Origin: Parafrankia irregularis
Lineage (GTDB): Bacteria; Actinomycetota; Actinomycetes; Frankiales; Frankiaceae
Assembly (NCBI RefSeq): GCF_001536285.1
Contig: NZ_FAOZ01000002.1
Span: 310,001 to 374,000 of the forward strand
Reading direction: 5' to 3'
Length of the DNA stretch: 64,000 bases
Both the position numbers and the translations under genes were made by a program. This document shows, in pieces, positions 1 through 64,000 of the stretch. Each line of letters starts with the position of its first letter. Position 1 is the first letter of the stretch. Below the pieces are notes generated by a model. It worked only from the letters and a program-made list of their open reading frames with translations. It was not told the origin of the DNA and searched no databases.

Positions 1-1
1 C

Positions 2-358
2 TCACCGGTGCTTGCGGGCATCTTCGCCTTCCTGCTGCTCGCACTCGCCGGAATCCCGCTGACCAGTGGCTTCACCGGCAAGTTCGCGGTCTTCCAGGCC
101 GCGATCGACGGTGACGCGACCCCGCTGGTCATCGTGGCGCTCGTGTGCAGCGCGATCGCCGCGTTCTTCTACGTCCGTGTGATCGTTGTCATGTTCTTCT
201 CCGAACCGCTCGCCGACGGTCCTGTCGTCGTCACCCGACCGACGCTGACCTTCGCGACAGTGGGGATCGGCGCGCTCATGACGCTTCTGCTGGGTGTTAT
301 TCCACAGCCGCTTCTCGACCTGGCGAACACCGCAGCGACCTCCGGCTTCGTACGCTGA
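2..358 (+). CDS. nuoN: NADH-quinone oxidoreductase subunit N (3' end only)
   Basis: This is the last ~118 codons of a membrane subunit of proton-pumping NADH dehydrogenase (complex I); the frame is open at the left edge of the window. The sequence shows several hydrophobic helices and the motif IPLTSGFTGKF, typical of the antiporter-like NuoL/M/N subunits. NuoN is preferred over NuoM/L because it is normally the last gene of the nuo operon and is followed in actinobacteria by a polyprenyl synthase, as here. The stop lies 7 bp before the next start, so the two genes are probably co-transcribed. Confidence 0.85.
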   Translation, partial: SPVLAGIFAFLLLALAGIPLTSGFTGKFAVFQAAIDGDATPLVIVALVCSAIAAFFYVRVIVVMFFSEPLADGPVVVTRPTLTFATVGIGALMTLLLGVIPQPLLDLANTAATSGFVR

Positions 359-365
359 TGGTGGT

Positions 366-1382
366 ATGAGCGCTATCGGGTTGGACGTGATGGGGATCAG
401 GGCTGACCCTGATCTGGAGAAGGCTGTCCGGGTGGGGCTGGCCGCGGTCGAGGAGATGCTGCGGCTTTCCGTCCACAGCGAGTTCTCCTTTGTCACCGAG
501 GCCTCGCGGCACCTCGTTGACGCGGGCGGCAAGCGGTTCCGGCCGATGGTCGTGCTGCTGGCCGCCCAGTTCGCCGATCCCGAGGCGGCCGGCGTCGTGC
601 CGGCCGCCGTCGCGATCGAGCTGACACACCTTTCGACGCTTTACCACGACGACGTGATGGACGAGGCGCCGCTGCGGCGCGGAGCGGCGTCGGCGAACGC
701 GCGCTGGACGAACACCGTCGCGATCCTCACCGGCGACTTCCTGTTCGCCCGAGCCTCCGAGATCACGGCCGACCTGGGCCCGGAGGCGACGCGCATTCTC
801 GCCCGTACCATCGCGACGCTGTGCGAAGGGCAGATCCGGGAGACCGTCGGCCCCGGGCCCGGCCAGAACCAGATCGAGCACTACCTGCGGGTCATCACCG
901 ACAAGACCGCGTCGCTGATCGCCACCTCGGGCCGGCTCGGCGCGATGTTGGCCGGCGCCGACCGGGTCACGGCCGACGTCCTGGCGGCCTTCGGTGAGCG
1001 GTTCGGTGTCGCCTTCCAGCTCTCCGACGACATCATCGACCTCGCGTCGCCGACCGAGACCTCGGGTAAGACCCCCGGAACCGATCTTCGCGAGGGAATT
1101 CCGACGCTGCCCGTCCTCTACGCCCTGCAGGGCGAGGACGCGGGTGCGCGCCGGCTGCGTGACCTGCTCGGCGCGGACCCGTGGGCAAGCTCCGGGGTGA
1201 CCGAGAGCGCCGTCGTGGAGGCGCTGGAGGTGCTGCGGGAGCATCCCGCGATGGACCGGGCTCGAGCGGAGCTGGCGCGCTGGTCGGGCGAAGCCCGGGC
1301 GTGCCTCGCCCCGCTGCCCGACGGTCCCGCGAAGACGGCTCTGGAGTCGCTGGCCGACTTCGTCGTCGACCGCACCAGCTGA
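366..1382 (+). CDS. Long-chain polyprenyl diphosphate synthase
   Basis: Predicted 338-residue trans-isoprenyl diphosphate synthase that condenses isopentenyl diphosphate onto an allylic primer, most likely to make the menaquinone side chain. Family landmarks are GGKRFRP at residues 54-60, the first aspartate-rich motif DDVMD at 95-99 and the second, DDIID, at 221-225. Small residues (Ser90, Thr91) just before the first motif, where short-chain enzymes carry bulky ones, favour a long product. The ATG at 366 is chosen because it sits 7 bp after nuoN; an upstream extension inside nuoN is open but not conserved. A location next to complex I fits quinone supply. The exact chain length cannot be read from the sequence. 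Confidence 0.88.
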   Translation: MSAIGLDVMGIRADPDLEKAVRVGLAAVEEMLRLSVHSEFSFVTEASRHLVDAGGKRFRPMVVLLAAQFADPEAAGVVPAAVAIELTHLSTLYHDDVMDEAPLRRGAASANARWTNTVAILTGDFLFARASEITADLGPEATRILARTIATLCEGQIRETVGPGPGQNQIEHYLRVITDKTASLIATSGRLGAMLAGADRVTADVLAAFGERFGVAFQLSDDIIDLASPTETSGKTPGTDLREGIPTLPVLYALQGEDAGARRLRDLLGADPWASSGVTESAVVEALEVLREHPAMDRARAELARWSGEARACLAPLPDGPAKTALESLADFVVDRTS

Positions 1383-1460
1383 CCACACGGCACCAGCTAG
1401 GAGCGGGACCGGCTGCGCACCAGCTGACGCATCGCCGTACCAGGACGCATCGCCGTTCCA

Positions 1461-1493
1461 GCCGACCCCGGCTCAACTCTCCGCGGGGTCGGC
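1461..1493 (+). terminator. Terminator hairpin after nuoN/polyprenyl synthase
   Basis: A perfect 10-bp inverted repeat (GCCGACCCCG / CGGGGTCGGC) with a 13-nt loop is followed by TTCGGTT. It lies 79 bp after the polyprenyl synthase stop and is the first strong hairpin downstream, so it probably ends the nuo operon transcript. No long U-tract is present, as is common in high-GC actinobacteria. Confidence 0.6.
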
Positions 1494-1548
1494 TTCGGTT
1501 GCTGGATCGGAGATCAGCTTCCGGTCCCTCACAGCCGCTGTTGCTGCT

Positions 1549-1610
1549 GGGCAAGAGTTGAGGATTTTGGTCGTCGGCACGACCAAAATCCCATGATCGT
1601 CGAGTGGTGG
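1549..1610. repeat. Dispersed palindromic repeat, copy 1
   Basis: The core is a perfect 13-bp stem, GGATTTTGGTCGT (1562-1574) and ACGACCAAAATCC (1579-1591), with loop CGGC. The flanks GCAAGAG on the left and CATGATC on the right are shared with copy 2 about 90 bp downstream. The AT-rich core stands out against the surrounding sequence. No coding potential is apparent. Confidence 0.8.
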
Positions 1611-1644
1611 CCTCGGGCTGCATCTCGGCCAACTGTTGCGACCA

Positions 1645-1700
1645 GGCAAGAGCTGAGAATTTTGGTCGTCAGGGCGACCAAAATTCCATGATCTTCAGGC
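1645..1700. repeat. Dispersed palindromic repeat, copy 2
   Basis: Second copy of the same element: 12-bp stem GAATTTTGGTCG (1657-1668) and CGACCAAAATTC (1675-1686), again with GCAAGAG to the left and CATGATC to the right. Compared with copy 1, one G-C pair of the stem has become A-T through matching changes on both arms. That indicates selection on the pairing rather than on the primary sequence. Confidence 0.8.
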
Positions 1701-1754
1701 GGCAAGCTCGGTAGCACCCGCCTCAATTATTGATCTTGGGTGACGCCGCCAACT

Positions 1755-1798
1755 CCGGGCGGGCAGTCCCAGATCTGCGTTTAGGACTGCACGCCCGG
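1755..1798 (-). terminator. Terminator hairpin after the 1848-3233 gene
   Basis: An inverted repeat of 15 bp with one mismatch (CCGGGCGGGCAGTCC at 1755-1769, GGACTGCACGCCCGG at 1784-1798) encloses a 14-nt loop. It lies 49 bp past the stop of the minus-strand gene and is the likely end of its transcript. Confidence 0.6.
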
Positions 1799-1847
1799 CG
1801 GGGTGCCCCCGAGACACGGGGAGACACCGGTTACGCGGAGGAGGACG

Positions 1848-3233
1848 TCACTCGACGGTGATGGACGGGATGCTGACATCCCAGATCGGCGTGACCTCCA
1901 CCGGATCCGGGTTGAACGGCAACGAGCCCCCGTCGGAGGTCTGCGTAGCCGTCGTCGTCGCGGGCGGAGTCGTCGAGGTGGCCGAGGTCGTCGGCCGCTG
2001 AGTCGCGGTCGCCGTCGAGCTTGGCGCCGTGGTGCTCCCCGAGGCCGCCGAAGTCGCCGGGGGAGTGGACGCCGGTGTGGTCGTGGGTTCCGGTTCCGAC
2101 TGGCCCGGGCTCGCCGAAGCGCTCGGCGTCGGCGTGGGCACGCCCGGAGTGGTCGGGCCGGACGTCTCGCCGTCCGAGGTGTCAGTTCCGTTCGTCGGGG
2201 TCGCCGCCGCGGTGGTCTGCGGAGTGAGCGGCACGAACGGAAGCTCGTAGCCGGACAGGTCGTCGCTCTCGCTGCCGGCGGGGACGCTCTGCTCCGGCGA
2301 CGGAGCCTGGGCGGCCGCGGGCGTCTGAGTGGTGTGGTACTGCGACGAGTAGCGCGAGACCTGCAGGTAGTCCGTCTCCGTCGGGGTGGAGCCCTCGTCG
2401 GAGGCAGTGGGCCCGGTGGCCGCGGTGGGCTGGGGCGTCGGCAGCTCGGTGCGGCTGCTGCTGCGGGAGGCCTGCGTGTCGGCCGAGCCGAACGCGTCGC
2501 GCGCCTGGTCCGCCTGGACGAGTGGGTTGGCGCCGGTGGTGGGCCCGGCAGAGATCACCGGCGTCTCCGCGGTGAGCGCCATACCGGTCACGATCGCCGA
2601 AAGCCCGGCGAGTGAGGCCGTGCCGGCGACGACCAGGCGGGTGCGGCCCGGCGCGCGGCGGGGCGCGGGGGCCCGGTGTGCGCCCCGACCCGTAGCCGGG
2701 CCCGGCCGGGTGCCGTTCTGACGCGGCACCACCACCGGCCGCGGGCCGGCTCCAGCGGCTGACGCGGACGGCGGCATCGGCTCGAACAGCGACCCGGCCG
2801 GACGCTCCGACCCGACTGCACGCTCCGACCCGGCCGGACGCACTGGCCTGGCCGGCTCGAATGCGGAGAACCGGGCCGTGTGCGCGGCACGGGCGGGCCT
2901 GACCGACGAACTGGTCGAGATCGGGCCGGTGAGGGTGTCGATCTCGCCGGGCGGCAGGATCGGTGGCCGCGGCGGTGGCGAGCGCCTGGGGAGCGGGGCC
3001 GTCCCCGCCGAGGGGTTGCTGCTCCACTCACTGGTCACCCAGCCCGAGCGTGGCTCGGAGCGCGTGCGCCTCGGAAGATCGTTCCACTGCGCGGACGCGG
3101 ACGCGGACGCGGGCGTGGCGGAGCCCGGAGCGGGAGCACGCTCGGCCGGTGCGGACTGGGGCGGAACCGGCCGGCGGAACTCGCCGGTGGTCTCGGCGCC
3201 CCGGCTGTGTCGGCCCGCGGAATGGCTACCCAT
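1848..3233 (-). CDS. Pro/Ser/Thr-rich single-pass membrane protein, unknown function
   Basis: A 461-residue protein I do not recognise as a named family. Residues 1-198 are basic, rich in Pro, Ala, Arg and Ser, and low in complexity. Residues 199-221 (RLVVAGTASLAG onward) form the single strong hydrophobic segment, directly after an Arg-rich stretch, which predicts a cytoplasmic N-terminus. The remaining ~240 residues are Thr/Pro/Ser/Ala-rich, resembling a flexible extracytoplasmic stalk, and contain the only compact-looking patch around YLQVSRYSSQYH. No catalytic motif or folded domain is evident. It stands alone between two hairpin terminators. The ATG at 3233 is the first in frame, with only a weak upstream GGGCGG as ribosome site. 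Confidence 0.7.
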   Translation of the reverse strand: MGSHSAGRHSRGAETTGEFRRPVPPQSAPAERAPAPGSATPASASASAQWNDLPRRTRSEPRSGWVTSEWSSNPSAGTAPLPRRSPPPRPPILPPGEIDTLTGPISTSSSVRPARAAHTARFSAFEPARPVRPAGSERAVGSERPAGSLFEPMPPSASAAGAGPRPVVVPRQNGTRPGPATGRGAHRAPAPRRAPGRTRLVVAGTASLAGLSAIVTGMALTAETPVISAGPTTGANPLVQADQARDAFGSADTQASRSSSRTELPTPQPTAATGPTASDEGSTPTETDYLQVSRYSSQYHTTQTPAAAQAPSPEQSVPAGSESDDLSGYELPFVPLTPQTTAAATPTNGTDTSDGETSGPTTPGVPTPTPSASASPGQSEPEPTTTPASTPPATSAASGSTTAPSSTATATQRPTTSATSTTPPATTTATQTSDGGSLPFNPDPVEVTPIWDVSIPSITVE

Positions 3234-3537
3234 GCTGACCGCCCGCTGCCGCCAGGACGCAGAACCTGGCCTGGATTAACGGTGAGCCCCGGTGACGGGC
3301 TCGGTGATCTCGCACTGCGTAAGCCCGCACTGCGCCTCCGGCTGCTTTGGTGTTGTGAGCCCCCCCGGGCCACACGGCACCCCCACCCGGGGGTCACCAT
3401 ACCGCATGCTGATCAGAAGGCCGCAACCAATGCATACGTCCACTAATCGGGCAATCAGTGCAGATGGCACTTCCGGGCGTGCTGGGAGCAGGCGGTGCAA
3501 ACGGCTGACGCTCGAACGACCGGCGCTCCAGACGGCG

Positions 3538-3570
3538 AAGGCCGGGGTGGCAGTTCGCCACCCCGGCCTT
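3538..3570 (-). terminator. Terminator of korA-korB
   Basis: A perfect 14-bp stem (AAGGCCGGGGTGGC at 3538-3551, GCCACCCCGGCCTT at 3557-3570) with a 5-nt loop lies 38 bp beyond the korB stop. The rest of the 374-bp gap (3234-3607) is presumed to carry the promoter of the 1848-3233 gene; nothing else was recognised in it. Confidence 0.75.
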
Positions 3571-3607
3571 CTATGCACCACCGGTACCCGTCACCTGGAC
3601 GGATCGG

Positions 3608-4669
3608 TCAGTTGATGGTCCAGGTCTCGTTGCCCGAGATGAGCCCGAGCAGATCGCCCTTGCCCAGCTTGGTGCGAGCCTGCGCCACCTGGTCGTTGAG
3701 CGCCTCGTCGTAGGTCGGCATGTCGACGTTGCGGAACACGCCGATCGGAGTGACGCCGTGCGCGTCTCCGGTCAGCCGCGACAACGCGAACGCCTGGCTC
3801 GGGTCGAGGTTCGCCGCGTCGTGCACGAGGACGTTCTCATCGGTCGCCGCGCAGACCTCCAGGCCGCCCGACGCCGCGCGCCGAATGCCCTTGTCCCGCT
3901 CCGCGCCGAAGAGCAGCGGCTCGCCGTCGACCATCTTCAGCGTCGCGTCGTCCCGGGTGTCCCGGTCCTTCAGCGCCTCGAACGCGCCGTCGTTGAAGAT
4001 GTTGCAGTTCTGGAAGATCTCGACGAACGCGGTGCCCGGGTGCTCCGCCGCCGCGCGCAGCGTCGCGGTCAGGTGGGCCCGGTCCGAGTCGATCGACCGG
4101 GCGACGAAGGTCGCCTCCGCGCCCAGCGCCAGCGACGCCGGGTTGTACGGGCGGTCGAGCGAGCCGAACGGCGTCGACTTGGTGATCTTCCCGACCTCGG
4201 AGGTCGGCGAGTACTGCCCCTTGGTCAGGCCGTAGATCCTGTTGTTGAACATCAGGATCTTGATGTTGACGTTGCGGCGCATCGCGTGGAGCAGATGGTT
4301 GCCACCGATGGACAGGGCGTCACCGTCACCGGTGACCACCCACACCGACAGGTCCGGCCGCGACGTGGCCAGCCCCGTCGCGATCGCCGGCGCACGCCCG
4401 TGGATGGAGTGCATCCCGTAGGTCTGCAGGTAGTACGGGAAGCGCGAGGAGCATCCGATGCCCGAGATGAACGCGATGTTCTCCCGGGCGATGCCCAGCT
4501 CGGGCAGGAAGCCCTGGACAGTGGCCAGGATGGCGTAGTCGCCGCATCCCGGGCACCACCGGACCTCCTGGTCGGAGGTGAAGTCCTTGCGGGTCAGCTG
4601 GTTCGGCGTGGCGGGGATCAGGTCGAGGAGCCGGTTGGAGATCCCGCTGCCGTTCGTCGTCACGGTCAC
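3608..4669 (-). CDS. korB: 2-oxoglutarate:ferredoxin oxidoreductase, beta subunit
   Basis: The 353-residue beta subunit of a 2-oxoacid:ferredoxin oxidoreductase, which makes succinyl-CoA from 2-oxoglutarate and reduces ferredoxin. CPGCGDYAI near the N-terminus supplies cysteines for an iron-sulfur cluster. GDGDALSIGG followed by NNRIYGLTKGQ is the thiamine-diphosphate/Mg site. The GTG start at 4669 overlaps the korA stop in a GTGA junction; a second GTG lies two codons later. Tight coupling to korA implies a 1:1 complex. The KG specificity is inferred from similarity to the mycobacterial KorAB type and could instead be another 2-oxoacid. Confidence 0.88.
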   Translation of the reverse strand: MTVTTNGSGISNRLLDLIPATPNQLTRKDFTSDQEVRWCPGCGDYAILATVQGFLPELGIARENIAFISGIGCSSRFPYYLQTYGMHSIHGRAPAIATGLATSRPDLSVWVVTGDGDALSIGGNHLLHAMRRNVNIKILMFNNRIYGLTKGQYSPTSEVGKITKSTPFGSLDRPYNPASLALGAEATFVARSIDSDRAHLTATLRAAAEHPGTAFVEIFQNCNIFNDGAFEALKDRDTRDDATLKMVDGEPLLFGAERDKGIRRAASGGLEVCAATDENVLVHDAANLDPSQAFALSRLTGDAHGVTPIGVFRNVDMPTYDEALNDQVAQARTKLGKGDLLGLISGNETWTIN

Positions 4670-6552
4670 TGGTTGATCACGTCCTCCAAGACGCCCGCGA
4701 GTTCCGCGGCCTTGAACGGCAGTCCGCGGACCTGGTTGTACCCGATCGCGTCCACCAGGAACTGCGACCTGATCAGGGTGCGGAGCTGGCCGAGGTTCAT
4801 CTCGGGAATCAGCACCTTGTCGTAGGAGCGCAGCACCTCGGCCGTGTTGGCCGGGAACGGGTTGAGGTGGCGCAGGTGTGCCTGGGCCACGTGCAGGCCC
4901 TTGGCGCGCACCCGACGGCAGCCGGCGGCGATCGGCCCGAAGGTCGACCCCCAGCCGAGCACGAGGACGTCCGCCATGCCGGACGGGTCGTCGACCTCGA
5001 GCGGGGCGATGTCGCGCGCGATGCCCTCGACCTTCGCCTGGCGCAGCCGCACCATCCGGTCGTGGTTCGCCGGGTCGTAGGAGATGTTGCCCGACCCGTC
5101 GGCCTTCTCCAGGCCACCGATCCGGTGCTCCAGCCCTGGGGTGCCGGGAACAGCCCAGGGGCGGGCCAGCGTCTCGGGATCGCGCAGGTAGGGCCAGAAC
5201 TCGGGGCCCTTGGGCCCTTCGTGGTTCGGCTCGGTGGTGAAGGTGACCGTGAGGTCCGGGAGCTCGTCGATGGTCGGCAGCAGCCACGGCTCGGAGCCGT
5301 TCGCCAGGTAGCCGTCGGAGAGCAGGAAGACCGGAGTGCGGTACTTCGTCGCGATCCGGGCGGCCTCCACCGCGGCGTCGAAGCAGTCGGCCGGCGAGCG
5401 CGGCGCGATGATCGGCACCGGAGCCTCGCCGTTGCGGCCGAACATCGCCTGCAGCAGGTCGGCCTGCTCGGTCTTCGTCGGCAGACCGGTCGACGGGCCG
5501 CCGCGCTGGATGTCCACGATCAGCAGCGGCAGCTCGAGGCTGACCGCGAGACCGATCGTCTCGCTCTTGAGCGCGACACCCGGGCCGGACGTCGTCGTCA
5601 CGCCCAGCGACCCACCGAACGAGGCGCCCAGCGCCGCGCCGATGCCGGCGATCTCGTCCTCGGCCTGGAAGGTCCGGATGCCGAACTGCTTGTGCTTGCT
5701 CAGCTCGTGCAGGATGTCCGACGCCGGGGTGATCGGGTAGGTGCCGAGGAACAGCGGCAGCTTCGTCAGCTCACCGGCCGCGATCAGCCCATAGGACATC
5801 GCGATGTTGCCGGTGATCCGCCGGTACGTGCCCGCCCGCATCCGGGCCGGGGCGACCTCGTAGGTGACCGAGAAGGACTCGGTGGTCTCGCCGTAGTTGA
5901 AGCCGGCGCGGAAGGCGGCGATGTTGGCCGCCGCGATCTCCGGCCGCTTGGCGAACTTCTTCTTGAGGAAGCCCTCGGTGCCGTCGGTGGGGCGGTGGTA
6001 CAGCCAGCTCATCAGGCCGAGCGCGAACATGTTCTTCGCTCGCTCGGCCTCCTTCTTGTTGACCGCGCCGCCGACGCCCTCGGCCGCGTTGACCGCGTTG
6101 ATCGTCATCGAGGTCAGCGGGACCCGGTGGACGGTGTAGCTGTCGAGCGTCCCGTCTGTCAGCGGGTCGTCCGAGTAGCCGGCCTTCTTGAGGTTGCCGC
6201 CGGTGAACGCGTCGGTGTTGACGATCAGGTCGGCCCCGGGCGGCAGATCCTTGAGGTTCGCCTTCAGCGCCGCCGGGTTCATCGCGACGAGGACGTCCGG
6301 GGCGTCGCCCGGGGTGAGAATATCGTGATCGGAGAAATGGAGCTGGAAGCCAGAAACTCCGGCCGGCGTGCCGGCTGGCGCCCGGATTTCCGCAGGAAAG
6401 TCCGGAAGCGTGGACAGATCGTTGCCGAATGCCGCCGTCTCGCTCGTGAACTGTTCTCCGGTGAGCTGCATACCGTCGCCGGAGTCGCCGGCGAACCGCA
6501 CGACGACCCGGTCGAGCCGGCGGGTCTCCCTCTCCCTGACCTGCTCAGACAC
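4666..6552 (-). CDS. korA: 2-oxoglutarate:ferredoxin oxidoreductase, alpha subunit (gamma-alpha fusion)
   Basis: A 628-residue protein that fuses the gamma domain (N-terminal, beginning RLDRVVVRFAGDSGDGMQLTG) to the alpha domain (from about NIAMSYGLIAAGEL, with YPITPASDIL and QAEDEIAGIGAALGAS). This is the two-subunit KOR architecture known from mycobacteria, where it can serve as the link between 2-oxoglutarate and succinyl-CoA. The start is the GTG at 6552, preceded by GAGGAGGT at good spacing; a much longer upstream open frame has no such site and is not conserved. korB follows with a 4-bp overlap. A role alongside or instead of classical 2-oxoglutarate dehydrogenase is an inference. Confidence 0.9.
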   Translation of the reverse strand: MSEQVRERETRRLDRVVVRFAGDSGDGMQLTGEQFTSETAAFGNDLSTLPDFPAEIRAPAGTPAGVSGFQLHFSDHDILTPGDAPDVLVAMNPAALKANLKDLPPGADLIVNTDAFTGGNLKKAGYSDDPLTDGTLDSYTVHRVPLTSMTINAVNAAEGVGGAVNKKEAERAKNMFALGLMSWLYHRPTDGTEGFLKKKFAKRPEIAAANIAAFRAGFNYGETTESFSVTYEVAPARMRAGTYRRITGNIAMSYGLIAAGELTKLPLFLGTYPITPASDILHELSKHKQFGIRTFQAEDEIAGIGAALGASFGGSLGVTTTSGPGVALKSETIGLAVSLELPLLIVDIQRGGPSTGLPTKTEQADLLQAMFGRNGEAPVPIIAPRSPADCFDAAVEAARIATKYRTPVFLLSDGYLANGSEPWLLPTIDELPDLTVTFTTEPNHEGPKGPEFWPYLRDPETLARPWAVPGTPGLEHRIGGLEKADGSGNISYDPANHDRMVRLRQAKVEGIARDIAPLEVDDPSGMADVLVLGWGSTFGPIAAGCRRVRAKGLHVAQAHLRHLNPFPANTAEVLRSYDKVLIPEMNLGQLRTLIRSQFLVDAIGYNQVRGLPFKAAELAGVLEDVINQ

Positions 6553-7130
6553 CTTAAGTAACCTCCTCAGGTACCACCCCAGCGTACCGGGCGGCTCAAT
6601 ACGGCACGAGGATCGCGCCGCCGGGTGGCACTGGGAAGGGTGTTGCGCCGTGACTTGCGGTCGGATTATCCCGGCCACCCCCCTTGCTGGCCGTGCGCGA
6701 CTGGTTGCGGTATGCGTTTTCTGGTAACGGTGCCGAGTCCAGCTGAAGTGGAGTTGCCGGGTGGCTCGGCGGGGCTGGTCGATCATGCTCCGACAGGCCG
6801 GGACCTTACGCTCCCAACACGCCGGACATGAGTCATGTGATCGGTCGAGCCCGCTGGGCGTGATCGCCGATCCGGCTGCCTGTAGGCCCACCACGTGCGA
6901 CATCACCTGCCTGCGCGCACCCTGACGGGTGTCCGCAGGCAGACACCTGGGCCGGTGGTCCGTCCGGCCGTCCGGTAGGCCCCCTGGTCGTGCCTGGCCC
7001 GGCGGCGGGCGCCATGCCGCGAGCGCCGGCGGACGGCGGTGATGATGCCTGGCCGGGTGTGTCCGAAGGGGGGATCTATTCAGCGGCTCTCCCTTCCTGA
7101 GGTGTCTCCCGGGGCGTAGCGGCCGAGTTG

Positions 7131-7187
7131 TCGGTGAAACGACCATCTGGCCTGGTGGTGGTATCACCGACTGGTCTGACGGTGATA
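7131..7187. repeat. Set of three mutually complementary segments
   Basis: TCGGTGA (7131-7137) can pair with TCACCGA (7164-7170). TATCACCG (7162-7169) can alternatively pair with CGGTGATA (7180-7187) as an 8-bp stem with a 10-nt loop. The middle segment can therefore fold with either neighbour but not both, the geometry of an attenuator or a repeated operator. No flanking coding feature tells which. Confidence 0.55.
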
Positions 7188-7696
7188 TCACGACGCCGCC
7201 GTCAGCGGGTCGTCAGTGGCAGGCCGACTCTCTTCCGGACGTTCGTCGGTATAGGGGTGACTGCCTGGAAGCAGCACTGCGACCCGGAGTCGTCAACGAT
7301 GAGCATTGCACGCCACCGGCTGGTGGGGGGTACTTGCCCATTCGGATGGCGGGACGAGAGATCTCCGCTACAGGGTGGTATCCGCTCGAAACTGGACGTG
7401 TACGGAACGCCATAAGGGGATCGCTGACGCGGCAGACCTGGCCACGTAGGACAGCCGGCCGGGGCCGACTAAGTTTCCGCTCAGTAGGTTTCATCGTGAA
7501 TGACCGCGGAGAAGGCCGTGAAGCGGCGGACTTCCTCTCCGCGGACAGCTGGTGGCCAGCTGATCGAGCCGCTGGAAGGCCGGTGGGTCCGGACAGCTGG
7601 CCGCCGTGGCGGAGGAGATCTGTCGACATGTCATGAGCCGGGGACCGGCCGGAGACGGGCGAGGAGGATCGAGCCGGGTACCGGCGGCGCATCGGC

Positions 7697-7732
7697 GGGC
7701 GTTCGGGGGAGTGCGGGCGTTCGGGGGAGTGG
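7697..7732 (+). repeat. 18-bp tandem duplication carrying the ribosome site
   Basis: GGGCGTTCGGGGGAGTGC (7697-7714) is repeated at 7715-7732 with only the last base different. Each copy contains GGGGGAG, so the Shine-Dalgarno-like sequence ahead of the DUF2520 gene is present twice, at normal and at too-distant spacing. Confidence 0.8.
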
Positions 7733-7735
7733 GGC

Positions 7736-8695
7736 GTGATGGAGCACACGTGCGCGGCGGTGCCGGCCGCCGGCCAGTCGGCCGCCGGTCTGTCGGCTGC
7801 CGGTCTGTCGATCGCCATCGTCGGGCCGGGTCGGGCCGGCGCGGCGGTGGGCCGGGCGCTCGTGGCCGCGGGGCACCAGGTGCGCGCGCTCCACAGCCGG
7901 ACGCGGGCTGGGCGGGATCGGGCCGCGGCACTCTTCCCCGCGGCTGAGGTCTGTGCCACGCCGGCCGAGGCGGCCGCGCGCGCCGACGTGGTCCTGCTCG
8001 GGGTTCCGGACGACAGCATCGAACAGACGGCCGGGCGGATCGCGCCCGGTGTCGCGCGCACGCCCGCTGTGCTCGTCGCCCATCTGAGTGGGCGCCATGG
8101 GATCGCGCCGCTCGCACCGGCGGCCGCGGTGGGCGCCCGGCCGGCCGCGATCCATCCGATCATGACGCTGACCGGTGCGGCGACCGACCCCGACCGGCTC
8201 GTCGGCGCGACCTTCGGGGTCACCACCGCGCCCGGTGACGAGGACACGGCCGGGCTCGTCCGCCACCTGGTGGAAGGCATCGGAGGCCGGGTCGCGGTCA
8301 TTCCCGAGGAGCGACGCGCGAGCTACCACGCGGCGCTGGTGCTGGGGGGCAACTTTCTGGCCACGCTGGTCACGGCTGCGGGGCAGCTGCTCGCCGCTGC
8401 GGGCGTCCCCGATCCGGCGGAGGCGCTCGGACCGCTCCTGCGGATGTCGCTCGACAACGCCCTGGCGCACGGGGAGGACGCGATGACCGGTCCGGTCCGA
8501 CGCGGGGATGTCGGCACCGTCACAGCGCAGTGGTCGGAGCTGACGCGCCGGGACCCCCACCTCGCGGACGCGTATGGCGCGCTGGCGGTGTTGACGGCCG
8601 ATCGCCTCGAGCGCTCCGGCCTGCTGCCGGCCCGTACCGCCGCCGCGCTACGGGCCGGTGTGGCCCGCCCGGACGACAGGCCGCACGGCCCGTGA
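7736..8695 (+). CDS. Rossmann-like and DUF2520 domain protein
   Basis: A 319-residue protein. The N-terminal dinucleotide-binding motif GPGRAGAAVGRAL (after LSIAIV, residues ~25-45) and the DUF2520-type C-terminal half (conserved AIHPIMTLTGA, the YHAALVLGGNFLATL helix) match the family usually found just upstream of panC in actinobacteria. The family resembles ketopantoate or pyrroline-carboxylate reductases, but its reaction is not established. Here panC does not follow; htpX does. The start is GTG 7736, or ATG one codon later, both within range of GGGGGAG. Confidence 0.82.
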   Translation: MMEHTCAAVPAAGQSAAGLSAAGLSIAIVGPGRAGAAVGRALVAAGHQVRALHSRTRAGRDRAAALFPAAEVCATPAEAAARADVVLLGVPDDSIEQTAGRIAPGVARTPAVLVAHLSGRHGIAPLAPAAAVGARPAAIHPIMTLTGAATDPDRLVGATFGVTTAPGDEDTAGLVRHLVEGIGGRVAVIPEERRASYHAALVLGGNFLATLVTAAGQLLAAAGVPDPAEALGPLLRMSLDNALAHGEDAMTGPVRRGDVGTVTAQWSELTRRDPHLADAYGALAVLTADRLERSGLLPARTAAALRAGVARPDDRPHGP

Positions 8696-8812
8696 GAGCG
8701 GGGGCGGCGGAGGCGGCGGCTCGGCGTGGACGCCCGAGCGTTGGGAACGAGGAGTGTCAGGTCCTTCGTTGATGTAGTCGCAACAGGTCGACAGGACGGA
8801 TGCGCGACAGCC

Positions 8813-9685
8813 ATGCCTCATCGCAGTCTCAACGGGCTGAAGACGGCCCTTCTCCTTGGCGTGCTCTCCGCAGTGATCGTGTGGTTCGGCTCGCTGTTCG
8901 GCCAGCACGGGCTCGTCATCGCGGTCGTTCTCGCCGTCGTGATGAACGCCGTCTCCTACTTCTACTCGGACCGGATCGCATTGCGGGCGATGCGGGCCTA
9001 TCCGGTCAGCCAGGTCCAGCAGCCTCGGCTCTACGCGATCGTGCAGGAACTCGCGACCAGGGCCCGCATGCCGATGCCACGGCTGTACCTGAGCCCAACC
9101 GCCTCACCGAACGCCTTCGCCACCGGTCGCAACCCTCGCAACGCCGCGGTGTGCTGCACCGAGGGAATTCTCGAGATCATGGATGATCGTGAGCTTCGCG
9201 GCGTGCTCGGGCATGAGCTCAGCCACGTGTACAACCGCGACATCCTGATCGCCTCGGTCGCCGGCACCCTGGCGGCGATCATCGTCTACATCGCGAACAT
9301 GATGCAGGTCTTCGCCTTCTTCGGCGGCGGTCGGGACGAGGACGGCCCAGGCGTGGCCGAGATGCTCGCGATCATCATTGTCGGGCCGATTGCCGCGTCA
9401 ATCATTCAGCTGGCGATCAGCCGCGCCCGTGAATACCAGGCAGACGAATCCGGGGCGACGCTGACGGGCGACCCGCTCGGGCTGGCCAGTGCCCTGCGCA
9501 AGCTGGAAGCGGGGACGGCGGCGCGTCCGATGCCCGCGAACTCCCGGCTGGGCCCGGCCTCCGCCATGATGATCGCGAACCCGTTCCGCGGAGGCGGTGT
9601 GGCCAAGCTGTTCTCGACCCATCCGCCGCTGCCCGAGCGAATCGCCCGGTTGGAGCAGCGCGCCCGGATGAATCCGTACCGGTAG
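8813..9685 (+). CDS. htpX: Membrane zinc metalloprotease HtpX (M48 family)
   Basis: A 290-residue HtpX-type membrane protease expected to degrade damaged membrane proteins. Two N-terminal transmembrane helices (about residues 9-28 and 32-50) precede the zinc motif HELSH at 134-138. Two further hydrophobic segments follow, then EYQAD at 207-211, whose glutamate is the third zinc ligand. Length and motif order match the family. The start is ATG 8813; an upstream GTG (8726) in the same frame lacks family support. The gene stands 117 bp after the DUF2520 gene and may be transcribed separately. Confidence 0.93.
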   Translation: MPHRSLNGLKTALLLGVLSAVIVWFGSLFGQHGLVIAVVLAVVMNAVSYFYSDRIALRAMRAYPVSQVQQPRLYAIVQELATRARMPMPRLYLSPTASPNAFATGRNPRNAAVCCTEGILEIMDDRELRGVLGHELSHVYNRDILIASVAGTLAAIIVYIANMMQVFAFFGGGRDEDGPGVAEMLAIIIVGPIAASIIQLAISRAREYQADESGATLTGDPLGLASALRKLEAGTAARPMPANSRLGPASAMMIANPFRGGGVAKLFSTHPPLPERIARLEQRARMNPYR

Positions 9686-9871
9686 GGCGGCCCGGTCGGG
9701 TCCGTCCCCGCCCCCGGTCCCGGTCCTGACCGCGGACCGGATGGGCGCGCCCGGCATGGAACGGGTACGACGGGCGGGTGTGAGAAGCCACATGTCGGGC
9801 ACATCAAGTTCACTGTGGTGAAATAGAGAGACCCGCGGAAGGCACGCTGCGCCGCGCGAATGAGAGTAGTC

Positions 9872-9965
9872 TCAAAGTTCCCAGGACAGCGGCGGAGCGT
9901 ACCCCCCAGGTTCCGCCGCCTGCACCCCGCCCGAAACCCCCCATCGGGCGGGGTGCACTTTTTCT
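9872..9965 (+). ncRNA. 6C small RNA
   Basis: This matches the actinobacterial 6C motif: two consecutive hairpins, each with six cytosines in its loop. Hairpin one is GCGGCGGA (9889-9896) with TCCGCCGC (9912-9919), loop cytosines 9902-9907. Hairpin two is a perfect 14-bp stem, TGCACCCCGCCCGA (9921-9934) with TCGGGCGGGGTGCA (9944-9957), loop cytosines 9937-9942. CTTTTTCT follows, making hairpin two an intrinsic terminator. The 5' end is estimated from a TAGTCT -10-like box at 9867-9872 and conserved CAAAGTT at 9873-9879. Homologues in mycobacteria and streptomycetes act as trans regulators through the C-rich loops. The remainder of the htpX-yajQ gap (9686-10217) shows nothing else. Confidence 0.88.
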
Positions 9966-10217
9966 GGGGAACATCGCCGGTAGCGCCCGAAGCGCTCCCG
10001 GCCCGGTCAGCCGCCGGAATCCTCGCACGCGCTTCTTCCCGTGCATATGCGCGTGAATTTGCCCGGTACGGGCTGTCGCGTGCGCGACTGTTGCTGACGA
10101 AACGATGAGCCTTTTCCGTCTCCCGGTCCAGGGCCAGGGGTGCCACCGGTCCGAGTCGATGACGGTAAAGCCTCAATCTCACATTCGTCGGCTGCCACCA
10201 GATGCGCGGGCCAAGGT

Positions 10218-10706
10218 TCAGCGGTAGTTGACAAACTGCAGCGGGACCTCGAAGTCCTCCTCCTTGAGGAGCTGGATGACCCGCTGCAGGTCATCCCGCT
10301 TCTTCCCGGTGACGCGCAGCTGGTCACCCTGGATCTGCGCCTGCACGCCCTTGGGCCCGTCCGCGCGGATCTTCTTCGCGATCGCCTTGGCCTTGTCGTC
10401 CGCGATGCCCTGCTGCACGGTGACCGTCAGCCGGAACTCCTTGCCGGACTGCCGGGGCTCGCCGTACTCCAGGGACTTGAGCGAGATCCCGCGCTTCACG
10501 CACTTCTCCTGGAGGACGTCCAGGACGGCCTTCACCCGCTCCTCGCTGTTGGCCTGCAGCTGGATCGCCTCGCCGGAGAGCTCCGCGGACGCGCCGGTGT
10601 CGCGGAAGTCGAACCGGGTCTTGATCTCCTTCGCCGTCTGGTTGACCGCGTTGTCGATCTCCTGGGTGTCGACCTTGCTGACGATGTCGAAGGACGGATC
10701 TGCCAC
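10218..10706 (-). CDS. yajQ: YajQ family nucleotide-binding protein
   Basis: A 162-residue YajQ-family protein, beginning [12 protein letters not shown] and ending PLQFVNYR as the family does. Members have two alpha/beta ferredoxin-like domains and bind RNA or, in some species, cyclic di-GMP; the role in actinobacteria is uncertain. The start is the GTG at 10706, preceded by AGGAGGT; the longer upstream open frame is not conserved. It is transcribed divergently from tRNA-Tyr, with a strong inverted repeat between them. Confidence 0.92.
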
Positions 10707-10744
10707 GGGCACGGACCTCCTGGGTCGAGTCGTTCGGTGCGGGC

Positions 10745-10786
10745 GACGTGCCCCGCGACCCGCGGGCACGCGTCGCGGGGCACGTC
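10745..10786. repeat. 15-bp perfect inverted repeat between yajQ and tRNA-Tyr
   Basis: GACGTGCCCCGCGAC (10745-10759) and GTCGCGGGGCACGTC (10772-10786) are perfectly complementary around a 12-nt loop. It lies 39 bp upstream of yajQ and 64 bp upstream of the tRNA, where a terminator has no obvious transcript to end. It may be a 5' leader stem of yajQ or a boundary between divergent promoters. Confidence 0.7.
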
Positions 10787-10833
10787 GGGGATGTACTTGG
10801 GGACCCTCCCGTCAGCATGCTCGGAGCAACCGG

Positions 10834-10839
10834 TATGCT
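10834..10839 (+). promoter_or_regulatory. Probable -10 box of tRNA-Tyr
   Basis: TATGCT stands 10 bp before the tRNA 5' end, the expected distance for transcription starting close to the mature end. No convincing -35 element is visible at 17 bp upstream. Confidence 0.4.
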
Positions 10840-10849
10840 TGCCGAGTAC

Positions 10850-10934
10850 GGCAGGTTGCCCGAGTGGCCAAAGGGAGCGGTCTGTAAAACCGTCGGCTCA
10901 GCCTACGATGGTTCGAATCCATCACCTGCCACCA
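10850..10934 (+). tRNA. tRNA-Tyr (anticodon GTA)
   Basis: Acceptor stem GGCAGGT pairs with ACCTGCC. The anticodon loop CTGTAAA gives anticodon GTA, and the long variable arm is that of a class II tRNA. The CCA tail is encoded (10932-10934). A 15-bp terminator follows. Confidence 0.96.
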
Positions 10935-10961
10935 CCCCGGGCTACCCGGGGGACACTCTTT

Positions 10962-10997
10962 GACTCAGGCCCGGAGGAAACTCTCCGGGCCTGAGTC
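10962..10997 (+). terminator. Terminator of tRNA-Tyr
   Basis: A perfect 15-bp stem, GACTCAGGCCCGGAG (10962-10976) with CTCCGGGCCTGAGTC (10983-10997), 6-nt loop, 28 bp past the tRNA. It separates the tRNA from pyrE. Confidence 0.8.
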
Positions 10998-11025
10998 GTT
11001 CCCAGCGTCGTTCCCGCCGTCAGCG

Positions 11026-11067
11026 AGCGGGACGAGAACGAGCGGGACGAGAACGAGCGGGATCAGG
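11026..11067 (+). repeat. 15-bp tandem repeat upstream of pyrE
   Basis: AGCGGGACGAGAACG occurs twice in exact tandem (11026-11040, 11041-11055), followed by a partial third copy. It sits just upstream of the pyrE promoter region. Confidence 0.75.
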
Positions 11068-11083
11068 GCGACCCGGCGAGCCG

Positions 11084-11100
11084 TAGAGTCGCCAGTTGTG
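11084..11100 (+). promoter_or_regulatory. Probable leaderless promoter of pyrE
   Basis: A TAGAGT -10-like box (11084-11089) ends 8 bp before the pyrE GTG and no Shine-Dalgarno sequence is present. This places the expected transcription start at or next to the start codon, so the mRNA would be leaderless, a common arrangement in actinobacteria. Confidence 0.5.
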
Positions 11101-11634
11101 GCCGACATCGACGCGCTGGCTGCCCGAGTCCGGGCGGCATCCCATCTGACCGGCACCTTCGTCCTGCGGTCGGGGCGCACCAGTACGGAGTACTTCGACA
11201 AGTACCTGTTCGAGGCTGAGCCGGCGCTGCTGGCGGACATCGCTGCCGCGATGGCGGAGCACCTCCCGGCCGGGACGGAACTTCTCGGCGGGCTCGAGCT
11301 CGGCGGCATCCCGCTGGTGACACTGCTTTCGGCGCGCACCGGCCTGCCGGCCAGGTTCGTGCGCAAGAAGGCCAAGGAGTACGGAACCCGGCAGATCGCC
11401 GAGGGCGGCGAGGTCGCGGGCCGGCGGGTCGTCCTGGTCGAGGATGTCGTGACCAGCGGTGGTGCCGTGCTGGACGCCACCCGGGTGCTGCGCGAGCAGG
11501 GCGCGATCGTGGAGGACGTCCTGTGCGTCATCGACCGGCAGGAGGGCGGTCGCGAGCGGCTCGCCGAGATCGGGCTCACACTGCGCCCCGCACTCACCCG
11601 GGCCGACCTTGAAGCGGCGGAGCCCCGGGGGTGA
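11098..11634 (+). CDS. pyrE: Orotate phosphoribosyltransferase
   Basis: A 178-residue enzyme that joins orotate to PRPP to form OMP in pyrimidine synthesis. The PRPP-binding signature VVLVEDVVTSGGAV lies at about residues 112-125. The N-terminal FVLRSGRTSTEYFDKY resembles the substrate loop of the bacterial form. The GTG at 11098 gives the normal family length; the frame stays open upstream through the tandem repeats and terminator, which are not coding. The stop overlaps the next gene by 4 bp (GTGA). Confidence 0.93.
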   Translation: MADIDALAARVRAASHLTGTFVLRSGRTSTEYFDKYLFEAEPALLADIAAAMAEHLPAGTELLGGLELGGIPLVTLLSARTGLPARFVRKKAKEYGTRQIAEGGEVAGRRVVLVEDVVTSGGAVLDATRVLREQGAIVEDVLCVIDRQEGGRERLAEIGLTLRPALTRADLEAAEPRG

Positions 11635-12122
11635 CCCGGTGCGTTCCGGGCGGCGCCGACACCGGCGCCAGCGGCGGCGGCGGTCCGGGCCGGGCACCGA
11701 CGCTGTTCGTCTACGGAACGCTGCAGTTTCCCGAGGTCGTCGAGGCGCTGCTCGCGCGGCGTCCGATCATGAGCCCGGCCTCGGCCGCGGGGTGGCGTGC
11801 CGCGGAGCTGCGGGGCCAGACCTACCCGGGGCTGGTTCCCGCCGCTCCCACCGAGATCTGCGCCGGCGCCTGCCTGCACGGTCTCACCTGGGCGGAACGT
11901 GAGCTGCTCGACCTGTTCGAGGGCGATTACTACGAGGCACGCGAGGTTTCGCTGGTGGGTGGCGAAGTCGCTGTCGCCTACCTGTGGCGGGGACCCGTGG
12001 CGCAGGTACCGGTGCTGGCCTCGAACTGGGACGCAGGCCGGTTCGCGGCGAGGCATCTCGCCGAGTTCGTCCGGCGCTGCCAGCAGTGGCGGGCCCAGGT
12101 CGTGCCGAGGCCGCCGCGGTGA
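11631..12122 (+). CDS. Gamma-glutamylcyclotransferase-like (AIG2 fold) protein
   Basis: A 163-residue protein with the FVYGTLQFP motif (residues ~26-34) that defines the gamma-glutamylcyclotransferase/AIG2 superfamily, plus the family's ELLDLFEGDYYEA segment with the acidic residue expected to act as base. The first ~22 residues are glycine-rich and not part of the fold. Substrate is unknown; relatives open gamma-glutamyl amines or peptides to 5-oxoproline. The GTG start overlaps the pyrE stop, so translation is probably coupled, although no metabolic link with pyrimidine synthesis is obvious. Confidence 0.82.
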   Translation: MTRCVPGGADTGASGGGGPGRAPTLFVYGTLQFPEVVEALLARRPIMSPASAAGWRAAELRGQTYPGLVPAAPTEICAGACLHGLTWAERELLDLFEGDYYEAREVSLVGGEVAVAYLWRGPVAQVPVLASNWDAGRFAARHLAEFVRRCQQWRAQVVPRPPR

Positions 12123-12147
12123 CAGGTGCCGCGGCGGCCCCGGCGGT

Positions 12148-12212
12148 CAGGACGTCGATGACCTGGCCAGGACGTCATGGACTACCAGGACGTCAGGGAC
12201 GGTCAGGACGTC
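12148..12212. repeat. Four-copy CAGGACGTC direct-repeat array
   Basis: CAGGACGTC occurs at 12148, 12168, 12186 and 12204, with start-to-start spacing of 20, 18 and 18 bp. Each copy contains the self-complementary hexamer GACGTC. The array fills the 101-bp gap between the 3' ends of two convergent genes. Confidence 0.85.
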
Positions 12213-12223
12213 ATCGGTCGAGG

Positions 12224-12964
12224 TCATCGGTCCGGGTTCGGCGGTTCCTCGCCGCCTCGGTGCTCGACGTCGCCCTGGACGTTCCGGTAGCGGGTGTCCG
12301 GGCGTTCGGCTCCGGAGCGGGTGCCCGGGCCGGCCGTGGTCGGCTGGAAGAAGTCGCCGCCGGCGCCACTGTTGCGCGCCGCGCCGCCGCTGTCACCTGC
12401 CGCGCGGTCTCCGCCGCCGGTCGCGCCGGCGCCACCTCGGGTTCGCGGACCGGCACCGGTGGAGCTACCCGCGTAGGCGCCGCTGCGGACCTGCTCCGCC
12501 GTGCCGCGCGCCAGTCCCGGGCGGTCTCCTGGGTAGGGCTGCACCGCTCCGCCTGTGCTGACCCGGCTCGGGTAGGTCGCCAGCGCGTAGATCACCAGGA
12601 TGTCGAGCGCGATGATGACCACCGACCAGACCGGGAACGCGGCGAGGAAGGCCAGCTGACCGATGGCGTTCAGCGCGGCGATGATGATTCCGACCCAGCG
12701 GGCGAGCTCGTTGCCGGCCGCGATGGCGAACGCGATGCACATCTCGACAATGCCGACCGCGATCCAGAGCCAGCCCCAGAACGTGGTGCCGGCGTAGATC
12801 ACTCCGTTGCCGTTCGAGCTGGAGCTCAGGTTGTCCACCACGACGACGTAGTCGCGCAGTGACGCGATGCCGTAGATGAGGTTGTGGAAACCGACGATGA
12901 ACATGACGACGGCGGCGAAGATCAGCCAACCGTCCGTGCTGCGTGCCTGCCGCAGGTCTACCAT
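12224..12964 (-). CDS. Four-helix membrane protein with low-complexity tail, unknown function
   Basis: A 246-residue protein. After DLRQARSTDGW the first ~150 residues contain four hydrophobic helices (near FAAVVMFIVGFHNLIYGI, FWGWLWIAVGIVEMCIAFA, WVGIIIAALNAIGQL and VWSVVIIALDILVIYALA). This is the pattern of a small actinobacterial membrane-protein family that I know only as hypothetical (DUF7144-like). The last ~95 residues are Gly/Ala/Arg-rich and disordered. The start is ATG 12964 with GGGAGGA upstream. No enzymatic motif is seen. It converges on the gamma-glutamylcyclotransferase-like gene. Confidence 0.75.
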   Translation of the reverse strand: MVDLRQARSTDGWLIFAAVVMFIVGFHNLIYGIASLRDYVVVVDNLSSSSNGNGVIYAGTTFWGWLWIAVGIVEMCIAFAIAAGNELARWVGIIIAALNAIGQLAFLAAFPVWSVVIIALDILVIYALATYPSRVSTGGAVQPYPGDRPGLARGTAEQVRSGAYAGSSTGAGPRTRGGAGATGGGDRAAGDSGGAARNSGAGGDFFQPTTAGPGTRSGAERPDTRYRNVQGDVEHRGGEEPPNPDR

Positions 12965-13126
12965 CTGGTCCTCCCGGCTGCGCGGCAACGCTTGCTGTAG
13001 CCAGGCGGCCACCCTGCGCCGCACGCGAGTCAGATACCCCCGCTGGCCTACGTCACTCCCCGCGCCCGGTCGACTTCCACGATCCGCGTGCACCTGCGCG
13101 ATCCGTGGCACCACGCCGACCCGGGT

Positions 13127-14803
13127 TCAGGGCGCCAGCGCGGTACCCGCGGCCCCGGCGGCTCCCGCGGCCGCGGCTCCGGCGGCAGGGGCCGCATCTG
13201 TGGCGCCAACTGTGGCCGGCAGCAGCACGACCGAGTTCGTCGCCGCCATCCATCGCAGCCGGCCGAACTGGAACGCGCTCTCCCGGCCGCCGGGCACCGA
13301 GTACTCGTCCGTTACCGGCAGCCCCAGGCTCGACACGGAACCGCCGAGATCCAGGTAGTGCCGCAGGATCTGGCCGTGCACCTCGTGCGCGCCGGTGGCC
13401 AGGCTCCAGTAGATCCAGCCGCCTTCGAACATCGCCTGATGCGCGCCGGGCGCGGCGGCCCACTCGACGTCGCTCAGCGGGCGTTTCAGGAAGCTGTCGG
13501 AGCCGCCGAGGGCCAGGTACTTCCGGGCCACCTCACCGTGCAGCGCCCGTGCTCCGGACCGGACCGACCAGAAGAGCAGTCCGTTCGTGAACGGCCGCCA
13601 GCGTCCGCCGCCGCCGGCCGCGAGCTCCGTGTTGGTCGGGGCGCCCAGGGCTATCCGCATGAGACCGCCCGAGGCGTACCTCTTGTCGAGCTCGGACTGG
13701 GTTCCGTCGGCGAGCGCGGCCAGAGAGGCGGGCGAGCAGCAGGCGGCGTTCATGTCGACGTTCCCGATGATGCCCGGGACGTCGCCGGACGAGCTGTACT
13801 GCCAGATCGCCCAGTTGGACCAGCCGCCGGGTAGCCACCCCGGAGTGTCCTCGTTGTTGTAGATCGCGAACCAGAACGGATAGAGGGCGAAGTCGTCCGT
13901 GTCGGCCATGTGGTCCGTCCAGAACGACCGATAGGTGTAGATGATGGGCGCGCGGCCGGTCTGGGTCTCGATCTCCTCGAGGAAGGCCCGGGTCCACGCG
14001 GCGAGCGCGACCGGGTCCAGGCCGCCGGTCGTCTCGAGGTCGAGGACGGGGGCCAGATGCCCGGCCGAGCGAGTGAGACCTGTCACAGCCAGGAAGTGCC
14101 GTGCCTGGTCGACCGCGGTGGAGATCGGGGCCGCCGGGCGGGCGTAGTGGTAGGCACCCACGGTGAGCCCCGCCAGCCGGGCCGCGTCGCGGTCCGCGGC
14201 GAAGTACGGGTTGGTGTACTCGGTGCCCTCGGTGGCCTTCACGATCGCGAAGCTCACCCCGGAGGCCTTGACCGCGTTCCAGTCGATCGGTGCCGAGCCG
14301 GGGTGCTGCCACGAGGCGATGTCGACGCCCTTGGGCCAGGTGGGAGACGGCGCCGCGGAGGCGGTCGGTGCGGACAACGCGACCGCGGTGACGGCGACCG
14401 TCGCCGCGCTGAGAACGCGCACGGAGAACCGGCGGGCGTTGCGCAGCCGCCAGGCGGCGACCGCGTGATGGATCACAGCCGGAACGTCGTCATCCTGGCC
14501 ACCGGACCGGCCGGCCGCCTCCGTGCCGGTCGCATCGCGGCCGATCTCCTCCCGGCCGACCGTCATCCTCGCGTGGGCCCTGTCCGCGGCCGGTTTCCGG
14601 TCGGCCGGCATCGGCTGAGCCTGGAACGCGGCGTGCAGCGTCGCGTAGGACGTCCCGGGCGGCAGGGACGCTCCTGCCGGGACGTGCAGCCCACCCCACG
14701 GAACCGGCCGGCTGGCCGTCGCTCGCGGGTGCGGCCCAGCTGGGACGTCGGGTGCCGCATCCGGTGTTCGGGAGTCTCGGGGCGGACGGTGCGTGGGCGG
14801 CAT
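13127..14803 (-). CDS. Secreted GH25 muramidase with C-terminal LGFP repeats
   Basis: A 558-residue predicted cell-wall lysozyme. Residues ~120-151 look like a signal peptide: RNARRFSVRVL, a hydrophobic core, then SAPTASA before APSP. The GH25 domain runs from about 157 (KGVDIASWQ, KATEGTEYTNPYF, LDLETTGG, WAIWQY), with the catalytic Asp/Glu pattern present. It is followed by LGFP-like repeats (LGAPTN, LKRPLSD, LGLPVTDEY) that may bind arabinogalactan or peptidoglycan. The start is uncertain. ATG 14803 has GAGGT at good spacing but puts the signal 120 residues inside; ATG 14566 would be more conventional but lacks a ribosome site; ATG 14875 could be leaderless. Presumed role: wall remodelling during growth or sporulation. 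Confidence 0.85.
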   Translation of the reverse strand: MPPTHRPPRDSRTPDAAPDVPAGPHPRATASRPVPWGGLHVPAGASLPPGTSYATLHAAFQAQPMPADRKPAADRAHARMTVGREEIGRDATGTEAAGRSGGQDDDVPAVIHHAVAAWRLRNARRFSVRVLSAATVAVTAVALSAPTASAAPSPTWPKGVDIASWQHPGSAPIDWNAVKASGVSFAIVKATEGTEYTNPYFAADRDAARLAGLTVGAYHYARPAAPISTAVDQARHFLAVTGLTRSAGHLAPVLDLETTGGLDPVALAAWTRAFLEEIETQTGRAPIIYTYRSFWTDHMADTDDFALYPFWFAIYNNEDTPGWLPGGWSNWAIWQYSSSGDVPGIIGNVDMNAACCSPASLAALADGTQSELDKRYASGGLMRIALGAPTNTELAAGGGGRWRPFTNGLLFWSVRSGARALHGEVARKYLALGGSDSFLKRPLSDVEWAAAPGAHQAMFEGGWIYWSLATGAHEVHGQILRHYLDLGGSVSSLGLPVTDEYSVPGGRESAFQFGRLRWMAATNSVVLLPATVGATDAAPAAGAAAAGAAGAAGTALAP

Positions 14804-14884
14804 GGGCAAACCTCGATGCTCGGCGGCGCGGCAGCGGCTGCGGGAGCTCCCGGAAGGGCGCGTATCCGGGGGCATGGCACACGC

Positions 14885-14902
14885 TAAGCACTCGAGTGAT
14901 TA
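14885..14902. promoter_or_regulatory. Operator-like palindrome upstream of the GH25 gene
   Basis: TAAGCACTCGAGTGATTA is an 18-bp near-perfect palindrome (one mismatched pair) around CACTCGAGTG, located 82 bp before the ATG at 14803 and 10 bp before the ATG at 14875. On the minus strand it overlaps a TAGCGT -10-like box. This is a plausible repressor site; the regulator is unknown. The rest of the 14904-15234 gap shows nothing else clear apart from the tRNA-Thr promoter. Confidence 0.5.
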
Positions 14903-15213
14903 CTTACAGCTATCGACGTGGGAGGCGTGTCGGGCTGGCCGTCACTCGGATCCGCGCCGATGCGGCCTTGGTGGTGCTTCGTCCGTCGAAGTCGTCGCGC
15001 AGCGTCGACAACCCGGGGGTGGGTGGTCGACGGCGTCGTGACGTCCCGCAGTCGCGCGGCGGCGATCGGGGGTGGCGTTCGAGAGTTGTGATCAAGGGGA
15101 GGTGTTGCGAGGGGTGGGGTGTTGTGGAGTGGGTTGGCGGCCTGCCCGGCTGACCATGTGTCGGCTCGTCAAACTGATGGGGGCCCGCCCGCCACGAAGG
15201 CTCCGGAGTCGTG

Positions 15214-15219
15214 TAACGT
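15214..15219 (+). promoter_or_regulatory. Probable -10 box of tRNA-Thr
   Basis: TAACGT lies 15 bp upstream of the tRNA 5' end. The -35 region is not recognisable. Confidence 0.4.
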
Positions 15220-15234
15220 GAGTCCCGCGAACAC

Positions 15235-15307
15235 GCCCCTTTAGCTCAGTCGGCAGAGCGTCTCCATGGTAAGGAGAAGGTCTACGGTTCGATTCCGTAA
15301 AGGGGCT
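15235..15307 (+). tRNA. tRNA-Thr (anticodon GGT)
   Basis: Acceptor stem GCCCCTT/AAGGGGC, anticodon stem TCTCC/GGAGA and loop ATGGTAA give anticodon GGT. CCA is not encoded. This is the first of a tRNA-Thr/tRNA-Met pair upstream of rpmG, an arrangement also found in other actinobacteria. Confidence 0.96.
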
Positions 15308-15361
15308 CAGGCGGTCCGGTGCCGGGTGGGATCGTGATCGGCAGTAAGTGGTACGTCCGCT

Positions 15362-15367
15362 TATACT
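15362..15367 (+). promoter_or_regulatory. Probable -10 box of tRNA-Met
   Basis: TATACT is the closest match to a consensus -10 in this part of the window and lies 34 bp before tRNA-Met. The matching -35 is weak. rpmG, 93 bp after the tRNA, may share the transcript. Confidence 0.5.
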
Positions 15368-15401
15368 GTCTTCGGGTCTTCGCCCGGCGGTGATCCGTCC
15401 T

Positions 15402-15478
15402 GGCGGTGTAGCTCAGTCTGGCAGAGCAAGCGGCTCATAATCGCTGTGTCGCCGGTTCAAGTCCGGCCACCGCTACCA
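15402..15478 (+). tRNA. tRNA-Met, elongator (anticodon CAT)
   Basis: GGCGGTG pairs with CACCGCT through a terminal G-U, and the anticodon loop CTCATAA gives CAT. The absence of the initiator-specific three G-C pairs in the anticodon stem marks it as elongator. CCA is encoded (15476-15478). Confidence 0.94.
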
Positions 15479-15571
15479 TCGGGTCGCGGCGCACCGTGTA
15501 ACCCCCAGGGGGTCTGGTGAGTCGCGACCCCTTGGCTTGTAAGCATTCGAGACAGGAAGAGGCCTCTCGCC

Positions 15572-15736
15572 GTGGCTGCCACCGACGTTCGTCCGAAGAT
15601 CACAATGGCGTGTCAGGTGTGCAAGCACCGCAACTACATCACGCGCAAGAACCGGCGGAACGACCCCGACCGTCTCGAGCTGCGCAAGTTCTGCCCGAAC
15701 TGCCGCACGCACACGGAGCACCGCGAGACCCGCTGA
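15572..15736 (+). CDS. rpmG: 50S ribosomal protein L33
   Basis: A 54-residue L33 of the zinc-binding (C+) form: CQVC and CPNC supply four cysteines. The GTG start follows GGAAGAGG. It stands directly before hadA, as in mycobacteria, and after the tRNA-Met gene. Confidence 0.95.
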
Positions 15737-15834
15737 CCGATCGAGGTCACACGCTCGCGGCAGGCGGCGGATCACATCGCCGCTCCCGGCACTGACGGTG
15801 TTTCAGGTTCGCCGGTGACCGTCAGAGATGTTTG

Positions 15835-15876
15835 CCCGGGCGGGTCCGAAATCTCTCGGACCCGCCCGGGTTCTTT
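15835..15876 (+). terminator. Terminator between rpmG and hadA
   Basis: A perfect 15-bp stem, CCCGGGCGGGTCCGA (15835-15849) with TCGGACCCGCCCGGG (15856-15870), is followed by TTCTTT. It ends the tRNA/rpmG transcript, so hadAB needs its own promoter. Confidence 0.85.
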
Positions 15877-16003
15877 GCTGTTCTGGCCTCTGTCCAGGCT
15901 GGCACGACGCTGCGCCCGGTAGGGTCCTGAACCGGTCGGATGGACCGGCGTGGCCCGATCCGATCCCGCCGACGTCGGGCCCTCGTCGAGATCGGAGCGT
16001 GCT

Positions 16004-16459
16004 GTGCCGTTGAACCAGGACTTCGTCGGTCGTAGCTACACGTCCGAGGTGCCCTTCCAGGTGGGCCGTGAGCACATCCGCCAGTTCGCCCGTGCGATCG
16101 GCGACGACAATCCGCTGTACCACGACGTGGCGGCGGCGAAGGCGGCCGGTCACGCCGATCTGCTCGCTCCGCCGACCTTCCTGGTCACCACCATTCCGGG
16201 AAGCCTCGGCCTGCCGACCGACGATCCGGCGCTGGGGCTGGACTACTCGCTCGTCGTGCACGGCGAGCAGAGATTCACCTTCCACCGGCCGTTGGTGGCC
16301 GGCGACGAGCTGGTCGTGCGGTCGACGCTGGCCTCCATTCGGCCGGTCGGGCGCAACGAGGTGCTCGTCACGGCGTACGACTTCCTGACGACGAGCGGCG
16401 AGCTCGTCGCCGAGGGGACCTGCAGTCTGGTGTCCCGCGGCACGGCTCCGCCGCGGTGA
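16004..16459 (+). CDS. hadA: MaoC-like dehydratase, HadA-type subunit
   Basis: A 151-residue hot-dog-fold protein beginning PLNQDFVGRSYTS, with the FARAIGDDNPLYHD segment and an N-terminal MaoC-like dehydratase arrangement. In mycobacteria HadA is the substrate-binding partner of HadB in the 3-hydroxyacyl-ACP dehydratase of FAS-II. Here mycolate synthesis is not expected, so a role in another acyl chain pathway is likely. The GTG at 16004 is used, with CGGAGC upstream. The stop overlaps a possible GTG start of hadB. The rpmG-hadA-hadB order is conserved. Confidence 0.85.
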   Translation: MPLNQDFVGRSYTSEVPFQVGREHIRQFARAIGDDNPLYHDVAAAKAAGHADLLAPPTFLVTTIPGSLGLPTDDPALGLDYSLVVHGEQRFTFHRPLVAGDELVVRSTLASIRPVGRNEVLVTAYDFLTTSGELVAEGTCSLVSRGTAPPR

Positions 16460-16479
16460 ACGACCGATCGGAGCTGTGG

Positions 16480-16917
16480 ATGCCTTCCACCGTCAGCACT
16501 GTCAGCTATGACGAGGTTGCCGTGGGCACCGAGATCGGCGACCGGATCTTCACCCTGCGCCGGTCCGATCTGGTGCGATATGCCGGTGCCTCGGGAGACT
16601 TCAATCCCATCCACTGGAACGAGCGGGTGGCCCAGGAGGCGGGGCTGCCAGGGGTGCTCGCGCACGGCATGCTGACGATGGCCACCGCGGGTCGTCTGGT
16701 CACCGACTGGGCCGGTGATCCGGGGGCGGTGCTCGAGTACGGTGTGAAGTTTTCCTCACCGATTGTGGTGCCTGACGACGACGAAGGCGCCCAGGTCTCG
16801 GTCCAGGGCGTTGTCGAGAAGAAGCTGGACGGCGGCCGCGTCGTGGTGAACCTCACAGTTCGCCACCAGGGTGCCAAGGTCCTCATGGCCGCGCGGGCGA
16901 CGGTCCAGCTTTCCTGA
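16480..16917 (+). CDS. hadB: MaoC-like dehydratase, HadB-type catalytic subunit
   Basis: A 145-residue hot-dog protein carrying the hydratase motif YAGASGDFNPIHWN (catalytic Asp and His) and LAHGMLTMA, features of the catalytic subunit HadB. It probably pairs with HadA to dehydrate 3-hydroxyacyl thioesters. ATG 16480 is chosen because GGAG stands 6 bp upstream and the N-terminus then aligns with mycobacterial HadB. An in-frame GTG at 16456, overlapping the hadA stop, is the alternative. hadC, the third gene in mycobacteria, is absent. Confidence 0.86.
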   Translation: MPSTVSTVSYDEVAVGTEIGDRIFTLRRSDLVRYAGASGDFNPIHWNERVAQEAGLPGVLAHGMLTMATAGRLVTDWAGDPGAVLEYGVKFSSPIVVPDDDEGAQVSVQGVVEKKLDGGRVVVNLTVRHQGAKVLMAARATVQLS

Positions 16918-16992
16918 GCGGTGGCCGGGGGCCCCGTCGGCGAGTCGGGCGCCCCGTCGGCGCGTGGGACCGGCCTTGTCAGGCCACGGGCC

Positions 16993-17049
16993 GGCTGTGA
17001 GCCCGTGAGACGGCTGTGAGCCCGTGAGAGGGCTCTGAGGCCACGAGAC
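16993..17049 (+). repeat. 19-bp tandem repeat, three units
   Basis: GGCTGTGAGCCCGTGAGAC (16993-17011) is followed by a near-identical unit (17012-17030, last base changed) and a more diverged third (17031-17049). It ends two bases before the hadB/aspC terminator. Confidence 0.8.
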
Positions 17050-17050
17050 G

Positions 17051-17087
17051 GCACGGGCCCCGCGGCGGCTCGCCGCGGGGCCCGTGC
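17051..17087. terminator. Bidirectional terminator between hadB and aspC
   Basis: A perfect 17-bp stem (GCACGGGCCCCGCGGCG at 17051-17067 and its complement at 17071-17087) with a 3-nt loop lies between convergent genes and can serve both. Confidence 0.85.
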
Positions 17088-17114
17088 TGGGAGCTCGGAG
17101 TGCTTCGGGAGTGC

Positions 17115-18314
17115 TCAGGCCGCCTCGGCCAGCAGCGCCGCGAGCCGCCGGACACCCTCGACCAGGTCGTTGTCCCCGAGGGCGTAGGACAGCCGGGCGA
17201 AGTTCGGGGTGCCGAAGGCCTCGCCGGGGACGATCGCGACGCCGGCCTCCTCCAGGATGAGCTGGCACAGGTCGCCGGAGGTGGTCGGGGTCTTCCCCCG
17301 CAGGGTGCGGCCGATCACGCCCTCCAACGACGGGTAGGCGTAGAAGGCGCCGTCCGGGAGCGGGCACTGCACGCCCGGGATCTGGACGAGCATCTCGTGC
17401 ATGGTCTTGCGGCGGCGGTCGAACGCCGTCCGCATCTCGTAGACGGCGTCGAGGGGACCCGCGACGGCCGCGAGCGCGGCGGCCTGCGCGACGTTGCAGA
17501 CGTTCGACGTGGCGTGGGACTGCATGTTGGTGGCTGCCTTGATGATGTCGAGCGGGGCGATCATCCAGCCGACCCGCCAACCGGTCATCGCGTAGGTCTT
17601 GGCCACGCCGTTGACGACGATCCAGCGGTCGCCGAGCTCCGGTGCCTCGACCGGCATCGAGGAGAAGCGCGCGTCGCCGTAGACGAGGTGCTCGTAGATC
17701 TCGTCGCTGATCACGTAGATGCCGGCCTCGGCTGCCCAGCGGCCGATGGCGCGGACTTCCTCCGGCGTGTGGACGGCGCCGGTCGGGTTCGACGGCGAGC
17801 AGAACAGCAGAACCTTGGTGCGGGGGGTCCGGGCGGCCTCGAGCTGCTCGACGGTCACCCGATAACCGGCGTCAGGGCCGGTCACGACATCGACGGGGAC
17901 ACCGCCGGCGAGTCGGATCGCCTCGGGATAGGTCGTCCAGTAGGGCGCCGGCAGGAGAACCTCGTCGCCGGGGTCGAGCAGGGTCGCGAACGACTGGTAG
18001 ACGGCCTGCTTGCCGCCGTTGGTGATGAGGACCTGACTCGGCTCGATGACCAGGTTGGAATCCCGCCTGGTCTTCTCCGCGACGGCCTCACGCAGGTCCG
18101 GCAGGCCCGCGGCCGGGGTGTAGCGGTGCATGGCCGGTGCGCGGCACGCCTTCTCCGCGGCGGCGACGATGTGCTCGGGCGTGGGAAAATCGGGCTCGCC
18201 GGCACCGAAGCCGATCACGTCCCTGCCCGCGGCGCGCATCGCCTTGGCGGTCGCGTCGACGGCTAGGGTCGCGGAGGGCGCGATGCCTGCGATGCGGTGG
18301 GAGATCCTGCTCAT
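17115..18314 (-). CDS. aspC: PLP-dependent aspartate-type aminotransferase
   Basis: A 399-residue class I/II aminotransferase. [15 protein letters not shown] at the N-terminus, [18 protein letters not shown] and the lysine motif [16 protein letters not shown] (Schiff-base Lys) are of the subgroup Ib aspartate aminotransferase type. It probably interconverts aspartate/2-oxoglutarate and oxaloacetate/glutamate, though related enzymes use aromatic amino acids or prephenate. The start is ATG 18314 (MSRISHRI), with GTG 18332 six codons upstream as alternative. It is inserted on the minus strand between hadB and tRNA-Trp. Confidence 0.88.
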
Positions 18315-18489
18315 GGGTCGCCATGCTGCCACGGGGGAGCGGTCTGAGGCCGGCCCGTCCGGCCCGTCCTGGGGCGACTAGCGGACGTCCAAGAGCACCG
18401 TGTGGCGAGCTTCTGGGCGATGACGGGGTATGCTCGATCCGCTCGGTCTGTCGGGCCCGCTTGCGGGCCCAAAAGTTCGAGTACGTCTA

Positions 18490-18562
18490 AGGGGCGTGGC
18501 TCAATTGGTAGAGCACCGGTCTCCAAAACCGGCGGTTGCAGGTTCGAGTCCTGTCGCCCCTG
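18490..18562 (+). tRNA. tRNA-Trp (anticodon CCA)
   Basis: Acceptor stem AGGGGCG/CGCCCCT with discriminator G; anticodon stem CCGGT/ACCGG and loop CTCCAAA give anticodon CCA. It is placed 32 bp before secE, as in many actinobacteria, and is probably co-transcribed with secE-nusG. Confidence 0.96.
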
Positions 18563-18594
18563 CGTTGGACCGACGAACGAGTGGGTGGAGCTGA

Positions 18595-18858
18595 GTGGCG
18601 ACCGATACGCGTGACGCGGCACCGCGGGCCGGCCGGTCCGCGCGGGCTGACCGTCGTCGGTCGCCGTTCTCGATTGTCCGCAGGATTCGTCAGTTCGTCC
18701 GCGAGGTCATCGGGGAGCTCCGCAAGGTCGTCTACCCGGGGCGTAACGAGCTGGTCACCTACGTGATCGTCGTGCTCGTCTTCGTCACGGTGATGACGGC
18801 CTTCGTTGCTGGCCTTGACTTCGGCCTGACGAAGGCGGTCCTCGCGGTCTTCGGCTGA
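18595..18858 (+). CDS. secE: Preprotein translocase subunit SecE
   Basis: An 87-residue single-helix SecE. The conserved amphipathic segment FVREVIGELRKVVYPGRNEL precedes one transmembrane helix at about residues 52-73. The basic, disordered first 25 residues are usual for actinobacteria. The start GTG follows GGTGGAG. It partners SecY (encoded at 49425). The 238-bp gap to nusG contains only a small hairpin (GCTGACC/GGTCAGC, 18888-18904). Confidence 0.95.
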   Translation: MATDTRDAAPRAGRSARADRRRSPFSIVRRIRQFVREVIGELRKVVYPGRNELVTYVIVVLVFVTVMTAFVAGLDFGLTKAVLAVFG

Positions 18859-19096
18859 TACCGAGGCCGCGTCGGGCTCCGAGCCGGGCTGACCGAAGGT
18901 CAGCGTGGCCCAGCGCCTGGCCTGGCCGGTTCCGGCCTGATCCGGTTCGCCCCGTCGTGTCGTGCGCGGGTTGAGGCGCCGGCCACAGGCGGGCACCGCG
19001 GGCGGGTCCAGTCCAGAAGGGCCGTTCGGCGGGTGACGGCCGTCAGCGACAGAACCACCCACTAATGCATCCGTCCACGAGAAAAGGATCGGCCGC

Positions 19097-19897
19097 GTGT
19101 CCCAGTCTCCCGAGCACGCTTCCTCCGAGCAGGGGGAGGCGCTCGAACGCCTCGACCCCGTCGCGGCGTTCGAGCGCGACGAGGTCGCGAGCACGGATGC
19201 CGCGGCCGAACCCGACGTGGACGACGCCGAGTCGGTAGACCAGGCCGAGTCGGCCGACCAGGCGGAGGCGGACGTGCCCTCCGCGGCGGCGACGGCCCCG
19301 GGCGCCGAGGCCGAGCCGGCGGAGGACGACGCTGACGACCTGCTCCGTGCGCTGGAGGAGGCGCCGGGCGAGTGGTACGTCGTGCACTCCTACGCGGGCT
19401 ACGAGAACAAGGTCAAGGCCAATCTCGAGACCCGGATCTCCAGCCTCAACATGGAGGACTACATCTTCCAGATCGAGGTGCCCACCGAGGAGGTCCCGGT
19501 GGTCAAGAACGGCAAGCGCCAGCTCGTCCTGCAGAAGAAGTACCCCGGCTACATCTACGTCCGGATGGATCTCACTGACCAGTCCTGGTCGGCGGTCCGG
19601 AACACGCCGGGTGTGACCGGGTTCGTGGGCCTCACGAACCGGCCTTCGCCGCTGCGCCGCGAAGAGGTGGTCGCCATCCTCGCGCCGGTCGCTCCGAAGG
19701 AGAAGAAGGTCGAGACGGTCAAGGCCCAGGAGTTCGAGGTCGGGGAGTCCGTCACGGTCATGGACGGCCCGTTCGCCACCCTGCCTGCCACCATCAGCGA
19801 GATCAACCTCGACGCGCAGCGCCTCAAGGTGCTTGTCTCCATCTTCGGTCGGGAGACGCCGGTCGAGCTCCAGTTCAACCAGGTCGCGAAGATCTGA
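19097..19897 (+). CDS. nusG: Transcription termination/antitermination factor NusG
   Basis: A 266-residue NusG. An acidic, Glu/Ala-rich extension of about 90 residues precedes the NGN domain, which starts at [22 protein letters not shown]-terminal KOW domain ([19 protein letters not shown]) follows. The acidic N-terminal extension is typical of actinobacterial NusG and is absent in E. coli. It binds RNA polymerase and couples to Rho or ribosomal S10. The start GTG is chosen for its agreement with homologues; the ribosome site AAAAGGA is modest. Confidence 0.95.
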
Positions 19898-19932
19898 TCC
19901 GCTCCGTAGAACTCCGGTAGGAAGACGAACAG

Positions 19933-20367
19933 ATGCCTCCCAAGAAGAAGAAGATCACTGCGCTGATCAAGCTCCAGATCAACGCCGGCAAGGCGACCCC
20001 GGCCCCGCCGGTCGGCCCGGCCCTCGGCCAGCACGGCGTGAACATCATGGAGTTCTGCAAGCAGTACAACGCGGCCACCGAGTCGCAGGCCGGCAACGTC
20101 GTGCCGGTCGAGATCACGGTGTACGAGGACCGTTCCTTCACCTTCGTCACCAAGACCCCGCCGGCCGCGCGGCTGATCCTCAAGGCCGCCGGTGTCGACA
20201 AGGGCAGCGGCACGCCGCACCGGGTCAAGGTCGCGAAGCTGACGCCGGCCCAGGTCCGTGAGATCGCCCAGACGAAGCTGCCTGACCTGAACGCGAACAG
20301 CCTCGAGGCGGCAGAGAAGATCATCGCGGGCACCGCTCGGTCGATGGGTATCACCGTCGGCGAGTGA
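19933..20367 (+). CDS. rplK: 50S ribosomal protein L11
   Basis: A 144-residue L11, which binds 23S rRNA at the GTPase-associated centre and is the site of thiopeptide action and of RelA sensing. The proline-rich [20 protein letters not shown] is present, as is the C-terminal rRNA-binding domain. It lies 35 bp after nusG with GGAAG upstream, probably in the secE-nusG transcript. Confidence 0.97.
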
Positions 20368-20373
20368 GGCCCT

Positions 20374-20398
20374 TCCGTGGTCGCCGCGTGACCACGGA
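20374..20398 (+). promoter_or_regulatory. Hairpin after rplK
   Basis: A perfect 9-bp stem TCCGTGGTC/GACCACGGA begins 6 bp after the rplK stop in the 197-bp rplK-rplA gap. It could be an mRNA processing or attenuation element. No promoter is obvious in the gap. Confidence 0.45.
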
Positions 20399-20564
20399 GC
20401 TGTACGACCACGGGCGCTGCACGACCACGACCACGAACACGGCGCCGCGACGACTCCGTCACGGCCAGGTATGTGGGAGGGCCTGTTCCGTTCCGACCCT
20501 GTCCGGGATGACTCCGGGCCCGGTGTCGGGTGGCCAGGACCCGCCAACACCACAGGGAGAGCAC

Positions 20565-21278
20565 ATGAAGCGCAGCAAGGCGTACCGCGCCGCGGCTGAG
20601 AAGATCGACCGGGCCGCTCTCTACAGCCCGCTTGAGGCCGCGAAGCTGGCCCGCGAGACGTCCTCCACGAAGTACGACGCGACCGTCGAGGTCGCGATCC
20701 GTCTCGGTGTGGACCCGCGCAAGGCGGACCAGATGGTCCGCGGCACGGTCAACCTGCCGCACGGCACCGGAAAGTCGCCGCGGGTCGCCGTCTTCGCCGC
20801 CGGTGAGAAGGCCGCCGAGGCCGCCGCCGCCGGTGCGGATGTCGTCGGCAGCGACGACCTGGTCGCGCGGATCCAGGAGGGCTTCCTCGACTTCGACGCC
20901 ACGGTGGCCACGCCGGACCAGATGGCGAAGGTCGGCCGGATCGCCCGTATCCTCGGCCCGCGTGGCCTGATGCCCAACCCGAAGACCGGGACGGTCACCC
21001 TCGACGTGGCCAAGGTCGTCGGCGACATCAAGGGCGGTAAGATCAACTTCCGGGTCGACAAGCAGGGCAACCTGCACATCGTCATCGGCAAGGTGAGCTT
21101 CTCGGAGGCCCAGCTCATCGAGAACTACGGCGTGGCGCTGGACGAGATCGTCCGGGTCAAGCCGTCCGCGGCGAAGGGCCGTTACCTCAAGAAGATCACC
21201 TTCGCGACGACGATGGGCCCCGGTATCCCGGTGGACCCGAACCGGACCCGCAACCTCCTGGAGGAGACCCCGGTCTGA
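20565..21278 (+). CDS. rplA: 50S ribosomal protein L1
   Basis: A 237-residue L1, forming the L1 stalk that guides deacylated tRNA from the E site. Family segments include [13 protein letters not shown]-like [30 protein letters not shown] and IGKVSF. ATG 20565 with GGGAGA upstream gives the standard length; an open frame reaching back to rplK is not conserved. Confidence 0.97.
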
Positions 21279-21321
21279 CCGGGCGTCGCAGACGTCGCGA
21301 GTCGGCGTCGCGCGCGGACCC

Positions 21322-21359
21322 CGAAGGGGCACGCACCGTTTTTCGGGCGTGCCCCTTCG
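21322..21359 (+). terminator. Terminator of rplK-rplA
   Basis: A perfect 13-bp stem, CGAAGGGGCACGC (21322-21334) and GCGTGCCCCTTCG (21347-21359), 12-nt loop, 43 bp after rplA. Confidence 0.8.
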
Positions 21360-21382
21360 TTCGTTCCCGCGCCGGTGCCTGC

Positions 21383-21388
21383 TATCAT
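21383..21388 (+). promoter_or_regulatory. Probable -10 box of rplJ-rplL
   Basis: TATCAT with a weak TTCGTT 17 bp upstream (21360-21365). A start near 21395 would produce a leader of about 285 nt containing the L10-type regulatory structure. Confidence 0.5.
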
Positions 21389-21394
21389 TGCGAA

Positions 21395-21640
21395 CAGTTC
21401 CACACCGAAGACCGCTGGTCGTTCTTCAGCTGTCAGGGTTCCGGTTGTTGCGGGATCCAGGCGCTGGAGGCCGAAGGCTCGGATTTCCGGGCGGCCCGCG
21501 CAGGTGGCGAACGGGAAGTCGCAACGAAGACCGTCAGGTTCGCTGGTCGTCCACTCCGATGGGCCGCCAGCCTCCCGGGCACAGTCGGATGTTCTTGACG
21601 CCCCCGCGCCTCTCTGCGCCGGGGCGTTCGTTGTTTCCAG
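21395..21640 (+). promoter_or_regulatory. L10-type leader with attenuator ahead of rplJ
   Basis: The leader has the repeated GAAGACCG elements (CCGAAGACCGCTGGTCG and ACGAAGACCGTCAGG) expected of the ribosomal L10 leader. It ends in a hairpin ACGCCCC (21598-21604)/GGGGCGT (21621-21627), extended by GCGC/GCGC and followed by TCGTTGTTT. In known L10 leaders the L10(L12)4 complex binds the RNA to repress rplJL. The assignment rests on position and these elements, not on a covariance search. Confidence 0.65.
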
Positions 21641-21679
21641 GGCTTGTCGGCATGGCCGGCCGACACCTGAAGGAGCCCG

Positions 21680-22258
21680 ATGGCGAACTCGGAGAAGACC
21701 GCCGCCGTGGCGGAGATCGCCGAGGAGTTCCGTGGTTCGACCGCCGCGGTGCTGACCGAGTATCGCGGTCTCACGGTGAGCCAGCTCACCGAGCTGCGTC
21801 GCACCCTCGGCGAGACCACTCGTTACGCGGTGGTCAAGAACACCCTCACCAAGATCGCGGCAGAGCAGGCCGGGGTCTCCGGCCTCGATGACCTGCTCGT
21901 CGGCCCGACCGCCGTGGCCTTCGTCGGGGGCGACCCCGTCGAGGCGGCGAAGGGGCTGCGGGACTTCGCTCGCGCCAACCCGGCCCTGATCGTCAAGGGC
22001 GGGTTCGTCGAGGGCAAGGCGATGACCGCGGACGAGATCCGCAAGCTCGCCGACCTGGAATCCCGCGAGGTGCTGCTCGCCAAGCTGGCCGGGGCGATGA
22101 ACGGCTCGCTGGCGAAGGCGGTCGGCCTGTTCGCGGCTCCGCTGTCCCAGGTCGCCCGCCTCGCCGAGGCGCTGCGCGCACAGCGCGAGGCGACGGCCGG
22201 CGCCGAGCCGGCCGCGGCCGAGCCCGCCGCGGCCGAGGCAGCTGCCACCGACGCCTGA
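21680..22258 (+). CDS. rplJ: 50S ribosomal protein L10
   Basis: A 192-residue L10, base of the L7/L12 stalk. The N-terminal 23S-binding domain includes [17 protein letters not shown] and RYAVVKNTL. The C-terminal helices carry L12 dimers and end in an Ala/Glu-rich tail. ATG 21680 follows AAGGAG. Probably autoregulated through the preceding leader. Confidence 0.97.
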
Positions 22259-22354
22259 GCGATCCCCGCTCACCACGGACCATCCCCCGCACGAAGGCCC
22301 GGCTGACCGGGCGCCGGATCACCTGATCGGCATTACCAGGAAGGAACCGCCACC

Positions 22355-22744
22355 ATGGCGAAGCTTTCGACCACCGAGCTCCTCGACGCCTTCAAGGAGA
22401 TGACTCTTCTCGAGCTCTCCGAGTTCGTGAAGGAGTTCGAGGACACCTTCGGCGTGACCGCTGCCGCTCCGGTCGCCGTCGCGGCCGCGCCGGCTGCCGG
22501 TGGCGGCGGCGAGGCTGCCGCGGCCGAGGAGCAGGACGAGTTCGACGTGATCCTCGAGTCCGTCGGCGACAAGAAGATCCAGGTCATCAAGGAGGTCCGC
22601 GCGCTCACCAGCCTGGGCCTCAAGGAGGCCAAGGACCTCGTCGACGGCGCGCCGAAGCCCGTCCTCGAGAAGGTTGCCAAGGAGGCCGCTGAGAAGGCCA
22701 AGGCGGCTCTCGAGGGCGCTGGCGCCACGGTCACCGTCAAGTAG
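22355..22744 (+). CDS. rplL: 50S ribosomal protein L7/L12
   Basis: A 129-residue stalk protein: an N-terminal dimerisation helix, an Ala/Gly-rich hinge around [17 protein letters not shown], and the C-terminal factor-binding domain with [23 protein letters not shown]. It recruits IF2, EF-Tu and EF-G. It lies 96 bp after rplJ with AGGAAGGA upstream. Confidence 0.97.
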
Positions 22745-22779
22745 TTCGCCGGGTGCCGCCAGCGGCACCTGTGGCATCT

Positions 22780-22814
22780 GAAGCCCCGTCCTGGACGCTC
22801 CAGGGCGGGGCTTC
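22780..22814 (+). terminator. Terminator of rplJ-rplL
   Basis: A 15-bp stem with one G-T pair (GAAGCCCCGTCCTGG / CCAGGGCGGGGCTTC), 36 bp past rplL. Smaller hairpin GTGCCGC/GCGGCAC lies just before it. Confidence 0.75.
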
Positions 22815-22890
22815 GCCGCGTCCGGTGGTGGGTCTGTGCGGCTTGGACCTCCGAGTGTCCGGTAGCCCGGTAGCCCCGGTTTGGTGGGGC

Positions 22891-22931
22891 GCAAGAGTGA
22901 ACGGTTCTGGTCGTTCCGACGACCACAATCC
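22891..22931. repeat. Dispersed palindromic repeat, diverged copy
   Basis: GCAAGAGT is followed by a stem whose inner 7 bp are perfect (TGGTCGT at 22908-22914, ACGACCA at 22919-22925) and whose outer part pairs with one mismatch and one G-T. The layout and sequence align base for base with the copy at 1549-1610. Confidence 0.7.
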
Positions 22932-24183
22932 TTCCTTCTTGCGGGTCGCCAGGCGGCCCTGCGCCCTTTTTGTGCCTCATGAGGTGAATTGACGATGCCG
23001 TGCGGGAGGTGTGGGAGCCTCGATGGGTGCCCGTGCGGGCGGGGTTCGCGTCAGTAGCGGCAGTCGCGGCAGCGCCAGGAGCCGAGGATCGCCGTCCTGG
23101 CGACCGCGATCCTCAGGTCGTACTTGGTTGTAGCGGCGACGCCGACTGGTGGTGGGCGTCAGGCGGGCGCCATCGGTGGTAAGACCTATGTGCTGTCCGT
23201 CGGTCGGGGCCGGTGCGCAGCGTGACGAGGTGCGGGGGGCTGGCGGCCTGCGGGCGGCCGGGCCGGGAGGCGGACCGCCTGCTCGAATCACCGGCTTCAT
23301 GCATGAATGGCCTTTTCACGACGCATGTCCGTATGCGGCGGGCGGGCCCTCGACGGCGGGCTGACCCCGCCTCCGGGGCCGGCCTCGGCCGGAACTGCCA
23401 GTCAGCGCGGGCCCTTGCCCGAGACGATGTTGGCTTCGGGCCCTTGACGAGCTCCCGGGCAACGGAGTTCCATCGTTTTGCGAACCTTCGTCGGGAAGCG
23501 GCGCGTGACTTGATCATGTCTCGTCCTTGCCAGCAGTGAAGCCCTCGGCTACACTGCTAGTTTGCGCTGTCTTTCTCGTTACATCGGGCTCGTCGGTAAC
23601 ACGTTCGACATCGGGATCCGGCCCCATCGGGTGATCGGGTTCGCGCTGCGGAGCGGTCCGCGGCCCTCTGGCTCAGTGGCCGAGGGCTCGCCGCCCCAGC
23701 GGGTTCGGGTGACGCGAGAGCGGCGTGGCCGTGCCTCGTTCGCGAGCACGGCGGCCCGGTTGTCCGCAACGAGACCCGAACGAGACTTCTCGCCCTTGCA
23801 CCGACACACCGATCCGAGACCGCCGCGCCGGCGGCGCCTGGGCATTCCAGCGCCTGCCGACCAGACCCGCGGCGGCTTTGTCGTGCCCGGAGCCTTCGAC
23901 GGCCCGGATGCTCCGTGGACCTCTGCCCCGGCTGCTCCGCTCGACCCACTCGGCCGGTTCGGCCTGACCGCCCCGTTCGCGCAGGCGTCCGCGGGGGCGG
24001 GCATTGCCCGACGGACTGTCGTATCGGCGAAGGAGCCTCTCTCTCGGGATCGTCGCATTGCCGGGGCACCCCCCGCCGATGTTCCGCATAACCGTAGCGA
24101 GACACTGATCACCTGACCACCCCCAAACGGATCCTTGACATCCGCGACGCCAGCCCCACGATCAGGCCACCGGAAGGACCACC
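22932..24183 (+). other. Long non-coding region and leader upstream of rpoB
   Basis: No recognisable gene lies in this 1.25 kb stretch. Frames of ~180 codons are open on both strands around 23560-24110, but they show no family resemblance, overlap each other antisense and lack ribosome sites. The main feature is the promoter at 23527-23555, implying a 5' untranslated region of about 620 nt. A TTGACA at 24135-24140 lacks a good -10 partner. Confidence 0.6.
23527..23555 (+). promoter_or_regulatory. Promoter of rpoB-rpoC
   Basis: TTGCCA (23527-23532), 17-bp spacer and TACACT (23550-23555) form the best sigma70-type promoter seen in the window. The downstream GCTAGTTTGCGCTGTC resembles sequence that I recall as conserved after rpoB promoters in actinomycetes. 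Confidence 0.65.
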
Positions 24184-27100
24184 TTGGCCGCCTCGCGTTC
24201 CGCCTCCCGCATCTCGTTCGCCAAGATCATCGAGCCTCTCGAGGTCCCGGATCTTCTCGCCCTGCAGACGCAGTCGTTCGATTGGCTGATCGGTAACGAC
24301 GCCTGGGCGGAGCGGGTCCAGGAGAGCATCGACGCCGGTAAGGACGACGTCCCCATCACCTCCGGGCTCGAGGAGGTCTTCGAGGAGATCTCCCCGATCG
24401 AGGACTTCTCCGGCTCGATGTCCCTGTCCTTCCGGGATCACAGGTTCGAGCCTCCCAAGTACTCCGTCGAGGAGTGCAAGGACAAGGACATGACGTTCTC
24501 GGCGCCGTTGTTCGTCACCGCCGAGTTCACCAACAACACCACTGGTGAGATCAAGAGCCAGACGGTGTTCATGGGCGACTTCCCGCTCATGACGCCGAAG
24601 GGCACGTTCGTCATCAACGGCACCGAGCGCGTGGTGGTCAGCCAGCTCGTCCGTTCCCCGGGCGTCTACTTCGAGAAGGCGATCGACAAGGCGTCCGACA
24701 AGGATCTTTTCTCCTGCAAGATCATCCCCTCGCGGGGGGCCTGGCTCGAGTTCGAGATCGACAAGCGGGACACCGTCGGCGTGCGCATCGACCGCAAGCG
24801 CCGCCAGTCGGTCACCGTGCTGCTCAAGGCGCTGGGCTGGGACGAGGCGCGCATCCTGGAGCGGTTCGGCGAGTTTCCGTCGATGCGGGTGACGCTGGAG
24901 AAGGACCACACCTCCAGCCAGGACGACGCGCTGCTCGACATCTACCGCAAGCTGCGCCCGGGCGAACCGCCGACGCGGGAGTCGGCGCAGACCCTGCTGG
25001 AGAACCTCTTCTTCAACCCGAAGCGCTACGACCTGGCCAAGGTCGGCCGCTACAAGGTCAACAAGAAGCTGGAGCTCGAGGTCGCGTACGACGTCGGCGT
25101 CCTCACCGAGGACGACGTCGTCCGCACGATCGAGTACATCGTCAAGCTGCACGCGGGCCAGGAGCCGGACACCTACGAGGTCGACGACATCGACCACTTC
25201 GGTAACCGGCGTCTGCGCACCGTCGGCGAGCTCATCCAGAACCAGGTCCGCCTGGGCCTCGCCCGGATGGAGCGCGTCGTGCGCGAGCGCATGACGACCC
25301 AGGACGTCGAGGCGATCACGCCGCAGACCCTGATCAACATCCGGCCGGTCGTCGCCTCCATCAAGGAGTTCTTCGGCACCAGCCAGCTGTCCCAGTTCAT
25401 GGACCAGACCAACCCGCTGGCCGGCCTGACCCACAAGCGCCGTCTGTCGGCGCTGGGCCCCGGCGGTCTGTCCCGGGAGCGGGCCGGCTTCGAGGTCCGT
25501 GACGTGCACCCCAGCCACTACGGCCGGATGTGCCCGATCGAGACGCCGGAAGGCCCGAACATCGGTCTGATCGGCTCGCTGTCGACGTTCGCGCGGGTCA
25601 ACCCGTTCGGCTTCGTCGAGACCCCGTACCGCAAGGTGGAGAACGGCCGGGTCACCGGCCAGATCGACTACCTGACCGCGGACGAGGAGGACCGGCACGT
25701 CAAGGCGCAGGCGAACACCCCGCTGAACGCGGACGGCTCGTTCGCCGAGGAGCGCGTCCTGGTCCGCCGTAAGGGCGGTGAGGTCGAGTTCATCCCGCCG
25801 GACGAGGTCGACTACATGGACGTCTCGCCGCGCCAGATGGTGTCGGTGGCGACGGCCATGATCCCCTTCCTCGAGCACGACGACGCCAACCGTGCCCTGA
25901 TGGGCTCGAACATGCAGCGCCAGTCGGTTCCGCTGCTGCGTTCGGAGTCCCCGCTGGTCGGGACCGGCATGGAGGCCCGCGCGGCCAAGGACGCCGGTGA
26001 CGTCGTCGTCTGCGCGCAGTCCGGTGTGGTCGAGGACCTGTCGGCCGACTACATCACCGTCATGCACGACGACGGCACCCGGCGCACCTACCGGCTGGCG
26101 AAGTTCCGCCGGTCGAACCAGGGCACCTGCATCAACCAGAAGCCGATCGTCTTCGAGGGGGACCGGGTCGAGGCCGGCCAGGTCATCGCGGACGGTCCGT
26201 GCACCGACAACGGCGAGATGGCGCTGGGCAAGAACCTGCTCGTCGCCTTCATGCCGTGGGAGGGGCACAACTACGAGGACGCGATCATCCTCTCCCAGCG
26301 CCTCGTCCAGGACGACGTCCTCTCCTCGATCCACATCGAGGAGCACGAGGTCGACGCCCGGGACACCAAGCTGGGTCCGGAGGAGATCACCCGGGACATC
26401 CCGAACGTGGCCGAGGAGGTCCTGGCGGACCTCGACGAGCGCGGCATCATCCGGATCGGTGCCGAGGTCTCGCCTGGTGACGTGCTGGTCGGCAAGGTCA
26501 CCCCGAAGGGCGAGACCGAGCTGACCCCGGAGGAGCGCCTGCTGCGCGCGATCTTCGGTGAGAAGGCCCGGGAGGTCCGTGACACCTCGCTGAAGGTGCC
26601 GCACGGCGAGTCCGGCAAGGTCATCGGCGTCCGCGTGTTCTCCCGCGAGGACGGCGACGAGCTGCCTCCGGGTGTGAACGAGCTGGTCCGCGTCTACGTG
26701 GCCCAGAAGCGGAAGATCACCGATGGTGACAAGCTTGCCGGCCGCCACGGCAACAAGGGTGTCATCGCGAAGATCCTGCCTGTCGAGGACATGCCCTTCC
26801 TCTCCGACGGCACCGCGGTCGACGTCGTCCTGAACCCGCACGGCGTGCCGCGGCGTATGAACATCGGCCAGATCCTGGAGACCCACCTCGGGTGGGTGGC
26901 CAAGACCGGGTGGCAGGTCGACTCCGGCTCCGAGGACTGGAAGGAGCGCCTGCGCGGTATCGGCGCCGACGCCGCCCCGCCCGGAACGAACGTGGCGACG
27001 CCGGTCTTCGACGGCGCCCGCGAGGAGGAGATCACCGGCCTGCTCGACGCCACCCTGCCGAACCGGGACGGTACGCAGCTCATCGGCTCCTCGGGCAAGG

Positions 27101-27609
27101 CCGAGCTGTTCGACGGCCGCACGGGGGAGCCCTACCCGTACCCGGTGGCGGTCGGCTACATCTACATCCTCAAGCTCCTGCACCTGGTCGACGACAAGAT
27201 CCACGCCCGGTCGACAGGCCCCTACTCGATGATCACGCAGCAGCCGCTCGGTGGTAAGGCACAGTTCGGTGGCCAGCGGTTCGGCGAGATGGAGGTGTGG
27301 GCGTTGGAGGCGTACGGCGCCGCCTACGCCCTGCAGGAGCTGCTGACGATCAAGTCCGACGACGTCGTGGGCCGCGTCAAGGTCTACGAGGCCATCGTCA
27401 AGGGCGAGAACATCCCGGAACCCGGTATCCCGGAGTCGTTCAAGGTCCTCATCAAGGAGATGCAGTCGCTGTGCCTCAACGTCGAGGTGCTGTCCAGCGA
27501 CGGTGTCTCGATCGAGATGCGGGACACCGACGAGGACGTCTTCCGCGCGGCGGAGGAGCTCGGTATCGATCTGTCGCGGCGTGAGCCGAGCAGCGTCGAG
27601 GAGGTCTGA
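24184..27609 (+). CDS. rpoB: DNA-directed RNA polymerase subunit beta
   Basis: A 1141-residue beta subunit. The rifampicin-resistance region [18 protein letters not shown] followed by [14 protein letters not shown] has the wild-type Asp, His and Ser at the common resistance positions, so the enzyme should be rifampicin-sensitive. Other catalytic-region motifs include [20 protein letters not shown] and [15 protein letters not shown]. The TTG start, preceded by GGAAGGACCACC, matches actinobacterial practice. It is followed by rpoC after 135 bp that contain a hairpin. Confidence 0.98.
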
Positions 27610-27616
27610 CGTGACG

Positions 27617-27646
27617 GGGGGCCTGGTCTAGCCAGGCCAGGCCCCC
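27617..27646 (+). promoter_or_regulatory. Hairpin between rpoB and rpoC
   Basis: GGGGGCCTGG (27617-27626) pairs perfectly with CCAGGCCCCC (27637-27646), 8 bp after the rpoB stop. As rpoC is normally co-transcribed, this is more likely a processing or partial attenuation site than a full terminator. Confidence 0.5.
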
Positions 27647-27744
27647 GACCCCGTCCACTCGTGCCACCCGGCGCGGCACCCACCGGTGCCTGACCGGGGG
27701 CCCCGGCAGCGTCCCGACTGAGAAAGAGAGAGCAGGCGACAGTC

Positions 27745-31635
<3,891 letters not shown>

Positions 31636-31682
31636 TCCGCTCCGGGCGGGCTGACCAGCCCGCCCGGCCGGTGTGACGCGGC

Positions 31683-31725
31683 AAAGGCCCGGCAGGCCCA
31701 GATCAGGTGGGCCTGCCGGGCCTTT
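31683..31725 (+). terminator. Terminator of rpoB-rpoC
   Basis: A perfect 18-bp stem, AAAGGCCCGGCAGGCCCA (31683-31700) with TGGGCCTGCCGGGCCTTT (31708-31725) and a 7-nt loop, 47 bp after rpoC; the strongest hairpin in the window. Confidence 0.9.
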
Positions 31726-31762
31726 CGCGTTCCCGGGCGCGTCAAGGGCGTGCGCTCGGGTG

Positions 31763-31794
31763 GGATCACAGTAGGATCACAGTAGGATTGATCC
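31763..31794 (+). promoter_or_regulatory. Promoter/operator of the toxin-antitoxin pair
   Basis: GGATCACAGTA occurs twice in tandem (31763-31773, 31774-31784), followed by the small palindrome GGATTGATCC ending at the start codon. TAGGAT (31783-31788) fits a -10 box 6 bp before the ATG, implying a leaderless mRNA. The repeats overlap this promoter, as expected of sites bound by a toxin-antitoxin complex that represses itself. Confidence 0.6.
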
Positions 31795-32094
31795 ATGACG
31801 GTGGCGGTGTTGGAAATGAGCAGGCTCCAGCCAGGCGTCTCCGGCTCGTCGGCGAAGCGCAAGGTCTCGATCACGCTGGACGCGGACCTCGTCGCCGAGC
31901 TGGAGGCCACCGGGGAGAACCTCTCGGCACAGGTCAACCTGGCGCTGCGGGACGAGCTGCACCGGCGGCGGCGTCAGCGGGCCCTGGCGGCCCTCGTCGA
32001 CCGCCTCGATGCCGAGGCGCCCGAGCGTGATCCGGCCGCGGATGAGCGGGAGACCGAGGGCTACATGCGGGTGCTCGGGGGTCCGTTGGCGTGA
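31795..32094 (+). CDS. VapB/CcdA-like antitoxin
   Basis: A 99-residue protein. Residues ~21-56 (KRKVSITLDADLVAELEATG then NLSAQVNLALRDEL) have the strand-helix-helix pattern of a ribbon-helix-helix DNA-binding domain of the CcdA/VapB type. The charged C-terminal half (from about residue 57) is presumably the toxin-binding tail. It overlaps the PIN toxin gene by 4 bp, in the usual antitoxin-first order. There is no ribosome site, in line with a leaderless start. Confidence 0.8.
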   Translation: MTVAVLEMSRLQPGVSGSSAKRKVSITLDADLVAELEATGENLSAQVNLALRDELHRRRRQRALAALVDRLDAEAPERDPAADERETEGYMRVLGGPLA

Positions 32095-32528
32095 GGCTCG
32101 TGCTGGACGCGGAGGCGGTCAACGCGCTGCTCCAGCGCGACCACCGCAGCCGTGCTCAGGTCCGGAACTGGCTGCGGGCGGCGGCGCGGCTCGGCCGTGA
32201 CGTCGTCGTGCCCTCCGCTGTCCTCGCCGAGCTCTACCGAGGCGCGGGCCGCAGCGCCGCTGTGGACGCCCTGCTTGCCCGAGATGCCGAAGCGCTGTGC
32301 CTGCGCGACACCGACCGCTCGATGGCCCGGCTCGTCGGCGCGGTGCTGGCCCAGGCGGGGCTCGGTTCCCGGTATCTCGCCGACGCGCACGCGGTGGCCG
32401 CCGCGGTCGAGGCCGGTGGTGGTGTGGTCCTCACCGGCGACGCGTCGGATCTCGGCCGGCTGGCCGATCCCTATCCCACCGTCACGGTGGAGAACCTCGG
32501 CGGCTCAGCCGGGCGGGAGCGGGCCTGA
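32091..32528 (+). CDS. PIN-domain ribonuclease toxin (VapC-like)
   Basis: A 145-residue PIN-domain protein. The acidic residues expected to hold the metal are visible: Asp6 in LVLDAEAVN, Glu46 in VLAELYRG, Asp97 in YLADAHA and Asp116 in LTGDASDL. Characterised VapC toxins cut tRNA or rRNA; the target here is unknown. The start GTG overlaps the antitoxin stop. Its last 24 bp overlap the 3' end of the convergent Mug gene. Confidence 0.85.
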   Translation: MRLVLDAEAVNALLQRDHRSRAQVRNWLRAAARLGRDVVVPSAVLAELYRGAGRSAAVDALLARDAEALCLRDTDRSMARLVGAVLAQAGLGSRYLADAHAVAAAVEAGGGVVLTGDASDLGRLADPYPTVTVENLGGSAGRERA

Positions 32529-33227
32529 CCCGCTCACCGTCTCGCGTAGCTCGCCGTAGACGCGCACCAGGTCAGGGAGCTGATAGTGGGCGTTGAGGCC
32601 GCTGGGGTTCGGCAGCAGCCAGACGCCGGCCGGGCCGAGGCGCTCCGCCTGCCGGCCCACCTTCGCCGACCGCCGGCCGAAGCCGATGCGGTAGGCGGCC
32701 AGGCCCAGGAATGCCACCCACTCCGGCTGGACCCGTTCCACCAGCGCGGTGAGGGTTGCCACGCCCGCCCGCACCTCGTCGTCGTCGATCTCGTCGGCAC
32801 GCGCCGTGGCCCGGTGCACCAGGTTGGTGATGCCGATGCCGCAGGCGCGCAGTTCGTCGGTCTCCGACGGATGCAGCCGCCGGGGGGTGAAGCCGGCCAG
32901 GTGCAGGACCGGCCACAGTCGATTGCTCGGCGTCCCGAAATGGAATCCGGTCGCCCCGGACTCCAGCGACGGGTTGATGCCGCACAGCAGCACCCGGGTC
33001 TCGGGGCCGACGAGGTCGGGGACGGTCCTGCCGTAGGCGGCGAGCACCTCCGCACGGCTGGGCCGGTCCGGTAGCTCCCGCTGGCGGGTTGCCGAGCCTT
33101 CCGTGTTGCCTGTGCCTTCCGTGCCGCCTGCGCCGCCTGTGCGGGCCGTGCCGGGCACGGGAGAGGCGGTCTGTGGCTCGGGGGCGGCGGGGGATGGCGG
33201 AGAGCTGCGCACGAGGCCATCCTTCAC
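32505..33227 (-). CDS. mug: Mug/TDG-type G:T/U mismatch-specific DNA glycosylase
   Basis: A 240-residue uracil-DNA glycosylase superfamily protein. GINPSLESGATGFHF (from residue 83) is the catalytic and pocket motif, with FGTPSNRLWPVLHLAGF after it. NPSGLNAHY near the C-terminus is the DNA-intercalating loop of the Mug family. It should remove U or T from G mismatches, a useful activity in high-GC DNA. The first ~55 residues are a low-complexity extension. The GTG start has GGGAGG at 7 bp. It runs convergent to, and overlaps, the toxin gene. Confidence 0.88.
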   Translation of the reverse strand: MKDGLVRSSPPSPAAPEPQTASPVPGTARTGGAGGTEGTGNTEGSATRQRELPDRPSRAEVLAAYGRTVPDLVGPETRVLLCGINPSLESGATGFHFGTPSNRLWPVLHLAGFTPRRLHPSETDELRACGIGITNLVHRATARADEIDDDEVRAGVATLTALVERVQPEWVAFLGLAAYRIGFGRRSAKVGRQAERLGPAGVWLLPNPSGLNAHYQLPDLVRVYGELRETVSGSGPLPPG

Positions 33228-33270
33228 CTCGGCGCCTCCCAGCCATCCGACGGGCCGGCTGCTGCCAGAC

Positions 33271-33313
33271 AGGAGTTGAGGATTGCGGTGTTCTGACGAC
33301 CAACATCCTCAAC
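33271..33313. repeat. Dispersed palindromic repeat, diverged copy
   Basis: AGGAGTTGAGGATTG is followed by CTGACGACCAACATCC. Arms GTTGAGGAT (33275-33283) and ATCCTCAAC (33305-33313) pair perfectly, and the core GAGGATT...ACGACCAA aligns with the copy at 1549-1610. It lies ~45 bp upstream of the mug start. Confidence 0.55.
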
Positions 33314-33927
33314 GTCTTTTCCAGAAGCAACATCGGTCGCAGCGGCGGAACGTGCTGCGGGGGAGGCTGCCGGTGGCTCGGCGTGGGGCGGAAACGGCTC
33401 GCGGGGGCGGAGACGGGGAGAGCTCCGCACGGTGTCATCCTCCTCTACAGGGCTCATCCCCATCTGGACTTTCAGTCCTGCCCGAGCTGGCCCGGTCTCA
33501 GGCGTCCGCGCCGGAGGGCTCTGACGGCGAGGCCGAGGCCGCTCCGGCGCGTCACGGCGAACTGGAACGGATGGACTGGACTGCAACGGAGTGGAACGAG
33601 TCACGGCTGACCGGGCGGCTCGGGCGACCAGCGGCGTCTCGGACGAGCAGGGGTGGGTCGGGCGAGCCGGACCGCCCCGGCGAGTCGTGACGGGTGACGG
33701 GGGTCGAGGCCCGTCGACAGCGGCAAGGACGAGCGTCGGCGACGGCAGGGATGAGCCGTGGCGGTCGCAAACATTCCAACAACACTCGCGGGCAACACGG
33801 CAGAAAAACACCGGTAGCGCACCGATGATCGGACCTGTCGGTGTGGGCCTTACGGTGGACGGAGAAGCCGCAGGCCAGGGCGTCGGTTGCCCGAACCCGG
33901 GTGTCGTGGTCGTCGGCTGATACCCCG

Positions 33928-33958
33928 TTCGACACTTGACGTGGGCGTGGAGTAATGT
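33928..33958 (+). promoter_or_regulatory. Promoter candidate of the rpsL operon
   Basis: TAATGT (33953-33958) is a good -10. The better -35 match TTGACG (33936-33941) is only 11 bp away. A weaker TTCGAC (33928-33933) sits at 19 bp. Confidence 0.45.
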
Positions 33959-34141
33959 TGGTGCCTGTGGCTGGAGCCCACGTGGCTCTGGCGTGTGTCC
34001 TGCGCCCTGTCGTGGCGCCGTGGCGCCGAGAACCAGCCGCTAGGTTCCTGCTGGACTGAGGTCCGCGTGAACCGGGCGGCCAGGTGATCAGGCAGCCGTC
34101 GGTGACTGTCAGGTTCGGGCCGACTGGCAGTCGGGTGGGCG

Positions 34142-34189
34142 CGCTCCTTCTGGGACAGTTCGGATTATCCGAATCGTTCGGAAGGCGCG
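34142..34189 (+). promoter_or_regulatory. Nested hairpin in the rpsL leader
   Basis: TTCGGAT (34159-34165) and ATCCGAA (34167-34173) are perfectly complementary around a single T. They are enclosed by a second stem, CCTTC (34146-34150) with GAAGG (34181-34185), extended by CGC/GCG. The structure lies ~155 nt before the rpsL start. Confidence 0.5.
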
Positions 34190-34345
34190 ACACGCCCGAC
34201 CGCGTGGGTCGGCAGAGGGGCACACCGGCGCTCACACTCCGTGCCAGACGGCCAGGAGCGGCACCGTTACACAGCAGGCAGACAGGCCGGCCATCCGGGA
34301 TGGCTGCCGACGAGTACGACGAGGCACGAAGGAACGGGAGCGGCG

Positions 34346-34720
34346 TTGCCCACGATCCAGCAGTTGGTCCGCAAGGGCCGGCAGGACAAGGTCGAGAAGA
34401 CCAAGACCCCGGCACTCAAGGGGAGCCCGCAGCGTCGTGGCGTGTGCACCCGCGTCTACACGACCACGCCCAAGAAGCCGAACTCGGCGCTGCGCAAGGT
34501 CGCTCGAGTCCGGCTGAACAGCGGGATCGAGGTCACCGCCTACATCCCCGGGGTTGGTCACAACCTGCAGGAGCACTCGATCGTCCTGGTGCGCGGTGGC
34601 CGAGTGAAGGACCTTCCGGGCGTTCGCTACAAGATTGTCCGTGGCGCTCTCGACACGCAGGGCGTCCGTAACCGGAAGCAGGCTCGCAGCCGCTACGGCG
34701 CGAAGAAGGAGAAGGGCTGA
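34346..34720 (+). CDS. rpsL: 30S ribosomal protein S12
   Basis: A 124-residue S12 of the decoding centre. [11 protein letters not shown] and [12 protein letters not shown] carry the wild-type lysines whose change gives streptomycin resistance. The start is TTG 34346 with GGGAG upstream, giving the exact conserved N-terminus [10 protein letters not shown]; the longer upstream frame is not conserved. First gene of rpsL-rpsG-fusA-tuf. Confidence 0.96.
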
Positions 34721-35190
34721 TGCCGCGCAAGGGGCCCGCGCCCAAGCACGCCGTCGTTGTCGACCCGGTCTACGGCTCGCCGCTGGTGACCGCTCTGGTC
34801 AACAAGGTGCTGCTGAGCGGCAAGAAGTCGGTGGCGGAGCGCATCGTCTACGGCGCGCTCGAGGGCGCCAAGAACAAGACCGGCAACGACCCGGTCGTCA
34901 CGCTCAAGCGCGCGTTGGACAACGTCAAGCCCACCCTTGAGGTGCGCAGCCGCCGGGTCGGTGGCGCCACCTACCAGGTGCCGGTCGAGGTTCGCGCGGG
35001 CCGCAGCACCACGCTGGCTCTGCGCTGGATCGTCGGGTACGCCCGTGGCCGTCGTGAGAAGACGATGACCGAGCGTCTGATGAACGAACTGATCGACGCG
35101 AGCAACGGCCTCGGCGCAAGCGTGAAGCGCCGGGAGGACACCCACAAGATGGCGGAGTCCAACAAGGCCTTCGCCCACTACCGCTGGTAA
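34720..35190 (+). CDS. rpsG: 30S ribosomal protein S7
   Basis: A 156-residue S7, a primary binder of the 3' domain of 16S rRNA that nucleates assembly of the small-subunit head. PRKGPAPKH at the N-terminus and [19 protein letters not shown] are conserved. The ATG overlaps the rpsL stop by 1 bp, implying coupled translation. fusA begins 6 bp after the stop. Confidence 0.97.
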
Positions 35191-35196
35191 GCCATC

Positions 35197-37293
35197 ATGT
35201 CTGCTGACGTACGTGCCGCGCTGGCCGCGACCCGCAACATCGGGATCATGGCCCACATCGACGCGGGCAAGACCACGACCACCGAGCGGATCCTCTACTA
35301 CACCGGTGTGAACTACAAGATCGGTGAAGTCCACGAGGGTGGCGCCACGATGGACTGGATGGAGCAGGAGCAGGAGCGGGGGATCACCATCACCTCCGCC
35401 GCCACCACCTGCTCGTGGCGCGATCACACCATCAACATCATTGACACTCCGGGCCACGTCGACTTCACCGTCGAGGTGGAGCGGTCGCTGCGGGTCCTCG
35501 ACGGGGCGGTCGCCGTGTTCGACGCCGTTGCCGGCGTCGAGCCGCAGAGCGAGACGGTGTGGAAGCAGGCCGACCGCTACGACGTCCCGCGGATCGCGTT
35601 CGTCAACAAGATGGACCGGGTCGGCGCCGAGTTCCACCGCTGCGTCGACATGATGATCGACCGGCTGGACGCGACGCCCGCCGTCATCCAGCTGCCCTGG
35701 GGTGTCGAGGCCGACTTCCGCGGCGTGATCGACCTGATCCGCATGAAGGGCCTGCTCTGGCACACCGAGGACAAGGGTGCCTCGTACGAGACGGTCGACA
35801 TCCCCGAAGACCACGCCGAAGCCGCGCAGGAATGGCGGGAGAAGCTGGTCGAGACCGTCTCCGAGAACGACGACGAGCTCATGGAGCTCTACCTCGAGGG
35901 TGTCGAGCCCACCGAGGAGCAGCTCATGGCGGCGCTGCGGCGGGCGACCGTCAGCAGCAAGATCAACCCCGTGCTCTGCGGTTCCGCGTTCAAGAACAAG
36001 GGCGTCCAGCCCATGCTCGACGCGGTCATCGACTTCCTGCCCTCGCCGACCGACATCGGCTCGGTCACCGGCCACTCGGTCAGTAACGAGGACACCGAGG
36101 TCGTCCGCAAGGCCGACGAGGACGAGCCGTTCTCCGCTCTCGCCTTCAAGATCATGTCGGACCCGTACGTCGGCAAGCTGACCTACATCCGGGTGTACTC
36201 CGGCAAGATCAGTGGTGGTTCCGCGGTCCTGAACTCGACCAAGGACCGCAAGGAGCGGATCGGCCGCATCCTCCAGATGCACGCCAACCACCGGGAGGAC
36301 CGCGAGGGCGCGGGCGCCGGCCAGATCGTCGCCGTGGTGGGCCTGAAGAACACCACCACCGGTGACACGCTGTGCGACCCGAACTCGCCGGTCATCCTCG
36401 AGTCGATGATCTTCCCTGCCCCGGTCATCGACGTCGCCATCGAGCCGAAGACCAAGGCCGACCAGCAGAAGCTGGGCACCGCGATCCAGCGTCTCGCCGA
36501 AGAGGACCCGACCTTCCAGGTCCGCACCGACGAGGAGACCGGCCAGACGGTCATCGCCGGGATGGGCGAGCTGCACCTCGACGTCCTGGTCGACCGGATG
36601 CGCCGCGAGTTCGGTGTCGAGGCCAACGTCGGCAAGCCGCAGGTGGCCTACCGGGAGACCATCCGCCGCAAGGTGGAGAAGGTCGACTACACCCACAAGA
36701 AGCAGACGGGTGGCTCCGGTCAGTACGCCCGCGTGATCATCGACCTCGAGCCTTCCGGCGGCGACGGCGGCGGTTACGAGTTCTCGAACAAGGTCACCGG
36801 CGGTCGCATCCCCAAGGAGTTCATCCCCTCGGTGGACGCCGGCTGCCAGGAGGCCATGGAGTTCGGCGTCCTGGCCGGCTACCCGCTGGTGGACGTCAAG
36901 GTCACCCTGCGGGACGGTCAGTTCCACGAGGTGGACTCCTCGGAGCTCGCCTTCAAGATCGCCGGCTCGATGGCCTTCAAGGACGCGGCGCGCAAGGCTG
37001 ACCCGGTCATCCTCGAGCCGCTGATGTCGGTCGAGGTCACGACACCCGAGGACCACATGGGTGACGTGATCGGCGACCTGAACTCACGCCGTGGGCAGAT
37101 CCAGGCGATGGACGAGCGGGGCGGTTCCCGCATCGTCAAGGCCCTGGTCCCGCTCTCGGAGATGTTCGGGTACGTCGGCGACCTGCGTTCGAAGACCTCC
37201 GGTCGGGCGAGTTACTCGATGCAGTTCGACTCCTATGCCGAGGTTCCCGCGAACGTCGCCAAGGAGATCATCGCGAAGGCAAGGGGCGAGTAA
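35197..37293 (+). CDS. fusA: Elongation factor G
   Basis: A 698-residue translocase GTPase. G1 is [20 protein letters not shown]3 DTPGHVDFT and G4 NKMD, followed by domains II-V with the usual [20 protein letters not shown] in domain IV. Length is standard. It catalyses translocation and, with RRF, ribosome recycling. It sits 6 bp after rpsG. Confidence 0.98.
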
Positions 37294-37371
37294 CAACGCT
37301 CCGGGGGCCGGGCTGCCGGCACCACTGACGACTACACCAGCACGACACCACCCGTCCTTGGAGGGACACCA

Positions 37372-38565
<1,194 letters not shown>

Positions 38566-38570
38566 TAGCG

Positions 38571-38607
38571 GCGGGCGGCGGGTGCCCCACGGGGCCCCGC
38601 CGCCCGC
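38571..38607 (+). terminator. Terminator of the str operon
   Basis: GCGGGCGGCGGG (38571-38582) pairs with CCCGCCGCCCGC (38596-38607). An inner stem GCCCC/GGGGC makes almost the whole segment double-stranded; TCTTGCT follows. It starts 6 bp after tuf. Confidence 0.8.
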
Positions 38608-38862
38608 TCTTGCTGCCCGGCGGCACGCCGGGGCGACTCCGATCGCCTCGGTCCAGTGCGAGACCGGGCTCGGAAGTTGCCTGCGGGCCGCGCTGCGGAA
38701 CCGATAGGCGTCAGACAAGGCGGTACACCCGGCACGAATCCGGCCCGGCCGGGCAGGCCGTCGATCCCGACGGCAGCCCGCGCCGCGCAGCGCCGGACAG
38801 GTCGACGGGGACCCGGTAGTGATACCGGCCGGACGAGACAGACAGGACAGGCGAAGCCCACC

Positions 38863-39171
38863 ATGGCGGCACAGAAGATCCGCATCCGGCTCAAGGCCTA
38901 TGACCACGAGGTCATCGACAGCTCGGCGCGGAAGATCGTCGAGACCGTGACGCGTACCGGTGCGCAGGTCGCGGGTCCGGTGCCGCTGCCGACGGAGAAG
39001 AACGTCTACTGCGTCATCCGGTCGCCGCACAAGTACAAGGACAGCCGCGAGCACTTCGAGATGCGGACGCACAAGCGGCTGATCGACATCCTTGACCCGA
39101 CGCCGAAGACGGTCGACTCGCTGATGCGCCTCGACCTGCCCGCCGGCGTGGACATCGAGATCAAGCTGTAA
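38863..39171 (+). CDS. rpsJ: 30S ribosomal protein S10
   Basis: A 102-residue S10, which also serves as NusE in antitermination. [17 protein letters not shown] and the [21 protein letters not shown] loop are conserved. ATG 38863 gives the family N-terminus; the upstream open frame is leader. The 297-bp gap after tuf carries the tuf terminator and presumably the S10 operon promoter, not clearly recognisable. Confidence 0.97.
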
Positions 39172-39189
39172 GAGGGGCCGGCGCCAGTC

Positions 39190-39903
39190 ATGCTCAACCG
39201 CAATTACAGAGGGCTCCTGGGCACCAAGCTCGGGATGACCCAGGTATGGGACGCGAACAACCGCGTCGTGCCGGTCACCGTCATTCAGGCCGGCCCCAAC
39301 GTCGTGACTCAGGTCAAGACGCTCGACAACGACGGCTACTCCGCCGTCCAGCTCGGCTTCGGCGAGATCGACCCGCGTCGGATCAACAAGCCGCTGCGAG
39401 GCCACTTCGAGACCTCCGGGGTCACCCCCCGGCGGCACCTGGTGGAGCTCCGCACGGCGGATGCCGGCAACTACCGGGCCGGCCAGGAGCTGACCGGTGA
39501 GCTGTTCGACGCCGGTCAGGTCGTCGACGTCACAGGCACCTCCAAGGGCAAGGGCTTCGCCGGTGTCATGAAGCGGCACGGCTTCAAGGGCCTGGGCGCC
39601 GGTCACGGCGTCGAGCGCAAGCACCGCTCCCCGGGATCGGTCGGTGGCTGTGCCACCCCGGGCCGGGTCTTCAAGGGCCTGCGGATGGCCGGTCGGATGG
39701 GGCACGCCCGGGTCACCGTGGCCGGGCTGACCATCCACGCCGTGGACACCGAGCGTGGTTTTCTGCTGATCAAGGGTGCGGTCCCCGGCCCCGACGGCGG
39801 TCTGGTCTTCGTGCGCAGCGCGGCCAAGCGGCCCGCGCCGGAGCCGCTCGCTCCGGTGGCCGAAGGTGCGACCGCTGGCACCGCTGAGGAGGCCTCGGCA
39901 TGA
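39190..39903 (+). CDS. rplC: 50S ribosomal protein L3
   Basis: A 237-residue L3. [14 protein letters not shown] at the N-terminus and the long loop [19 protein letters not shown] that reaches towards the peptidyl-transferase centre are present. An Ala/Glu/Pro-rich tail of ~25 residues extends beyond the E. coli protein. It lies 18 bp after rpsJ and overlaps rplD by 4 bp. Confidence 0.97.
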
Positions 39904-40643
39904 GCGCGACGGCAACAGTGACTGAGGAAGCCTCCGTCGAGGTGGATGCGCCGGTTGACCGCACGGTCCCGGTGCACGCGCCGGCGGGTGGCGACGCGGG
40001 CAGCGTCGAGCTGCCGGGTGCCGTCTTCGACGTGCCGCTCAACGTGCCGCTCATCCACCAGGTCGTGGTGGCGCAGCTCGCCGCGGCGCGGCAGGGCACG
40101 CACTCCACCAAGACCCGCGGCGAGGTTCGCGGTGGTGGCCGCAAGCCGTACCGCCAGAAGGGCACCGGTCGGGCACGGCAGGGTTCGCTGCGTGCGCCGC
40201 AGTTCACCGGTGGTGGAGTCGTCCACGGCCCGACGCCGCGCAGCTACGAGCAGCGCACGCCCAAGAAGATGAAGGCCGCCGCTCTGCGCGGCGCCCTGTC
40301 CGACCGGGCCCGCAACGACCGGGTGCACGTGGTCTCCGCACTGGTCGCCGGCGACGCGCCGTCGACCAAGGCCGCCTTCAAGGCGCTGACCAGTCTGGTC
40401 GACGCCCGCCGGGTGCTGGTCGTCGCGCAGCGTTCGGACGAGCTGACATGGCTCAGCCTGCGCAACGTCGAGGCCGTGCACCTGCTCGACCCGGGCCAGC
40501 TCAACACGTACGACGTGCTGGTGAGCGACGACGTGGTGTTCACCGAGGGCGCGCTCGCCGCGTTTCTCGCGCGTGGCTCCCGTCCGGCGGCTGACAACGG
40601 CAGCCTGGCCGGCGGCCCGGCTGGCGAGCAGGAGGACAAGTGA
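39900..40643 (+). CDS. rplD: 50S ribosomal protein L4
   Basis: A 247-residue L4 lining the exit tunnel. The tunnel loop [21 protein letters not shown] and [14 protein letters not shown] are conserved. There is an N-terminal extension of ~30 residues and a Gly/Ala-rich tail. The ATG overlaps the rplC stop (ATGA). Overlaps rplW by 4 bp. Confidence 0.96.
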
Positions 40644-40936
40644 TCCCCGACCCGCGTGACATCATTCTTCGCCCGGTCGTCTCCGAAAAGAGCTACGGCC
40701 TGCTCGACGAGAACGTCTACACGTTCATCGTCCGCCCCGACGCCAACAAGACGCAGATCAAGCTCGCCGTGCAGAAGATCTTCAACGTGCGGGTCACCAG
40801 CGTCAACACGATCAACCGGCAGGGCAAGCGCAAGCGGACGAAGTCCGGCTGGGGACACCGCCCGGCCACCAAGCGTGCGCTCGTGAGCCTCGCGCCCGGT
40901 GACACCATCGAGATCTTCGGAGGCCCCGGTGCCTGA
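40640..40936 (+). CDS. rplW: 50S ribosomal protein L23
   Basis: A 98-residue L23 located at the tunnel exit, docking site for trigger factor and [25 protein letters not shown] and the basic loop [16 protein letters not shown] are conserved. The GTG start overlaps the rplD stop by 4 bp. Confidence 0.97.
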
Positions 40937-40994
40937 CACCCGCGTGGGGCTCACCCGGGTGCCGCACAGCCCGGCGTCGGATCGGAAGTAGAGC

Positions 40995-41828
40995 ATGGGT
41001 ATTCGTAGGTACAAGCCGACGACGCCGGGGCGTCGTGGGTCGAGCGTCGCCGACTTCGTCGAGATCACCCGTGATCACCCCGAGAAGTCCCTCGTCCGGC
41101 CGCTGCACTCCAAGGGCGGTCGTAACGTCCACGGGCGGATCACCACCCGGCACCAGGGCGGTGGCCACAAGCGCGCCTACCGGCTCATCGACTTCCGTCG
41201 GGACAAGGACGGCGTGCCGGCCAAGGTCGCGCACATCGAGTACGACCCGAACCGCACCGCGCGCATCGCGCTGCTGCACTACCTGGACGGCGAGAAGCGC
41301 TACATCCTCGCCCCGGTGAAGCTGCGCCAGGGCGACATGGTGAGCTCGGGCGTCGGCGCCGACATCAAGCCGGGCAACGCCCTGCCGCTGCGCAACATCC
41401 CGACCGGCACCGTGGTGCACGCGATCGAGCTGCGCCCCGGCGGCGGCGCCAAGATCGCCCGCAGCGCCGGCGCCAGTGTGCAGCTCGTCGCCAAGGACGG
41501 CCCGTACGCCCAGCTCCGGATGCCCTCCGGTGAGATCCGCAACGTCGACGTGCGCTGCCGCGCGACCGTCGGCGAGGTCGGCAACGCCGAGCAGAGCAAC
41601 ATCAACTGGGGTAAGGCCGGCCGTATGCGCTGGAAGGGCCGTCGGCCCACCGTGCGTGGTGTCGCCATGAACCCGGTCGACCACCCGCACGGTGGTGGTG
41701 AGGGCAAGACCTCCGGTGGCCGCCACCCGGTCAACCCGAAGGGCCGTCCCGAGGGTCGGACCCGGCGGACCAAGAAGTCCAGCGACGCGATGATCGTGCG
41801 TCGCCGCAAGCAGAACAGGCGGCGGTAA
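40995..41828 (+). CDS. rplB: 50S ribosomal protein L2
   Basis: A 277-residue L2 needed for subunit association and peptidyl transfer. [21 protein letters not shown] contains the conserved His close to the catalytic centre. RGAGAHKR-type [18 protein letters not shown] is present in the N-terminal part. ATG with GGAAG upstream, 58 bp after rplW. Confidence 0.97.
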
Positions 41829-41891
41829 CCATGAGCATGCTGACCGCCTCGATCCACCCCCACCACTGAGCAGGAAGGAGGAGACACAGCC

Positions 41892-42173
41892 ATGCCACGC
41901 AGTCTTAAGAAGGGCCCGTTCGTCGACGACCACCTGCTCAAGAAGGTGGACGCCCAGAACGAGAAGGGCACCAAGCACGTCATCAGGACCTGGTCGCGAC
42001 GCTCGACCGTGATCCCCGACATGCTGGGCCACACCATCGCCGTGCACGACGGCCGCAAGCACGTCCCGGTGTTCATCACCGAGGGCATGGTCGGGCACAA
42101 GCTTGGCGAGTTCGCGCCGACGCGCACGTTCCGCGGGCACGTCAAGGAGGACCGGAGGTCACGTCGTGGCTGA
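41892..42173 (+). CDS. rpsS: 30S ribosomal protein S19
   Basis: A 93-residue S19 of the small-subunit head, contacting the A-site finger. [18 protein letters not shown] and the central [20 protein letters not shown] are conserved. Strong AGGAAGGAGGAG upstream. Its stop lies 8 bp inside rplV. Confidence 0.97.
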
Positions 42174-42588
42174 CGACCTCGTCGAGGGCCTGACCCGCGC
42201 CGGCCTGCCCGGAGCCAAGGCGACCGCCCGGTACGTCCACACCTCCCCGACCAAGGCGCGCCGGGTCGTCGACCTGGTTCGCGGCCGGGCGGCCGGCGAG
42301 GCGCTCGACATCCTGCGGTTTGCCCCGCAGGCGGCGAGCACCGACGTCTACAAGGTCGTCGCGAGCGCGGTGGCGAACGCCGAGAACAACCACTCCCTGG
42401 ACCCGGCGACGCTGTGGATCAGCGCCGCCTACGTCGACGAGGGGCCGACGCTCAAGCGCATCCGGCCCCGCGCGCAGGGCCGTGCGTACCGGATCCGTAA
42501 GCGCACCAGCCACATCACGGTCGTGGTGGAGAGCCGGGAACCGGTCGCGACGGGCGCCGGCGCCAGGACGACAAGGAGGGCCCGGTAG
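42166..42588 (+). CDS. rplV: 50S ribosomal protein L22
   Basis: A 140-residue L22, whose hairpin loop lines the tunnel near the macrolide site. [19 protein letters not shown] and the C-terminal loop [18 protein letters not shown] are conserved. The start is GTG 42166 inside the rpsS end, with GGAGGT upstream. The stop shares one base with the rpsC start. Confidence 0.95.
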
Positions 42589-43559
42589 TGGGGCAGAAGG
42601 TAAACCCGCACGGGTTCCGACTTGGCATCACGTCGGAGTTCACCTCCCGCTGGTACGCCGACAAGCAGTACAAGGCGTACGTCGGTGAGGACGTCAAGAT
42701 CCGCAAGATGATGTCCCGCGGTATGGAGCGGGCCGGCATCAGCCGCGTCGACATCGAGCGCACCCAGGGCCGGCTGCGGGTGGACATCCACACCGCCCGT
42801 CCGGGCATCGTGATCGGTCGTCGCGGCGCCGAGGCCGACCGCATCCGCGGTGACCTGGAGAAGCTCACCGGCAAGCAGGTGCAGCTCAACATTCTCGAGG
42901 TCAAGAACCCCGAGACCGACGCGCAGCTTGTCGCCCAGGGTGTCGCCGAGCAGCTGTCCAGCCGGGTCAGCTTCCGGCGTGCGATGCGCAAGGCGATGCA
43001 GTCGGCGATGAAGGGCGGCGCGAAGGGCATCCGGGTCCAGTGCTCGGGCCGCCTGGGCGGCGCCGAGATGAGCCGGTCGGAGTTCTACCGCGAGGGCCGG
43101 GTGCCGCTGCACACGCTGCGTGCGGACATCGACTACGGCTTCTACGAGGCCCGGACGAACTTCGGCCGCATCGGCGTGAAGGTCTGGATCTACAAGGGCG
43201 ACGTCGTCCAGAGCCGCGCGGAGCGGGAGGCCCAGGAGGCGCTGCTTCGTCAGCAGCGTCGGGACCGTCCGCGCCGCGGCCCGCGCTCGGGTTCGTCGGG
43301 TACCACGCAGGGCGGTACGGACGCCGGCCGGGCGGCTGCCCGCGCGGGTGAGCGCCGCGGTCGTGGCGGCGGAGCCGGTGGCGCAGCGGCGGAGAAGGCG
43401 TCGGGCGAGAAGGCCTCGGGCGAGAAGGCTACGGCCGAGAAGACCGTGGCCGAGAGCACGCCGGCCAGCCCGGCGGCGCCCGAGGCGGTCGCGCCCGAGG
43501 TGACGTCGGCCCCGGTGGTCGCCGAGGCCCAGGGCGCGCCGGAGAAGGCGGAGGGTTAG
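42588..43559 (+). CDS. rpsC: 30S ribosomal protein S3 with long C-terminal extension
   Basis: A 323-residue S3. The first ~215 residues are standard: [13 protein letters not shown], the KH domain with [17 protein letters not shown], and [17 protein letters not shown]. The remaining ~100 residues form a low-complexity tail, first Arg/Gly-rich and then Ala/Glu/Lys-rich with short repeats [21 protein letters not shown]3 forms the mRNA entry site, so a long charged tail would project there. The GTG start overlaps the rplV stop by 1 bp. Confidence 0.96.
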
Positions 43560-43564
43560 GAAAC

Positions 43565-43981
43565 ATGCTCATTCCCCGGAAGGTCGCGCACCGCAAGCAG
43601 CACCACCCCAAGCGGACGGGCGCGGCCAAGGGCGGCACGAGGATCGCCTTCGGCGAGTACGCGATCCAGGCCTTGGAGCCGGCCTACGTGACGAACCGGC
43701 AGATCGAGTCGGCGCGTATCGCGATGACCCGGCACATCCGGCGTGGTGGAAAGGTCTGGATCAACATCTACCCGGACCGTCCGCTGACCAAGAAGCCGGC
43801 CGAGACCCGGATGGGTTCCGGTAAGGGCTCGCCGGAGTGGTGGGTCGCCAACGTCAAGCCCGGACGCATCATGTTCGAGCTGTCCGGTGTCGCGGAGCCC
43901 GTCGCCCGTGAGGCGATGCGCCGCGCCATCCACAAGCTGCCGATGAAGTGCCGTTTCGTGACCCGTGAGGGTGGTGCCTGA
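43565..43981 (+). CDS. rplP: 50S ribosomal protein L16
   Basis: A 138-residue L16, which positions tRNA between A and P sites. [18 protein letters not shown], the basic [20 protein letters not shown] and the [13 protein letters not shown] loop are conserved. It lies 5 bp after rpsC and overlaps rpmC by 1 bp. Confidence 0.97.
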
Positions 43982-44232
43982 TGGCCGTCACGACAGCGGA
44001 CGATCTGCGCGCCCTGTCCGCCGGCGAGCTGGTGGACAAGTTGCGGGAGGCCAAGGAGGAGCTGTTCAACCTCCGGTTCCAGGCCGCGACTGGTCAGCTG
44101 CGCAATAACCGGCGGCTGCGCGACATCCGTCAGGACATCGCGCGGATCTACACGGTTATGCGCGAGCGTGAGCTCGGGCTGAGCGATGACCCGGCCGTCG
44201 CGTTGGACGACGCCGGCACGGATCGGGCGTGA
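43981..44232 (+). CDS. rpmC: 50S ribosomal protein L29
   Basis: An 83-residue L29, two helices near the tunnel exit. [20 protein letters not shown] and [21 protein letters not shown] are conserved. The acidic tail of ~15 residues is an actinobacterial extra. The ATG overlaps the rplP stop by 1 bp. Confidence 0.96.
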
Positions 44233-44552
44233 GCGCAGTGAGCGGAGAAGAAGTGAGCACGGAAAGCAGCACCACCGCTGCCGCCACCGACGAGGCCACC
44301 GCGCGGGGTTTCCGCAAGGTGCGTGAGGGTCTGGTGATCAGCGACAAGATGGAGAAGACGGTTGTCGTCGCGGTCGAGGACCGGGTCCAGCACCCGCTCT
44401 ACGGCAAGACGATCCGTCGTACGAAGAGGGTCAAGGCGCACGACGAGGCCGGCACCGTCGGTGTCGGCGACCGCGTTCTGCTGATGGAGACGCGGCCCCT
44501 GTCGGCCACCAAGCGCTGGCGGGTCGTCGAGGTCCTCGAGAAGGCCAAGTAG
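44229..44552 (+). CDS. rpsQ: 30S ribosomal protein S17
   Basis: A 107-residue S17. The core starts at [20 protein letters not shown] and includes [19 protein letters not shown]. The first ~25 residues are a Ser/Thr/Ala-rich extension. GTG 44229 overlaps the rpmC stop (GTGA). An in-frame GTG at 44253 has its own GGAGAAGAA and may be the true start. End of the S10 operon proper. Confidence 0.94.
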
Positions 44553-44790
44553 GTCCGAGGCGGCCTGGTGATTGTGGTGGCGTGGGTCGTTGTCGGTTCG
44601 CGCCACCACTGCCCGGCGGCGATCGGCCCGGCAGTGATCCGGATTCTCTCGCCGGATCCGGACCCGAGGATGCCGTGACCACGGGGACGGCCGGCCGGGT
44701 GCCGGCGCGAGGCGGTGCCGCACTACGGGCGGCCCTCATCGCCTCGTACGAGGGATTGCAACGGCGGCAACGGGTGATCAGGAGCGGAAA

Positions 44791-45159
44791 GTGATTCAGC
44801 AGGAGTCGCGACTTCGGGTCGCCGACAACACCGGAGCCAGGGAGATTCTGTGCATCCGGGTTCTCGGCGGCTCTGGGCGTCGTTACGCGGGGATCGGCGA
44901 CATCATCGTCGGAACGGTGAAGGACGCCCTGCCCGGCGCCGGCGTGAAGCGCGGCGACGTGGTCAAGGCGGTCGTGGTGCGCACCACCAAGGAGCGGCGG
45001 CGGCCGGACGGCTCCTACATCCGGTTCGACGAGAACGCGGCGGTCCTCATCCGAGACGGGGGAGACCCCCGCGGTACCCGCATTTTCGGCCCGGTCGGCC
45101 GTGAGCTGCGGGACAAGCGTTTCATGAAGATTATTTCGCTGGCGCCGGAGGTGCTCTAG
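44791..45159 (+). CDS. rplN: 50S ribosomal protein L14
   Basis: A 122-residue L14 at the subunit interface. [20 protein letters not shown] at the N-terminus and [21 protein letters not shown] are conserved. The GTG start follows AGGAGCGGAAA. The 238-bp gap from rpsQ suggests a separate spc-operon promoter, not clearly recognisable. Confidence 0.97.
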
Positions 45160-45162
45160 ACC

Positions 45163-45489
45163 GTGGCCGGTTTGAAGATCAAGAAGGGCGACACGGTCCA
45201 GATCATCACTGGCAAGGACCGGGGCCTCAAGGGCAAGGTCATCCGGGCTCTCCCCGACCAGAACAAGGTCGTCGTCGAGGGCGCGAACCGGATCACGAAG
45301 CACACCCGGGTCCAGCAGAGCGCACGTGGCTCGCAGTCCGGGGGAATCGTCACCCAGGAAGCGCCGATCCACGTGAGCAACGTGATGATCGTCGATCCGT
45401 CGGATGGCAAGCCGACCCGTGTCGGTTACCGCATCAACGAGGACGGCACCAAGGTCCGGATCTCGCGCCGCACCGGTGCCGAGCTCTAG
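45163..45489 (+). CDS. rplX: 50S ribosomal protein L24
   Basis: A 108-residue L24, an assembly initiator. [20 protein letters not shown] (KOW motif) and [10 protein letters not shown] are conserved. GTG start 3 bp after rplN. Confidence 0.97.
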
Positions 45490-45518
45490 GCCCCCGGCGC
45501 AAGGCTAGGAAACGAGAC

Positions 45519-46088
45519 ATGAGTGTGACCACGGAAGCCCGGCCGGTCCCTCGGCTGAAGCAGCGGTACCGCGAGGAGATCTCCCCGGCTCTGCGGGAGC
45601 AGTTCTCCTACGGCAACGTCATGCAGATCCCAGGCGTGGTGAAGGTCGTCGTCAACATGGGTGTCGGCGACGCCGCCCGGGACGCGAAGCTGATCGACGG
45701 AGCCACCCGGGATCTCGCCGCCATCACCGGCCAGAAGCCGGCGATCCGTCGGGCCAAGAAGTCGATCGCCCAGTTCAAGCTGCGCGAGGGCCAGCCCATC
45801 GGGGCGAAGGTGACCCTGCGCGGTGACCGGATGTGGGAGTTCCTCGACCGCCTGGTCTCGATCGCGCTGCCCCGCATTCGCGACTTCCGCGGGCTGTCGC
45901 CCAAGCAGTTCGACGGCGCGGGCAACTACACGTTCGGTGTGACCGAGCAGTCGATCTTCCACGAGATCGACATCGACAAGATCGACCGGGTCCGCGGTAT
46001 GGACATCACGGTCGTGACCACCGCGACCAACGACGACGAGGGCCGGGCGCTGCTGCGCGCGCTGGGCTTCCCGTTCCGGGAGAGCTGA
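45519..46088 (+). CDS. rplE: 50S ribosomal protein L5
   Basis: A 189-residue L5 that binds 5S rRNA and contacts P-site t[40 protein letters not shown] and [15 protein letters not shown] are conserved. The ATG is 29 bp after rplX; rpsN follows after 3 bp. Confidence 0.97.
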
Positions 46089-46091
46089 GAG

Positions 46092-46277
46092 ATGGCGAAG
46101 AAGGCGCTGGTCGAGAAGGCCGCCCGCAAGCCCAAGTACGCCGTGCGCGGCTACACCCGCTGCCAGCGGTGTGGCCGCCCGCGCTCGGTCTACCGGGTGT
46201 TCGGGCTGTGCCGGGTGTGCCTGCGGCAGATGGCCCACCGGGGCGAGCTGCCGGGCGTCACCAAGAGCTCCTGGTAG
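46092..46277 (+). CDS. rpsN: 30S ribosomal protein S14, zinc-binding type Z
   Basis: A 61-residue short S14 with four zinc cysteines (CQRCG and CRVCL). This is the ancestral C+ form, as opposed to the longer zinc-free paralogue made under zinc starvation in many actinobacteria. It ends GVTKSSW; the last codons and stop are repeated 60 bp downstream. Confidence 0.97.
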
Positions 46278-46339
46278 TAGACGGAGCTCAGGGCAGTTGG
46301 AAGGAGCTCCCGGGGGGTTACCCGGGGCTCCTGGTAGTA
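46267..46339 (+). repeat. 13-bp direct repeat at the rpsN 3' end, with hairpin
   Basis: GCTCCTGGTAGTA occurs at 46267-46279 (covering the last codons and stop of rpsN) and again at 46327-46339. Between them, GAGCTCCCGGG (46304-46314) pairs with CCCGGGGCTC (46321-46330) with one bulge. The unit fills the 135-bp rpsN-rpsH gap. Confidence 0.75.
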
Positions 46340-46412
46340 CCCACACGATCGCGGTAGGCCCGACCGGCTCCGGTGCGAGCACCGGGAACCGCCGTGAGAA
46401 AGGCGTCAAGCC

Positions 46413-46820
46413 ATGACGATGACTGATCCGATCGCGGACATGCTCACCCGTGTCCGCAACGCCAACCGGGCTTATCACGACCGGGTGGTGATGCCGCACA
46501 GCAAGATCAAGACTCACATCGCCGAGATCCTCCAGCAGGAGGGTTACATCACCGGCTGGCACGTCGAGGACGCACCGCCGGGCGCGGTCGGCAGGACTCT
46601 GATCGTCGACCTCAAGTACGGCCCGAACCGGGAGCGTTCCATCGCGGGCGTGAAGCGGATCAGCAAGCCGGGTCTGCGCGTCTACGCGAAGTCGACGAAT
46701 CTGCCGAAGGTCCTTGGCGGCCTGGGTGTTGCAATCATCTCTACCTCGTCGGGGCTGCTGACCGACAGGCAGGCCGGCAAGCGGGGCGTGGGCGGGGAAG
46801 TCCTCGCCTACGTCTGGTAA
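46413..46820 (+). CDS. rpsH: 30S ribosomal protein S8
   Basis: A 135-residue S8, central to 16S platform assembly and, in E. coli, translational repressor of the spc operon. [17 protein letters not shown] and the C-terminal [19 protein letters not shown] are conserved. The ATG begins MTMTDP; the first ATG is used. Confidence 0.97.
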
Positions 46821-46832
46821 GGAAGGCGAACG

Positions 46833-47369
46833 ATGTCACGGATCGGGCGCCAGCCCATCAGTGTTCCCAGCGGCGTCGAGGTGACTCTCGATGGCCCGAC
46901 GGTGACGGTGAAGGGCCCCAAGGGGACCCTGAGCCACACTGTCGTCGAGCCGATCGAGGTCGCCCGCGAGGACGGTCAGATCGTCGTCAGCCGGCCCAAC
47001 GACGAGCGGCGTAGCCGCGCTCTGCACGGCCTCACCCGGACGCTCGTCTCCAACATGGTCGTCGGGGTCACCACCGGTTACTCCAAGACGCTGGAGATCG
47101 TCGGTGTCGGTTACCGAGTCCAGGCCAAGGGCTCGGATCTGGAGTTTGCTCTCGGCTACAGCCACCCGGTTCCGGTGAAGGCGCCCGAGGGCATCCGGTT
47201 CGAGGTGCAGGCCCCGACCCGCTTCGTCGTGCACGGCATCGACAAGCAGCTGGTCGGCGAGGTCTCCGCCAAGATTCGCGGGCTGCGCAAGCCGGACCCC
47301 TACAAGGGCAAGGGCGTGCGCTACCAGGGCGAGGTCGTTCGCCGCAAGGTCGGGAAGACCGGGAAGTAG
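46833..47369 (+). CDS. rplF: 50S ribosomal protein L6
   Basis: A 178-residue L6 near the sarcin-ricin loop. [20 protein letters not shown], the [15 protein letters not shown] segment and the C-terminal [16 protein letters not shown] are conserved. It lies 12 bp after rpsH. Confidence 0.97.
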
Positions 47370-47379
47370 GTAGACAGAC

Positions 47380-47754
47380 ATGGCAGTGAGCCTCAGCGCC
47401 AGCGCGCGTCGGCGGACGGCCAAGCTCCGCCGCCACGTTCGTGTGCGCAAGAAGGTGTCGGGCACCCCGGTCCGCCCGCGTCTCGTCGTCACCCGGTCCT
47501 CGCGGCACATCTACGCCCAGGTCATCGACGACGTCGCCGGGCACACGTTGGCCTCGGCCTCCACGCTGGAGGACGGTCTGCGCGCCTCCGAGGGGGACAA
47601 GAGCGCCAAGGCCCGCGAAGTCGGCCGCCTCGTCGCGGAGCGTGCCCGCGCCGCCGGGATCGAGGCCGTGGTGTTCGACCGCGGTGGTCGCACCTACCAC
47701 GGCCGGATCGCCGCGTTGGCGGACGCGGCCCGCGAAGGCGGGCTGAACTTCTGA
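47380..47754 (+). CDS. rplR: 50S ribosomal protein L18
   Basis: A 124-residue L18, a 5S rRNA binder. [40 protein letters not shown] and [19 protein letters not shown] are conserved. It lies 10 bp after rplF. Confidence 0.97.
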
Positions 47755-47783
47755 TGACCACAGCTACTAGGGAGATGTTCTAG

Positions 47784-48392
47784 ATGCCAGGCCAGCAGCG
47801 CCGCGGAGGCGGCTCCGGCGGTTCCGACCGCCGCGAGCGCCGCGACCGTTCGGGCGGTGGCCCGGCGCAGGAGAAGACCGCTTATGTCGAGCGAGTCGTC
47901 GCCATCAACCGGGTGGCGAAGGTCGTGAAGGGTGGGCGCCGCTTCAGCTTCACGGCGCTCGTCGTCGTCGGTGACGCGGACGGGACCGTCGGCGTCGGCT
48001 ACGGCAAGGCCAAGGAGGTCCCGGCGGCCATCGCCAAGGGGGTCGAGGAGGCCAAGAAGCACTTCTTCAAGGTCCCGCGGATCGGCTCCACCATCCCGCA
48101 CCCGGTGCAGGGTGAGGACGCCGCCGGTGTCGTGCTGCTCAAGCCGGCCTCGCCGGGTACCGGTGTCATCGCCGGTGGCCCGGTGCGTGCGGTGCTGGAG
48201 TGCGCCGGTGTGCACGACGTGCTGTCGAAGTCGCTGGGGTCCTCGAACCCGATCAACATCGTGCACGCGACCGTCGCGGCGCTGCGCGGGCTGATGCGGC
48301 CTGAGGAGATCGCCGCTCGTCGTGGGCTGCCGCTGGAGGACGTCGCTCCGCCGGCTATGCTTCGCGCGCGGGCGGCTGGGGTCGGTGCGTAA
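47784..48392 (+). CDS. rpsE: 30S ribosomal protein S5
   Basis: A 202-residue S5 involved in decoding accuracy. A Gly/Arg-rich N-terminal extension of ~30 residues precedes [20 protein letters not shown], followed by [15 protein letters not shown] and the usual C-terminal domain. Overlaps rpmD by 1 bp. Confidence 0.97.
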
Positions 48393-48577
48393 TGGCGAAG
48401 CTGCGCATCACCCAGATCCGCTCCGAGATCGGCGGAACCCGCAACCAGCGTGAGACGCTGCGGACGCTGGGTCTGCGCCGTATCAACGGCAGCACTGTTC
48501 GTGAGGATCGTCCCGAGGTTCGTGGGATGATCGCTACCGTGACCCATCTCGTGCGGGTCGAGGAGGTGGACTCCTGA
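48392..48577 (+). CDS. rpmD: 50S ribosomal protein L30
   Basis: A 61-residue L30: [20 protein letters not shown] and [11 protein letters not shown] are conserved. Coupled by 1-bp overlaps to rpsE upstream and rplO downstream. Confidence 0.97.
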
Positions 48578-49074
48578 TGGCCGAGCAGACGCTCGAGAAG
48601 GCGGATTCCGCCGGCGCCCAGGAGCCCCGTGCGCTCGGGCTGAAGGTCCATCACCTTCGCCCGGCGCCTGGTGCCCACAAGAAGAAGCAGCGGGTGGGCC
48701 GCGGTGAGGGTTCCAAGGGAAAGACCGCGGGGCGTGGTACGAAGGGTTCCAAGGCCCGCAAGCAGGTTCCGGCCCGCTTCGAGGGTGGCCAGATGCCACT
48801 GCATATGCGGGTTCCGAAGCTGAAGGGCTTCCGTAACCGTTTCCGTACCGAGTACCAGGTGGTGAACGTCGCCACGATCGAGGAGCTGTTCCCCGAGGGC
48901 GGCACGGTCGGCGTCGACGAGCTGGTGGCCGCTGGCGCCGTCCGCTCGAAGTCGTTGGTGAAGGTCCTCGGCGACGGGGAGATCGGCGTGGCGGTTCAGG
49001 TCACCGCGCACGCTTTCTCCGGCTCGGCCAAGCAGAAGATCGAGGCCGCCGGCGGCAGCGTCACCCAGGTCTGA
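48577..49074 (+). CDS. rplO: 50S ribosomal protein L15
   Basis: A 165-residue L15. After a ~22-residue non-conserved start, [39 protein letters not shown] and [18 protein letters not shown] are conserved. Last gene before a strong terminator, which separates the spc ribosomal genes from secY. Confidence 0.96.
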
Positions 49075-49077
49075 CAG

Positions 49078-49115
49078 CGCCTCGGGACGGGCGTACCCAC
49101 GCCCGTCCCGAGGCG
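49078..49115 (+). terminator. Terminator after rplO
   Basis: A perfect 17-bp stem (CGCCTCGGGACGGGCGT at 49078-49094, complement at 49099-49115) with 4-nt loop begins 4 bp after the rplO stop and is followed by TTCGTGCTTTG. Confidence 0.9.
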
Positions 49116-49217
49116 TTCGTGCTTTGCCGGGCCGCGCGGCGAGGTGGTTGTAAGCACATCTCGCCGCGTGACCCGGGCAGGACAGGCCACTGTACGGATA
49201 CCGGCACACGCCGGCTC

Positions 49218-49256
49218 GGCAGTGGTTTGGGCTTGGCGTGGTTTGGCAGTGGTTTG
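49218..49256 (+). repeat. 12-bp direct repeat upstream of secY
   Basis: GGCAGTGGTTTG occurs at 49218-49229 and 49245-49256. It lies ~70 bp before a TAGAGT -10-like box (49326-49331), in a 350-bp gap that otherwise shows only the rplO terminator. Confidence 0.6.
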
Positions 49257-49424
49257 CTCACCGGGATCCCGGTACACCAGTGCCTACCGCGCGTGATGTC
49301 CGGACGAGTGAGCCTCAGGTGCTGTTAGAGTCGCCTCACCGCGTACGGTCCGCTTCCAGGGCCGCCGGAGATCTGCACCAAACGCCGCGCCGTCCCGTCA
49401 GCCGTAGGAACAGCAGGAGGAGAC

Positions 49425-50717
49425 GTGCTCACCGCCTTCACGCGGGCCTTCCGCACGCCCGACCTGCGGAAGAAGCTGCTCTTTACCGCAGGCATCGTCG
49501 TCCTGTTCCGGCTGGGCAGCGTCATGCCGTCGCCCGGCGTCTCCACAGCGGCGGTGAACTCCTGTCTGGATGCGGCCAGCGAGGACAGCAGCAACGTCTA
49601 CTCGCTGATCAACCTGTTCAGCGGTGGTGCACTCCTGCAGCTGTCGGTCTTCGCGCTCGGCATCATGCCGTACATCACGTCGAGCATCATCATCCAGCTG
49701 CTCGTCGTGGTCATCCCGCGGCTTGAGCAGCTGAAGAAGGAAGGCAGTTCGGGTGAGCAAAAGCTCACTCAGTACACCCGTTATCTGACGATCGCGCTGG
49801 GGGTTCTGCAGGCCACCGGCATCGTGGCGCTGGCGCGCAGCGGTCGGCTCTTCCCGAGCTGTAGCGCCGCCATCATTCCGGACACCAGCCTCTTCCGTAT
49901 CGCCACCATCGTGATCACGATGACCGCCGGCACGTCGGTCATCATGTGGATGGGTGAGCTGATCACGGCCCGCGGCGTGGGTAACGGCATGTCGCTGCTG
50001 ATCTTCACCTCGATCGCCGCGCAGCTGCCCTCGCAGGGCGGGCGCATCCTCCAGGTCGCCGGCGGCCTCGTCTTCGGCCTGGTGATCCTGCTGGGCCTCG
50101 CGATCGTCGTGTTCGTCATCTTCGTCGAGCAGTCGCAGCGTCGGATCCCCGTCCAGTACGCGAAGCGCCTCATCGGGCGCCGCATGTACGGCGGGACCTC
50201 GACCTATCTGCCGATCAAGGTGAACCAGGCCGGCATCATCCCGGTCATCTTCGCCTCGTCGCTCCTTCAGCTCCCGCAGCTGCTGGGCCAGGTGTGGAGC
50301 AACCAGACATTCCAGGATTTCGAGCAGCGCTACCTCTCCCGCGGTGACCACCCGCTCTATCTCGTGGCCTACGGCGCGCTGATCATCTTCTTCACGTACT
50401 TCTACGTCGCGATCACCTTCAATCCGACGGAGGTCGCGGACAACATGAAGAAGTACGGCGGGTTCATCCCGGGGATCCGGCCCGGCCGCCCGACGGCCGA
50501 ATACCTGGACCACGTGCTGTCCCGCATCACCCTCCCTGGCTCGTTGTTCCTGGGGGTCATCACGGTGTTGCCGTTGGCGCTTCTCAACCTGACCAAGGAC
50601 CAGCCCTTCCCGTTCGCTGGTACGTCGGTGCTGATCATGGTGGGAGTGGGGCTGGAAACCGTGAAACAGATTGAAAGCCAGCTGATGCTGCGCAACTACG
50701 AAGGATTCCTCCGGTAG
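49425..50717 (+). CDS. secY: Preprotein translocase subunit SecY
   Basis: A 430-residue translocon channel with ten hydrophobic helices. [17 protein letters not shown] (helix 2), the cytoplasmic [19 protein letters not shown] loop, and [17 protein letters not shown] are family hallmarks. The GTG start has AGGAGGAG upstream. After the rplO terminator it must have its own promoter. The stop shares a base with the adk start. Confidence 0.97.
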
Positions 50718-51370
50718 TGCGCCTCGTACTGGTCGGACCGCCCGGTGCAGGTAAGGGAACGCAGGCCGCCTTCATAGCCCAGGCGAGGTCCATTCCGAAG
50801 ATCTCGACCGGTGACATCTTCCGGGCGAACGTGCGCGAAGGCACCGAGCTGGGCGTCCTGGCGAAGACCTACATGGATGCCGGTGACCTCGTCCCTGACG
50901 AGATCACCATCGGTATGGTGCGCAACCGGCTCGCCGAGGACGACGCGGTCAAGGGCTTCCTCCTGGACGGCTTCCCCCGTAACGTGCCGCAGGCCGAGGT
51001 GCTCGGCGGCATGCTGGACGAGATGGGCACCCGCCTCGACGTCGTGCTTGAGCTCGTCGTCGACGACGACGAGGTGGTGCGCCGGCTCTCCGGTCGCCGC
51101 ACCTGCCGCAACTGCGGGCACATCTGGCATCTCGACTTCGATCCGCCCCGCGACGAAGGGGTCTGCGACCGCTGCTCGGGTGAGCTGTTCCAGCGGGACG
51201 ACGACCGTTCGGAGACCGTTCGCCACCGCCTGGAGGTGTACGCGGAGCAGACAGCTCCGCTCGTCGCCTACTACGCGGCCAAGGGCGTTCTCATCGGTAT
51301 CGACGCGACCGGGCCGGTGGACAACGTGACCGATCGCGCGTTGGACGCACTGCGCCACTACGCCGACTGA
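50717..51370 (+). CDS. adk: Adenylate kinase, zinc-type LID
   Basis: A 217-residue adenylate kinase (2 ADP to ATP + AMP). P-loop [10 protein letters not shown] is at residues 7-16; [11 protein letters not shown] and the long LID follow. The LID carries four cysteines (CRNC and CDRC), a structural zinc site. GTG overlaps the secY stop by 1 bp, the classic secY-adk pairing. The last codons and stop (RHYAD) are tandemly duplicated just downstream. Confidence 0.97.
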
Positions 51371-51388
51371 CGCCACTACGCCGACTGA
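51353..51388 (+). repeat. 18-bp tandem duplication of the adk 3' end
   Basis: CGCCACTACGCCGACTGA at 51353-51370 (last five codons and stop of adk) is exactly repeated at 51371-51388. The rest of the 378-bp adk-map gap is GC-rich and shows no other feature. Confidence 0.85.
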
Positions 51389-51748
51389 TCCGGGTCGCAG
51401 ACCCCTGCCGGCGGATGGGCGGGCCGACTGCTCGGGCTGGAGCGGTCGGCACCGGCGCGGGGCGCCTGGTCACGAACCGGGCGGCCCGGACTCGACCGCG
51501 GCCCCGTCGCGGCGGCTCCGGGCGGTTATCGTCGAGGAAGAGGTGGGGCCTGTCGGCGCGGAAGCCTGTTCCCGCGGGGGCTGGCTCGCCTCCCGGCGCC
51601 GGGAGGCGATGACCGGGCCTGCGGAGCCGGAGCCGGCCGCCCAGGGCCCACCGGCCCTGCCCCGTGGCGGCATGCTCCCAGTGGCACTGACGGCTCGGCT
51701 GGGTTGCTGAACAGGGCGAACACTACTGAGGACGGGACCGGTCAGACC

Positions 51749-52588
51749 GTGGCACGACGAGAGCATGTCCAGATCAAGACGGCATCTGAGATCGCCAAGA
51801 TGCGGGTGGCCGGGCTGCTCGTCGCGAAAACCCTGGCCAAGCTGCGGGAAGCGGTCGCGCCCGGGGTCACCACGGCCGATCTGGACGAACTCGCGGAGAA
51901 GACGATCCGCGCCGACGGAGGCATTCCGTCCTTCAAGGGCTACGCCCACCCGCCCTACCCCGCGTCGATCTGCAGCTCGGTGAACAACGAGGTCGTGCAT
52001 GCGATCCCGAGCCGGCGGCGGGTGCTGCGCGAAGGCGACATCGTCTCGATCGACTGCGGAGCGATCGTCGACGGCTGGCACGGCGACTCGGCGATCACCG
52101 TCCCAGTCGGCGAGGTGGCCCCCGAGGTACTCGACATGCTGCGGGTCTGTGACGAGGCGCTGTGGCGGGGCCTGGCGGCCGCCCAGCTCGGCGGCAGGCT
52201 TACCGACATCAGCAACGCGGTGGAGCGCCACGTCACCCCGCATGGCTACGGCATCGTGGACCACTACGGCGGTCACGGCATCGGCACGGAGATGCACCAG
52301 CCGCCGCACGTGCTGAACTACGGCCGGCCTGGGCGCGGCCTGAAGCTGGTCGAGGGAGTGGCGCTGGCCATCGAGCCGATGATCACTCTCGGTTCGCCGG
52401 ACACGGTGATTCTCTCGGACGAGTGGACGGTCGCGACGAAGGACGGGTCGCTCGCCGCCCACACCGAGCACTCGGTGGCGGTGACTCCGCGCGGGCCGTG
52501 GGTTCTGACCGAGCCGGATGGCGGCGTGGCGCGGTTCGCCGCGCTCGGTGTGGCCTGCGGCCAGCCGGCTGACGCCCCGACCGGCTGA
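51749..52588 (+). CDS. map: Type I methionine aminopeptidase
   Basis: A 279-residue enzyme removing the initiator methionine. The five metal ligands are visible: Asp in SIDCGAIVDGWHGDSA (two), His in GGHGIGTEMHQPPH, Glu in LAIEPMI and Glu in HTEHSVAV. The start is GTG 51749 (ARREHVQIKTASEI). TTG 51704 in the same frame is an alternative. The C-terminal ~25 residues extend beyond the usual fold. Confidence 0.94.
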   Translation: MARREHVQIKTASEIAKMRVAGLLVAKTLAKLREAVAPGVTTADLDELAEKTIRADGGIPSFKGYAHPPYPASICSSVNNEVVHAIPSRRRVLREGDIVSIDCGAIVDGWHGDSAITVPVGEVAPEVLDMLRVCDEALWRGLAAAQLGGRLTDISNAVERHVTPHGYGIVDHYGGHGIGTEMHQPPHVLNYGRPGRGLKLVEGVALAIEPMITLGSPDTVILSDEWTVATKDGSLAAHTEHSVAVTPRGPWVLTEPDGGVARFAALGVACGQPADAPTG

Positions 52589-52703
52589 CCGGCCGACGCC
52601 GCGCGGCCGGCGGGGCGCCACGGCCCGCGGACGCCTCGACGGGTTGGTGGCCCCGGGTGGTCGACGGTCACGAGGGCGCGGGCTGAGGTCGGCGGGCCCC
52701 CTG

Positions 52704-52733
52704 TTGGCCCTTGACGGGCCGGGCACGTACACT
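52704..52733 (+). promoter_or_regulatory. Promoter candidate of infA-rpmJ
   Basis: TACACT (52728-52733) is a good -10. TTGACG (52711-52716) is only 11 bp from it, while TTGGCC (52704-52709) is at 18 bp. It lies in the 325-bp map-infA gap, giving a leader of ~175 nt. Nothing else was recognised there. Confidence 0.5.
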
Positions 52734-52913
52734 CAGGAGTCGACGGTCTCAAGCGTTGTCGGTGTTCGTCGTTCACACGGCGAGCCCGCGCGGTGACCTG
52801 GCGCGATGACCTCGCGTGGTGCTCTCTGGGGTGCGGCGCCGGTCCATACGGGTCGGGGTCCATCAGGGGCAGGGTCCGTCATCCCAAGCGTCGACGTCAG
52901 GACAGCGGAGGAC

Positions 52914-53135
52914 ATGCCGAAGAAGGACGGGGCCATCGAGATCGAAGGCCGAGTAGTGGAGCCGCTCCCGAACGCGATGTTCCGGGTGGAGCTCCAGAAC
53001 GGTCATCGCGTTCTCGCCCACATCAGTGGCAAGATGCGCCAGCACTACATCCGTATCCTCCCGGAGGACCGGGTGGTGGTGGAGCTCTCGCCATACGACC
53101 TGTCCCGCGGTCGCATCGTCTACCGCTACAAGTAG
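52914..53135 (+). CDS. infA: Translation initiation factor IF-1
   Basis: A 73-residue OB-fold factor: [40 protein letters not shown] and [13 protein letters not shown] match throughout. ATG with GGAGG close upstream. It occludes the A site of the 30S subunit during initiation. Confidence 0.97.
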
Positions 53136-53190
53136 TCGTCATCCCACCAGCAAGCGCGGCCCACAGCTGCGTGTGGAGGTTCTCGCGGCC

Positions 53191-53304
53191 GTGAAGGTCA
53201 AGCCGAGCGTCAAGAAGATCTGCGACAAGTGCAAGGTGATCCGCCGTCACGGGCGTGTCATGGTCATCTGCGACAACCTGCGTCACAAGCAGCGCCAGGG
53301 CTGA
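53191..53304 (+). CDS. rpmJ: 50S ribosomal protein L36
   Basis: A 37-residue L36 of the zinc (C+) type: [20 protein letters not shown], with the CDKC pair and later Cys/His completing the site, ending [12 protein letters not shown] 53191 follows GTGGAGG. It sits 55 bp after infA. Confidence 0.95.
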
Positions 53305-53314
53305 TGACTGGGCG

Positions 53315-53371
53315 TTTTCCATCGTCGACCCGGCGCCGCGGCTCCTTGGCCGTGCACCTCGAGATGGAAAA
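53315..53371 (+). promoter_or_regulatory. Long-range hairpin in the rpsM leader
   Basis: TTTTCCATC (53315-53323) and GATGGAAAA (53363-53371) pair perfectly around 39 nt. The arms are strikingly AT-rich for this genome. Located in the 280-bp rpmJ-rpsM gap, ahead of the alpha operon. Candidate leader structure; ligand unknown. Confidence 0.5.
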
Positions 53372-53584
53372 GGCTCACTGGCGGCGGGCCTGAGTTCGCC
53401 GCCGACAATCGGCAGGTTCGCAGCCTGCCAGCAGAAGCGACACCAGACCGCATCATGCGGTTCCACCCCCGGTCGGAGGCCGGGGCCTCGTCGACTACGG
53501 GCTGATTTTCGCCGTCAGGCGTGGTCGTCCCGGCGAGGAGGGTGTCGCCCGAGACCTCCGGATGCAGGAAGGAACCATCGCGTC

Positions 53585-53965
53585 ATGGCACGCCTGTCAG
53601 GTGTCGACCTTCCCCGCGAGAAGCGGGTCGAGATCGCACTGACCTACATCTTCGGGATCGGCCGTAGCCGTTCCAAGGAGACTCTCGCCGCCACCGGCGT
53701 CAACCCGGACACCCGGGTTCGCGACCTCACCGACGAAGAGGTCCAGAAGCTCCGGGAGTGGATCGACGCGAACTACCGCGTCGAGGGTGACCTCAACCGC
53801 GAGATCAAGCAGGACATTCGCCGCAAGATGGAGATCGGCTGCTACCAGGGTCTCCGTCATCGCCGCAACCTTCCCGTCCACGGCCAGCGGACGCACACCA
53901 ACGCGCGTACCCGCAAGGGCCCGCGCCGCGCCATCGCCGGGAAGAAGAAGGCCGGCAAGAAGTAG
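53585..53965 (+). CDS. rpsM: 30S ribosomal protein S13
   Basis: A 126-residue S13 in the 30S head, bridging to L5 and t[23 protein letters not shown], the [11 protein letters not shown] helix and [14 protein letters not shown]-type [19 protein letters not shown] are conserved. ATG 53585 with AGGAAGGAA upstream; the longer open frame is leader. First gene of the alpha operon. Confidence 0.97.
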
Positions 53966-54056
53966 TCATCGGTTCCGCTCGGGCCACTTTCGCCTTCGCG
54001 CCGGCCCGGGCGTCACGACCGCTGACCGACGACCTCGTAGACGGAGACCACGGGTT

Positions 54057-54461
54057 ATGCCTCCCAAGACACGCGCCGCCGGCGTCAAGAAAGTCCGGCG
54101 CAAGGAAAAGAAGAACGTTGCCCACGGGCACGCTCACATCAAGAGCACGTTCAACAACACGATCGTCTCGATCACGGACCCCAGTGGCAACGTGATCTCC
54201 TGGGCCTCGGCCGGCCACGTCGGCTTCAAGGGCTCCCGCAAGTCCACCCCGTATGCCGCGCAGATGGCCGCCGAGAACGCGGCCCGCAAGGCGCAGGAGC
54301 ACGGGATGCGCAAGGTTGACGTCTTCGTCAAGGGCCCCGGCTCCGGCCGGGAGACCGCGATCCGTTCGCTGCAGGCCGCTGGCCTGGAAGTCGGCGCGAT
54401 CCAGGACGTCACCCCCACCCCGCACAACGGCTGCCGCCCGCCGAAGCGTCGCCGGGTCTGA
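54057..54461 (+). CDS. rpsK: 30S ribosomal protein S11
   Basis: A 134-residue S11 on the platform. [40 protein letters not shown] and the C-terminal [16 protein letters not shown] are conserved. 91 bp after rpsM. Confidence 0.97.
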
Positions 54462-54496
54462 GCTCCGCGCCAGGGATACGAGAGAGAAGGACGAGC

Positions 54497-55126
54497 ATGG
54501 CCCGTTACACCGGCGCGGACTGCAAGCGTTGCCGCCGCGAGAAGACGAAGCTGTTCCTCAAGGGCAGCAAGTGCGAGACCCCGAAGTGCCCGATCGAGAT
54601 CCGGCCGTACCCGCCGGGCGAGCACGGCCGCGGGCGCACCAAGGACTCCGAGTACCTGCTCCAGAAGCGCGAGAAGCAGAAGTGCGCGCGCATCTACGGC
54701 GTCCTGGAGAAGCAGTTCCGGGGCTACTACGACGAGGCGAACCGCCGTGCCGGCAAGACCGGTGACGAGCTGCTGAAGATCCTCGAGTCCCGGCTCGACA
54801 ACGTGGTTTACCGGGGTGGCTTCGCGCCGTCCCGCGACGCCGCGCGCCAGGCTGTCCGGCACGGTCACGTGCAGGTCAACGGGCGCAAGGTCGACATCCC
54901 GAGCTACCGGGTCACCGAGAACGACATCGTCGAGATCGCGCCGAAGTCGCGTGAGCTCACGCCGTTCATCGTGGCCCGTGAGACCGCGGGGACCGGGCGT
55001 ACCGTCCCGCCGTGGATCGAGGCCATCCCGAGCCAGATGCGGCTGCTCGTCCACTCGCTGCCCGCGCGCCAGGTGATCGACACCCAGGTGCAGGAGCAGC
55101 TGATCGTCGAGCTTTACTCGAAGTAG
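54497..55126 (+). CDS. rpsD: 30S ribosomal protein S4, zinc type
   Basis: A 209-residue S4, a primary 16S binder and, in other bacteria, repressor of its operon. CKRC (residues 9-12) and CETPKC (26-31) form the zinc site of the C+ form. The S4 RNA-binding domain ([20 protein letters not shown]) follows. 35 bp after rpsK. Confidence 0.97.
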
Positions 55127-55319
55127 TCGTGAGATCCGGCGTCGGCCCTGTGCCGGCGCCGGATTCGCGTCGGCACCCGGTCCGGGGGCTCGTCCCGGCC
55201 TGTCGGTGACCGGGCGTACTGTTGACAGGCACGGGGATGGACCGATGTCCCTGTGTCAACCCCCGTTGGGGGCTTCCACGGCGTCATATGGCGGTCGCCG
55301 TGTCCGGAAGGAAGATCTC

Positions 55320-56369
55320 ATGCTGATCGCTCAGCGTCCCACCCTCGTCGAGGATCCGATCACGGAGTTCCGGTCACGTTTCGTGATCGAGCCTCTGGAG
55401 CCGGGCTTCGGCTACACCCTCGGGAACTCGCTGCGCCGCACGTTGCTGTCCTCGATCCCGGGCGCCTCCGTGACGAGCATCCGGGTGGACGGTGTCCTCC
55501 ACGAGTTCTCGACGGTCCCCGGGGTGAAGGAGGACGTCACCGACCTGATCCTGAACCTGAAGGAACTGGTCGTCAGCTCCGACAACGACGAGCCGACGGT
55601 GATGTACCTGCGCAAGCAGGGCCCTGGTGACGTCACCGCGGCGGACATCGCCCCGCCGGCCGGCGTCGAGGTGCACAACCCCGACCTGCACCTGGCCACC
55701 CTCAACGACAAGGGCAAGCTCGAGATCGAGCTGACCGTCGAGCGGGGCCGTGGCTACGTCAGCGCCGCGCAGAACAAGCAGCCTGGCCAGGAGATCGGGC
55801 GCATTCCGATCGACTCGATCTACTCGCCGGTGCTGAAGGTCACCTACAAGGTCGAGGCGACCCGTGTCGAGCAGCGCACGGACTTCGACCGGCTCATCGT
55901 CGACGTCGAGACCAAGCAGTCGATCTCGCCGCGGGATGCGATGGCCAGCGCCGGTAAGACCCTCGTCGGCCTGTTCGGGCTGGCTCAGGAGCTCAACGCC
56001 GAGGCGGAAGGCGTCGACATCGGCCCGTCCGCGGCGGACGCCGCCCTGGCCGCCGACCTGGCGCTGCCGATCGAGGAGATGGACCTGACCGTCCGCTCCT
56101 ACAACTGCCTCAAGCGCGAGGGCATCCACACCATCGGTGAGCTGGTGTCCCGCAGCGAGGCGGATCTGCTCGACATCCGCAACTTCGGGCAGAAGTCGAT
56201 CGACGAGGTGAAGACGAAGCTGGGTGCCATGGGCCTGCAGCTCAAGGACTCCCCGCCCGGGTTCGACCCGCGTCAGGCGGTCGACACCTACGGCACCGAC
56301 ACGTACAACCCGTCGTTCTCCGACCCGTCCGACGACGGTCGCGAGTTCGTCGAGACCGAACAGTACTGA
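55320..56369 (+). CDS. rpoA: DNA-directed RNA polymerase subunit alpha
   Basis: A 349-residue alpha subunit. The dimerising N-terminal domain includes [20 protein letters not shown]. The C-terminal DNA-binding domain has [20 protein letters not shown] and [14 protein letters not shown]. An acidic tail of ~35 residues follows. ATG 55320 with AGGAAG upstream. The 193-bp gap from rpsD contains a short CCCCC/GGGGG hairpin (55260-55272) and a TTGACA without clear -10. Confidence 0.98.
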
Positions 56370-56489
56370 TCCGACCGTGCGTCCCGGGGCCCCGATTCGG
56401 TCGGAGCCCCGGGCGTACGTCGACCGGGAGCCCAGCCGTGCTTCCCGGCGGCGCCCGGAGAACAGCGAAAGGAACGAGGAGCACCCATC

Positions 56490-57062
56490 ATGCCCACGCC
56501 AACCAAGGGCGCCCGGCTCGGCGGTAGTCCCGCACATGAGCGGCTGCTGCTGGCCAACCTCGCCACCGCGCTGTTCGAGCACGGTGGCATCACGACCACT
56601 GAGGCCAAGGCGCGCCGGCTGCGCCCGTACGCCGAGCGCCTGGTCACCCACGCGAAGCGCGGTGACCTGCACGCACGGCGCAGGGTCATGCGGGTCGTCC
56701 GGAACAACTCGGTCGTCCACACCCTCTTCACGGAGATCGGCCCGCGCTACGCGGACCGCAACGGTGGCTACACCCGCATCGTGAAGCTGGGCCCGCGCCG
56801 TGGCGACGCCGCTCCGATGGCGCGCATCGAACTGGTCGAGGCGCTGACCGTCGGCCAGTCGGCGGTCGCGGAGGCCGAGCGCGCCCGCGGTACCCGGTTC
56901 GCGGCCCGCAAGGCGCCGACCGGTGCGACCGCCGAGGCGGCCGACGACCTGAAGAACGAGTCGCCGACCGCCGCCGCGGTCGCGGCCGAGGCGCAGGCCG
57001 CCGACACCGCACCCGAGGCGGAGTCCTCCGAGACCCAGGGCGACGCGAAGCCGGAGAGCTGA
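56490..57062 (+). CDS. rplQ: 50S ribosomal protein L17 with C-terminal extension
   Basis: A 190-residue L17. [20 protein letters not shown], the [17 protein letters not shown] segment and [20 protein letters not shown] are conserved. The ~70 residues after the core are Ala/Glu-rich and disordered, typical of actinobacteria. Last gene of the alpha operon. Confidence 0.96.
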
Positions 57063-57088
57063 GCTCGCAGCGCAGGTTCGTTCGCAAC

Positions 57089-57127
57089 AGCAGAAGCCCG
57101 TCGCCCGTGGGGCGGCGGGCTTCTGCT
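57089..57127 (+). terminator. Terminator of the alpha operon
   Basis: A 17-bp stem with one G-T pair begins 26 bp after rplQ: AGCAGAAGCCCG on the left (57089-57100) and CGGGCTTCTGCT on the right (57116-57127), closed by further pairs. truA starts 31 bp beyond. Confidence 0.85.
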
Positions 57128-57158
57128 CTGCCGCTGGTGGAGCACCTGAGGGAGCTCT

Positions 57159-58043
57159 GTGAGCCAGAAGTCCGCGACGATGCTCCCGACGGTTGCACAG
57201 GGGGGAGGCCCGCTCATGAACCCGGCCGACGGACTGCTCCGACTACGGCTGGACCTCGCCTACGACGGCACGCCCTTCGCCGGCTGGGCGCGCCAGCCGG
57301 GCCAGCGCACCGTGCAGGGCGACGTCGAGGACGCGCTGATGCGGGTGGCGAGGCTGCCAGCGGTCCGGCTCACGGTCGCGGGCCGCACCGACTCCGGTGT
57401 GCACGCGATCGGCCAGGTGGCGCACGTCGACCTTCCCGCGGGAACTCCCGTCGGCGGGCTCGCCCGCAGGCTCAACGGCGTGCTCGACCGCGCCGTGCGG
57501 GTGAAGGGTCTCGCTCCTGCCCCGCCGGGCTTCGACGCCCGGTTCTCCGCGTTGTCCCGCCGGTACGTCTACCGGATCACGGACGCGCCGTTCGGGGCGG
57601 ATCCGCTGCGTCGGTTCGACACTCTGGCCACGCCGCGCCCGCTGGACGTCCCCGCGATGGCCGAGGCCGCGTTGCTGCTGCTGGGGGAGCACGACTTCGC
57701 CGCGTTCTGTCGACGACGGGAGGGTGCGACGACGGTGCGGACCCTGCTGCGCCTGGATGTCTCCCGAGTGGAGGGCGTCATCCAGGCCGATGTCGAGGCG
57801 GACGCGTTCTGCCACTCGATGGTGCGCGCGCTGGTCGGCGCGCTAGTGGCGGTTGGAGAAGGCCGCCACCGACCGGAGTGGGCGGCTGCCGTGCTCGGAC
57901 GGGGCGTGCGTGATTCAGGGGTCACGGTGCTGCCCGCCCACGGCCTGACACTGGTCGAGGTCAGGTACCCGCCGGACGCTCTGCTCGCCGCCCGGGCCCA
58001 GGTGACCCGAGCGGTGCGCGTCCCGACGTCCGCCTCGGGCTGA
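57159..58043 (+). CDS. truA: tRNA pseudouridine synthase A
   Basis: A 294-residue enzyme that makes pseudouridine at positions 38-40 of the tRNA anticodon arm. GRTDSGVHA carries the catalytic Asp; [20 protein letters not shown] and SRRYVYRI are conserved. GTG 57159 (GGGAG upstream) is used; ATG 57216 has an even better GGGGGAGG and may be the real start (275 residues). Usually next to rplQ in actinobacteria. Confidence 0.93.
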
Positions 58044-58115
58044 CACCTGCGTGTTGCCGGGCGCGCCCCGGCAGGGCTGCCGGGGCGGCGCTCAGCCTGG
58101 CTGGCGCGGGCCCGA

Positions 58116-59786
58116 TCAGCGGGTGCTGGCGCCCGCTGCCGGAGCCGGCGCGGGTGACACGGTCCCGGTCGGGGCAGTGCCTCCGGCGCCACTGCTGCTG
58201 CCGGCGCCACTGCTGCCCGCGCTGCCGGTGACCATGCGCTGGGCGATGGGCTCCTTGGCGATCAGGCCCAGATCGGTGATGGCGCTGCGCAGCGCAACGT
58301 CGTCGGCCGCGCCCTGGCTGCCGTCGACATAGGCGAGCTGGGTGAGGATCATGTAGTGGCCACTCGCGATCGCGGCGCGCCACGAGTTGTCCCCGTTCGG
58401 GCCGGTGATCCGCGCGTCGCGCACCGAACCCTCCGGGATCGGCACCGGCGCGACGCCGCCCCTGCGCTCAGCCGCGATGGTGGCCGCGGACTGCGCGGTG
58501 CTCTGCTCGTCCAGCACGAACACGGACATCCCCGCGAGCACCTGCTTCTCGCCGGCCGCAGGCGTGCTCAGGTACATCGCCCGGACGAGCTGGGTGCACC
58601 TGCCGTCCTTGAGCGCGGTGGTGAGCTCCCCGCTCAGGTCCGGGCAGCCGTCGACGACAGTGCCGGCGATCCGGGTGTACGTCCGCCCCTGGACGGTGAC
58701 CTCCTTGTCCGGGAAGAACTCGTTCGAACCCACCGGCCGGGAGTCGGAGCTGGCGCTGTTGATGAAGTTCGGGTCGACGGTCGGGGTCGCGGGCCGGGGG
58801 TCCTCGGTGGCCGAGGTGTCGCCCCTGGTCAGCATGGCCACCGCGACCACGGCGACGAGGGTGAGCACGACAGCGGTCGCCACGGCGACCAGAGCGCGGG
58901 GGCGCCGCCGCGTCGGTGCGTACTCCGCCGGGATCCGGAATCGGCCGGCCGCCTCCGACGGCTCCTCGGGTTCATCCTCGTCGTCCCGCGCGTTCGGGCC
59001 GTGCTGGTCGTACTGGGCATCCTGGGCGGCCCGCTGGCGGCTCAGCGCGACCTGCAGGCGGGCTGGCCTGGCACGCCCTGAGGCCTCGCCGCGGCCGTCC
59101 GCCACGGATGCCTCGCCGCCGCCGTCGGCGCCGGCGGTGCGGGAGCGCGGGCGCGGTTCGTCCTCGGGGTAGGGCGTGGCCGCGGGGATGGCGAGTGGGC
59201 CGGTCGGGTGCTCCGATTCCGGCCCGGCCGGCCGGCTGGCGGCCGGGGACAGGTCCGCGGTCGTCGCACTGTCAGGAGCCGCCGGACGCTCTGGCAGCGT
59301 CGGCAGCGGGCTGGTCGCGGCCCGGAGATGGAAGGAGTAGCCCTTGGTCTCCTCAGGGCCCGCGCCGCCGGCCACCGGCTGGCCGCCGGTCGGCGGCCCG
59401 ATCCGGATGCCCCCGGAGGAGGGCTCCGCGCCCGGCCAGCCCGCTGCGACCTGGTCGGCCCGGGGACCCGCGGGCGGATACGCGGCGACCGGGTAGCCCC
59501 CCTGCTGCTGGCCGGCGAGGGGATAGGCCCCGGTCGCGTAGGTCGGCATGGGACCGAACAGCGGGTCGTCGACCGGTGGGGTCCAGCCGCCGGTCGGCGG
59601 CGCGCCGTCGTCAGGCCCGACCTGGCCGGGCTGCCCGGACAGGTCGAACTGAGCGGGCGAGCCGAACGGAACGGGCGAACCGGGATCCGGCGGGCCGGGC
59701 ACAGGAGCCGCCTGTGGCGCGGGTCCCGGGTAGGGCGGGCCGCCGGCCACTGTGAACGAGTCGTTGTCCGCGGGTTCGGGTGGCAT
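58116..59786 (-). CDS. Single-pass membrane protein with Pro-rich cytoplasmic region, unknown function
   Basis: A 556-residue protein not recognised as a named family. Residues 1 to ~290 are Pro/Gly/Ala-rich, with an acidic patch (RDDEDEPEEPSEAAG) just before TRRRPR. One hydrophobic helix follows (ALVAVATAVVLTLVAVVAVAM). The ~220 extracytoplasmic residues include a compact part with a likely disulfide pair (GCPDLSGELTTALKDGRC), FVLDEQSTAQSAA and SWRAAIASGHYMI, then a Ser/Gly/Ala tail. ATG 59786 has GAGGAGG upstream. The truA-to-rplM neighbourhood of other actinomycetes often holds a similar membrane protein; function unknown. Confidence 0.75.
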   Translation of the reverse strand: MPPEPADNDSFTVAGGPPYPGPAPQAAPVPGPPDPGSPVPFGSPAQFDLSGQPGQVGPDDGAPPTGGWTPPVDDPLFGPMPTYATGAYPLAGQQQGGYPVAAYPPAGPRADQVAAGWPGAEPSSGGIRIGPPTGGQPVAGGAGPEETKGYSFHLRAATSPLPTLPERPAAPDSATTADLSPAASRPAGPESEHPTGPLAIPAATPYPEDEPRPRSRTAGADGGGEASVADGRGEASGRARPARLQVALSRQRAAQDAQYDQHGPNARDDEDEPEEPSEAAGRFRIPAEYAPTRRRPRALVAVATAVVLTLVAVVAVAMLTRGDTSATEDPRPATPTVDPNFINSASSDSRPVGSNEFFPDKEVTVQGRTYTRIAGTVVDGCPDLSGELTTALKDGRCTQLVRAMYLSTPAAGEKQVLAGMSVFVLDEQSTAQSAATIAAERRGGVAPVPIPEGSVRDARITGPNGDNSWRAAIASGHYMILTQLAYVDGSQGAADDVALRSAITDLGLIAKEPIAQRMVTGSAGSSGAGSSSGAGGTAPTGTVSPAPAPAAGASTR

Positions 59787-60190
59787 GTGCCCTCCTCACT
59801 CATCCCCCCAGGCCCGCAGCCGGCGAGGCGTCCCGATGTCGTCGTCGCTGTCGTGACGGGTCGGGCCTCGGCTGCGGAGCAGTTCTCGACTCCTCGCGCG
59901 CGGTTCAGACGCGTCCGGCTGGATCGGGTGAGAATATCCGAACACGGCATATGCCCATGTCGGGGCGCTGCTCGGAGGAAGTGTGCGGCAGCGGTGCCCT
60001 CGCAAGCGTTGTCGAGGGGGCCTTCGGTCCGGTACGACCGATCGCCTGGTAACCTCAAAGACTGCTGCGGACCTCCAGCCTCGTGCGGATCAGCCCGGTC
60101 GATCAGGTCATGCTCAACTGCGTGCTGATTAACTCCATGCTGATGGACTCATGGTGCTGAGGTCAGCCCATACTTCTGGCAGTGCACCTC

Positions 60191-60219
60191 GCTCCGCGGT
60201 GTTTCGCGCCCCGCGGAGC
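60191..60219 (+). promoter_or_regulatory. rplM leader, hairpin 1
   Basis: A perfect 9-bp stem GCTCCGCGG/CCGCGGAGC with 11-nt loop lies 61 bp before the rplM start. It is part of the 493-bp gap (59787-60279), whose only other marks are a TAACCT -10-like box at 60050-60055 and imperfect 14-15-bp repeats at 60107-60160. Confidence 0.55.
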
Positions 60220-60237
60220 ACAAGCTGGCGACACCCC

Positions 60238-60260
60238 GACGATCTCCCCGTGAGATCGTC
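60238..60260 (+). promoter_or_regulatory. rplM leader, hairpin 2
   Basis: A perfect 9-bp stem GACGATCTC/GAGATCGTC with 5-nt loop CCCGT ends 19 bp before the rplM GTG, next to the AGAAGG ribosome site. With hairpin 1 it suggests a structured autoregulatory leader of the L13 type. Confidence 0.55.
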
Positions 60261-60279
60261 CGAACGAGAAGGCAGACCT

Positions 60280-60723
60280 GTGCGCACGTACCAGCCCAAG
60301 CCCGCGGACGTACAGCGCGCGTGGCACGTCATCGATGCCACCGACGTCGTGCTCGGTCGGCTGGCCAGCCAGGCTGCCCAGCTCCTGCGCGGCAAGCACA
60401 AGCCGTACTTCGCCCCGCACATCGACACCGGTGACTTCGTCGTCGTCATCAACGCCGGCAAGGTCGCGATGACCGGCAACAAGCGCGAGCAGGCCCAGTA
60501 CCACCGGCACTCGGGCTTCCCGGGCGGTCTGCGCAGCACCTCCTACGGCGAGCTGCTCGACACGCGCCCGCACGTGATCGTCGAGCGGGCGATCCGTGGG
60601 ATGCTGCCGCACAACCGGCTCGGTCGTGCGCAGGGCAGCAAGCTGAAGGTCTACGCGGGGCCGACGCACCCGCACCAGGCCCAGCAGCCGGTCCCCTACG
60701 AGATCAAGCAGGTCGCGCAGTAG
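60280..60723 (+). CDS. rplM: 50S ribosomal protein L13
   Basis: A 147-residue L13, an early assembly protein. [37 protein letters not shown] and the [10 protein letters not shown] loop are conserved. The GTG at 60280 gives the family N-terminus. Operon partner rpsI follows after 36 bp. Confidence 0.97.
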
Positions 60724-60759
60724 TCGCGGTTCTGGTTTCAGACAAGGAAGGAACGCGAC

Positions 60760-61167
<408 letters not shown>

Positions 61168-61209
61168 CGCAGCACCGGCCCGCGGTCCTCACAGCCCGGG
61201 CCGGTGTCC

Positions 61210-61238
61210 CGGCCCGGCAGGTGCATCCTGCCGGGCCG
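61210..61238 (+). terminator. Terminator of rplM-rpsI
   Basis: A 12-bp stem (CGGCCCGGCAGG at 61210-61221, CCTGCCGGGCCG at 61227-61238) with 5-nt loop, 43 bp after rpsI. Confidence 0.8.
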
Positions 61239-61250
61239 TAGGCGTGAGAT

Positions 61251-61280
61251 TGTCCTTTGCGGATCTGTCCTTTGCCGATC
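61251..61280 (+). repeat. 15-bp tandem repeat upstream of glmM
   Basis: TGTCCTTTGCGGATC (61251-61265) and TGTCCTTTGCCGATC (61266-61280), one base different, sit between the rpsI terminator and glmM in the probable promoter region. Confidence 0.75.
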
Positions 61281-61338
61281 TCCGCGCGGTGTGCCGACAG
61301 CGCCCGCCGGTGCCGTTGCAACTTCAGGGGAGGCCTCA

Positions 61339-62742
61339 ATGGCGAGGCTTTTCGGTACCGATGGCGTCCGTGGCGTCGCCAACGCGGACCTGACGGCCCA
61401 GCAGGCACTTGAGCTTGCTTCGGCCGCGGTCGAGGAGGTCGCCGCGCGGGACGCCTCCCCGCAGCGGCCGGTGGACGGCGTACCGGTGGCCCGGGCCGCC
61501 TCGTCGGCGGACCACCGCCCTGTCGTCATCGTCGGCCGGGACACCCGCCCATCCGGCGAGTTTCTCGAGGCTGCTGTTGTGGCCGGTCTGGCCAGCTCCG
61601 GTGCCGACGTCGTGCGGATCGGCGTGGTGCCGACCCCGGTGGTCTCCTATGTGGTTGCGCAGACGGGCGCCGATCTCGGCGTGATGCTGTCCGCCAGCCA
61701 CAACCCGATGCCCGACAACGGGATCAAGCTCTTCGCCGCCGGGGGCCTCAAACTGCCCGACGAGGTCGAGGACGCGATCGAACGGCGGATGGCCGGCCCG
61801 CTCACCCGCCGCCCGGTGGGAGCAGAGGTCGGTCGGGTCCGTGACGACGTCACGCTCGTGAACGGCTATGTCGACCACCTGCTCGCGAGCCTGCCAGGCG
61901 GGCCGGGCAGCCTGCAGGGCCTGAAGGTCGTGGTGGACTGCGCCCAGGGCGCCGCCTCCGACCTCGCGCCCCGGGTGCTGCGGGCCGCCGGGGCTGACGT
62001 GATCGCCCTGCACGCGGACGGCGACGGCCTGCGCATCAACGACCGCTCCGGCGCGACCCACCTGGACAGCCTGCGCGACGCCGTCCGCCTGCACGGCGCG
62101 GACGTGGGTATCGCCCACGACGGTGACGCCGACCGCTGCCTGGCCGTCGACGCGCTGGGCGAGATCGTCGACGGTGACCAGATCCTGGCCATCTGTGCCG
62201 TGGCACTCGCCGAGCGCGGTGAGCTGGGTAACGGCACCGTGGTCGTCACCATCATGTCGAACCTCGGGTTCCACCACGCGATGCGCGAGGCCGGAATCAA
62301 CGTGGTCACCACCCCGGTCGGGGACCGCTATGTGCTCGAGGCGATGCGGTCGGGCTCGTATTCGCTGGGCGGCGAGCAGAGCGGCCATGTCGTCTTCCTG
62401 CGGCACGCCGGTACCGGCGACGGGCTGTTGACCGCCCTGCAGGTTCTCGGCCGGATGGCGGAGAAGGGCCAGCCGCTCGACGAGCTGGCGAAGGTGATGA
62501 CCAGGCTGCCGCAGGTCCTCGTGAACGTTCGCGGGGTCGACCGGTCGCGGGCCGGGACGTCGGAGGAGCTGCGCGCCGCGGTGGCGGAGGCGGAGGCGGA
62601 GCTCGGGAACAGCGGGCGGGTGCTACTGCGCCCGTCGGGCACCGAGCCACTGGTCCGGGTGATGGTCGAGGCGCCGACCGACCAGCTCGCCCGTTCGCTC
62701 GCGGACCGGCTCGCGGATGTCGTCCAGCGTGCCCTGCGCTGA
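61339..62742 (+). CDS. glmM: Phosphoglucosamine mutase
   Basis: A 467-residue mutase turning glucosamine-6-phosphate into glucosamine-1-phosphate for UDP-GlcNAc and peptidoglycan. The N-terminus RLFGTDGVRGVAN, the phospho-serine loop VMLSASHNPMPDNGIK, the metal loop DGDADRC and the phosphate-binding RPSGTEPLVRVMVE are intact. A segment of ~22 residues (around DASPQRPVDGVPVARAASS) is inserted after the first helix. ATG 61339 with AGGGGAGG upstream. glmS follows. Confidence 0.96.
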   Translation: MARLFGTDGVRGVANADLTAQQALELASAAVEEVAARDASPQRPVDGVPVARAASSADHRPVVIVGRDTRPSGEFLEAAVVAGLASSGADVVRIGVVPTPVVSYVVAQTGADLGVMLSASHNPMPDNGIKLFAAGGLKLPDEVEDAIERRMAGPLTRRPVGAEVGRVRDDVTLVNGYVDHLLASLPGGPGSLQGLKVVVDCAQGAASDLAPRVLRAAGADVIALHADGDGLRINDRSGATHLDSLRDAVRLHGADVGIAHDGDADRCLAVDALGEIVDGDQILAICAVALAERGELGNGTVVVTIMSNLGFHHAMREAGINVVTTPVGDRYVLEAMRSGSYSLGGEQSGHVVFLRHAGTGDGLLTALQVLGRMAEKGQPLDELAKVMTRLPQVLVNVRGVDRSRAGTSEELRAAVAEAEAELGNSGRVLLRPSGTEPLVRVMVEAPTDQLARSLADRLADVVQRALR

Positions 62743-62783
62743 ACTGGCCCGTCCTGCGTCCCTGAACTCGCCCGTCCTGCGTC
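62739..62783 (+). repeat. 22-bp near-tandem duplication at the glmM stop
   Basis: A 22-bp unit beginning CTGAACTGGCCC (62739-62760), which contains the glmM stop codon, is repeated with one base change at 62762-62783 after a 1-bp spacer. Confidence 0.8.
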
Positions 62784-62912
62784 GGCGGGCAGGCGTGACG
62801 GGGATCTTCCAGGCGGCGGATGCGCCAACCCGCTGTGACGGGACGCGCGCGGCTTCCGTCCGACATCCGCGGTGTCCCAGTGGTCTATGCGCGGTACCCG
62901 GACCGGACTGCG

Positions 62913-62928
62913 TACGCTGAGCAACATG
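62913..62928 (+). promoter_or_regulatory. Probable leaderless promoter of glmS
   Basis: TACGCT (62913-62918) lies 7 bp before the glmS ATG, with no Shine-Dalgarno sequence between. Transcription would begin at or beside the start codon. The -35 is weak. Confidence 0.5.
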
Positions 62929-64000
62929 TGCGGGATCATTGGGTACGTCGGTGAGCAGCCGGCCCTTGAGGTCGTGCTGAGCGGACTGCGCCGGTTGGAA
63001 TACCGCGGCTACGACTCGGCGGGCGTCGCCGTCGTCGGCGGTGGGGTGCTGCGTACCGCGCGCCGCGCCGGCCGGCTGGCGAATCTGGAGAAGGTCCTCG
63101 ACGAGAGCGGCGAGCAGATGCCCGGGACGACGGGCATGGGGCACACCCGGTGGGCGACCCATGGCGGTCCCACCGACGTGAACGCGCACCCCCACACCGA
63201 CTGCACCGGTGCGGTCGCCGTGATCCACAACGGGATCATCGAGAACTTCGCCGAACTGCGAGCGGAACTCGAGGCCGCGGGCCATGAGCTGAGCAGCGAG
63301 ACCGACACCGAGGTCGTCGCACATCTGCTGGAGATCGAGATCGCCCGTGCGGCCGCCGCGGGCCCCGCGGCGTCATCGGTGTCGCCGGTATCGCCGGTGT
63401 CGGCGTCGTCGTCGGGGTCCGGGCAGCGGGTCGCGTCGGCGCACCCGGTCACCGAGGCCCTGCGGGTGGTGTGCCGCCGGCTGAGGGGCGCCTTCACGCT
63501 GGTCGTCCTGCATCAGGACCATCCCGGCGTGGTGGTCGGGGCGCGCCGTAACAGTCCGCTCGTCGTCGGCCTCGGTGTCGGGGAGGCCTTCCTGGCCAGC
63601 GATGTCTCCGCGTTCATCGCGCACACCCGGGAGGCGCTGGAGATCGGTCAGGACCAGGTCGTCGAGGCCCGTCCGGACGGTGTGACCGTCTACGACTTCG
63701 ACGGCACCCCGGTCGAGGGCCGTCGGTATCACGTCGACTGGGACGCGAGCGCGGCGGAGAAGGGCGGCTTCCCGTACTTCATGCTCAAGGAGATCAGCGA
63801 GCAGCCCGAGGCGCTCGCTGACACCCTGCGCGGGCGGCTTTCCAACGAGGGCGCGATCGTCCTGGACGAGGAGCGTCTCTCCGACCAGGACTTTCGCGAC
63901 ATCGACAAGGTCTTCATCGTTGCCTGCGGGACGGCCTACCACGCCGGGCTGATCGCCAAGTACGCCATCGAGCACTGGACGCGGCTGCCCTGCGAGGTCG
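62926..64000 (+). CDS. glmS: Glutamine--fructose-6-phosphate aminotransferase (5' part)
   Basis: The first ~358 codons; the gene runs off the right edge. The enzyme makes glucosamine-6-phosphate, the step before GlmM. CGIIGYVG carries the N-terminal nucleophile Cys; RRLEYRGYDSAGVAV, HTRWATHGGPTDVNAHPH and HNGIIENF belong to the glutaminase domain. The first SIS domain begins after FPYFMLKEISEQPEAL and includes VACGTAYHAGL. A Ser/Ala/Pro/Val-rich insert of ~30 residues (about 142-174) interrupts the glutaminase domain. Confidence 0.95.
   Translation, partial: MCGIIGYVGEQPALEVVLSGLRRLEYRGYDSAGVAVVGGGVLRTARRAGRLANLEKVLDESGEQMPGTTGMGHTRWATHGGPTDVNAHPHTDCTGAVAVIHNGIIENFAELRAELEAAGHELSSETDTEVVAHLLEIEIARAAAAGPAASSVSPVSPVSASSSGSGQRVASAHPVTEALRVVCRRLRGAFTLVVLHQDHPGVVVGARRNSPLVVGLGVGEAFLASDVSAFIAHTREALEIGQDQVVEARPDGVTVYDFDGTPVEGRRYHVDWDASAAEKGGFPYFMLKEISEQPEALADTLRGRLSNEGAIVLDEERLSDQDFRDIDKVFIVACGTAYHAGLIAKYAIEHWTRLPCEV

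Follow-up and report, generated by a model that had tools for sequence, protein, structure and literature searches.

The convergent junction

The window, the whole stretch of 64,000 nt that was analysed, corresponds to C2:310001-374000 of a 9.5-Mb Parafrankia genome. The array studied here lies at the junction of two convergent genes, an arrangement that the first-pass annotation had described correctly, with a gamma-glutamylcyclotransferase-like gene (PF06094) on the left and a DUF7144 gene (PF23636) on the right. The junction contains the following features.

11631..12122, + strand: gamma-glutamylcyclotransferase-like gene (PF06094), stop codon at 12120-12122
12104..12144, unstranded: GC-rich hairpin with 16-nt arms (12104-12119 and 12129-12144) that are 94% complementary, 9 nt between
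12148..12156, + strand: CAGGACGTC copy 1, then an 11-nt spacer
12168..12176, + strand: CAGGACGTC copy 2, then a 9-nt spacer
12186..12194, + strand: CAGGACGTC copy 3, then a 9-nt spacer
12204..12212, + strand: CAGGACGTC copy 4, overlapped by the DUF7144 stop codon in Parafrankia sp. EUN1f
12207..12232, + strand: imperfect 13-nt repeat in two copies (GACGTCATCGGTC / GAGGTCATCGGTC), a further small duplication at the array's right edge
12224..13114, - strand: DUF7144 gene (PF23636), the convergent neighbour, stop codon at 12224-12226

The four 9-mers with a GACGTC core were confirmed as exact copies on the + strand, at steps of 20, 18 and 18 bp. This spacing had been called near two helical turns, which is a loose description, since 18 bp correspond to about 1.7 turns and 20 bp to about 1.9. 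Altogether the window holds ten occurrences of CAGGACGTC on both strands, six of them outside the array, while 100 dinucleotide shuffles of the window gave a mean of 1.6 and a maximum of 4. The window has one place where some 9-mer occurs at least four times within 80 nt, and one shuffle has none; in 864 kb of the genome there are 16 such clusters, six of which are intergenic, and none in shuffles. Tandem Repeats Finder (TRF) reports the array as head-to-tail copies of one unit, with a period of 18, 3.6 copies and a score of 60 (2.7 copies and a score of 68 for its right part). The array is non-coding and goes beyond what chance would give.

Rightward in the window follow domains of rpoB, rpoC, elongation factors G and Tu, L5, L6, secY and rpoA, and because rpoB, rpoC, ribosomal-protein and related genes stand in the same window, the array locus belongs to the core chromosome. 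The iterons of plasmid and phage origins are direct repeats at about 18-22 bp. The array resembles them in consisting of direct repeats at a similar spacing but differs in lying on the core chromosome, at convergent 3' ends, and a scan of 14 neighbouring proteins found no replication gene. No match to the array was found in a plasmid collection, and no Rfam family exceeded its gathering cut-off in 11900-12500 (the best was sodF sRNA, with 23.4 bits against a cut-off of 46). A search for sigma-70 promoters found none and is uninformative, since shuffles lead to the expectation of none either. At 13105-13158, beyond the DUF7144 gene, EUN1f carries about 0.9 kb of extra DNA before the glycosyl hydrolase 25 gene.

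The hairpin and the array in related genomes

The cyclotransferase gene ends within the hairpin at 12104-12144, its stop codon lying inside the structure. The folding energy of the hairpin is -37.9 kcal/mol on the + strand and -39.5 on the - strand (z-scores of -4.5 and -5.3). It was found at the junction in all six genus genomes compared, with the adjoining sequence turning over, and 98% of its pair cells are kept. Since 14 of the 17 pairs are invariant and none is altered on both sides, covariation speaks neither for nor against it. The hairpin has the stable stem at a gene 3' end that characterizes intrinsic terminators, and a search for a T tract after the stem gave no terminator-like site in 11500-12700, with a mean of 0.3 in shuffles; it would be a two-way terminator of the kind that lacks a T tract. 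It is the hairpin, not the array, that is conserved at the junction. In G003 and G004 the hairpin is apparently duplicated in part on the side of the cyclotransferase gene.

The array is restricted to two of the six genus genomes, namely the window's genome and EUN1f, where it lies on NZ_ADGX01000014.1 at 52251 with the same two genes alongside. Calculated from the positions of the hairpin and of the ORF ends, the distance from hairpin to DUF7144 stop codon is 79 nt in the window and 66 nt in EUN1f, versus 10 nt in G005, 14 nt in G002, 10 nt in G003 and 10 nt in G004, the four relatives without the array. Because the cyclotransferase of EUN1f is 94% identical to that of the window while those of the other four are 59-66% identical, one gain of the array in the ancestor of the window strain and EUN1f would be the simplest reading, although loss elsewhere is possible. 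A comparison of copy number among strains had been proposed as a check; the array has the same length in EUN1f, the only relative that carries it, and is absent from the four others.

Another reading takes the array as a functional RNA or an extension of the terminator. The self-complementary copies could form a second stem-loop, so that the DUF7144 transcript and, in the opposite direction, the cyclotransferase transcript would end at two terminators in tandem; we regard this as unlikely. Passages of PMC8355165 propose hairpin clusters downstream of genes, also those without a U trail, as terminators. The present junction is similar to what is described there in having a very stable GC-rich hairpin at a stop codon with a weaker fold adjacent, and it differs in that termination is deduced here and the array is not conserved in the genus. 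Folded alone, the array gives z-scores of -2.25 and -2.31 in the window and -3.31 and -4.07 in EUN1f relative to shuffles, but GACGTC repeats fold in any order, so that modest z-scores are expected; the wider region, with stronger values of -4.6 and -5.5, includes the main hairpin. Copy 2 pairs with copy 3, and the change from AG to CT in EUN1f lengthens the + strand stem from six to eight pairs, yet the outer stems differ between the window and EUN1f. Furthermore, the four copies contain 12 CAG letters, of which 9 stay unpaired in the + strand fold of the window, and therefore structure does not account for the conservation of the copies. The main hairpin may suffice, and the array is dispensed with in four relatives.

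The first-pass annotation had stated that neither neighbouring gene explains the array. This holds for the encoded proteins, but in EUN1f the last repeat and the DUF7144 stop codon share 2 nt. A related possibility is that the array represents a shortened C-terminal tail of the DUF7144 protein, as the minus strand reads Asp-Val-Leu (GACGTCCTG) repeats, the 18-bp step preserves the frame, and the C-terminus of this protein is variable and of low complexity. We consider such a coding remnant hardly tenable: by codon arithmetic the Asp-Val-Leu frame differs from the DUF7144 frame in both species, the 20-bp step breaks the frame, and such repeats are missing from the C-terminal tails of the relatives that were compared.

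Decoy RNAs of the CsrA/Rsm type carry repeated GGA motifs. This candidate was also rejected, with no match to PF02599 in the window's genome and matches in three of 14 control genomes.

The 9-mer and its spacers

Between the window and EUN1f, none of the 36 core sites and four of the 29 spacer sites differ (p = 0.035, or p = 0.084 when the adjacent change from AG to CT is counted as one event, leaving three events), a weak test based on a single relative that shares the array. Since the blast segment around the array shows 96% identity over 9.6 kb, an untouched core of 36 nt is unremarkable by itself. The outcome that had been named as fatal to a binding array, a 9-mer varying as freely as its spacers, was looked for and not seen in these small numbers. 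Within the window, the 9-mer is identical in four copies, whereas the mean identity of the spacers is 0.52 versus 0.43 for unrelated spacers. Under simulated uniform decay, an invariant run of nine columns was obtained in five of 20000 arrays; because the simulation is ungapped, it treats copy 1, with its spacer 2 nt longer, somewhat harshly. In 1757 kb sampled from this and related genomes, 112 loci carry a 9-mer at least three times at steps of 14-24 bp, against none in shuffles. Of these loci 34 are intergenic, and three of the 34, each with three copies, have a spacer identity of at most 0.5; the sample yielded no further four-copy array at 0.55 or below.

Such a pattern brings to mind four palindromic GACGTC-core sites for a cooperative regulator or nucleoid protein that, for example, blocks read-through or anchors DNA. 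Invariant cores with variable spacers are what such a reading expects, as are the location of all four substitutions relative to EUN1f in the spacers, the steps of 18-20 bp and the constant length in EUN1f, the last of which is also true of ten other arrays. Goekera deserti adds a possible parallel, in which the word occurs four times at 15-bp steps with varied spacers. On the other hand, the array is missing from the junction in four of six genus genomes, the steps of 20, 18 and 18 bp keep no constant helical phase, and we judge a binding array unlikely. It would be similarly improbable that four candidate protein sites were fixed at this convergent junction, near a cluster of transcription and translation genes, as a roadblock or anchor between the transcripts with the 9-mers alone under selection.

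The distribution of the motif also counts against protein binding. Outside the array, CAGGACGTC has eight occurrences in 175 kb of intergenic sequence and 66 in 689 kb of genes, and is therefore denser in genes than between them. Among 400 composition-matched words, ten reach eight intergenic occurrences and none reaches 66 in genes. The genome-wide search for arrays of the 9-mer that the first-pass annotation had suggested revealed no exact copies at steps of 18-20 bp elsewhere. Exact pairs 5-25 nt apart occur in the whole genome only in the array, in a three-copy cluster on C59 and at C5:122707, where the step is 26 and the sequence seemingly coding. The C59 cluster (C59:12045-12089) combines GACGTC and CAGGACGTC at steps of 14 and 22 at an apparent convergent gene end, and seems to contain a minus-strand stop codon. 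As a second member of a family it was rejected: in EUN1f it is rearranged, shortened and partly lost, with its words changed. Apart from C59, no further intergenic cluster of the motif was found, and the array is not conserved at its locus across the genus. The proposal of an iteron-like binding array thus lacks support, considering the core-chromosome location, the absence of 18-20 bp steps elsewhere and the failure of the C59 cluster to be preserved.

GACGTC triples, in coding and non-coding DNA together, occur in at least 56 places of the window's genome versus at least 22-33 in five relatives. The reversed-pattern control CTGCAG (0-5 places) is unmatched, CTGCAG itself being rarer than GACGTC (44 intergenic and 254 coding sample counts versus 115 and 831), and for this reason nothing is concluded from this control. 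A search allowing three mismatches gave at least 179 and at least 172 places by strand (at least 61 and at least 75 for the control), with no family discernible among the matches listed. Any exact motif pair 6-14 nt apart was present in 11 of 35 family genomes. In a collection of 84,980 species, 60 stretches have three copies of CAGGACGTC at similar steps, one of which is EUN1f; according to tblastn, homologues of the two neighbouring genes are found in none of the other 59 within the available DNA. In many of the intergenic stretches among the 60, the spacers are repeated as well. A longer array, with near-perfect 18-bp units that carry a CACGACGTC word and a GACGTC core, was noted at C21:5533-5793.

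Short tandem arrays and the origin of the array

The genome is rich in short tandem arrays. With a period of 15-23 and a score of at least 50, TRF gives 27 rows in the window, compared with a mean of 1.1 and a maximum of 4 in 20 shuffles. Intergenic arrays number 117 in the 864 kb sampled, as split from genic ones by a crude classifier based on G+C content at codon positions, which also underlies the intergenic and genic counts given above for the motif, for the 9-mer clusters and loci and for the stretches of the species collection. Two 400-kb samples of this genome have densities of 0.70 and 0.61 per kb, and the window has 0.80; elsewhere the density is 1.24 in the EUN1f contig, 0.78 in G009 and 0.56 in G002, versus 0.22 in G010 of the same family and 0.25 in the outgroup G035. 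The array-rich habit is common to some, not all, of the family. Intergenic periods range over about 13-20 with no sharp peak, while genic periods are mainly multiples of three (15, 18 and 21). By type of junction, convergent intergenic regions are slightly the densest, with 28 arrays in 24.6 kb, followed by tandem (65 in 67.8 kb) and divergent regions (25 in 37.1 kb). Judged by title, no paper among those listed in the literature search deals with intergenic Frankia tandem repeats of 14-22 bp, and we make no claim that these are unreported; passages of PMC4060949 cover repeat units of up to 11 bp.

Array lengths were compared with EUN1f for 25 arrays of the window (score of at least 50, left of 52,300), of which four lacked a placement for one flank or for both. 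Among the 21 placed arrays, 11 have the same length, including the studied one, and ten differ, in some cases by two units (for instance, +36 at 2790 and +38 at 16992), the lengths being projected from flank alignments, with error possible where a flank aligns partly.

Taken together, the array is probably an old, decayed slippage minisatellite that has enlarged the spacer beside a conserved terminator-like hairpin. The first-pass annotation had offered a slippage-derived 18-bp repeat with a conserved half as its alternative, and this now fits best: the repeat is lineage-specific, the genome abounds in arrays of 14-22 bp, and the junction measures 10-14 nt in four relatives. In the ancestor of the window strain and EUN1f, slippage or duplication of a short unit would have produced about four copies of an 18-bp unit. 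The duplication would have been placed between the conserved hairpin and the DUF7144 stop codon, the gap growing from about 10-14 nt to 66-79 nt, and the spacer halves would have diverged afterwards. Both the slippage mechanism and a gain rather than a loss are deduced from these comparisons. GACGTC is identical to its reverse complement, so that as RNA or single-stranded DNA the copies can pair together, and the array might in this way add a weak second hairpin to the main one. No dedicated function would be needed for the array.

Like intergenic minisatellites of the VNTR type, the array is composed of head-to-tail 18-bp units, is lineage-specific and non-coding, and lies in an array-rich genome. 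Unlike them, it combines an invariant 9-mer with unusually divergent spacers and is equally long in both species; a change of copy number between close relatives, usual in minisatellites and not required of an old one, was not observed. The contrast between core and spacers is the one feature that a slippage minisatellite explains poorly. Where short tandem repeats abound in a genome, an ordinary duplication can look like a binding array; if the core is under selection, the locus would be an example of a binding array born by slippage. Several of the many unrelated short tandem arrays of the genome, among them those at 2790-2841, 7695-7737 and 16992-17052 of the window, change in length between the close species.
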